Assembly: GCA_030038215.1 (NCBI GenBank)
Contig: JASHPI010000047.1
Location: 1 to 39,226, forward strand
Direction of reading: 5' to 3'
Length of the DNA: 39,226 bases
Origin: Vulcanimicrobiota bacterium
GTDB taxonomy: Bacteria > Vulcanimicrobiota > Vulcanimicrobiia > Vulcanimicrobiales > Vulcanimicrobiaceae
The translations under genes and the position numbers were made by a program. Positions 1-39,226 of this stretch are shown here, one piece after another (the first letter of the stretch is position 1; each line of letters opens with the position of its first letter). The notes below the pieces were generated by a model. It ran no database searches. It was not told the DNA's origin and saw only the letters and a program-made list of their open reading frames with translations.

Positions 1-719
1 ACGTAACGCCGATGCGGCTGCAGCATTCGCAACAGCGAGCGTACCTTCGCGGACGACCAAATCGTGGTTGAGGCACCGGCGCGCAGATAGCGGTAAACCG
101 CCAGTGGCTGCTTGACGGCGCGCACCGGGATCCCGTGCGCGAGAAAGCGCAGCGAGAGATCGTAGTCCTCGCCGAAATGCAGCGCGGGATCGAACCCCCC
201 CAGCTCGTCGAAGACCCGGCGCGGCATCAGCGTCATGTACGAAAAGAGCCCGCCCTCCAACGCGCGGCGATACTGTGCTGCTGCCGCGAGGTCGAAGAAC
301 GCGTCAAGCCCTCCGCGTTCGAAGACCGACTGAGCTTCGCGCACGCCGTCGGTTTCGTAGTAGAGGTCGATCGTCACCAGCGCCGGAGAGTTTCCGGCAG
401 CGACGGCGAGCATCGCCGCCAGGCATCCCGGAAGCCAGTAGTCGTCGGCGTCGAGGAACGCAACGTAGGTGCCCTGCGAAGCGGCAACGCCCCGATTACG
501 GGCTGCGGCAGGGCCGGCGTTCGCTTGTCGCAGCAGCGTGACGGCTCCGCCGAACGGCGCCAACGCCACGGCGACGTCGTCGGCCGAACCATCGTCCACG
601 ACGATCACCTCGAGGTCGTCGGGCGGCAGCCCTTGGCCTAGGACGCTGCGAACCGCCTGCGGCAGAAGCTCCGTGCAATTGTACGTCGGTATGACGACCG
701 ACACGACTGGCCGGCTCAT
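1..719 (-). CDS. GT2-family glycosyltransferase (3' end beyond window)
   Basis: Reading the minus strand from an ATG at 719 gives an open frame to the window edge, about 239 codons, with no stop, so the C-terminus is missing. The N-terminus (VVSVVIPTYN) is the classic start of a GT-A nucleotide-binding fold. It is followed by IVVDDGS, by AARNRG, by the DxD-type metal site in FLDADD (about residues 89-94) and by FGEDYDLSLR, where the acidic pair fits the catalytic-base region of GT2 enzymes. It should transfer a sugar from a nucleotide donor at the cytoplasmic face of the membrane. The start overlaps the upstream stop by one base (TAATG), so translation is probably coupled to the membrane glycosyltransferase. 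With the methyltransferase upstream this suggests a surface-glycan cassette. Donor and acceptor cannot be told from sequence. Confidence 0.88.
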   Translation of the reverse strand, partial: MSRPVVSVVIPTYNCTELLPQAVRSVLGQGLPPDDLEVIVVDDGSADDVAVALAPFGGAVTLLRQANAGPAAARNRGVAASQGTYVAFLDADDYWLPGCLAAMLAVAAGNSPALVTIDLYYETDGVREAQSVFERGGLDAFFDLAAAAQYRRALEGGLFSYMTLMPRRVFDELGGFDPALHFGEDYDLSLRFLAHGIPVRAVKQPLAVYRYLRAGASTTIWSSAKVRSLLRMLQPHRRY

Positions 720-2146
720 TACGTTGTAGCGGCGGTGCGAGGTTGGCGCATCAGGAGCCAGAGGGCCACGCCTACGGCGACGCCGAGCAGAAGCGCCATC
801 ACGTAGACGGTGGGATCGTAGAGTCTGAAGATGCGCCGCTGGAGCAACTCGCAAGCGACGGTGACGGCGAAAAAGGCGGCCGGCGCCCAGCGTCGAGGAA
901 TCAGCAGCATCGGCGTCATCATGATTCCGTACCAGCTCTCAACCTTGTACGGCAGAAGCAGGATCCCGATGAACAATGCCAACTCGAGCAGCGGTTCGCG
1001 CTTGCGCCGTAATGCCAACACTGCGATTGCGAGCGAACATGCCGCAACGAAGGCCGGAAAAAGCGGCGCGATGGCGTTGGGCGTAAGCGCGTGGCCTAAA
1101 CCAAAGTGACGTAAGACGCGCCATACCAAGCTCGAGAAGAGCGGCGTATGGGTCGCGTTGAAGGCGAAGACCACATCGGTCAGCGAGAGTTTCACCGAAA
1201 GTGGAAAGCTGAGCGCGACCGCGACCACGCCGAAAACCGCGGCCGTGAGCAGCGTGCGAAGCCATGAACGCGTTGTTGCAAAGGTAACCGCGAGGAGCGG
1301 CAGCAGGAATGGAGCATAAGCAAACTTCGCCTGGACCGACGCCGCCAACAGGCAGGCCGCGAGTTCATACCAACGCCGCTCGGCCATCAGGTAGGCGCCC
1401 AGGCCGGCTAGCACGACGTAAATGTCGTTGTGGCCGCCGTCGCCGCTCGCCAAGATCACCAGCGGGTTAAGCGCAAACGCGATCGTGGCCGCGGGACGCC
1501 ATGGGAATCGTCGCAGCGCGATCCATAGGAGCCACGTGCAGCCCAGCGCACATAACGAAGCCCAAACCCGCAGAATTCGCGCTTGCACCTCGACCGGCGC
1601 GTTCCGGAACGGCCAGAGGACGACTGCGTTTGCGAGCGTCCATCCCGCGCCGTACCGATCGACGACCGGCGGGTTTCCCCACGTCGGTGCGATGCGTTGC
1701 TCGTTGGCGGTGAGGAATAGCGAATGTTCGTAGTGCCCGTAGGGGTTGATGCCGCGTTCGGTCAGGCTGGCGTAATAGACGTAGGCGAACTGATCGCTGT
1801 CCAAGGGGAGCGGCGATGCGATCATCGCCGCCAACCCGACGGCTTGCGCGGCGAACACCGCCGGCAGGAAGGCCTTGCCGAGCGCCGCGCCGATCTCGCG
1901 TGCATAGAGCAAGCCCGAAACAACCACGATCGCCCAGAGCGCGTAAATCGCCAGGAAGCGGTCCCACCACAACGGCGCGTGCACGAACTGATAGTGGAGA
2001 AAGCGCAGCGGCGCGCTTGCCAACGTGTGCCACGGGACCCAGTCCGAGCGCATCGCGGTCTGCAGCACGAGCATCACGAGCGCAAGTGCAACGCAACCGC
2101 CGAGCAATAGCGCGGCACGCACCCCGCCGCTCGTCAAGCGCACCAC
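719..2146 (-). CDS. Polytopic GT-C-type glycosyltransferase (GT87/DUF2029-like)
   Basis: A 475-residue, very hydrophobic protein with roughly ten or more predicted membrane segments. The start is a GTG only four bases after the methyltransferase stop. The first large non-membrane loop carries PLDSDQFAYVYYAS and RGINPYG, which fits the acidic catalytic motif in the first extracytoplasmic loop of GT-C enzymes using polyprenyl-phosphate sugars. The loop with NPPVVDRYGAGW and the stretch ALNPLVI...GGHNDIYVV are also typical of the GT87/DUF2029 group of polyprenyl-phosphate-mannose-type transferases. It likely adds a sugar to a glycan on the outer face of the inner membrane. Its stop overlaps the GT2 gene. 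The GT-C class is well supported, the exact family less so, and the sugar is unknown. Confidence 0.78.
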   Translation of the reverse strand: MVRLTSGGVRAALLLGGCVALALVMLVLQTAMRSDWVPWHTLASAPLRFLHYQFVHAPLWWDRFLAIYALWAIVVVSGLLYAREIGAALGKAFLPAVFAAQAVGLAAMIASPLPLDSDQFAYVYYASLTERGINPYGHYEHSLFLTANEQRIAPTWGNPPVVDRYGAGWTLANAVVLWPFRNAPVEVQARILRVWASLCALGCTWLLWIALRRFPWRPAATIAFALNPLVILASGDGGHNDIYVVLAGLGAYLMAERRWYELAACLLAASVQAKFAYAPFLLPLLAVTFATTRSWLRTLLTAAVFGVVAVALSFPLSVKLSLTDVVFAFNATHTPLFSSLVWRVLRHFGLGHALTPNAIAPLFPAFVAACSLAIAVLALRRKREPLLELALFIGILLLPYKVESWYGIMMTPMLLIPRRWAPAAFFAVTVACELLQRRIFRLYDPTVYVMALLLGVAVGVALWLLMRQPRTAATT

Positions 2147-2149
2147 GGG

Positions 2150-3049
2150 CTACGCCTTAACCGCGGCGGCCACCATGGAATCACCTTGCCCGACCAACGG
2201 TCCCAGCGCCGCAAAGGGCGCGAAGGCCAGCGCGTAGGCGAGACTCTTTGGCGACCGGAGCAGCACGCCGGCTCTGCCGAAGGAGTAAAACAAGGGGATG
2301 CGCCGGTCTGCGATCTCAATCGCTCGCAGCCCCGCGGCTTGCAGCGCGCGCCCCAGTGTCTTCTTCGAGAATTGGAAGAGATGGGCCGGCGGCTCGGGAT
2401 GGCGCCAGTATCGGCCATCGCTCGCGGCGCGATAGGAGAGGCGCGGGAAGAGCCCCTCGACGTTGGGCGTCTCGATCAACAAGACGCCGTCATCCTTTAG
2501 GATGGAGCGCGCGATGCGAAGGGCGGGCACCGGATCCGGCAGATGCTCGACCACGTCCCAGAGCGTCATGGCGTCGAAGGATGCGGGCGCGAAGGTGCTC
2601 TCGGTCAGCGCTCCCCTCCGCACGTCCAAGCCGAAGCGTTGACGCGCGATCGACGCGGTGTCCTCGGAAAGCTCGACGCCGCAGACCTCCCAGCCGGCGG
2701 CGCGCGCCTGTTTAAGAAAGATGCCCGCCGAACAGCCGACGTCGAGCAGCCGTCCCGTGCGCTTATATCGATGAAGGTCCCCGAGATGGCGACGCGCCGC
2801 GCTTTCGGCGCGCGCGTCGCTCTGCACGCCGGCAAAGTGCGTTTGGTAGCCGTGATCGAACGAGTAAAAGCGCGAGAGTTGCTCGCTGAAAGGCGGATTG
2901 GCGACGAAGATTAGCCCGCACGACGCGCAGCGGGCGAGGTCGAAGCCGTTCTTCCTGCAGAGGCGCGTCGATTGAGCGTCACCGCAGAGCCGGCATGGGC
3001 CGGGTCCGCCCTCGCCGGCGAGCGCTTGCTGATCGACTGAGGACGCCAT
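2150..3049 (-). CDS. Class I SAM-dependent methyltransferase with N-terminal zinc-ribbon-like motif
   Basis: This 299-residue protein begins with paired cysteines (CRLCGD, then CASCGLIF) resembling the small zinc-binding N-terminus found in front of Methyltransf_23-type domains. The Rossmann SAM site is clear: LLDVGCSAGIFL (motif I), then VCGVELSE (the acidic residue that binds the ribose), then FDAMTLWDVVEHLPDP (motif IV region) and DDGVLLIETPNVEG. This architecture is common in polysaccharide clusters, where such enzymes methylate sugars or sugar precursors. It is the first gene of a tight minus-strand run with two glycosyltransferases: its TAG stop is followed after four bases by the next GTG. 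A glycan-modifying role is inferred from context; the substrate is not known. Confidence 0.85.
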   Translation of the reverse strand: MASSVDQQALAGEGGPGPCRLCGDAQSTRLCRKNGFDLARCASCGLIFVANPPFSEQLSRFYSFDHGYQTHFAGVQSDARAESAARRHLGDLHRYKRTGRLLDVGCSAGIFLKQARAAGWEVCGVELSEDTASIARQRFGLDVRRGALTESTFAPASFDAMTLWDVVEHLPDPVPALRIARSILKDDGVLLIETPNVEGLFPRLSYRAASDGRYWRHPEPPAHLFQFSKKTLGRALQAAGLRAIEIADRRIPLFYSFGRAGVLLRSPKSLAYALAFAPFAALGPLVGQGDSMVAAAVKA

Positions 3050-3124
3050 GATTCCATCAAGGCGTTGGGTGGCTGCGAGGCCTTCCCTTGAGACGATTCG
3101 CCCTGCCGGCGCGTCCGTCCGTAC

Positions 3125-3895
3125 CTATGCGATCCAGCCGGCCACGGTCGCCTCGACCACCGCGCGTCGATCGCGGTGCGGAGCGTGGCCGCATCGCGCC
3201 AGCAAGAGGCGGTCGACCGGAGCGCGTGCACGGCGCGCGATGCGCTCGAGCTGCGCCGTCGTCCCGTATTCGTCCTCGAGCCCTTGCACGGCTAGAATCG
3301 GAACGCGAATTCGACCGACGAACTCCTCGATGTTCCATTCGCGAAACTCTTCCGAGAGCCAAACATCGTTCCAACCGAAGAAGGTCCGGTCGGCGTCGCT
3401 ATGATGACGCGCCATCCTCGCCCGCAGCTCGGTGGTTTCGTATTCGTGCCTGACCGCAGCAATGCTATGGACCGAGAGCTCTTCCACGAAAATGTGCGGT
3501 GCCTCCAACACCAGCGCGCGGACGCCGTCGCTGTGCTCGCCGGCGTAGATCAGCGCGATCGAAGCACCGTCGCTGTGGCCGATCAGGATCGGATCCTCGA
3601 TCGCCAGCTCGCGCAGAAGCTCGGCCAGCACGCATAGCGCTTCGTCGTGCATATAGGCCGGCGTTCTCGCCTCCGCGAGGATGGTCGAGAAACCGTTGCC
3701 GTAGCGCGAATAAACGAGCGCGCCGCATCCGGTGCGCTCGGCCAGCGCCGCCGGAAACTCTTTCCACAGCGCGAGCGAGCCCAGCCCTTCGTGAAGAAAG
3801 ACGAGCGTCGGCCGCCCGGCGCGGCGCGTGGGAATTCGCGCGATTTCGAGCTCGCGGCCGAGCACCGAGATGCGCCCATGCTCCAGGTGTTGCAT
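3125..3895 (-). CDS. Alpha/beta-hydrolase fold protein
   Basis: A 256-residue single-domain protein. VFLHEGLGSLALW supplies the oxyanion-hole region (HEG rather than the commoner HGx), ILIGHSDGAS carries the nucleophile elbow with Ser in G-H-S-D-G, PILAVQGLEDEYGT carries the likely catalytic acid, and RCGHAPHRDRR carries the histidine. The triad appears complete. The HEGLGS and GHSDGAS forms are frequent in a bacterial group annotated simply as alpha/beta hydrolases. No signal peptide is seen, so it should be cytoplasmic. It lies 75 bp upstream of the methyltransferase on the same strand and diverges from the gene at 3939. The substrate cannot be predicted. Confidence 0.86.
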   Translation of the reverse strand: MQHLEHGRISVLGRELEIARIPTRRAGRPTLVFLHEGLGSLALWKEFPAALAERTGCGALVYSRYGNGFSTILAEARTPAYMHDEALCVLAELLRELAIEDPILIGHSDGASIALIYAGEHSDGVRALVLEAPHIFVEELSVHSIAAVRHEYETTELRARMARHHSDADRTFFGWNDVWLSEEFREWNIEEFVGRIRVPILAVQGLEDEYGTTAQLERIARRARAPVDRLLLARCGHAPHRDRRAVVEATVAGWIA

Positions 3896-3938
3896 CCGCT
3901 AAGAGGTCTGTCCGGGCGGCAAGCGTATCCTTCCAGTA

Positions 3939-4589
3939 ATGCGCTGTGCGATCGTCCGTGCCGGGACCTCGCTGGCAACGGCGCTTCTCACGGCCGCCGT
4001 CGCCGACGCTGGGACCGAGTTTGCCGAGAATCTCGGCTGGCTCGGCGGGAGCGTGCACGACGCTCAGCACGAAGCCGTCCTGCCGACCTTCCTTCTAGGC
4101 TTGGCCATCGGCGTCGCGCTGGCCATCTTCGTCGCCTTCGCGAGAATCGCTCCCCACGATCCGCTGCTTCGCTGCATGAGCGATTGGCGTGCTCGGATCA
4201 CGGATCTCGCGATTGCCTTACCTGGAAGCGCGGTCTGCGTTATTGCGATGGAAGGATACGAGACGCGCTTCGGAGGCCTTTCGCCGTTTGACCCGCAGTC
4301 GGTCGTTCTCTCGCACGGGGTGGCTCTTGTAATCGCCTTCGTGTTCGTGGCGACCGTCGCGCGCGGCGTCATAAGTGCTGCTCTCCGCCTCGCACGTCGC
4401 GCGGGCGAGTTTGCGGCCAGCGTACTCGTCGAGTTTCTCCATAAGATATCTCAGGCTCAGATCGCGCCGGGAGCAGTTCATACCTCCGCATTCATTCTCC
4501 ACGTTCTCCATTTACCACCCGAAATAGCCTTTGGAGCGTGCGGCATGCGCGCGCCCCCGCGTTCGATTCCCTCTTACTGCTTCATTTAG
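3939..4589 (+). CDS. Small polytopic membrane protein of unknown function
   Basis: A 216-residue protein with about four hydrophobic segments: near residues 8-24, 47-68 (FLLGLAIGVALAIFV), 85-103 and 123-150 (VVLSHGVALVIAFVFVATV). A charged stretch and a C-terminal tail without obvious membrane character follow. I do not recognise the family. The gene is plus-strand, divergent from the hydrolase, and ends 14 bp before the TonB-dependent receptor start, so the two are probably co-transcribed. That spacing suggests, but does not prove, a supporting role for the receptor. The start is the first ATG after the divergent promoter region; no strong ribosome binding site decides it. Confidence 0.62.
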   Translation: MRCAIVRAGTSLATALLTAAVADAGTEFAENLGWLGGSVHDAQHEAVLPTFLLGLAIGVALAIFVAFARIAPHDPLLRCMSDWRARITDLAIALPGSAVCVIAMEGYETRFGGLSPFDPQSVVLSHGVALVIAFVFVATVARGVISAALRLARRAGEFAASVLVEFLHKISQAQIAPGAVHTSAFILHVLHLPPEIAFGACGMRAPPRSIPSYCFI

Positions 4590-4591
4590 CC

Positions 4592-4597
4592 AGGGAG
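4592..4597 (+). promoter_or_regulatory. Ribosome binding site that fixes the TonB receptor start
   Basis: AGGGAG sits six bases before the ATG at 4604. An ATG-like start further upstream (4538) would overlap the preceding gene and put 22 non-signal residues before the signal peptide, so 4604 is preferred. Confidence 0.75.
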
Positions 4598-4603
4598 TCT
4601 GAC

Positions 4604-7318
4604 ATGCGAAATTTCACGCGCTATCTTTGCGCTTTCATTAGCATTTCGGTGTGCACTGGTGCGCTCGCGCACGGCGCCGAACTCACGGTCGGTGCCATCA
4701 TCGGCACGGTGCAAACCACGGCCGGCGCACCGGTTCCCGACGCTCGCGTCTTGGCGGTCTCACCCTCGGGCCGGTATACGGCGACGAGCGGCCCGAAAGG
4801 AGACTTCCTCATTCTGGGAGTCGTCCCGGACACGTACACCATTACCGCGCAGGCAACGGGATACTTGGCGGCGACCGATGTTGAAATCGTCTTGCCCGGC
4901 GAGCGTCAGGAGGTCTCCTTCAAGCTTCGCCCGCAAATTAAAGAGATCGCGCACGTAGAGGCTAAGGGCGAAGCCTTCACCGTCGGCAGCACCAGCGACG
5001 TGTTCACGGTCACGGGCGAGCAAGCCCGTGCGACGTCGCCGGTCGTAAACTCCTCCGGGTTATCACAATTCAGCCAAGGCTCGGTACAGGGCTCAATCGC
5101 GAACGTCCCCGGCGTTCAGATGGATTCTTTCGCAAACGTAATCGTGCGGGGCAACAAAGTGCAAGACACCGTCTACGATTATGACTCGGTTCCCATTCCG
5201 CAAGGACTGATCGCGGAGCCGGGCGGCAACATCGTCGGGGCCCAGCTCGGCACGACCGGCGTCGGGGCCACGACCCTCACGCTCGCCGGTTATGAAGACA
5301 ACAGTCAAAACTCGATCGGCGGCATCGTCAACCAGGTGCCGGTCATCGGCACGTACCCCGCTCAAGGAACCTTCGAGGCAGGCATCGGTGTCGGCGCGCA
5401 GATGAACGAGGTGAAGTTCAGCGAACAATGGGCGACGCCGGACCTACGCTGGCGCTACTCGCTGGCGGCAACCTCCGGCCAACAGTACTTCCCCTATGGC
5501 GACGGCACGACGTTTTATCCCGCTGAGATCGGCACCTACGGCCTCGCGTTGCAGACGCGCGCGGCGTCGGCGTGGTCGGGCAACGTGCACTTCCAGCCCA
5601 ACCAGCAGAACGATTTCTCGGCCACATTTCTCACCGGCAACGCGGTCTACACGCAATACGACACGCCGTACCAAGGTTTACTCTGGTCGACATTCAACGG
5701 CAGCACTACCTCCTTCCCGGGCGCGCCGGCGAATGAGAACCAGCAGGTCACCACGCCCTCAATCGCGCGCGGTACGTACTTCGTCGGTAAGCTACAATGG
5801 CTGCACAACTTTGCGCACTCGCTCGTGCGCTTTTACACGTTCGAATCGCAAATCGGAGCGCAAGCCAACGGACCGTTCTGGGACGACCTCTCTTTTCCCG
5901 ATGGGATAATTTCGCTGGCTTCTCAGCAGTGGCAACGCGAATATGGTACCGGCTTCGACTGGGACGATCAGGCCGGCGACAAGAACGACCTGCGTGCCGG
6001 CTTCCAGTATTCGGTAACGATGAGCTACCTCGATCAGGTCGTGCCCACCGCAGACGAGTTCATCTTCTCCAACCCTCGGCTCAACCAGAACCTCTTCTAT
6101 CTAGGGGACACCTGGTCGATCGACGATCACCTCTCGGTAACCGGCACCTTGCGTTACATCACTCAAAACGTCCTAACCAGTGACGCTTTCTTTTATAGCA
6201 ACGGCGCGATCGACCCGCATCTCGGAGTAGCCTACACGTTCGACGATAACAATGGATTGCGCGCGACGTTCGATCATAATTCGGTAGCGCCGCTTCCGCT
6301 CGAGGTGCAGCGCGACGACTCGACGTCGCCCACTCCGCCGATCGCTCTGTCGCCCGAGACCGCGAACGACTACTCCTTCTCCTACGAGCACGGAGGGCCC
6401 ACCCAGATCCGGCTGACGTACTACCTGCAATTCAATAAGAACGTAATCGACGTCTTGCCCTATAACTACCGCGACATCACCCCGGAGAACCCGAGTGCAG
6501 TCGGCGTGCCGACCAACGCAGGACTTCTGCAATCGCGCGGCGTGGAGCTCTTTGCCCAGCACGGCGGACTTACGCTCGACGCAATGTACAATCACACGCT
6601 CACCTCGAGCGTTACGCAGTTCGCGTACAACGATCTTAACCCGGCGGCGATTCTGGCAGGGCATCTCTATCCGAACGGATACCTCCCCAACTTCACCGCA
6701 ACGGCAGCGTACGAGTTCGATTTCTTCCGTCGCCGGTTCCGCGTTACCCCGTTCCTGTCGTACGAAAGCGGCTATCCCTACGGCAACGGAAAGATGGTCT
6801 GGATCCAAAATCCCAAGACCGGTCAAGCTGAGTTGGTTCCGAACGACAACTACGTCAACCCCGGCTACAACTACTACTTCTTGAAGAACCCCGCGCTGCC
6901 GTTCAACGCGGTTACCAATCCGTACATCGGAAACCTTGGAACGAACGAAGGCGACGATCCGAACACGTTGCGAACGATGCCGCAAACGTTGGCCTCACTG
7001 CACCTCGAGTACGATCTGAACCCACGCTTGACCGCGATCGTCGACGTCGTGAATCTTTTTGCGACCGACAGCCCGACGCAGTACCAAGGCAATCCGTACC
7101 TGATCGGGCCGCCCGGCTATACCGGCGGCGACGTCTACTACGAAAAAGCCTACGGCTCGCAATACTGCAAGGGCTGTCTCTACACGCTTGGTAACGGCAT
7201 CCCGACCAATAACGGCACCACCCAGGTCGCCCCTTGGGACTACACGACGGCCGGATACGTCCCCGAAGGCTACCCGATGGGCCGCACGGCGCAGATTCGT
7301 TTGCGGTATCGCCTATGA
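4604..7318 (+). CDS. TonB-dependent outer-membrane receptor with N-terminal regulatory-like beta domain
   Basis: About 904 residues. A signal peptide (MRNFTRYLCAFISISVCTG) is cleaved near ALAHGA. Residues about 25-115 form a carboxypeptidase-regulatory-like beta sandwich (IIGTVQTTAGAPVPDARV, then GDFLILGVVPDTYTITAQ), common at the start of SusC-like and other large TonB-dependent receptors. A plug domain follows (SIANVPGVQMDSFANVIVRG), then a long beta-barrel rich in aromatic strands. The last residues (IRLRYRL) fit a final barrel strand, although the end is Leu rather than the usual Phe. The protein should take up a bulky nutrient or chelate across the outer membrane using TonB energy. The ligand is unknown; no TonB, ExbB or SusD gene is adjacent. 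It shows that the organism has an outer membrane. Confidence 0.9.
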   Translation: MRNFTRYLCAFISISVCTGALAHGAELTVGAIIGTVQTTAGAPVPDARVLAVSPSGRYTATSGPKGDFLILGVVPDTYTITAQATGYLAATDVEIVLPGERQEVSFKLRPQIKEIAHVEAKGEAFTVGSTSDVFTVTGEQARATSPVVNSSGLSQFSQGSVQGSIANVPGVQMDSFANVIVRGNKVQDTVYDYDSVPIPQGLIAEPGGNIVGAQLGTTGVGATTLTLAGYEDNSQNSIGGIVNQVPVIGTYPAQGTFEAGIGVGAQMNEVKFSEQWATPDLRWRYSLAATSGQQYFPYGDGTTFYPAEIGTYGLALQTRAASAWSGNVHFQPNQQNDFSATFLTGNAVYTQYDTPYQGLLWSTFNGSTTSFPGAPANENQQVTTPSIARGTYFVGKLQWLHNFAHSLVRFYTFESQIGAQANGPFWDDLSFPDGIISLASQQWQREYGTGFDWDDQAGDKNDLRAGFQYSVTMSYLDQVVPTADEFIFSNPRLNQNLFYLGDTWSIDDHLSVTGTLRYITQNVLTSDAFFYSNGAIDPHLGVAYTFDDNNGLRATFDHNSVAPLPLEVQRDDSTSPTPPIALSPETANDYSFSYEHGGPTQIRLTYYLQFNKNVIDVLPYNYRDITPENPSAVGVPTNAGLLQSRGVELFAQHGGLTLDAMYNHTLTSSVTQFAYNDLNPAAILAGHLYPNGYLPNFTATAAYEFDFFRRRFRVTPFLSYESGYPYGNGKMVWIQNPKTGQAELVPNDNYVNPGYNYYFLKNPALPFNAVTNPYIGNLGTNEGDDPNTLRTMPQTLASLHLEYDLNPRLTAIVDVVNLFATDSPTQYQGNPYLIGPPGYTGGDVYYEKAYGSQYCKGCLYTLGNGIPTNNGTTQVAPWDYTTAGYVPEGYPMGRTAQIRLRYRL

Positions 7319-7374
7319 ATGCCGGCGGAACGATTGGCGAGCCGAGCGCTGGGGAAAGTCGATCTTAGAGCACC

Positions 7375-7381
7375 AAGGAGG
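7375..7381 (+). promoter_or_regulatory. Near-perfect Shine-Dalgarno directing a TTG start
   Basis: AAGGAGG lies seven bases upstream of the TTG at 7389 and is the strongest ribosome binding site in this part of the window. It argues for TTG as the real start of mgtC rather than the longer frame that would open at 7188 inside the TonB receptor gene. Confidence 0.8.
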
Positions 7382-7388
7382 TCGGACA

Positions 7389-8120
7389 TTGTCGATATTC
7401 GCAAACCCAGGACAGGGATGGCTGCAAGTTGGTGAACTGGCCATCGCCTTCATTTTGTCGGCATTGATCGGCCTGGAGAGAGAGTACCGCCAAAAGAGCG
7501 CCGGTCTGAGAACGTACACGGTCGTGGGAGTCGGTGCTGCCCTCTTCATGCTCGTTTCCAAATACGGCTTTTCCGATGTTCTGCAGAATGGGCGGGTCGT
7601 TCTGGACCCCTCGCGGGTTGCCGCACAGATCGTTACGGGCATTGGATTCATCGGCGGTGGCGTGATCTTCATGCGGAGCGATCTCGTGCGCGGGCTGACA
7701 ACCGCTGCAATCGTCTGGCTGACGGCGGCTGTCGGAATGGCGTGCGGTGCCGGATTGCCAATTCTGGCGGTGGCGGTAACAGGCGCGCATTTCGTGATCG
7801 TTTTCGCGTTCCCGCCGCTTGCAAAGCGTATTCCAAGAGGAGGCGCGAACACGGCGCATATGCGCCTGGTGTACAAGGGGGGCCAAGGCACGCTGCGTCG
7901 CTCGCTTGAGTTCTGCACGCAGCGCGGCTTTACAGTTTGCGCGCTGGGAGTCGAACGCGTGGGCGGCCCGACCGATGACGTTGCCAACGTTACGCTCACT
8001 CTGCGGGGGAAAGCAGATCCCGCGAACCTGGTTGATAAGTTACGCCAGATCGACGGCAGCCTGTCCGTACATCTATCAGAGACCGATGAATGGACGCACG
8101 AATCGCAAGAGGCCTCCTAG
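7389..8120 (+). CDS. MgtC/SapB family membrane protein
   Basis: From the TTG at 7389 the protein has 243 residues. The N-terminal membrane domain has the family signature ALIGLEREYRQKSAGLRTY, where the conserved Arg/Glu sit at the membrane edge. It is followed by VVGVGAALFMLVS, then IVTGIGFIGGGVIF and GLTTAAIVWLTAAVGMACG, about four or five membrane spans in all. The C-terminal 80 or so residues form a soluble ACT-like domain (MRLVYKGGQGTLRRSL). MgtC proteins are linked to growth at low magnesium and to ATP-synthase control in other bacteria. The gene begins 70 bp after the TonB receptor stop, in the same direction. The longer frame from 7188 would run through the receptor and has no membrane-like N-terminus, so it was rejected. 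Confidence 0.88.
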   Translation: MSIFANPGQGWLQVGELAIAFILSALIGLEREYRQKSAGLRTYTVVGVGAALFMLVSKYGFSDVLQNGRVVLDPSRVAAQIVTGIGFIGGGVIFMRSDLVRGLTTAAIVWLTAAVGMACGAGLPILAVAVTGAHFVIVFAFPPLAKRIPRGGANTAHMRLVYKGGQGTLRRSLEFCTQRGFTVCALGVERVGGPTDDVANVTLTLRGKADPANLVDKLRQIDGSLSVHLSETDEWTHESQEAS

Positions 8121-8123
8121 ACG

Positions 8124-8825
8124 CTAGCATTCCAAGAGGTCGCAAAACCAAAAGCCTTTCGTGGCGGAGGCAAGTGGTTGCGCTCCTTCAAGCGGCCGGT
8201 ATACCGTTTGACCGACCAAAAACCTTACCGGCTGCTTAAAGATCGGACCATCGAATGCGAATGTGTGAAACTCTCCGTTTTCGCCGCAAGGGTCGACGCC
8301 GCGCGGCAGTGCCGCAATGAAGTCTTTATCGATGAGCCGGCCAACGGAGCTCTCGTCCAGGTACGCGTCGTTCACACAGCACGTGATCGACGAGAAGCCC
8401 AGCGACAAGAACTCATCGACTAGCCGGCTCGTGTTTTCTTTCCAAAGCGGGAAAATGCCGCGCATCCCAATCGTTGCAAGATTCGCTTCGCGCCATCGCT
8501 TGAGATCTTCCAGGAAAATATCACCGAAGGCCGTTCCTATCACCCCTTCCCTCTTCCGAGCCAGAAGGTAGTCAGACATCTTCGCCTGATACTCATCGTT
8601 TGATGCCTGCTCGCTCAGGCCGATGATATCGAGCGGCACCCCAATCGATCGCGCCTGTCGCTGCGCCAGCGAAATGCGCACCCCGTGCATGGAGACGCGC
8701 TGAAAATGCTCGTTGCAGGTCGTCAATAGCGATACGACCTCGTAGCACGGGTTTTGCTGCAGTCTATGGAGCGCCAGTGCCGAGTCTTTCCCGCCGCTCC
8801 AGCAAAGGACGATCTTCTCCTTCAC
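8124..8825 (-). CDS. Dph6-related ATP pyrophosphatase (PP-loop, diphthine-ammonia ligase-like)
   Basis: A 233-residue protein with the PP-loop ATP-binding motif SGGKDSALAL at residues 10-19, directly after the start. ISLAQRQARSIGVPLDIIG, GVIGTAFGDIFLEDLKRWRE and the late GENGEFHTFAFDGP stretch are features of the Dph6/MJ0570 family of adenine-nucleotide alpha-hydrolases. Bacteria have no diphthamide, so the bacterial homologues act on an unknown substrate, probably adenylating a carboxylate or carbonyl and adding ammonia. The start is GTG. It converges with mgtC, the two stops being three bases apart, and diverges from the hydrolase at 8911. The enzyme class is firm, the substrate open. Confidence 0.87.
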   Translation of the reverse strand: MKEKIVLCWSGGKDSALALHRLQQNPCYEVVSLLTTCNEHFQRVSMHGVRISLAQRQARSIGVPLDIIGLSEQASNDEYQAKMSDYLLARKREGVIGTAFGDIFLEDLKRWREANLATIGMRGIFPLWKENTSRLVDEFLSLGFSSITCCVNDAYLDESSVGRLIDKDFIAALPRGVDPCGENGEFHTFAFDGPIFKQPVRFLVGQTVYRPLEGAQPLASATKGFWFCDLLEC

Positions 8826-8910
8826 GACAGGCGACGCTTGGCGCCGGCTCCACCGTTCCCTCCGCCGATGAAAAAGGTGCGCCCAACGAGCGTGGGAACG
8901 TCCTCACCAA

Positions 8911-9681
8911 ATGCAGTTCTTTCACGCGAGCGACGGCGCCCGCCTTGCGTTCACCGACGCGGGTAGCGGAGCGCGTGTGCTCGTCTTCGTTCACGGCTGG
9001 CAGGCTGACGGTTCGGTCTGGCGCGATCTTCGTGCCGCGCTCGCTCCCGGCTTTCGGTCGATCAGTGTCGACCTCCGTGGAAGCGGCGCGTCGGCGGCGG
9101 CACCGGGACCATACCGTTTGGAACGCTTCGCGGCCGATCTGCGAGAGCTGATCGAGGCCCTTGGAATCGCCCCCGTGGTCCTGGTCGGTCACTCCATGGG
9201 CGCGACCGCTGCGCTTGCGCTGGCCGTCGACGCCCCGCACCTCGTCGGCGGCCTGGTGCTGATCGCCCCGGTACCGGCCAGCGGGGGTGGATTCTCGCCA
9301 AAGGGCGCCGCGTATCTGCAGGCCACAGCCGGCAATGAAGCCGCCGCGAAAGCGTGGCTCGCGCGAACCTTCGCGCAAACGCCGGATGCTGCCGTTCTCG
9401 CGCGCCTATGCGCCATCGCGGCGCGAACGCCGCGCGTTGTTGCGCTCGAATCCTTTGAATCGTGGGCGTACGCCGACTTTGCCGATGCGACAAAAAGTAT
9501 CCAAGCTCCGGCTCTCGTGCTTGCGCCGGCAATGGACGTGCCCGAAACCGTTGAACGCAAGGTCGCCGCGCTGCTGCCTAATGCGCGGTATCAAGTGCTA
9601 CCCGATTGCGCGCATTATGCGATCGTCGAGCAGCCCGAGGCGATCGCACAGTTGATTCGCGCCTTCGTCGCCAGGCTCTAG
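8911..9681 (+). CDS. Alpha/beta-hydrolase fold protein
   Basis: A 256-residue classic single-domain hydrolase. VFVHGWQADGSVW is the oxyanion region, VDLRGSGAS is the usual DxRG-G-S turn, and VVLVGHSMGATAAL is the nucleophile elbow (Ser in G-H-S-M-G). ALVLAPAMDVPETV holds the probable acid and LPDCAHYAIVEQPEAI the histidine. It looks like an esterase, C-C hydrolase or haloperoxidase-type enzyme; these cannot be separated from sequence alone. It stands alone between the divergent Dph6-type gene and the glucan operon that begins 44 bp downstream, so it may be the first gene of that transcript. No signal peptide is visible. Confidence 0.87.
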   Translation: MQFFHASDGARLAFTDAGSGARVLVFVHGWQADGSVWRDLRAALAPGFRSISVDLRGSGASAAAPGPYRLERFAADLRELIEALGIAPVVLVGHSMGATAALALAVDAPHLVGGLVLIAPVPASGGGFSPKGAAYLQATAGNEAAAKAWLARTFAQTPDAAVLARLCAIAARTPRVVALESFESWAYADFADATKSIQAPALVLAPAMDVPETVERKVAALLPNARYQVLPDCAHYAIVEQPEAIAQLIRAFVARL

Positions 9682-9725
9682 GATTCTCGACCGCTTGGTT
9701 GAACCGGGCGGTGGGCTATTAAGCG

Positions 9726-12398
9726 ATGAACGCCGAGCAACGACGTCTTGCAGAGGATCGCGCAAAAGCGGGTTGGCACCAGTGGGGGCCGTACCTGAGC
9801 GAGCGCCAATGGGGGACGGTTCGCGAGGATTACAGTCCCGACGGATCTGCATGGGAGTACCTCCCGCACGACCACGCGCGCTCGCGCGCCTACCGTTGGG
9901 GTGAGGACGGCATCGGCGGCATCTGCGACCGCTATCAGGAGCTCTGCTTCGCCGTCACGTTGTGGAACGGCAAGGACCCAATTCTTAAGGAGCGGCTCTT
10001 CGGGCTCAGCGCGCACGAGGGGAACCACGGCGAGGACGTCAAGGAATACTACTTCTTCCTCGAATCGTTGCCGACGCACGCGTACATGAAGATGCTGTAC
10101 CGTTATCCGCACGCCGAATACCCGTACGAGCGGTTGGTCGAAGAGAACCGCCGGCGCACGCGGATGGATCCCGAGTTCGAGCTGATCGACACCGGCGTCT
10201 TCGATCACAATCGTTTCTTCGACGTCTACGTTGAGTATGCGAAAGCCGCACCGCGCGACATCCTGGTGCGGATCACGGCCGTCAACCGCGGTCCCGAGCC
10301 GGCTTCACTGACGCTCCTGCCGACGATCTGGTTTCGCAACACCTGGTCGTGGAAGGCCGGCGTTGCCAAGCCGTGCCTCGAGGCCGATCGCAACTTGTCG
10401 AGCGGCCCGCTCAAGCTCGTGGTCGCCACGCACGATCGGCTGGGCACCTATCGCCTTTACAGCGAGGATGCGCGGGAGCTGCTCTTCACCGAGAACGAGA
10501 CGAACTTCCAGCGCCTCTTCAACTCGCCCAATGCGTGTCCATACGTCAAAGACGGCATCAACGACTATCTAATTGCGGGCGCCCGCGCGGCGGTCAATCC
10601 CACGCGGATCGGAACGAAGTGCTCGGTGCGTTACGCGCTCGACCTCGGGCCCGGCGAGACGCGAGTCGTTCGTCTGCGGTTGCGCGAGCAGGCCATGCCC
10701 GAGCCATTTGGCGATTTCGAGGAGATTTTCGCGCAGCGCGTCGCCGAGACGGACGAATTCTATCGCGAGCTCAATCGCTTCCCTGTGACCGACGACGAGC
10801 GCGCGGTTCAGCGTCAGGCGTTGGCCGGACTGCTATGGAGCAAACAATTCTATAACTACGTGATTCACGAGTGGCTCGACGGCGATCCGGCCCAGCCCTC
10901 GCCGCCTCCACAGCGCGAGCACGGCCGAAACAGCGGATGGGACCACTTCTACAGCGACGACGTTCTCGCGATGCCCGACACCTGGGAATATCCGTGGTTC
11001 GCGGCCTGGGACTTGGCATTCCACTGCATCGCCCTGACCCTGGTGGACCCGGAATACGCAAAGATTCAGCTCTCGCTGTTGACGCGCGAATACTACATGC
11101 ATCCAAACGGGCAGATTCCGGCCTACGAATGGGCGTTTAAGGACGTGAATCCGCCGGTGCAGGCCTGGGCCGCTTACCGCGTCTTCAAAATCGAGCAAAA
11201 GCGGACCGGGCACGGCGACATCTTCTTCTTAGAGCGCGTCTTTCAAAAGCTGCTGCTCAACTTCACCTGGTGGGTCAACCGTAAAGACGCGGAGGGACGC
11301 AACGTCTTTCAAGGCGGCTTCTTGGGCCTGGACAACATCGGGCTGTTCGACCGCAGCGCGCCGCTGCCGGGGGGCGGCTATCTCGACCAGGCCGATGGGA
11401 CGAGCTGGATGGGCTTCTTCACGCTCAACATGCTCGTGATCGCGCTCGAATTGGCCAGGACGATGCCCGTCTACGAGGACATCGCGTCGAAATTCTTCGA
11501 GCATTTTCTGCTGATAGCCGATGCGATCAACAAGATCGGCGGACGCGAGGACCGCGGCCTCTGGGATGAAGACGACGGTTTTTACTACGACTACCTTCAC
11601 GCTGACGGCAACGTCATACCGCTTCGCATCCGGTCGCTAGTCGGAGTGATCCCGTTGTTTGCGGTAGCCAACCTGGACGCTTCGAACCGCGAGCAGCTTC
11701 CGAACTTCGGAAAGCGCGTCGACTGGTTCATCCACAATCGGCCGGATTTGATCGAAAATATCGCGGCGATGAACCTCGGCGACATCGGCACCCGGCGGAT
11801 TCTGTCGATACCGGATCGCGACCAGTTGATTCGCATCCTCCGTCGAATGCTCGACGAGTCGGCATTTCTTTCACCGTATGGAATTCGCTCGCTCTCGCGC
11901 GAGCATCTCGAGCATCCCTTCTCGTTGTCGATCAACGGCGCTGAGTACCGCATCGATTACGAACCGGCGGAATCGACGACCGGTCTCTTTGGCGGCAACT
12001 CGAACTGGCGCGGGCCGATCTGGTTCCCGATCAACTTCCTGATCATCGAGGCGCTGCAGAAGTACCATTACTTCTACGGCGACGACTTGAAGGTGGAGAT
12101 GCCGACCGGCTCGGGCGACTATCGAACGCTGTGGGAAGTGGCGACCGAGCTTACTCGCCGTTTGATCCGCCTCTTTACTCGAGACGGGCAAGGACGCCGG
12201 CCGGTTTTCGGCGGGAACGAAACCTTCCAGGCCAATCCCCTGTGGCGCGATCTGCCGCTCTTTTACGAGTACTTCAACGGTGACAACGGTGCCGGTCTAG
12301 GCGCGAGCCATCAAACCGGCTGGACCGCGCTGGTCGCTAAGCTGATCCAGCAGCGCGGCGAGTACGACGCGCGCGAGAAGCACCCATTTGCTGATTGA
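9726..12398 (+). CDS. GH63-type (MGH1-like) glucosidase
   Basis: An 890-residue protein with no signal peptide. The N-terminus ([22 protein letters not shown]) and the beta-rich first half match a large bacterial family of cytoplasmic proteins annotated as glucosidases of the mannosyl-oligosaccharide glucosidase/GH63 kind. The C-terminal half is an (alpha/alpha)6-barrel like the MGH1 domain: [16 protein letters not shown] carries an Asp in the position of the general acid, and [22 protein letters not shown] the conserved Trp-Arg-Gly-Pro turn with a following acidic residue. It probably hydrolyses alpha-linked glucose from an oligosaccharide or osmolyte glycoside. It opens a seven-gene run of alpha-glucan genes, and the next gene begins 13 bp after its stop. 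A specific substrate, for example glycogen limit dextrin or a glycosylglycerate, cannot be assigned. Confidence 0.8.
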
Positions 12399-12399
12399 C

Positions 12400-12405
12400 G
12401 GAGAG
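12400..12405 (+). promoter_or_regulatory. Ribosome binding site supporting a GTG start of the debranching enzyme
   Basis: GGAGAG is placed six bases before GTG at 12412. The alternative TTG at 12388 lies upstream of this site and overlaps the previous stop, so the GTG is preferred. Confidence 0.65.
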
Positions 12406-12411
12406 TATACC

Positions 12412-14397
<1,986 letters not shown>

Positions 14398-14398
14398 C

Positions 14399-16255
14399 GT
14401 GGACGCGCGCAGCAAACTGACGGTCGCGGCGCTCGGTGTCGTCTTCGGCGACATCGGAACCAGCCCGCTGTACACGATGAAAACCTGCTTCACGACCGCA
14501 AATGCAGCTCCGACCGCGCAGAATGCGGTGGGAATCGTCTCGCTGCTGATTTGGACGCTCTTCTTCGTCGTCTGCATCAAATATGTCACCGTCCTCATGC
14601 GCATCGATCACGACGGCGAGGGCGGCATTCTTGCCTTGCTCGCTCGCGCCGAACCGCCGAAGGTTCTCGGCGTTCCAATGCGCCCCGACTGGCTGCTTTG
14701 GGCCGCCGTCATCGGCGGATCGATGATCATCGGAGACGGGATGATTACGCCGGCGATCTCGGTGATCTCGGCGGTCGAGGGACTGCAGGTCGCGACGCCG
14801 GATGCGCAACCGTTTATCGTTCCGATTTCGGCCGGAATCTTGCTCGGCTTGTTTGCCATTCAGTGGCGCGGCACGCAGAAGGTCGGGATCATCTTTGGGC
14901 CGATCATGAGCCTATGGTTCGTGGCGATCGGCGTCAGCGGGCTGATCGCGATCCTTGCGCACCCGACGATCCTTGCCGGCCTGAATCCGCTCTGGGCGGT
15001 TTGGTTCGTATCGCATCACGGCATCTTCGGTTTTCTCATCTTCGGCGCAATTATTCTGGGCATGACCGGAGCCGAAGCCCTATATGCGGACATGTCGCAC
15101 TTCGGGCGGATTCCGATCACGCGCGCGTGGTACGTCTTCGTCTTTCCGGCGCTGCTGCTTAACTACATCGGTCAGGCCGCAATCGTCGTGGCCGATCCCA
15201 AGGCGCTCGATTCACCCTTCTACGCGCTCACGCCCGGTTGGACGCTGCTCCCGATGGTAGCACTGGCCACGGCCGCCACCGTGATCGCGTCGCAATCGCT
15301 CATCTCCGGCGCGTTCACCCTGGTCGAGCAAGCGATCGCGCTCAATCTCTGCCCGCGCATGGCGGTGGTCCATACCTCTGAGGACGAGCGCGGACAAGTC
15401 TACGTGCCGATGATCAACGTGCTTCTCGCCATCGTCTGCATCTTGCTGGTCGTCACGTTTCGCAGCAGCGACCGGCTTGCCGCGATGTTCGGCCTCGCCG
15501 TCGCAAGCACGATGCTTGCGACCGATATCATCTTTTACGTGACGGCGACGCGCTCGCTTCGCTGGAACCCGGCGCTGGTCATCCCCCTCACTTTAGCGTT
15601 CGTTTTGGTCGACGCAACGTTTGTGCTCGCGGGCCTGCCGAAGTTCATGGACGGCGCATGGGTGCCGCTGGCGGTCGCAGCTGCCCTTACGCTGACCGCG
15701 ATCACTTGGCTCACCGGGCGCCGCGCCGTCGCGCGCGAACTGCACGAGTACCAAGAGCCGGTGGCGCAGTTCTTGTCCGAGTACGGGACGCTCGCGGGTC
15801 CGCCAATGGGGGCCATCGTGCTGCTTACCGGGGATCCGACGGGCATCCCCTTCGTCAACCAGCATCGCTGGCTGATCCCGCTCATCAGGGAAGAGATCGT
15901 TACGATTCTTACCGTGAAGTTTTGGCCGCAACCACGCGTGCCCGAAGCCGAGCGCGTGAGCGTCGATCGTGTCTCGTCAAGCCTCGTACGAATCACCGCG
16001 GCGTTCGGCTACATGGAAACGCCGCGTTTGGCACCGATTCTGCGCGCCTGCAAAACTGCCGACCTAGACATCGACAAAGATACGACGTCATTCGTCTACG
16101 GCTATCCGGTGATCGTCGCAAAGAGCCACGGCGGATTGCCGGCCTGGCAGCGGCGTTTCTTCGACGTGATGCAGCGTCTTTCGCGCACGCTCGCGACCGA
16201 GCTCCAGATCAAGCCGAATCGCCGCGTCGAGCTCGGCATAGAAGTCGCCGTCTAA
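14399..16255 (+). CDS. kup: KUP-family potassium uptake transporter
   Basis: 618 residues from a GTG at 14399, preceded by AGGAGAG at 14388-14394. The N-terminus [24 protein letters not shown] is the KUP signature. It is followed by [20 protein letters not shown], by [14 protein letters not shown] and by about twelve membrane segments to residue 430 or so, then a soluble C-terminal domain. Length and motif order match the family. KUP proteins bring in K+ with protons. The gene is embedded between the debranching enzyme and glgB, with stop-start overlap to glgB (TAATG), so it must be made with the glucan enzymes. A longer frame beginning at 14285 overlaps the debranching gene out of frame and was not used. 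Confidence 0.95.
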
Positions 16256-18414
16256 TGCTCTTGGAGAACTTCGGAGCCGATCCGTTCGCCTATCTCGGCA
16301 TGCACGTCGAAGACGGCGAGGTTGTCGTGCGCGCGAGCATGCCCAGCGCCGTGCATCTCTTCGTGCGCGAGCGCGATAGCGCTACGATGCGCGAGATGTC
16401 GCGCATCACGCGCGACGGCGTCTTCGAGCTTCGCCTGCCCGGCCGGAACGAGCTCTTCGACTATGTCTTGGTGAGCGAGAACGATCGAGGCCGCGAAGAG
16501 ATCGAAGATGCCTTCCGATTCGGACCGATTCTCGGCGAAATTGATGCCCACTTGATCGCGGAGGGAACGCATCTGCGCCTTTGGGAGGTGCTGGGAGCAC
16601 ATCCGCGCACGGTCGGCGCCGTCGCGGGCGTTGCCTTTGCCGTCTGGGCGCCGAACGCGCAGCGCGTGAGCGTCGTCGGCGACTTCAACGAGTGGGATGG
16701 ACGGCGCCATCCAATGCGCAACCGCATCGAATGCGGCGTTTGGGAGATCTTCGTCCCCGGCGTTCGTCCCGGCGCGTTCTATAAGTACGAGATTGTCGGC
16801 GCTGAAGGCGAGCTGCTTCCCCTCAAGGCCGATCCGCTGGCTCGCTATGCCGAACTTCGGCCGGCCACCGCCTCAATCGTCTGGGACGACGGCGCGACGC
16901 ACTGGCATGACGAAGCGTGGATGCAAACGCGCGGCGCCCGGAATCAGCGCGGCGCGCCGATCGCGATCTACGAGGTCCACCTTGGCTCCTGGCGCCGCGC
17001 GGCCGAGGGAAACCGCTGGCTCACCTACCACGAGCTCGCCGATGAGCTGCTCCCGTACGTAAAAGAGATGGGTTACACGCACGTCGAGCTGCTGCCGGTA
17101 ATGGAGCATCCGTTCGACGGTTCGTGGGGATATCAGCCAACCGGAATGTTTGCGCCCACCAGCCGCTATGGAACGCCCGAGGATTTCCGTGCCTTTGTCG
17201 ATCGCGCCCACCAGCTCGGTATCGGCGTTATCCTCGACTGGGTGCCCGGTCACTTTCCGAACGACCCGCACGGTCTGGCGTTCTTCGATGGAACGCATCT
17301 CTACGAGCATAGCGATCCGCGCCGCGGATTTCAACCCGACTGGAACACCCTGATCTACAACTACGGCCGACGCGAGGTCGCAAACTTCCTGATCGCGAGC
17401 GCGCTCTTCTGGATGGAAGTCTTTCACGTCGACGGCTTGCGCGTCGACGCGGTTGCATCGATGCTTTATCTCGACTACAGCCGGCGGCCGGGCGAATGGG
17501 TGCCCAACATCTATGGCGGCAACGAGAACGTCGAAGCGATCACGTTTCTTCGTCGCCTCAACGAGGCTGTCTACAGCGCCCACGGCAACGCGATGACGAT
17601 CGCGGAAGAGTCGACGGCCTGGCCGATGGTCTCGATGCCGACCAGCGCCGGCGGCCTCGGTTTCGGATTCAAATGGAACATGGGCTGGATGCACGACACG
17701 CTTTCGTATTTTGCCTACGATCCGATTTACCGACGCTACCACCAAAACAACCTGACCTTCAGCTTGGTCTACGCCTTCAGCGAAAATTATGTCTTGCCGC
17801 TCTCACACGACGAGGTCGTACATGGAAAGCGCTCGCTGTTGGAAAAAATGCCGGGTGACCGCTGGCAGCGCTTCGCGAACCTGCGCGCGCTGCTCGCGCT
17901 GATGCTCGGTCACCCCGGCAAGAAGCTCCTTTTCATGGGCGGCGAGTTCGGCGTGACCGCTGAATGGGACCACGACGCCCAGCTCGATTGGGGACTGCTC
18001 GGCGACGAGATGCACGCCGGCGTCCAGCGCCTGGCTCGCGATTGCAACCGTCTCTACTGCGATTCGCCGGCCCTCTACGAGCTCGACGCGCAGGCGCAGG
18101 GGTTCGAGTGGATCGACTTCCAGGACGCCTCCAGCAGCGTGCTCGCCTTTTTGCGAAGAGGACGCGACGAGCGTGGCGCGCATTTTATCTTTGTGATGAA
18201 CGCAACGCCAGTGGTCCGTTCCGAGTATCGTCTCGGCACGCCCCGCGCGGGGAACTATCGCGAAGCCATAAATACCGATTCGCACTTCTACGGTGGTAGT
18301 GACGTCGGCAACGGCGGCGATCTCACCACACAAGCCATTAGCGCGCACGGACGTCCCCAGTCGTTGCTGCTGACGCTGCCGCCGTTGGCAGTTCTGGTGC
18401 TCGCCTTCCAATGA
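16255..18414 (+). CDS. glgB: 1,4-alpha-glucan branching enzyme
   Basis: 719 residues, close to the usual length of about 730. An N-terminal module (1-110) is followed by a CBM48 domain (about 115-215; [24 protein letters not shown]) and a GH13_9 catalytic barrel. The catalytic set is complete: nucleophile Asp398 in DGLRVDAV, acid/base Glu451 in IAEEST, and Asp519 in [10 protein letters not shown]. The spacing agrees with the E. coli enzyme. GlgB cuts an alpha-1,4 chain and re-joins it through an alpha-1,6 link in the cytoplasm. The start is the ATG that overlaps the kup stop; a longer frame running back to 15658 is inside kup and was rejected. Its stop overlaps the glgX start. Confidence 0.97.
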
Positions 18415-20558
18415 TGTCGGGGCGGCAGCGCGTTGCGGTGCTGCCCGGGCGGCCGTATCCGCTGGGCGCGACGTGGAACGGCGCGGGCGTAAACTTCGCA
18501 CTGTTCTCCGAGCACGCCGAGAAGGTAGAGCTTTGCCTCTTCGACCCGCGCGGCCGGCGCGAGGTCGATCGGATTGCACTGCCGGAGTACACAGACGCGG
18601 TTTGGCATGGATATCTGCCCGACGCGCGCCCCGGACTGCTATACGGATATCGCGTCTACGGTACGTACGACCCGCCGAACGGTCACCGTTTCAATCACCA
18701 CAAGCTCCTGCTCGACCCCTACGCGGCAATGATCGCCGGCAGCCTGCAGTGGAGCGACGCGCACTTCGGATACCGGATCGGTTCGCCGCGCGGCGACCTT
18801 TCATTCGACCGGCGCGACAACGCCGCGGGCATGCCCAAATGCGTGGTCGTCGATACGGCTTTCACGTGGGGAAATGACAAGCTGCTGCACCGGCGCTGGC
18901 ACGAGCTCATCATCTACGAGTTGCACGTGCGCGGGTTTACGATGAAGCATCCCGGCGTTTCGCCTGCGCTGAGGGGAACCTTCGCCGGCCTCTCCTCTCC
19001 GGCGGTCATCGAGTATCTCGAGCGCCTCGGCGTCACGGCCATTGAGCTGTTGCCGGTTCAAAACTTCATTGACGACCGCCACCTGGTCGAACGCGGCCTG
19101 CGCAACTACTGGGGATACAGTCCGATCTCGTTCTTCGCGCCAAATCCGCGCTATCTCTCGCGTTCGAGCCTGGGTGAGTTCAAGACCATGGTCTCTCGCA
19201 TGCATGACGCAGGCATTGAGGTGATACTCGACGTCGTTTACAACCACACGGCCGAGGGCAACGAGCTGGGACCGACGTTGAGCTTCCGCGGGATCGACAA
19301 CAAAGCGTATTACCGGCTGGCCGACGATCCGCGGTACTACGTCGACTACACCGGCTGCGGTAACTCGCTGGACCTGAGTCATCCCCACGTTCTGAAGCTG
19401 GTCATGGATTCACTGCGCTACTGGGTCAAAGAGATGCACGTTGACGGGTTCCGCTTCGATCTCGCGACGACCCTAGCGAGGCGCGACGGTCAATTCAATA
19501 CGCACAGCGCCTTTCTGGCGTCGGTCGAACAGGATCCCTCGCTTTCGCGCGTTAAACTCATCGCCGAACCGTGGGACCTGGGACCGGACGGCTATCGCAT
19601 CGGCGACTTTCCAGCCGGCTGGTCCGAGTGGAACGACCGCTTTCGCGACGGCGTACGCCGTTTCTGGCGCGGCGACGGCGTCATCACCGATATGGCGACC
19701 CGGCTCACCGGTTCGTCCGACGTCTTCGACCGGCGCGGCCGGCGGCCGCGCGCAAGCTTGAATCTGGTGACCGCGCACGACGGCTTCACGTTGTTGGATT
19801 TGGTCTCGTACGATTACAAGCATAACGAGGCCAACCTCGATGACAACCGCGACGGCGTGAACGAAAACTATAGCTGGAACTGCGGCGCAGAAGGACCCAC
19901 GCAGGACGCGCACATCCTCGCTCTGCGCGAGAAGCAGTTGCGCAACTTCCTAGCAACCCTGCTGCTCTCGCAAGGCATTCCGATGCTGGTTGCCGGCGAC
20001 GAGCTGCACCGCACCCAACTCGGGAACAACAACGCCTATTGTCAGGACAACGAGATCAGCTGGATCGAATGGCCGGCCGCGGGCGACGACGGCAGCGTCG
20101 CGCGCACCGAGACGCTGCTCGAGTTCGTCCGGCGGCTGATCGCGCTGCGGCGCGCGCATCCGGTTTTTCGCCGGCCGCGCTTCTTCCGCGGTGTCGCGAC
20201 CGCAGCCTCACCGCTCAAAGACATCACGTGGTTCGCTCCCGCCGGCCATGAGATGTCGCAAGAAGACTGGCACGATCCAGCACGACGCTGTTTCGGCGCG
20301 CTGCTCGGCGGGGACGTCGGCGATCGGTTCGTCAGCTTGCAGGGGTACCCCGAGCTCGACGACAGCTTCTTGCTCGTTCTCAACGCGCACGATGGGCCCG
20401 TCGACTTCCGGCTGCCTTCGGTGATCGGCGTGCGCCGGTGGGCGCTGCTGATCGATACGGCCCATCCGCAGGAGGCGCACCAGCCGATCGTACCCGGAAC
20501 CACCTATGCGATCGCGGACCGTTCGCTCGCGCTTTTTGCGGGACGCGTGGACGAATGA
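18411..20558 (+). CDS. glgX: Glycogen debranching enzyme GlgX (isoamylase-type, GH13_11)
   Basis: 715 residues, normal for the family. An N-terminal CBM48-like domain ([21 protein letters not shown]) precedes a GH13 barrel. The catalytic residues are Asp350 in DGFRFDLA, Glu386 in [13 protein letters not shown] and Asp457 in TAHDGF. Typical GlgX blocks are [25 protein letters not shown] and [18 protein letters not shown]. The enzyme hydrolyses alpha-1,6 branches, preferring short stubs left by phosphorylase. The ATG overlaps the glgB stop by four bases, and its own stop overlaps the malQ start in an ATGA, which indicates coupled translation. Confidence 0.96.
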
Positions 20559-22621
20559 ACGATACTCTTGATCGTCTCGCGACGGCCGCCGGTGTCGAGC
20601 CCAGCTATCACGGTTACTGGGGCCGCCGCGCCCGCGTCCAGCCGGCGACGCTGCGCGCGCTTTTGACGGCGATGGGTTACGATGAACGAGAGACGCAACC
20701 ACCAACGGCTCCGGCGGTTACCGTGCTCACCCACGGCGACGCCTCGCCGCTGGAGAGCGTCCTTCGCGAGCGAACGTGGCTGCTGGAGCTCGAAGGCGGA
20801 GAGCGTTTCAGCGGGGATCTCGCGCAGCTGCCGCTCGGCTATCATCGTCTGACCGTGCGCGACGGCGCCGACGAAAGCTCGAGCGAGGTCGTCGTGGTCC
20901 CGTCGCGCTGCTATCTACCGCCCGAAATGGAAGACGGGCGCGTCTGGGCTCTGTCGACGCAACTCTACGCGCTGCGTTCGCAGCGGAACTGGGGCATGGG
21001 CGACTTCACCGACCTGGCAGCCTTTTCGGCGATCGCCGGTCGAGCCGGCGCGGGTGCCGTCGCGCTCAATCCGGTTCACGAGCTCCATCCCAGCAATCCG
21101 CGCGCGGCCAGCCCTTACGGCCCGTCGAGCCGTCTCTTTCTCAATGTTCTCTATATCGATCCGGCGGGTGTGGCGGAGCTGAACGAGTCGCCGCAGATCC
21201 AGGCCACGATCGGCAATCCGGACTTCCAACACATGCTTGAATCGCTGCGGGGAGAAGCACTGGTCGACTACGAGCGCGTCGCTAACGTCAAGCTCGCGGT
21301 CCTCGAGCAGCTTAACCAGGTCTTTCGCGCAAATCACTTGGATCGTAACGACGAGCGGGCCGCGGCATTTCACCGTTTCGTTCTCGACGGCGGCGTCGCG
21401 CTCGAGCGGTTGGCGATCTACGAAACGCTCTGCGAGTTCTTTCGCGCGCGGGATGCCAACTGCTATGGCTGGCAGGAGTGGCCGAGCGCGTACCGCTCGC
21501 CCGAGGGGCCCGAGGTGAGCCGCTTCGCTCGCGAACGCCGCGCGCGAGTGGAGTTCTATCTCTATCTGCAATGGCAGGCGCAGGAGCAGTTGGCCGCAGC
21601 CGCGCGCGTGGCCGATCAACACCGAACCCGCCTGTACACTGACCTGGCCGTCGGCGTCAGCCTCAATGGAGCCGACGCATGGTCGGATCAAAATGCGATT
21701 ATCGCGGGCGCATCGCTCGGCGCCCCGCCGGATCCGCTTAACGCAATGGGGCAAAACTGGGGTCTCGCCCCGCTTTCGCCGCGCGCCCTGCGCGAACGGG
21801 CCTACGCGCCGTTCGTCGCCTTGCTGCGCGCCAATATGCGTTTCTCGGGAATCTTGCGCATCGACCATGTCATGGCGCTGCGCCGCGCATTTCTGATCCC
21901 CCGCGGTGCCCCGGCAACGCAGGGAGCCTACGTTCGCTATCCCTTTGAAGAGATGCTGGGTGTTCTTGCGCTCGAGAGCGTTCGCAACCGGTGCGCGGTG
22001 GTCGGCGAGGATCTGGGCACGGTGCCGGAGGGTTTCCGCGATCGTATCCGCGCGGCCGGCGTCCTCTCGACGCGCGTGATGTACTTCGAGCGCGACACCG
22101 GCGATGGGTCGTTCGTGCCGCCCGAGCGGTATCCGCGGCTGGCCGCCGCGAGCATCGGCACGCACGACCTTCCGACACTCGCTGCCTGGTGGACCGGGGA
22201 AGACCTGGTGCTGCGCGCCGCTATCGCGCTCTATCCCAGCGCGCGGATGGCGCAAGGCGCCCGGCGCGAGCGCCGGCTGGCGCGTCTTGCGCTCGTCGAC
22301 GCGCTGGAGCGCGCAGCGGTCATCGATCCGGCCGGAGCCGAGCGCTTGCGCGGCGATGCACGGCGTGGCGGAAGCCTCGACGTCGTGCCGGAACTTACTG
22401 CCGCGGCGCACCGCTTCCTGAGCAGCACGCCGTCGCTGCTGATCGTGGTCGCGATTGAAGATATCCTCGCTGAGGCCGGGGCGGTGAATGTGCCCGGTAC
22501 GTTCGACGAGCATCCAAACTGGCGTCGCAAGCGTGGGCTCTCACTCGAAGCGCTGCAGGCCGATGCGCGCCTGCGCGAAACGGGTACGAGCATCGGCGAT
22601 GCACATTCAAGGAGCGCGTGA
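20555..22621 (+). CDS. malQ: 4-alpha-glucanotransferase (GH77)
   Basis: 688 residues. The N-terminal region (VEPSYHGYWGRRARVQPATLRALLTAMG) is the small domain found in MalQ proteins of the E. coli type. The barrel has ALNPVHELHPSNPRAASPYGPSSRLFLN, LYTDLAVGVSLNGADAW, nucleophile Asp437 in LRIDHVMALRR, acid/base Glu485 in VVGEDLGTVP and Asp538 in GTHDLPTLAAWW. It transfers maltodextrin chains between acceptors and so recycles short oligosaccharides released by debranching. The start overlaps the glgX stop; the longer frame from 20438 lies in glgX and is a shadow. The next gene begins three bases after its stop. Confidence 0.95.
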   Translation: MNDTLDRLATAAGVEPSYHGYWGRRARVQPATLRALLTAMGYDERETQPPTAPAVTVLTHGDASPLESVLRERTWLLELEGGERFSGDLAQLPLGYHRLTVRDGADESSSEVVVVPSRCYLPPEMEDGRVWALSTQLYALRSQRNWGMGDFTDLAAFSAIAGRAGAGAVALNPVHELHPSNPRAASPYGPSSRLFLNVLYIDPAGVAELNESPQIQATIGNPDFQHMLESLRGEALVDYERVANVKLAVLEQLNQVFRANHLDRNDERAAAFHRFVLDGGVALERLAIYETLCEFFRARDANCYGWQEWPSAYRSPEGPEVSRFARERRARVEFYLYLQWQAQEQLAAAARVADQHRTRLYTDLAVGVSLNGADAWSDQNAIIAGASLGAPPDPLNAMGQNWGLAPLSPRALRERAYAPFVALLRANMRFSGILRIDHVMALRRAFLIPRGAPATQGAYVRYPFEEMLGVLALESVRNRCAVVGEDLGTVPEGFRDRIRAAGVLSTRVMYFERDTGDGSFVPPERYPRLAAASIGTHDLPTLAAWWTGEDLVLRAAIALYPSARMAQGARRERRLARLALVDALERAAVIDPAGAERLRGDARRGGSLDVVPELTAAAHRFLSSTPSLLIVVAIEDILAEAGAVNVPGTFDEHPNWRRKRGLSLEALQADARLRETGTSIGDAHSRSA

Positions 22622-22624
22622 CCG

Positions 22625-25126
22625 GTGAAGGCCATCGTGATGGCGGGAGGCGAGGGTTCGCGTTTGCGCCCGCTTACCTCTCGGCGCCCGAAGCCCTTGG
22701 TGCCGATCGCCAATAAGCCGGTCATGCATCACGTCGTCGACTTGCTTCGGCGCCACGGCATCACCGAGGTCATTGCGACCCTGCACTACCTCGCCGACGA
22801 GATCGAGAATTACTTCGGCGACGGCGACGAGCTAGGCGTCTCGATCTCTTACGTCGTTGAGGATACGCCGCGCGGAACCGCGGGCGCCATCAAACAGGCG
22901 CAGCCCCTGCTCGGAGATCAGCGCTTCGTCGTCGTCTCGGCCGACGCACTCACGGACATCAACCTCAGCGAGCTGATCGACGTCCACAAGCGTACCGGCG
23001 GCGCCGCCACGATCGCGCTACGGCGCGTCGCCAATCCCCTTGAGTTCGGCGTCGTGGTCGTGGACGAACATCAGCGCGTGACGCGCTTCCTCGAGAAGCC
23101 TTCATGGGGCGAGATCTTCTCCGATACGATCAACACCGGCATCTACGTGATCGAGCCCGAGGTGCTGGACCTGATGGAGCCGGACAACAGTTATGACTTC
23201 GCGCACGACATCTTTCCACGCATGCTGCGTGACGGACGCCCGCTCTACGGGCACGTGACCGGCGGCTATTGGAGCGATATCGGAAACCTTCAACAGTACC
23301 TGCAAGCGAACTACGATGCGCTGGCCGGGGCGGTGAAGGTGGAAATTCCGGGGATCGAGCTTCGGCCCGGCGTTTGGGTCGGCGCGAACGCCGAGATTTC
23401 CGCTCAGGCGCAGATCCACGGCCCGGCGTGCATCGGACGCGACGTCACGATTGAGGGCGGCGTTGTGATCGAAGAGTTGACGTCGATCGGCGACTCGGCG
23501 ATCGTCGCAAAAGACGCTCGGCTTCACCGCGCGATCGCTTGGGAAGACGTCTACGTCGGGGAGGGTGCGTCGCTGACCGGCTGCACGCTCGCCGACCACG
23601 TGATCGTCAAGGATCGCGTGACGATCATGGAGGGCGCGGTGATCGGCCGCGGCAGCACGCTTGGCAGCGGCTCGACGGTGCCTGCGAACATCAAACTGTG
23701 GCCGGACAAATCGGTTGCATCGGGCTCGATCGTTTCGATGTCGCTGATCTACGGGATCAAGTGGCCGGGCTCGCTCTTCGGCGCGGACGGCGTTAGCGGT
23801 TTGGCCAATATCGAGATCACGCCGGAGTTCGCGCTCAAGCTGGGACAGGCGCTCGGCTCGGTGCTCCGCCCGGGCCAGAACGTGATGACGAGCCGCGACG
23901 CGCATCCGGCCTCTCGACTGACCAATCGCTGCATCATCGCGGGCCTGCTCTCGGTCGGAACGAACGTCCACGATCTTCGCGAGAATCCGGTTCCCGTTTC
24001 ACGCTACGCCGTGCGGATGTCCGCAGACGCGGGCGTGCACACCGGCATCTCGCCGTACGACCCCGACCAGTTCTTGATCGAGTTCTTCGACGCGCACGGC
24101 GTGAACCTCGACAAAGGCATGGAACGCAAGATCGAAAACATCTTCTTTCGCGAGGACTTCAGGCGCACGCCGATGCACTCGGTCGGCGTTCTCGGCTTTC
24201 CCGAGCGATCGATCGAGGCCTATATCGATGGATTTCTCGCAGCCCTGGCTCCCCGCGCGCTGGCAGCTGCCAAGATGCGCGTCGTCATCGATTATGCGCA
24301 TGGCAACGCATCGCTCATCCTGCCGCGTATCCTGAGCACGCTGGGAATCGAAACGATTGCCCTCAACGCCTTCTTCGACAGCTCGCAGCTATTGGCGTTC
24401 ACGGCCAATCGCGCACGCCATCTCGAGCAGCTCGCGAACGTCACCACGTCGTTGAAGGCGGCGCTCGGCATTCTGCTCGATCAGCGTGGCGAATCGCTGG
24501 CTCTCGTCGACGATCGGGGACGCATCATCGAAGGAAGCCGGCTGCTCGCACTGCTGACGGTCTTGGTCGCGAGCGTCGTGCCGCACGCGCGTATCGCCGT
24601 TCCCGTGATGGCTCCGACGGCAATCGAAACGGTCGCCGAGCTCTACGGCGCGACGGTCGTGCGCACGCGTACCGAGCGCCGCTCGATGATGGCGTTGGCC
24701 GCGCAGGAAGGCTCGTCGCTCGCCTTCGCCGGCGGAGCCAACTACGAGCTGATCTTCCCCGAATTCGCTCCGGTTTTCGATTCGCTCTACGGCGCAGCGA
24801 AGATCATGGAGCTGATCGCGAGCCAGGGTCGTCCGCTGAGCGCCATTGTAGATGAGCTGCCGTCGTGGCACTTGGCCTCACGTCGCGATCACTGCCCGTG
24901 GGAGCGCAAGGGCGAGATCATGCGCCGCCTGCTGGCCGAAACCAACGGCGAGAACGTGCAGCTGACCGACGGTATTCGCGTAACGCGCGACGGGGGCTGG
25001 GTTCTCGTGCTTCCCGATGCATCCGATCCGCTCTTCAACGTTTTTGCCGAAGGCCGCTCCGATGCCGAAGCGCGCCACTACGCCGATGAAATCGCTTCGC
25101 GGATCGAAGAGCTGGCCCGCGGGTAG
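22625..25126 (+). CDS. Sugar-1-phosphate nucleotidyltransferase fused to a degenerate phosphomannomutase-like domain
   Basis: 833 residues from a GTG. Residues 1-240 are a nucleotidyltransferase: [12 protein letters not shown], then the Lys in [19 protein letters not shown] (metal-binding Asp) and [19 protein letters not shown]. About 250-370 is a left-handed beta-helix of hexapeptide repeats. About 385-833 has the fold order of the phosphohexomutase family. Such proteins are usually called mannose-1-phosphate guanylyltransferases. The mutase part lacks its chemistry: the phosphoserine loop reads TGISPYDP (473-480) instead of TASHNP, and the metal loop reads DQRGES (619-624) instead of DGDxDR. 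So the first domain is probably active on Glc-1-P or Man-1-P, and the rest structural or regulatory. It is the last gene of the glucan operon and converges with the ClC gene. Confidence 0.88.
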
Positions 25127-26869
25127 TCAAAACGATTCTGCGACACCGCTGCGGTAGGCATTGAGCACGTCGCGTCGTGTGACGATGCCTGTCAGGGTGC
25201 CGCTTTTTGCATCGACCACCGGCAGCAACGGGGTTTGCGGATCCGCCAGCGCGATCGCAGCCTCCTCCAACGTGTCGCTCGACGAGAGCGTCACCGAGGG
25301 CGGTCGCCGGATCTCATCGACGCGCAGATTCCCGTCGGGGTATTCGGCAAGGCTGGCGGCGATTGCGGAGACGGCGACGAGTCCGATAAAGCGGCGGTCG
25401 TCGACCAGCGGCACGACGAGCTCGTCGCTGTCCCGGAGGCGCGCGGCAACCTCTCTCACGGTCTCGCCGCAGCGCGCGATCACGGGCGCTTCACGCTCGA
25501 CCGAGCCGACACGAACACGTGCAAAGAAGCCGGGATTGCGCGCACGTATCCAGTCGATGCCTTGCCGCACGAGCTTCATCTCGTAAATCGTGTAGCCGAG
25601 CAGCCGACGCCCAATGAGCGTCGCGATGACCGTGCTGACCATCAGCGGCAAAATGATCGTGTAATCGCTCGACATCTCGAAGACGATCATGATTGAGGTG
25701 ATCGGCGCCTCTGCGGCGGCGGCGAAGACCGCGGCCATCGCCACGAGACCGTAGGCGGCGGCGCCGGCCGTCCACGCCGGAAAGGCTAGATGTGCGACCG
25801 TCCCAAACGCGTCGCCGAGCATCGCGCCGGTAAAGAGGGAGGGTGCGAAGATACCGCCGCTTCCGCCGGCTCCGAGCGTCAGCGCCGTGGCCACCGGTTT
25901 CAAAGCTGCCAGCGCGAAGGCGTGAACGGCGGGCACATGTTGCGAGAGGACCGCATCAACGCTTTCGTAACCGACCCCAAAAACTTGCGGGTACTTGATG
26001 CCGATGACTCCGACCAGGCCAAAGCCGAGCGCCGCTTTGAGCCACGCGGCTGCGCGCCATGCATCGAATCGATCCTCGATGAAGTACAGTAGCTTAACAA
26101 AGCCGGCGGCCCAGAATGCAGCCACCATGCCGAGCACCGCGTAGAGGAGCAACTCGGCCGGCGAGACGAGATAGAAGGCCGACGCCGTGAATGAAGGATG
26201 GTTTCCGAAGAAAGAGCGGCCGATCACCGCCGCGACGACGCTGGCGACGACGATCGATGCAAACGAGCGCGGTTCGAACCTTCCCAGGATTACTTCTGCT
26301 GCGAAGAACACGCCGCCGATCGGCGCGTTGAAGGTTGCCGAGATGCCGGCGGCGGCGCCGCAGGCTACGAGCGTTCGAACGATTGGAGATGGCGCGCGAA
26401 CGATTTGGGCGAGAACTGAGCCGATCGCCGAGCCGATCTGCACGATGGGACCTTCGCGGCCGACACTTCCTCCAAACCCGATGCACGTCGCCGAAGCGAA
26501 GCTCTTCACGGCAATGACGCGCGGTCGCATGACCCCGCCGTGAAGCGCAACCGAGGCCATAACCTCCGGAACTCCATGGCCCTTGGCCTCTTTGGCAAAT
26601 CGATTCACGATGAAGCTGGTGACGATCCCGCCGATCATGAGAACCGGCACGACATTAGCGTGACCGAGAAATAGGAAGGCCGGTCCGATAGCCTCCATCG
26701 CGAGACGCGATTGCAAAAAAATCAGGTAACGAAAAGCAACGGCACCGAGTCCACCTCCCAGCCCGACGATCATCGCAGCGATGAGCAAGAACGTGCTTTG
26801 TGAAAGCGAGATACGTCCAAATTTCAGACGGTAGCCTCGAGCCGTCTCGACATAGCGCGCGGTCGGCAC
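25127..26869 (-). CDS. ClC-family chloride transporter with C-terminal CBS pair
   Basis: 580 residues starting at GTG. The membrane domain (about 20-440) has the ion-path motifs KGHGVPEVM, GREGPIVQIG (gating glutamate Glu139) and GSGGIFAPSLFTGAMLG. Two CBS domains follow (about 460-580), which in relatives bind adenine nucleotides. At the position of the inner proton glutamate of E. coli ClC (E203) this protein has Val193, in FFAAEVILGRF. It could be a Cl-/H+ exchanger with an altered proton path, a weakly coupled transporter, or a channel. The start directly follows the GT4 stop, so the two are co-translated. Its end touches that of the glucan operon on the other strand. Confidence 0.93.
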   Translation of the reverse strand: MPTARYVETARGYRLKFGRISLSQSTFLLIAAMIVGLGGGLGAVAFRYLIFLQSRLAMEAIGPAFLFLGHANVVPVLMIGGIVTSFIVNRFAKEAKGHGVPEVMASVALHGGVMRPRVIAVKSFASATCIGFGGSVGREGPIVQIGSAIGSVLAQIVRAPSPIVRTLVACGAAAGISATFNAPIGGVFFAAEVILGRFEPRSFASIVVASVVAAVIGRSFFGNHPSFTASAFYLVSPAELLLYAVLGMVAAFWAAGFVKLLYFIEDRFDAWRAAAWLKAALGFGLVGVIGIKYPQVFGVGYESVDAVLSQHVPAVHAFALAALKPVATALTLGAGGSGGIFAPSLFTGAMLGDAFGTVAHLAFPAWTAGAAAYGLVAMAAVFAAAAEAPITSIMIVFEMSSDYTIILPLMVSTVIATLIGRRLLGYTIYEMKLVRQGIDWIRARNPGFFARVRVGSVEREAPVIARCGETVREVAARLRDSDELVVPLVDDRRFIGLVAVSAIAASLAEYPDGNLRVDEIRRPPSVTLSSSDTLEEAAIALADPQTPLLPVVDAKSGTLTGIVTRRDVLNAYRSGVAESF

Positions 26870-28114
26870 TTAAAATGCCAGCTTGCGGGCAAGCAGATCG
26901 AGGACGATCGGCCACGTGTAGCGTTCGGCGGTCGCCTGACCCGCAGTGCGCAGCGTTCGCGCAAGGGCCGGATCGTCAACAAGCGCGTCTAGATACGAGG
27001 CCAGTTCGGCCGGGCTACCGGTGTCACAGACGAGCGCATTTTCGAACGGTTGCGCGTACTCTTCGCCGGTCGATCCGGTCACGGCGACGCCGCCGGCCGC
27101 CATCACCTCGAGTCCGACGAGACCAAACGGCTCGCGGCCGCTATTGGCCAGGACCGCATCGGCGACGTGGTAGAGCGTGAGCAGCGCTTCTTCGGGAACA
27201 AAGCTTCGGACGTTGACGATTGGACCGTGCGTGCGCGCTACGGCTTCGAGCACCGCCGCGGGCTCGCGCGACTCAACGGTAAGGTTTTCCACCTCCAGCC
27301 CAAGGTGATGAGCGTGCGCAAAGATGCTGTCGCCGTACGCTTCGCGGCCACCGCGCACGACCAACGTTGCTTGCGGATGACGGGTGCGAATCGTCGCAAA
27401 AGCATCGACGGCCGGAATCCAGCGCTTCTCCTCCTCGAAGCGCGCGACTTTGACGAAGAGCGGCCGATGCAGCTGCGCGTCGCTGAGCGCGCGCACGAGT
27501 TCTTCGGGCGGCCCACCCAGAATGCGGTCGGGTATGCCGTTAGGAATTACGAGCGAGTCGACGCCGCGCGACTGCAGCTCGAACTTCATGTACCGACTGA
27601 CGGTCGTGATCCGCGCGGCACGCGTAAGCGCCTGCCAATCCATCGTGTGAAAGCCATAAGTGTTGTTCGCATTCCAGGTCAGAACCGCGCGATCGCGCAG
27701 GTCTCGCTCGCGCAGCAGACGGTCGAGCAAAATGGCAGCCGGCGCGGTCTGCCAATCCTCGGCGATGACCAGCACCGCCTCGCCGCGCCGCGCCGCCGGC
27801 TCCACGATCGTGTCGGCGACAAACGGCGGCACGCTGCGCGTGTAATCGCCCATCTTCCCGCTCTCGCCGTCGTAGACGCTGGCCGGATAATAGGCCGATA
27901 TCCACTGAGACCAGCGCCGGTATTCCAGGTTCGGCGCAGCTCGCTCGACGGCGGCGCGTACCGGATCGCCCACGAAGACGAGAGTCGTCTTCACGCCGGC
28001 CGCGGCCAGCGCAGCACTGAGCTCCGTCACGCGCGTCCCGAGCCCGCCGACCAGCGAATAGGGGTCAGGGCCCTCGAACGAAAGAATGACGGCGTTGTGG
28101 GCAAGGGCGGCCAT
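26870..28114 (-). CDS. GT4-type glycosyltransferase (GT-B fold, synthase-like N-terminus)
   Basis: 414 residues. The N-terminus VILSFEGPDPYSLVGGLGTRVTELSAAL has the glycine-rich loop seen in retaining GT-B enzymes, including glycogen and starch synthases (K-x-G-G-L type). The C-terminal half carries PLFVKVARFEEEKRW, TLVVRGGREAYG and the donor-site motif SGREPFGLVGLEVMAAGG with the two glutamates of the E-x7-E pattern. It should be a cytoplasmic retaining transferase using a nucleotide sugar. It opens a two-gene unit with the ClC transporter and faces the glucan operon. Since that operon has no glgA, this enzyme is a candidate alpha-glucan synthase, but a trehalose- or glycan-forming transferase is equally possible. 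Confidence 0.82.
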   Translation of the reverse strand: MAALAHNAVILSFEGPDPYSLVGGLGTRVTELSAALAAAGVKTTLVFVGDPVRAAVERAAPNLEYRRWSQWISAYYPASVYDGESGKMGDYTRSVPPFVADTIVEPAARRGEAVLVIAEDWQTAPAAILLDRLLRERDLRDRAVLTWNANNTYGFHTMDWQALTRAARITTVSRYMKFELQSRGVDSLVIPNGIPDRILGGPPEELVRALSDAQLHRPLFVKVARFEEEKRWIPAVDAFATIRTRHPQATLVVRGGREAYGDSIFAHAHHLGLEVENLTVESREPAAVLEAVARTHGPIVNVRSFVPEEALLTLYHVADAVLANSGREPFGLVGLEVMAAGGVAVTGSTGEEYAQPFENALVCDTGSPAELASYLDALVDDPALARTLRTAGQATAERYTWPIVLDLLARKLAF

Positions 28115-28175
28115 GTCGCGCTCTTGGTACCGTCACTCCCGTTCACCTCTCAATGTTGGGTAGAACCAAGCTGAA

Positions 28176-28538
28176 ATGATGACCGAACTCGCGCAACGAA
28201 CCTGCGTTCCGTGTCGCGGCGGTGTACCGCCGCTGAGCGACGAAGAGATTGCGCCGCTTCTCGGACAGCTCGATCCGGAGTGGCGCGTCGTCGAGCGGAG
28301 CGATGCCAAGCATGGGCTCGTGAAGCTGCTAACGCGTGAGTACCGCTTCAAGAACTTTGCCGAGGCGATGCGCGGCGCCGTTCGCATCGGCGAGATGGCG
28401 GAGGAGCAACAGCATCACCCCGACCTGCGCGTCTCGTGGGGAAGACTCGGCGTCGAGGTATGGACGCACAAGATCGGCGGATTGACGGAAAGCGACTTCG
28501 TCTTCGCCGCGAAGTCCGACGCGCTGCTCCGCGCCTAG
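28176..28538 (+). CDS. phhB: Pterin-4a-carbinolamine dehydratase
   Basis: 120 residues. The core of the family is clear: LSDEEIAPLLGQLDPEWRV at the N-terminus, KNFAEAMRGAVRIGEMAEEQQHHPDL with the His-His-Pro active-site motif, then VEVWTHKIGGLTESDFVFAAK with the further conserved His. The enzyme dehydrates 4a-hydroxytetrahydropterin; in bacteria without phenylalanine hydroxylase it may serve other pterin reactions, and no hydroxylase is nearby. There is an N-terminal Cys pair (CVPC) often seen in PCDs of many bacteria. It starts a four-gene plus-strand operon. Its TAG stop is in the same reading frame as the following MaoC domain. Confidence 0.94.
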   Translation: MMTELAQRTCVPCRGGVPPLSDEEIAPLLGQLDPEWRVVERSDAKHGLVKLLTREYRFKNFAEAMRGAVRIGEMAEEQQHHPDLRVSWGRLGVEVWTHKIGGLTESDFVFAAKSDALLRA

Positions 28539-28550
28539 AGGTCGCTTACT

Positions 28551-29027
28551 ATCGCACAGTTTACGACTTCCAGCAGCGAGCGCTACTTTGAGGATTACGT
28601 TCCGGGATCGGTCTACGAATTCGGATCGATCACGCTGAGCGAAGACGATATCATCGAGTTCGCGCGCCGCTACGATCCGCAATCCTTTCACATCGACCGC
28701 GAGCGCGCGGCGCGCGGACCGTTTGGCGGCTTAATCGCCAGCGGCTGGCAGACGGGTGCCGTGGTGATGCGCCTTTTCGTCGACCACTATCTCTCGCACG
28801 CCGCCAGCCTCGGCTCTCCGGGAATGGACGAGATCCGTTGGCTTCGTCCGGTACGACCAGGCGATAGCCTGCGCATTCGCGTCACCGTTCTCGAAAGCCG
28901 CATCTCGCGCTCCAAGCCGGATCGCGGAATCGTCAAGGCATCCATCGAGGCATTCAACCAACGCGACGAACTGGTCGCTACGATGGTCGGAAGCAACTTC
29001 ATCGCGCGGCGGCCCGTCAGCTCGTGA
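28551..29027 (+). CDS. MaoC-type (R)-hydratase-like hot-dog protein with no ordinary start codon
   Basis: The frame is open from the PCD stop (TAG, 28536-28538) to 29027 and encodes a complete MaoC domain: FEDYVPGSVYEFGSITLSE, then RRYDPQSFHIDRERA with the Asp and His of the hydratase site, and GPFGGLIASGWQT. Family length is about 150 residues, so the N-terminus must lie near 28540-28580, but the first in-frame ATG/GTG/TTG is at 28761, in the middle of the fold. ATC at 28551, eight bases after AGAGGT, would give 158 residues and is used here as a tentative start. Alternatives are read-through of the TAG, or a sequence error. It would hydrate an enoyl-CoA-like thioester. The stop overlaps the next gene (GTGA), which supports expression. 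Confidence 0.75.
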   Translation: MAQFTTSSSERYFEDYVPGSVYEFGSITLSEDDIIEFARRYDPQSFHIDRERAARGPFGGLIASGWQTGAVVMRLFVDHYLSHAASLGSPGMDEIRWLRPVRPGDSLRIRVTVLESRISRSKPDRGIVKASIEAFNQRDELVATMVGSNFIARRPVSS

Positions 29028-29686
29028 TCTATCACTTTTGCGACGACTCGTTCGGCCCGCCGTTCGAGTTGCGGACGATCGCATTTGCGCGCGAGCACCG
29101 CGTCCCAGTTGCGATCGTTCGCACGCCCCCACGCGCGCTTAGCGTGCGATCGCGCCTGCGTTCAGCCGCGCGCCGCGCCGCCGAACGTTTAGCAGGCTCC
29201 TCAATCTGCCGTCTCATCGTCGAGGACGTCAACGCGCCACCGTTTCGCGATCGCATCGGCCCGGGCGACTGGGGCATCGTCACCGGCTTCAATCAGATTT
29301 TCACGGCGGAGCTTATCGCGCGATTCGGCTCGTTGGTGAACCTGCATCCATCGCTGTTGCCGTACTATCGCGGACCTGAGCCGACCGCGTGGTGCATCCT
29401 CAACGGCGAGACACGAACTGGTTTTACGATCCACGAGATCACGTCGCGCATCGACGATGGTCCAATTCTCTTTCAAGAGGTGGTTCCGATCGAGACGAAT
29501 GCCGATGCGAGATCGCTCGCGCACGCGATCGGGCAGCAGGCCGCGCCCGTCTTTGCGCGCTATCTGGCGTTCGCTGCGCAGGGCGGCGAGTGGCCGCGCG
29601 TTACCGTCGACGCGGCCGCGGTCTACCGCAATCCGGTCGGGTATCGCTCGGCGGTCTCATCGAGCAGGCCGAAAGTTCCAACCTGA
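29024..29686 (+). CDS. Formyltransferase-fold protein (methionyl-tRNA formyltransferase-like, short)
   Basis: 220 residues from a GTG that overlaps the MaoC stop. The catalytic block NLHPSLLPYYRGPEPTAWCI and the following TGFTIHEITSRIDDGPILFQ match the formyl-transferase fold, with the Asn-x-His and Asp of the usual catalytic set in place. It is about 90 residues shorter than Fmt because the C-terminal tRNA-binding domain is missing, so it is probably not the initiator-tRNA enzyme. Relatives formylate amino sugars or small amines using 10-formyltetrahydrofolate. The early part (residues 1-70) is short and basic. It sits in an operon with a pterin enzyme, which is suggestive given the folate-type cofactor, but the substrate is unknown. 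Confidence 0.82.
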   Translation: MIYHFCDDSFGPPFELRTIAFAREHRVPVAIVRTPPRALSVRSRLRSAARRAAERLAGSSICRLIVEDVNAPPFRDRIGPGDWGIVTGFNQIFTAELIARFGSLVNLHPSLLPYYRGPEPTAWCILNGETRTGFTIHEITSRIDDGPILFQEVVPIETNADARSLAHAIGQQAAPVFARYLAFAAQGGEWPRVTVDAAAVYRNPVGYRSAVSSSRPKVPT

Positions 29687-30114
29687 TGGCTACATGGTCG
29701 GACGTGCGCCACTTGGCGCTCGCGTTGCCGGGCACGAGCGAGAAGGTCTCCTCGAATGGTCAGTGCGCGTGGCTCGTACAAAAGAAGGGCTTCGCGTGGG
29801 AGCGGCCGCTCCGCCGCGCGGATCTCGCGGCACTCGGCGACACGGCGCCGGCCGGGCCGATCTTGGGCCTGCGCACCGCCGACCTCGAGATGAAGGAAGT
29901 CTTGCTCGCAAGCGATCCCAAGGTGTTTTTCACGACGCCGCATTTCGACGGCTATCCTGCGGTGCTCGTACGCCTGCCGAAGATCGCCACAAAGCTCCTC
30001 AAGGACGTGATCGTTGAAGCATGGCTCGCCGTCGCTCCCAAACGAGCGGCAACGGCCTTTCTGCAACAAAAGAAAGCGGCGCCGAGCCGAGCCCGACGCC
30101 GCGCGCCGAAGTAA
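29686..30114 (+). CDS. MmcQ/YjbR-family protein
   Basis: 142 residues from an ATG overlapping the preceding stop (TGATG). WSDVRHLALALPGTSEKVSSNG, FAWERPLRRADL, GLRTADLEMKEVLL and FFTTPHFDGYPAVLVRLPKI are the recognisable blocks of the YjbR/CyaY-like-fold family. The C-terminal 20 residues are rich in Lys, Arg and Ala and could bind nucleic acid. The molecular role of this family is not settled. It is the last gene of the phhB operon. A longer frame from 29389 runs inside the formyltransferase gene and was rejected. Confidence 0.88.
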   Translation: MATWSDVRHLALALPGTSEKVSSNGQCAWLVQKKGFAWERPLRRADLAALGDTAPAGPILGLRTADLEMKEVLLASDPKVFFTTPHFDGYPAVLVRLPKIATKLLKDVIVEAWLAVAPKRAATAFLQQKKAAPSRARRRAPK

Positions 30115-30128
30115 GAGCCTCTGTAGCC

Positions 30129-30803
30129 TTACAGAGAACGTTGGGCGACGACGCGACCGACTGCGGGCGTCGAGTCCGCTCCATTGCCCCAAACGCCGTT
30201 GAAGCTGTTATTGTCGTCGTTGAACCAGAATGAGAACCAGCCCGAACCGGTTGGGCTCGTCCACTTCGCTCGCACCTTGTCCTTCGTCCTGAACCTTCCG
30301 TTGATCGCGATGACGGCCCCAACGTGGCAGACGACCGCCTCACCGGATTGCGTGCATTTCATCGTCCCGACGAACGCAGTAGGACCTCCAGCGCCTTTCA
30401 CGTTCCAGCTGCCGGCAGCTGTAACGGGCGATGGGGGTAGCACCTTGTTGCCGACAAAGGAGCCGTTTGCCGGGCGTCCGTTGTATCCCCAGGTGCCGTT
30501 GAAGCTGTGCCCGTTCGGGCTGACGTAGACGGTCACCCAACCGGCCCCGCCCGGACCGTGCCACTTTCCGTTGATCTGGGTCTCGTTGACGAACGTGCCC
30601 GTGAATCCGTTTCCGTTGGCGGCATTATTTCCGACGATCCCGTTGCCCGACTGAGTCAGCGTTATCGTCGACGTGCTGGTGCCGTTCAGGCCGCTCTGCT
30701 GAATGGTCCAGGTACCGGTAATATTCGGCTGCGCAAGCACTGCACTGAGCGACAACGTCGCGAGCGCAGCACCGCACACTATTGAAATAGCAAAACGTCT
30801 CAT
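30129..30803 (-). CDS. Secreted protein made of two related beta repeats
   Basis: 224 residues. The start at 30803 is chosen because GGAGG lies five bases upstream (30809-30813) and because a good signal peptide follows (MRRFAISIVCGAALATLSLS, cleavage near VLAQP). The mature protein has two halves with the same pattern: a K-W-x2-P-x-G-x-G-W block about 15 residues before an S-F-N-G-x-W-G block, in residues about 70-100 and again about 175-205. Both are rich in Gly, Asn and Thr, suggesting two beta-sandwich or lipocalin-like domains that arose by internal duplication. I do not recognise a named family. It converges on the phhB operon. A direct/inverted repeat array lies about 85 bp upstream. 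Confidence 0.8.
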   Translation of the reverse strand: MRRFAISIVCGAALATLSLSAVLAQPNITGTWTIQQSGLNGTSTSTITLTQSGNGIVGNNAANGNGFTGTFVNETQINGKWHGPGGAGWVTVYVSPNGHSFNGTWGYNGRPANGSFVGNKVLPPSPVTAAGSWNVKGAGGPTAFVGTMKCTQSGEAVVCHVGAVIAINGRFRTKDKVRAKWTSPTGSGWFSFWFNDDNNSFNGVWGNGADSTPAVGRVVAQRSL

Positions 30804-30887
30804 CTCTGCCTCCTTCGCAGGGGAGAGACCATTCAATGACTCGGTAGAGCGAGCCTGCGCACGATGGCTTTGTGTTATGGAACACTA

Positions 30888-30919
30888 AAGCTCTTTACTC
30901 TTTAAAGAGCTTAAAGAGC
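30888..30919 (-). promoter_or_regulatory. AT-rich repeat array upstream of the secreted protein gene
   Basis: TTAAAGAGC occurs twice in tandem (30902-30910 and 30911-30919), and its inverse lies at 30890-30897. The arms 30888-30897 and 30903-30912 can form a 10-bp stem with a five-base loop. The place, about 85 bp before the start codon and AT-rich in a GC-rich genome, suits an operator or promoter-linked site; a weak terminator for the upstream gene is the alternative. Confidence 0.45.
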
Positions 30920-31015
30920 ATTCGTCACGATCTCGGCGTCGGCGAAGCCGTTCGCACGCGAGCCAAACCCCCGTCGTACATGGGGGCACGACGAGGGCCG
31001 GCCGGGGCGCCCTGG

Positions 31016-31094
31016 TTTCTAGAACGCCCGAGCGCGCTTGTCTATGACAGGCGGAACGCTGATGTGAGCGGACCTGCGATGCGCGTTCTAGAAA
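31016..31094. repeat. 12-bp inverted repeat flanking 55 bp
   Basis: TTTCTAGAACGC at 31016-31027 is repeated exactly in inverse orientation at 31083-31094. Each arm contains the palindrome TTCTAGAA. It lies between the end of the Spy-like gene and the secreted protein gene. It may be a pair of binding sites for a dimeric regulator or a large hairpin. The right arm lies just outside the Spy-like stop codon. Confidence 0.5.
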
Positions 31095-31099
31095 GCAGG

Positions 31100-31546
31100 C
31101 TAGCGTATGCTCGTCGTGCCGTTCCTTGGGGCCTGCGGCGAAAGCGTCATCAGGACGATCGTGCCCGCGTCGAGTTGGCGCCGCTGCTCTGGCGCCGAAC
31201 CATTTCGCGGTCCTCTGTCCCAGCTCGGATGTCCCGCGGGCAACTCGCTCTGCAGTTCGGTGCGCATTTGCTCGCGCAGTTGTCGACTTTGCGTTTGGAA
31301 AGCCTGGTGTGCAGCGAGGATTCGTTGCTGTTCGGACGAGGAGAGCGCGCGATCGATGCGCGTCGCAGCGTCTTGAAGGTCCGGACTGGCTGCGATGGCA
31401 AGCTCGCCGATCAGCAGCCCAAGTTCTCGCCGATGATTAGGAGTGAGCGCCGATAGGATCTGATAGCGCATCTGCTGGTGAAGCTGCTCCTCCTGCGCAC
31501 CGAAGCGCTCGAAGGTGGCACGAACCGCCTGCGGATTATCGAGCAT
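31100..31546 (-). CDS. Spy/CpxP-like helical domain protein lacking a signal peptide
   Basis: 148 residues. The sequence is helical and charged, with FERFGAQEEQLHQQMRYQIL, ALTPNHRRELGLLI and LSSSEQQRILAAHQAFQTQSRQLREQMR. This spacing of LTP/LSS motifs and Gln-rich helices recalls the Spy/CpxP family of periplasmic chaperones or sensors. Unlike that family it starts directly with the helical domain and has no signal peptide. The ATG follows the histidine kinase TGA with no gap and in the same frame, so it could be a separate cytoplasmic protein or, by read-through, a tail on the kinase. The C-terminal 40 residues are low-complexity. The family link is by resemblance only. Confidence 0.6.
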   Translation of the reverse strand: MLDNPQAVRATFERFGAQEEQLHQQMRYQILSALTPNHRRELGLLIGELAIAASPDLQDAATRIDRALSSSEQQRILAAHQAFQTQSRQLREQMRTELQSELPAGHPSWDRGPRNGSAPEQRRQLDAGTIVLMTLSPQAPRNGTTSIR

Positions 31547-32875
31547 TCACGCAAGCGGCATTCGAATTACGCACGCCGCTCCGCCGCCCTGAAGGTTGCA
31601 CAGCCGGATGGCGCCTCGTGCGCGCGCAACAACCTTTGCAGCGATCGCCAATCCCAATCCCGTTCCCGTAACGCCTTCGGAGGCAGTGCCCCGATAGAAG
31701 CGGTCGAATGCCGATTTGAGGTCTTCCTTCGAGAAGCCCGGACCGCGATCGCACACGATAATCTCGCACTGGCCGTCGGCGCGACCGACGCTGACGGTCA
31801 CCGGACCATCGCCGCCATACTTCACTGCATTGTCGGTGAGCGCAACGAGCGCTTCACGAAACTCTGTATCGGCGGCATGGACCGTCAGCGGCGAAGAGCT
31901 CAGCACGACGTGAAGGCGTCGTTGCTCGCCAGGTGAGAACGACAGCGGTAGTTCCCGGACGACATCGTTGACGTCGAACGAACTCTCTTGTAGCGGCGCT
32001 ACGTGCTCGAGGCGCGCAAGCGTGATCAGCTCGTCGATCAAAGTCTTCATTCGGCGACTCTGGCTCAGCATCTTCGCTACCTGCTCCGGGGCTGCTTCGC
32101 AAGGGGTGCGGGTGGCCATCGAGCTGAGATAGCCGATGATGACCGTAAGCGGCGTGCGAAGTTGATGCCCGGCGTCGGCAACGAATTGCCGCATCTCGGC
32201 ACTCGCCTGCGAGCGCTCCTCGAGAGCGCGAGTGATCTGCCGAACGGCCCGGTTGTAGGCCCGCGCGAGCTCACCGACTTCGCTGGTGTCGTTGGTGGAG
32301 ACGCTGGCCGGCGTAAAGTCACCCTCGCCGAAACGGTTCAGTGCCGCTGTCGTACGCAAGAGCGGGTCCAGCGAGTTCGCGGCGACGACGATCGCTATGC
32401 GCCAGGAAGCGGCAATGACGACGATCGCGAGCACCAGCATCGCCAGGAGGTAGTATTCAACGGATCGTTCGTAAAACGACGGGGCAACGAAAACGGTCGT
32501 GCGGGTTCCATCGTGCGCCACGTCGATGGGGCGAATCTTCTCCATGAGCATCCGGACGACGACGTTTTGACCGGGCCAAGCATGCCGAGGTCCATGGCGC
32601 GGTGGGAATCCGACCTCGGTGTGCGTCAAGACGGGCAGCGGCGCGAGCCGCTGTGCGAGGTACGCGTCGAAAGCATGGACGTTTCCATGCCGCGAGCGGA
32701 ATGCCGCCGCTAACGCGGGAATCTGCCGGGCCGCCGATGACATGGCTTCGCGCCCTTGGTAGGCAAGCATCTCGCCGGTCACGGCCGCGATGAGCACGGC
32801 CAGGCACAGCACGACGAGTGCGCCGGTCATGATATACCAGGTGATCAGACGGTTACGAAGCGATGCGACGCGCAT
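31547..32875 (-). CDS. Membrane sensor histidine kinase (HAMP, HisKA, HATPase)
   Basis: 442 residues from the ATG at 32875, which overlaps the response-regulator stop region by a few bases. The N-terminal span is ITWYIMTGALVVLCLAVLIAAV, followed by an extracytoplasmic sensor loop of about 110 residues and a second span YLLAMLVLAIVVIAASW. Then come a HAMP linker (LNRFGEGDFTPASVSTNDTSEVGELARAYN), the phospho-acceptor His237 in GHQLRTPLTV, and an ATPase domain with N-box DNAVKYGG, DRGPGF and GTGLGLAIA. This is a complete class I kinase. Longer starts, to 33019, overlap the regulator gene and lack a signal segment. The ligand is unknown. Confidence 0.95.
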   Translation of the reverse strand: MRVASLRNRLITWYIMTGALVVLCLAVLIAAVTGEMLAYQGREAMSSAARQIPALAAAFRSRHGNVHAFDAYLAQRLAPLPVLTHTEVGFPPRHGPRHAWPGQNVVVRMLMEKIRPIDVAHDGTRTTVFVAPSFYERSVEYYLLAMLVLAIVVIAASWRIAIVVAANSLDPLLRTTAALNRFGEGDFTPASVSTNDTSEVGELARAYNRAVRQITRALEERSQASAEMRQFVADAGHQLRTPLTVIIGYLSSMATRTPCEAAPEQVAKMLSQSRRMKTLIDELITLARLEHVAPLQESSFDVNDVVRELPLSFSPGEQRRLHVVLSSSPLTVHAADTEFREALVALTDNAVKYGGDGPVTVSVGRADGQCEIIVCDRGPGFSKEDLKSAFDRFYRGTASEGVTGTGLGLAIAAKVVARARGAIRLCNLQGGGAACVIRMPLA

Positions 32876-32880
32876 GCGCG

Positions 32881-33564
32881 CTAGGCGCGCAGGGTGTAGC
32901 CGGCGCCGCGAATGGTAACGATGAGCTGTTCGCTTTGCGCGCTGGGGTTGAGCTTTGCTCGCAAGTACGAAATGTACGTTTCCACGCAGTTTGGTGAGAC
33001 TTCGGAGTTGATGCCCCATACGAGATCGATCAACTCTTCCTTGCTAAAAACGCGCCGTGGTCTACGCATAAACGTTTCCAGAAGTGCAAATTCACGCCCG
33101 GTCAAAGCCACCTGGAGGCGGCCGCGCCAAACGATGTGTCGCTCCCGGTCCATCTGAAGATCGCCGTCCGTAAGCAACTGCGGCTCGTCCAGCTGAGGCC
33201 GGCGGAGTGCCGAACGGATTCGCGCGATCAGCTCGGGCGTTTCGAACGGCTTAGCCACGTACTGATCGGCCCCGCGCTCGAGACCGAGCACTTTGTCGCC
33301 CGTTTCACCCTTTGCGCTCAGGATGAATATCGGCGCCTGCGTCAGTGCCCGAAAGCGCGGAAGAATGCTGATGCCATCGATCTTGGGCATCATAACGTCG
33401 AGCAGAATCAACGAGGGCTCCCATCCGCGAATCGCTTCGAGCCCGGCTGGGCCATCGCGCGCCGCGCGTACTTCGAACCCTGCCGCCTCGAGCTCCGAGG
33501 CAAGCAAGCACCTAATATCTTCCTCATCGTCGATCACGGCGACGCGCGGACGTCTGGGGTCCAT
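32881..33564 (-). CDS. OmpR/PhoB-family response regulator
   Basis: 227 residues. The receiver domain has the acidic pocket VIDDEED, phospho-acceptor Asp56 in LILLDVMMPKIDG, and the conserved Lys in VAKPFE. The C-terminal winged helix (about 130-225) includes VALTGREFALLETFMRRPRRVFSKEELI, VETYISYLRAKL and TIRGAGYTLRA, which are standard for OmpR-type DNA-binding domains. It is the first gene of a three-gene unit with the kinase and the Spy-like domain, with overlapping ends. Regulated genes are not evident from sequence; the repeats near 30.9-31.1 kb are candidate targets. Confidence 0.96.
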   Translation of the reverse strand: MDPRRPRVAVIDDEEDIRCLLASELEAAGFEVRAARDGPAGLEAIRGWEPSLILLDVMMPKIDGISILPRFRALTQAPIFILSAKGETGDKVLGLERGADQYVAKPFETPELIARIRSALRRPQLDEPQLLTDGDLQMDRERHIVWRGRLQVALTGREFALLETFMRRPRRVFSKEELIDLVWGINSEVSPNCVETYISYLRAKLNPSAQSEQLIVTIRGAGYTLRA

Positions 33565-33852
33565 GTGTATATGCTAGGCAGTCTCCGCTGAGATGAACCT
33601 TGGAGTCTTTTCGGGGCCAAAATGAAAGCCCCGTCAGCAGCTTCAATCCGTGACGACGGCCCTTCACTCTTCTCGGGATGTTGGACTCGTGAAGGACTCG
33701 CTCAAAGCCTCGAACCTGACCGAGACCATAGGTAGCTGCCGTGGTGCCTTTGAAACCATTGTCCGTCGGCACGAGCGCGCCAGGATACCCACTCAACACT
33801 GTAACGAAACACCGTCGTTTGGCTCACGCGATCGTGGGTACGATGCGCGCTC
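33565..33852. other. Intergenic stretch with hairpin and trace of tRNA-Asn 3' end
   Basis: No convincing gene. A 6-bp GC hairpin sits at 33612-33617/33628-33633. At 33676-33689 there is a 14-base exact match to the T-arm/acceptor end of the tRNA-Asn at 38.1 kb, in the same orientation. The promoter for the response regulator should be here, but no clear -35/-10 pair was seen. Confidence 0.55.
33676..33689 (-). repeat. Possible third, degenerate tRNA-Asn 3'-end copy
   Basis: Fourteen bases identical to 38100-38113 (tRNA-Asn) and to 35643-35656 (second copy), in the same orientation. The flanks have diverged, although a GC hairpin with AAAAG beside it lies 43 bp further along, as in the other copies. 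Alone this would be weak; its place in the same accessory region makes it worth recording. Confidence 0.35.
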
Positions 33853-34053
33853 ATGGATCCGAGCAGCATTCGGCGCGTACTCGACCAGAGCGGCAGGGAG
33901 GTTGGCGTCCCACGCAAGGGGCGCGTAAGCGCTTGCGCGCTGACGAGCTGCTCGGGCGTATGCATTGAGGTCCGGTGGGCAGACGGCATGGTCACGCGCC
34001 CCTGTACGTCCACGATGCGCGACCTCGGAGACGGCGTTGTGCAGATCATGTAA
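33853..34053 (+). CDS. Small cysteine-containing hypothetical protein
   Basis: 66 residues. Most codons end in G or C, as in the real genes here, although the flanking DNA is not gene-like. The protein has four cysteines (28, 33, 37, 51; pattern C-x4-C-x3-C-x13-C), a central VRWADGMVTRPC and an end MRDLGDGVVQI. The cysteines could bind a metal, or be plain. No signal peptide or membrane span. No clear ribosome binding site precedes the ATG. I do not recognise the family. It precedes the first copy of the 131-bp repeat. A competing minus-strand frame (33702-34112) is less gene-like. Confidence 0.45.
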   Translation: MDPSSIRRVLDQSGREVGVPRKGRVSACALTSCSGVCIEVRWADGMVTRPCTSTMRDLGDGVVQIM

Positions 34054-34093
34054 TGCTGCGTGAGAATCTGAACGCAGCGCGTGCTCTGCGATG

Positions 34094-34224
34094 AGAAAGG
34101 GGTCGTCCTCACTGCAACGGGAGAGCTAAGTCGACCCCCGCTCAGGCCGCGATTAGGAGCGTCGAGAACCTGAGCCAGCGCCTCTTCGTTTGAATCAACG
34201 CGCGCCCTTGAGACCTAAGTCCCG
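34094..34224. repeat. 131-bp repeat, copy 1 (structured)
   Basis: Aligns without gaps to 36244-36374, roughly 88 percent identical. Two possible stems: 34099-34105 with 34132-34138 (7 bp), and 34140-34146 with 34169-34175 (7 bp). It ends about 115 bp before the start of the lipoprotein gene at 34340. It may be a leader RNA, a promoter-carrying element or a non-coding RNA; orientation is not determined. Confidence 0.8.
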
Positions 34225-34339
34225 GAACGAAATGGGGCTCGCCCAGCGCGGCGGTTTTAGCGAAGAGCCGTGTGGAGGCGGGCTCGTTGCCCTAGCGGGT
34301 GGAATCGCTGTAAGGCCGGGTTCTGGTCGGAGCCTAGAT

Positions 34340-34801
34340 ATGACGATTAGTTCGTGCCTGCACTCGAATCCGATGCGCTTCGCCGCCCTCGGCGCTGCCA
34401 TGCTGTTCGCCGGGTGCAGCGGCACTAGCAACGTCGCCAGCGCGCTGGCGACACATGCACCGATCGGCGAGATGCCTCCACAGCAGGTTGTCATCGCAAA
34501 CACATCAGATGAAGCGATAAGCCCTCTCGTGCATGCCGCTCCTTGCTGGATAATTGATCCGCCGTTTCCCCAGGTCCCAGCCGGCAAGGATAGTCAGCCG
34601 GTGAAGCTAGACGCTCAGTGCGCCGATTCTGAAATGTCCGTTGACTACGATGGCAGTGGCGACTACTGCACTCTCGACGTGCGCTACCTTCACATCGGTC
34701 AAGGCGGAGCCTATACGTACGCCGTGGAACAAGGATTCGCCACCAAATGCACGGCGTCGACGACCGCCAGCGGCGCACGCTTCACCTATGCGCTAAAATA
34801 G
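34340..34801 (+). CDS. Small lipoprotein of unknown function
   Basis: 153 residues from the ATG at 34340, with GGAG at 34329-34332. A lipoprotein signal ends in the lipobox MLFAGC, so the mature protein begins at Cys and should be membrane anchored. The mature part has several cysteines (in HAAPCWIID, DAQCADSE, DYCTLDV, FATKCTAS) and an immunoglobulin-like beta pattern at its end (GGAYTYAVEQG). I do not recognise the family. A copy of its last 44 or so codons is found at 37534-37668. It is preceded by copy 1 of the 131-bp repeat. A further in-frame TTG at 34190 would begin inside that repeat and is unlikely. Confidence 0.7.
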   Translation: MTISSCLHSNPMRFAALGAAMLFAGCSGTSNVASALATHAPIGEMPPQQVVIANTSDEAISPLVHAAPCWIIDPPFPQVPAGKDSQPVKLDAQCADSEMSVDYDGSGDYCTLDVRYLHIGQGGAYTYAVEQGFATKCTASTTASGARFTYALK

Positions 34802-34887
34802 CGCATCAGAGGAGCCGTGTTATCCTTAACCTCGCCGCAAATTCCACTGGTGAACTACCAGCGGCGCGAACTCGGGCTAATCGAACA

Positions 34888-35112
34888 GTGAGAACGCTAG
34901 CGTTCGTGGCCATTATCATATTCTTCATAGCTGCTTCTATAGCTAACTACTTTGCATACGAACAGGCCATAAACCGGAGCCTGGGCGATGCGCTTTTCTA
35001 TTACCGAATGCAGCGCAGTACTGCGGCGACCGACGTCGCCTGGATGCGCGAAGCAATCATCGCTTTAATTGCAGGTGTCGCGTGGTTTCTAGCGCGAGTT
35101 AAGCCGACCTAG
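34888..35112 (+). CDS. Possible small two-span membrane protein
   Basis: 74 residues from a GTG at 34888. Two hydrophobic stretches (LAFVAIIIFFIAASIANYFAY and AIIALIAGVAWFL) flank a short polar loop (YRMQRSTAATDVAWMRE). Codon third positions are less GC-rich than in neighbouring genes, as would be expected for acquired DNA. There is no strong ribosome binding site. It starts 86 bp after the lipoprotein stop and may be on the same transcript. The family is not recognised. Confidence 0.42.
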   Translation: MRTLAFVAIIIFFIAASIANYFAYEQAINRSLGDALFYYRMQRSTAATDVAWMREAIIALIAGVAWFLARVKPT

Positions 35113-35377
35113 ACGAATCCAGCGGCCTTGACTCCGCCCGAATGTAGCTGCAAGAAACCGAGGGGTGGCCGTGGGAGAGCCCCTCGTCCAAACCCTAGCC
35201 GCCCTGATGAGTGCCTCGGGACTTGGGTCCTCTTGACGGTGACTTTCGACTAGGGATAAAGACTCCAGGCGGGACTCACCCGAACTTCGACGGCCATCTT
35301 ATTATTAGTAATGCCCCTGCGCGTATAGAGCGCAGAGAAGTTTCGCATTCACGAAAAAGGTACGAGGCCGCAAGTCG
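35113..35377. other. Non-coding stretch with a GC-rich hairpin
   Basis: No gene is visible. A perfect 7-bp stem is formed by 35159-35165 and 35180-35186 (CGAGGGG/CCCCTCG, 14-base loop), about 45 bp after the small membrane ORF. It lacks a following T-run, so a terminator is only possible. Confidence 0.5.
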
Positions 35378-35488
35378 ATGACCAATAAAGAGCCTTGGCA
35401 ATTGCACAACTACCTGTGGCTCGCGATCGTATGCATAGGCGCTGGGTTTGGCCCGATAGTCTTAGCCGTCTTGCTATTCTTGCACTGA
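35378..35488 (+). CDS. Possible 36-residue single-span membrane peptide
   Basis: An ATG at 35378 opens a 36-codon frame with a polar N-terminus (MTNKEPWQLHNY) and one long hydrophobic segment (LWLAIVCIGAGFGPIVLAVL) to the end. Such small membrane peptides are often missed by gene callers. Ribosome binding is weak (AAGG and GAGG upstream at imperfect distance). No family is recognised; it could be chance. Confidence 0.32.
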   Translation: MTNKEPWQLHNYLWLAIVCIGAGFGPIVLAVLLFLH

Positions 35489-35585
35489 ACGGCATCGCCC
35501 ATCAAACCCCGATGCAAACGCGCAGCGTTCCAGCGACGGCGCCACCCGAAGCTGTCGCTTCCGAGCGCCCGCGGCTAGGCGAGGG

Positions 35586-35666
35586 TAGCCGGCTAAAGAG
35601 AAACCCCCGAAAAATGCCTTTTTCAGGAGTTTCGACTGCTCCGGATGTTGGACTCGACCCAACGAC
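35586..35666 (-). repeat. Partial copy of tRNA-Asn 3' end plus terminator (att-like)
   Basis: About 85 percent identical to 38041-38123, in the same orientation, with 20 identical bases at 35638-35657. On the minus strand it holds the T-arm and acceptor 3' strand of tRNA-Asn (T-stem intact, one change in the T-loop) followed by the terminator hairpin. The rest of the tRNA is absent, so it is not a functional tRNA. This is the shape of a site left by tRNA-targeted integration or by duplication. Confidence 0.75.
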
Positions 35667-35785
35667 TTGACGCTGGATTTGACTTTGGCCTCGCGCTTGC
35701 CGCGGCGATCACCCAAGATCCGGCGCACTCGCCGAAGCTCGACGCTATCATCGAGAGCGCGAGAGAGAGACTCCGCGAGTATTGA
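35645..35785 (+). CDS. Possible 46-residue ORF beginning inside the tRNA-derived repeat
   Basis: The ATG lies within the tRNA-like fragment, and the frame continues into gene-like, GC3-rich codons (LDAGFDFGLALAAAITQDPAHSPKLDAII) to a TGA at 35783-35785. It may be the remainder of a gene whose 5' end was replaced by the att-like sequence. No ribosome binding site or family recognised. The 120 bp after it hold no other feature. Confidence 0.28.
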   Translation: MLDSTQRLDAGFDFGLALAAAITQDPAHSPKLDAIIESARERLREY

Positions 35786-35906
35786 AAGGACCACGAACGG
35801 GAGCAGGCGCGGGAAAAGCAGCTCGCGTCAGTATGAGATCCTGTCGTTGACGCCCTAGGTCCCCGTTCGGAGCTTCGCTTCGGGGCCGCGTTCAGTCGCG
35901 GCGTCT

Positions 35907-36206
35907 TTAGCGCTTCTTCGCGGCTCGATCCAAGCCGGCGCGCAAGTCCTCGGCATTCATGACCGGAGTGATCTGCACGCTAGCATCCAACTCGGCAAAG
36001 AGCGGCTCGCATATCACCGGGATATCTGACGGGTCCCTCAAGTCGAAGAAAAGCATCGCCGCACGCTTACCGCCTATAGGCGCAAAGTACGCAGCCTCCG
36101 GCTTTAGAGTTTCGATCGTGGTTTGAAGCACTCTTGCGAGCCTGCCGTCCTTGACAGCGGCGTTCGAGGTTTCGACCGGAAGCGTCAGCGTTAAAAGTGT
36201 GCGCAC
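35907..36206 (-). CDS. Small conserved hypothetical protein
   Basis: 99 residues from a GTG, with GAGGAGG ending seven bases upstream, a strong start. The sequence begins MRTLLTLTLPVETSNAAVKDG and ends TPVMNAEDLRAGLDRA, with a middle KPEAAYFAPIGGKRAAMLFFDLRDPSDI. I believe this is a widespread small alpha/beta (ferredoxin-like) family with no assigned role; that is recollection of the pattern and not a checked match. It lies within the region bounded by the tRNA-Asn gene and its partial copy, and diverges from copy 2 of the 131-bp repeat. Confidence 0.75.
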   Translation of the reverse strand: MRTLLTLTLPVETSNAAVKDGRLARVLQTTIETLKPEAAYFAPIGGKRAAMLFFDLRDPSDIPVICEPLFAELDASVQITPVMNAEDLRAGLDRAAKKR

Positions 36207-36243
36207 TCGTATACCTCCTCTACAGCACGAACATCGGTCTACA

Positions 36244-36374
36244 AGAAAGGGGTCGTCCTCGCTGCAACGGGAAAGCCAGGTCGGCCCCTGCTCAGCCCGC
36301 GATTAGGAGCGTCGAGAGCCTGAGCCAGCGCCTCTTCGTTCGGGTCACCGCGCGCCCTTGAGACCAAAGTCCCA
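36244..36374. repeat. 131-bp repeat, copy 2 (structured)
   Basis: Second copy of 34094-34224 at a constant offset of 2150 bases. The first stem (36249-36255/36282-36288) is kept, one A-U pair becoming a G-U pair; the second stem (36290-36295/36320-36325) keeps six pairs. It ends 140 bp before the lipoprotein start at 36515. Confidence 0.8.
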
Positions 36375-36514
36375 GAAGAACAGCGGGACGCATCGGGCGC
36401 CGCATTCAAGTCGCGGTGCTCGTGCGTTGGAAAGCGCGCCCGAAACGGGGATCGCTTGCAGATCCATCGAAAATTTGCGCTGTCCTATGCGTTTTCTCAG
36501 GAGGGAATTCGTTC

Positions 36515-37114
36515 ATGCGACGAGACATTACGATCGGCTGCGCAATCGCAGCCAGCACACTGTTCATCGCAGCCTGCAGCTCCAGTGGCATTCCGTCGAC
36601 GAACGGAGTGGCTGCGCTCTTTGCGCAGTCCCGCGGCGTCAGTCCGGCCGCCACGAACGTTCTAAAGAATGGGTGCTTCTCATCCGGTAAGCTCGCCCCC
36701 TGGAAGGAGGTCGGCACGAAGCGCGGCAAGGCTGTTATTAGCACGAGGGAAGTCTGGGATTGTATCCACTCAGCCTTCATGGGAACGACCGAACCGCCGG
36801 CGGTCGACGGACTGTTCGGCATCGAACAGAGCGCGAAGATTCCCGCCAAGGCGAAGCTTACGTGGTGGTACTATGGCGATTCCGACGATGAGGCCAAGTA
36901 CGCCAGTCAGCAAGTTGACCTGATGTCGGATGGCAAGGTCGTCGATACCTGTTTCAAGGAACTGGTTAAGACCAAGAAGTGGACCCAGGGCACATGCGAT
37001 CTCAGCAAGTACGCCGGCGATACGTATGACATCGTGCTTGGCGTCGACGACAACGGCTACGATAAGACCTACGTCTACTGGTACATTGACGATGTCATAC
37101 TGACGTCGGGTTAA
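36515..37114 (+). CDS. Lipoprotein with a jelly-roll-like (carbohydrate-binding type) domain
   Basis: 199 residues from the ATG at 36515, preceded by AGGAGGG (36499-36505). A lipoprotein signal ends at FIAAC. The mature domain begins VLKNGCFSSGKLAPWKEVG and ends YVYWYIDDVILTSG. This is the N-G-x-F-x-x-G-x-x-x-W ... I-D-D-V pattern common to jelly-roll domains that cap or bind carbohydrates in secreted bacterial proteins. Between them are aromatic strands (LTWWYYGDSDDE) and a Cys pair (DTCFKELV, GTCDLSKY) that may form a disulfide. It probably acts on the cell surface or in the periplasm. A longer frame from 36416 lacks a signal peptide at its start. The ligand is unknown. Confidence 0.75.
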   Translation: MRRDITIGCAIAASTLFIAACSSSGIPSTNGVAALFAQSRGVSPAATNVLKNGCFSSGKLAPWKEVGTKRGKAVISTREVWDCIHSAFMGTTEPPAVDGLFGIEQSAKIPAKAKLTWWYYGDSDDEAKYASQQVDLMSDGKVVDTCFKELVKTKKWTQGTCDLSKYAGDTYDIVLGVDDNGYDKTYVYWYIDDVILTSG

Positions 37115-37533
37115 GAGGATACGTGAAGCAACGCGCCGCGAAGGTGGCGCCGTTTCGACGTGCCTCCTCTGCGCCCGCCACGCCACATCGGAGGATAGGA
37201 GCTAGAGCCGCCAAAATGCCGCTCCTCTCAAGGTCCCGGGATCCAATACGTTATACGATCGGCGCCGATTTCAACAATCAAGCCAACCTTGAAACTTCAT
37301 TCCTCCACCCAACTTGCCGTTCAGCTCCATCTACTAGGCACCAGGACGCGGGTCTTTCGCGTGCCTGCTCGACGCGCGAGGCTAGATATATATCGTGACA
37401 TCGTTTACGTCGATGCGCTAAGCACTCGCCCGAACGTTTGCATGGGACGCCGCGTTAAGTCGCGGCCCCGGCGAGAGCCAGGCGCGCTCAAGAGCGAGTT
37501 ATGCGAGAGGTGGGAAGGGATCTCCAACGTTAA
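37115..37533. other. Non-coding stretch
   Basis: About 420 bp with only short frames of non-gene-like composition. No hairpin with a T-run, RNA gene or repeat was recognised. Composition is slightly AT-richer than the genome, with a TATATATA stretch near 37385-37397. Confidence 0.5.
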
Positions 37534-37668
37534 GGAGAGCAGAACTGCATCCTCGACGTGATGTCCAATGGGGGTCCGTTTATCTGGAACGTAGGACAAG
37601 GATCCGCCACCAAATGCACGGTGTCCAAAACCGCCAACGGCGAACTCTTCACCTTCGCGCTAAAGTAG
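37534..37668 (+). pseudogene. 3' fragment of a second copy of the small lipoprotein gene
   Basis: The frame reads NCILDVMSNGG..., then GSATKCTVSKTANGELFTFALK and stop, matching the last 40 or so residues of the lipoprotein at 34340-34801 (YCTLDV..., FATKCTASTTASGARFTYALK). A TAA lies in frame just upstream (37531-37533), and no signal peptide or body precedes it. It is a decayed or truncated paralogue; DNA similarity is strongest from about 37593 to 37665. Confidence 0.72.
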
Positions 37669-38055
37669 GGGATCGTAGGAACTCCAACCCGGCGACTGGG
37701 CTCGGCTGCTCGCGAGGCTCGCGCTCTACGCGACGATCGCGGCGAGCTGTTCCCTCCGCAGATCCGGCGCGGCCTGCGAGCAGTGCAGCCGTGAGGGTGC
37801 AGCCCCATGCGTGCCTCGCCGTCTTCAAGCCATTACCCGCTAAACACCACGAGGCCGTTCGGTGACTCCCATCCCCGGCAATTCTGGAACTTGAACGCGC
37901 TGCGCTCGATGTACGACGAGCCGCCGCCACCGGCGCCTCCGCCACCCGTCGACGAGCCAGCCGGCGAGCTTCGCATAACTCTCGGCCGCAGCGCGGTACT
38001 CACCGCCGCTTCGCGCAAGCGTCAACGGCTGAGTGACCCATAGCCAGCTAGAGCG
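37669..38055. other. Mostly non-coding stretch with a possible proline-rich ORF
   Basis: A plus-strand frame ending at 38043 has a proline-rich end (from 37909, MYDEPPPPAPPPPVDEPAGELR). There is no ribosome binding site and it overlaps no known family, so I leave it unassigned. No RNA gene or repeat was seen here apart from the tRNA terminator at the right edge. Confidence 0.4.
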
Positions 38056-38089
38056 AAACCCCCGAAAAAAGGGGCTTTTCAGGGGTTTT
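38056..38089 (-). terminator. Rho-independent-type terminator of tRNA-Asn
   Basis: On the minus strand the sequence directly after the tRNA reads AAACCCC...GGGGTTT with an inner CCCC-T-rich-GGGG possibility, followed by TTTCG. Its copy at 35.6 kb keeps the potential to pair. Confidence 0.7.
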
Positions 38090-38092
38090 GAT

Positions 38093-38168
38093 TGGCTCCG
38101 GATGTTGGACTCGAACCAACGACCCGCTGATTAACAGTCAGCTGCTCTACCAACTGAGCTAATCCGGA
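38093..38168 (-). tRNA. tRNA-Asn (anticodon GTT)
   Basis: The acceptor stem TCCGGAT pairs with ATCCGGA. The D-arm contains AGCTCAGTTGGTAGAGC. The anticodon arm GCTGA-CTGTTAA-TCAGC places GTT at the anticodon. The T-arm is GTTGG-TTCGAGT-CCAAC. The discriminator is G and CCA is encoded. All arms pair fully, so the gene is intact. Part of its 3' end is duplicated at 35.6 kb. Confidence 0.97.
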
Positions 38169-38306
38169 AAGTCGCCTCCACTTATCGACCTTTTCAGCCT
38201 TTCCCTCCGCACCGAACAAAACCAGACTAGTCTTCGCCCTGTAACACGTTAGGCTTTTCTGAGAACGAGAGGCGGCGCGTGCGAGGCATCAAAGGGGAGT
38301 CCGGGC

Positions 38307-39226
38307 ATGGGCATTCTCGGACGGCTCTCGCGCGCGGCGTGTCCGGCGGTGGCGATCGCCGCAATCGCCGCATGCGGCTACGGTTCTCCGCAGCCGCCGC
38401 TCGCTTCAGTCAACGCCTCGGACCGCGCGGCATCCTGGATGTCGCCGGCCGCAGCGGCGACGAGCCTGCTCTATGTTTCCGATGCGCAAGCCTTCGACGT
38501 TTACGTCTACAGCTTTCCGGACCTAAAGCTCACGGGAAAGCTTACCGGGTTCAGGCGTCCCGAAGGTGAGTGCAGCGATGCGAGGGGCGACGTTTGGATC
38601 ACCGACGACCAGAGCGAGCAGATTCTCGAATACCGCCATGGGGGTACCAGGGCCGTCGCGGTGCTTGGCGATCCGCTCGGCTATCCTGCCGGCTGCGCGG
38701 TCGATCCGCAGAGCGGCGATCTTGCGGTGACAAACCTCTTCGACTTTAGCGGCAACGGCGGCGTGCTGATCTACAAGAAGGCCGCGGGGACGCCGCGACC
38801 CTACACCAATCCAAGCCAATCCTTTTACTACCTCGACGGCTACGACGATAAGGGTAACCTGTACGTCAGCGGCAAGAGCTCGAGCGGCGCGTATACTCTC
38901 TCCCTGCTCGCGCACGGCAAGGATTTGATGTCGACGGTTTCCATCACCGGCGCGAAGATTTTCGTTCCGGGAACCGTCCAATGGACGGGATCATCTCTCT
39001 TGCTTGGCGATCAGCGCTGCGGTTTTGCAAAGACGTCGTGCCTTTATGAAGCCGTCGTGTCCGGAACGAGCGCACGGATTACGCATCGGGTGCCCCTCAC
39101 CGGCTCCTGTGACGTCGTGCAAGTTGCGTTCGAAAGGGGAAGAATCGCCGGCGGTGACTATTGGCGCTGCGGAGGCGCCGGGCACGACAGCACCGACATC
39201 TGGGCGTATCCGCGCGGCGGCCGGCC
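38307..39226 (+). CDS. Lipoprotein with propeller-like (NHL/SMP-30-type) repeats, C-terminus beyond window
   Basis: Open from the ATG at 38307 (GGGGAG upstream at 38294-38299) to the window end, more than 300 codons with no stop. The lipoprotein signal is RAACPAVAIAAIAAC. The mature part has repeated beta-blade motifs: LLYVSDAQAFDVYVYSFPD, then GECSDARGDVWITDDQSEQILEY, then AGCAVDPQSGDLAVTN and YDDKGNLYVSG, like six-bladed NHL/SMP-30 propellers. Proteins of this look are frequent in Eremiobacterota-type genomes. It should be anchored in the cell envelope; whether it is an enzyme or a binding protein is not visible. Frames in other phases here are shadows. It lies beyond the tRNA gene, so probably outside the inserted region. 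Confidence 0.8.
   Translation, partial: MGILGRLSRAACPAVAIAAIAACGYGSPQPPLASVNASDRAASWMSPAAAATSLLYVSDAQAFDVYVYSFPDLKLTGKLTGFRRPEGECSDARGDVWITDDQSEQILEYRHGGTRAVAVLGDPLGYPAGCAVDPQSGDLAVTNLFDFSGNGGVLIYKKAAGTPRPYTNPSQSFYYLDGYDDKGNLYVSGKSSSGAYTLSLLAHGKDLMSTVSITGAKIFVPGTVQWTGSSLLLGDQRCGFAKTSCLYEAVVSGTSARITHRVPLTGSCDVVQVAFERGRIAGGDYWRCGGAGHDSTDIWAYPRGGR

Follow-up and report, generated by a model that had tools for sequence, protein, structure and literature searches.

Serial insertion at a tRNA-Asn gene as the probable origin of two small recombinase-free elements in a Vulcanimicrobiota genome

Two small units of accessory DNA lie one behind the other downstream of a tRNA-Asn gene in the 39,226-nt stretch of a Vulcanimicrobiota metagenome-assembled genome (MAG) that we analysed (the window). 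The whole is best explained by serial insertion at this gene, the window holding two related CIME-like elements; we put the probability of this reading at roughly 0.8. In this poorly known phylum, a single tRNA gene acts as an entry port for accessory genes across a family.

Copies of the tRNA-Asn 3′ end in the window

The intact tRNA-Asn proposed at 38093-38168 by an earlier reading of the sequence alone (the sequence-only reading) was recovered by both ARAGORN and Rfam (Table 1). The gene lies on the minus strand, so downstream means falling coordinates. The partial copy reported at 35586-35666 in the same orientation is real and longer than first described: 38007-38123 aligns with 35556-35666 at 77% identity (E 2e-18). 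Within the tRNA, this fragment 1 is identical at 28 of 29 nucleotides (tRNA positions 46-74), and its score is 53, whereas none of 1000 dinucleotide shuffles scored above 31, the highest value reached. A hairpin terminator is present in both the intact copy and fragment 1. The 14-base trace noted at 33676-33689 extends to 33672-33689 with 17 of 18 nucleotides matching; it is weak, scoring 31 against 29 for the best shuffle, with 0 of 1000 shuffles as good. Both fragments lie downstream of the tRNA in its own orientation, and the outer one is more decayed than the inner. The match of fragment 1 to the tRNA starts only at position 46 and does not reach back to the anticodon loop.

These sites delimit two units of 2.4 kb (unit 1) and 2.0 kb (unit 2), both with lipoprotein-type genes. 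Unit 1 has the intact tRNA on one side and, on the other, its 3′ end repeated in the same sense; for unit 2 such an outer border is given by the 18-nt trace only. The 199-aa lipoprotein-like gene of unit 1 has relatives in 34 of the 61 genomes searched and gave sub-threshold domain matches only. Beyond its paralogue, the 153-aa gene of unit 2 was found in its own genome only (61 searched).

Table 1. Features of the tRNA-Asn locus (window coordinates)
Feature	Position	Strand	Basis or remark
Histidine kinase, left flank outside island	31547..33019	-	PF02518, PF00512, PF00672
Response regulator, left flank outside island	32881..33564	-	PF00072 + PF00486; 98% in G016
Hairpin beside response-regulator gene, last stretch common with G016	33618..33649		Homology and folding
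Fragment 2, trace of tRNA-Asn positions 55-72 (18 nt), outer boundary	33672..33689	-	17/18 identical
Unit 2, outer, no integrase	33690..35555		Between fragment 1 and trace
Repeat D1, unit-2 copy	34094..34253	+	Pairs with 36244-36402
153-aa lipoprotein-like gene (unit 2)	34340..34801	+	Paralogue G000:C221, 53% aa
Small membrane-type ORF, weak gene call	34888..35112	+	Inside listed ORF 34747-35112; start chosen by eye
Fragment 1, tRNA-Asn 3′ end, terminator and ~30 nt; putative displaced att site	35556..35666	-	77% over 117 alignment columns
Unit 1, inner, tRNA-proximal, no integrase	35667..38040		From intact tRNA to fragment 1, recombinase-free
99-aa ORF (unit 1)	35907..36206	-	No family match
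Repeat D1, unit-1 copy, upstream of lipoprotein gene	36244..36402	+	84% to 34094-34253
199-aa lipoprotein-like gene (unit 1)	36515..37114	+	Paralogue G000:C114, 79% aa
Remnant, ~45 C-terminal codons of unit-2 lipoprotein gene	37543..37671	+	tblastn 56% to residues 109-153; DNA repeat 81%
Terminator directly 3′ of tRNA-Asn	38041..38092	-	Hairpin -19.3 kcal/mol; unlike that of G016
Intact tRNA-Asn (GTT), target gene	38093..38168	-	ARAGORN and Rfam

In the closest relative, G016, both flanks are about 90% (90-92%) identical to those of the window, and the homology stops at 33649 on the left and 38075 on the right. Neither unit is present at the two edges in G016, where the array is unassembled between two unjoined contigs. 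Together with the family-wide pattern described below, these flank ends support the proposal of an insertion at the 3′ end of the tRNA.

tRNA-Asn is an integration hot spot in the family

Across 72 loci from 60 genomes of the Eremiobacterota family, we observed 44 tRNA-Asn fragments in the sense of the tRNA and none in the opposite sense, with 34 of the 44 starting at tRNA positions 30-33. Fragments were present in 25 of the 60 genomes, a figure that is not a prevalence since loci were partly picked for fragments. The counts exclude the loci outside the family (L077, L078, L079 and L082) and L080, which has no tRNA-Asn; where a second copy is full-length (G081, G114 and G117), it was treated as a site and not as a fragment. 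A scan of 36 loci at a lower threshold (32) gave nine downstream matches on the same strand and none on the opposite strand, against one (G043) and none upstream. Among the nine, the match in G015 is confined to the anticodon stem (17 nt).

All 35 alignments between genomes that reached the tRNA from its 5′ side ended between -3 and +55 nt from its 3′ end; in 32 of these, downstream sequence extended beyond 27 nt in both partners. Integrase genes are found no more than about 100 nt from the tRNA or a copy of it, in convergent orientation, in G003, G032, G034, G081, G083 and G095, and integrase remnants stand beside tRNA-Asn in G017 and G115. Because homology from the 5′ side stops at the tRNA 3′ end, the fragments are all tRNA-sense and integrases adjoin the tRNA, we conclude that tRNA-Asn is an integration hot spot in this family.

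The sequence-only reading had called for a comparison of this locus in related genomes. The family provides occupied and empty sites (G030 and G093 versus G090; G113 versus G105), which represent only two gene sets, both compared between genera; no clean empty site was found for the window species, the two contigs of G016 being unjoined. The same tRNA-Asn carries different cassettes in related genomes. Arm-like repeats occur at both ends of three of seven integrase-bearing segments (27 nt in G097, 14 nt in G003 and 13 nt in G065; 0 of 200 shuffles each), and the other four have no repeats common to both ends. Two integrase-less segments also have end repeats, of 12 nt in G114 (0 of 200 shuffles) and 11 nt in G081 (1 of 200). 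The three integrase-bearing segments with end repeats speak for serial insertion; the four without them and the two integrase-less segments speak against it.

The window units carry no recombinase

Neither Pfam models nor ORF matches revealed a tyrosine or serine recombinase in the window units, and tblastn with the family integrases found no integrase gene or remnant in the island. The units have no integrase of their own of the kind expected of an element that inserts at a tRNA 3′ end. The tblastn matches at E <= 0.001 both fell on the tRNA-Asn itself, in antisense reading, and an integrase pseudogene in the island was rejected. The 85%-complete MAG contains, among the matches listed, one tyrosine recombinase, which is XerC/D-like, and no serine recombinase was found in it. 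This sole tyrosine recombinase (G000:C172) has XerC and XerD as its best models and scores below their cut-offs (262 against 335 for XerC); we did not accept it as a tRNA-Asn integrase. These results agree with the suggestion that the elements are non-autonomous or decayed and show no visible integrase. The sequence-only reading also proposed a search for the att-like core and for a recombinase acting in trans; fragments of this kind come back at other loci of the family, and the MAG yielded only the XerC/D-like gene among the matches listed.

The two units are related

Units 1 and 2 have three collinear blocks in common, in the same order and with the att/terminator end included. One is repeat D1, 84% identical overall and 90% in an ungapped part of 134 nt. 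Another is the pair 34723-34813 / 37590-37680 (81% identical), which represents the end of the unit-2 lipoprotein gene and its truncated remnant in unit 1. The sequence-only reading overlooked both pairs. D1 was not found elsewhere in its own genome or in 37 other genomes, and a 35-base pattern from it gave 0 exact matches in viral contigs. We rejected D1 as a structured RNA, there being no Rfam match at this position and unremarkable folding (z of 0.68 and -1.39 on the plus strand, -0.36 and 0.52 on the minus strand). The 200 nt 5′ of the two fragments show no resemblance to each other.

Since the two units are related, we kept tandem duplication as a possible origin of the second. The locus would then have received a single insertion at tRNA-Asn, followed by unequal exchange inside the chromosome; the units would afterwards have diverged, one lipoprotein gene decaying and another entering unit 1. 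The shared block order and the confinement of D1 to this locus favour such an event, but the part that can be aligned between the units is small, about 370 of roughly 2000-2400 nt. The units also diverge by 16-23%, compared with 8-11% for the flanks between the window genome (G000) and G016, yet no unit stands at the G016 edges, a weak argument as G016 is incomplete. On balance we consider duplication unlikely. Of the origins first proposed, one or two tandem elements or a tandem duplication, serial insertion has gained support and duplication persists for the second unit.

Integrase-less cassettes are common at tRNA-Asn

Most segments resolved at tRNA-Asn lack a recombinase. Of 25 segments of at least 0.7 kb between sites, 18 have no integrase, as have all 12 of 0.75-3.1 kb and 10 of the 14 tRNA-proximal ones; Pfam tyrosine and serine recombinase models confirmed the absence. 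Six segments below 200 nt were left out, as was unit 2 of the window, whose trace does not reach the score threshold of 40. The boundary sites are weak, scoring 40-51, in two of the 12 small segments (G106, 1.27 kb; G076, 1.72 kb).

In the sister genus g41, integrase-less cassettes with unrelated cargo have in common an arm of about 107 nt beside a 45-nt tRNA core. One such cassette is common to two species at 93-97%, versus 85% for the DNA 5′ of the tRNA (G065 versus G105). This arm-plus-core arrangement suggests possible movement in trans.

These observations raise the question, made testable by the family genomes, of whether small cargo-only islands are what is left of decayed elements or are cassettes mobilised in trans. 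That the window units are true non-autonomous cassettes served by a trans-acting integrase, not remnants that lost their own, would fit the integrase-less segments, the arm common to unrelated cargo and the close match between G065 and G105. However, the g41 arm was not found in the window, the window units have no arm common to each other, and ordinary elements losing their integrase end would keep the same distal arm. Nor did we find an integrase common to the arm-bearing genomes, whose candidates are mostly 25-40% identical to one another, Xer-like ones apart. We therefore regard this origin of the window units as doubtful.

A broader proposal, equally tentative and in our judgement improbable, is a family-wide tRNA-Asn cassette system that resembles integrons and uses a tRNA-derived site. 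In such a system, each cassette would hold one to a few genes and no integrase, and would end in a short arm joined to the half of tRNA-Asn that runs from anticodon loop to 3′ end. Integrases specific for tRNA-Asn would move the cassettes in trans and stack them behind the tRNA, and the window would represent a decayed array of two such cassettes. The g41 arm offers a concrete site for testing cassette movement.

Finally, the idea that the fragments are chance similarities in a merely gene-poor locus draws on the short outer trace (score 31, compared with 29 for the best shuffle) and was rejected as extremely improbable on the shuffles and the strand bias, since the inner copy scores far above the shuffles, fragments recur across the family in one orientation, and sequence similarity between species ends where the tRNA ends.

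Discussion

Our model of serial insertion proposes that tRNA-Asn is the chromosomal attachment site for diverse tyrosine-integrase elements in the Eremiobacterota family. An incoming circle would bear a copy of the 3′ part of the tRNA, beginning at about the anticodon loop. By recombining with the gene on the chromosome it would rebuild an intact tRNA with the 3′ end and terminator of the element, and the old 3′ end would be pushed to the far side of the inserted DNA. Repeated insertions would stack the elements, the newest adjoining the tRNA. The window would then hold two elements of related origin, now reduced to cargo, unit 2 being the outer and older and unit 1 the inner and newer. The units would have arrived by site-specific recombination and in this order, and their integrase may have been lost or supplied in trans. 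Counting against this explanation are the lack of an empty site for the window species, the short outer trace, the start of the fragment 1 match at position 46, the blocks common to both units, which also fit duplication, the XerC/D-like nature of the only integrase found in the 85%-complete MAG, and the small number of occupied/empty gene sets, both between genera.

The window is another example of a known arrangement, represented by CIMEs, additive islands and the Dehalococcoides ssrA islands. CIMEs are att-flanked, have no integration or transfer genes, and accumulate in tandem at the 3′ end of a target gene through site-specific recombination (PMC5704250). The window units likewise keep att-type repeats and have no integration or transfer genes, the latter as judged from few ORFs only. 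They differ in their very small size and in carrying only one to three ordinary genes, and no conjugative element was seen; their putative att copies are diverged. The tandem Dehalococcoides ssrA islands are marked by RNA-gene 3′-end repeats, and 16 have and 15 lack an integration module (PMC3146451); there the target is ssrA and the integrase a serine enzyme, whereas here tRNA-Asn and tyrosine integrases are involved.

In Methylophilaceae (PMC10872708), Actinomarinales (PMC7771536) and Alteromonas (PMC4119200), tRNA genes host additive flexible genomic islands. Their cassettes have tRNA 3′-end repeats and vary widely in size, those of Methylophilaceae spanning 330 bp to 42 kb (PMC10872708), and cassette transfer between genera is reported in Actinomarinales (PMC7771536). 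The occupation of one tRNA by different cassettes in related genomes of the Eremiobacterota family is similar, but the phylum and the tRNA differ, and the arm beside the core in g41 has no counterpart in the passages of PMC10872708, PMC7771536 and PMC4119200 considered here. Tycheposons are tRNA-bordered cargo elements of 4-200 kb characterised by a tyrosine recombinase (PMC10872708). The window units resemble them in their tRNA border and cargo but, at 2.0-2.4 kb and with no recombinase, fall outside that definition.

Integron gene cassettes are mentioned in PMC4119200. For the g41 cassettes the likeness to integrons is an analogy only. Integrons are arrays of small gene units with the site at one end and the recombinase elsewhere; the site in g41, in contrast, consists of an arm and one half of a tRNA gene.

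The tRNA-Asn locus holds two related units

Outward from the 3' end of tRNA-Asn, the locus, which lies in a MAG of 2.35 Mb (241 contigs, 85% complete), runs through a terminator, unit 1, an inner copy of the tRNA 3' end, unit 2, a tRNA trace, a hairpin and a response-regulator/histidine-kinase pair. Units 1 and 2 are the inner and outer segments between these sites. The partial tRNA copy proposed by the sequence-only reading is real, with a score of 53 where the best of 1000 shuffles reached 31, and the weaker outer trace is present as well (score 31, best shuffle 29). GC content is lower in the island (0.594) than across the window (0.627).

Units 1 and 2 are related, sharing three blocks in identical order. 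Unit 2 retains a 153-aa lipoprotein gene, of which unit 1 has only about the last 45 codons; a 199-aa lipoprotein gene lies between this remnant and D1, the repeat present once per unit. Each gene has a paralogue on another contig of its own genome (153-aa, contig C221, 53% amino-acid identity; 199-aa, contig C114, 79%). Among the 61 genomes searched, relatives of the 199-aa protein occur in 34, and those of the 153-aa protein in its own genome only. Judging from these paralogues and relatives, the cargo looks like the lineage's own type of accessory gene. Pieces of C221 also occur in unit 1 in reversed order, with 86-94% identity (window 37260-37351 and 37596-37666; L146 4301-4438 and 1238-1308), and two short stretches within 37260-37351 are 93-94% identical to C221.

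Coordinates of features in the window and in genomes of the sister genus g41
Feature	Position	Strand	Identity or remark
tRNA-Asn	38093-38168	minus	
Diverged inner copy of tRNA 3' end, with own terminator	35556-35666		
Trace of tRNA-Asn	33672-33689		18 nt
Response-regulator/histidine-kinase pair			beyond hairpin, outermost
Block D1 (unit 2 / unit 1)	34094-34253 / 36244-36402		84%
Block, lipoprotein gene end	34723-34813 / 37590-37680		81%
Block, terminator-plus-att end	35556-35666 / 38007-38123		77%
g41 arm	L151:5311-5422 (G105)		also L152, L153, L148/L205, L163, L203
Multicopper-oxidase cassette	L203:2495-4946; joined L148 and L205, 27925-30396		

tRNA-Asn is an insertion site across the family

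The closest relative, G016, is 90-92% identical to the left flank until the match ends at 33649; on the right flank (90%) the match ends at 38075, 18 nt beyond the tRNA. Beyond these breakpoints its sequence (about 500 and 235 nt, on two separate contigs) differs from the window. Its terminator 3' of tRNA-Asn is a different hairpin, as expected if every incoming element carries its own terminator. One 35-nt stretch beside the response-regulator side of G016 (L107 389-423) matches window 35450-35484, close to the end of unit 2 that faces the tRNA, at 86%.

Among 99 genomes retrieved for the family, tRNA-Asn was matched in 80 with an E value of at most 1e-9. The 72 loci examined in 60 genomes contain 44 fragments that score at least 40 and lie in the tRNA sense, the window's inner copy counted, and none in the opposite sense; 34 of the 44 start at tRNA positions 30-33, the query itself starting at 30. 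A comparison of relatives, as called for by the sequence-only reading, supports insertion at the tRNA 3' end: all 35 between-species alignments that reach the tRNA from its 5' side terminate at -3 to +55 nt relative to that end, three of them involving a locus with only 27 nt past the tRNA. Two gene sets gave occupied/empty pairs. One gene lies 594 nt (G030) and 491 nt (G093) behind tRNA-Asn; in G090 two fragments are present and it follows the second at a distance of 774 nt (85-94% amino-acid identity). Another follows the tRNA at 177 nt in G113 and a fragment at 92 nt in G105 (89%).

Short copies of the tRNA 3' end in tandem, spaced by 65-158 nt, were seen in G070, G076, G090, G106 and G097 (L174, L180, L185, L152 and joined L158-L156), and second, full-length or nearly full-length copies 2.7-7.8 kb behind the first in G117, G081 and G114 (L150, L155, L159).

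Most segments at tRNA-Asn have no integrase

In G003 (two), G032, G034, G081, G083 and G095, tyrosine integrases lie convergent to the tRNA or one of its copies, at a distance of about 100 nt or less; remnants adjoin either in G017 and G115, and others lie 0.6-2.6 kb off in G030, G008 and G097. Their pairwise identity is about 29-74% where BLAST alignment is good. The integrase frame of G035 (L059, oriented 4580-5974) enters tRNA-Asn antisense, so that the attachment site supplies its last codons.

Among 25 segments of at least 0.7 kb between consecutive sites, seven, all of at least 4.4 kb, carry an integrase and 18 do not; it is absent from all 12 segments of 0.75-3.1 kb and from 10 of the 14 tRNA-proximal ones. 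Pfam models of tyrosine and serine recombinases, run over the 13 genomes holding the 18 segments, gave no match inside these segments. The window units, already noted as having no visible integrase, fit this class. Repeats at both ends, the expectation for attP arms, occur in three of the seven integrase-bearing segments and in two integrase-less ones. Ten small-segment cargo proteins were scanned: a SnoaL-like protein (G121), a copper-amine-oxidase N-domain protein (G020), a multicopper oxidase (G065), PadR and GNAT proteins (G117), a PAS-GGDEF-EAL protein (G036), one with a sub-threshold match (G108) and three without a match.

Serial site-specific integration at tRNA-Asn best explains the locus, with two related units that are now cargo-only. 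The second unit may have come from a second integration or from a duplication, and the cargo-only state may reflect decay or mobilisation in trans. The array is of the same kind as the accretion of cis-mobilizable elements (PMC5704250), the Dehalococcoides ssrA islands, 16 with an integration module and 15 with none (PMC3146451), and the additive islands that collect cassettes at tRNA genes (PMC10872708, PMC4119200, PMC7771536). Titles and abstract openings on integrase and tRNA (among the matches listed) or on mobile genetic elements mention no such islands for Eremiobacterota.

A shared arm and an integrase-less cassette in genus g41

Seven g41 sites, from five species and with unrelated cargo, resemble each other (73-93%) over the approximately 105 nt immediately 5' of the fragment. 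This arm, about 107 nt long with one to three TTGACCCC repeats, occupies the far end of integrase-less cassettes, adjoining the tRNA-Asn core, which eight arm copies abut at position 32. With one 112-nt copy as query, it was found in five of 99 genomes, all g41 (five of its seven genomes). The window does not contain it. A search for a helper integrase common to the arm-bearing genomes found none.

G065 and G105 share a multicopper-oxidase cassette, from core to arm, at 93-94% identity. The DNA 5' of tRNA-Asn is 85% identical between them and the cassette's left neighbours differ, which points to horizontal transfer of a unit that lacks an integrase. A partial, 2.0-kb version occurs in G096 (C90; L163, L204) at 97%.
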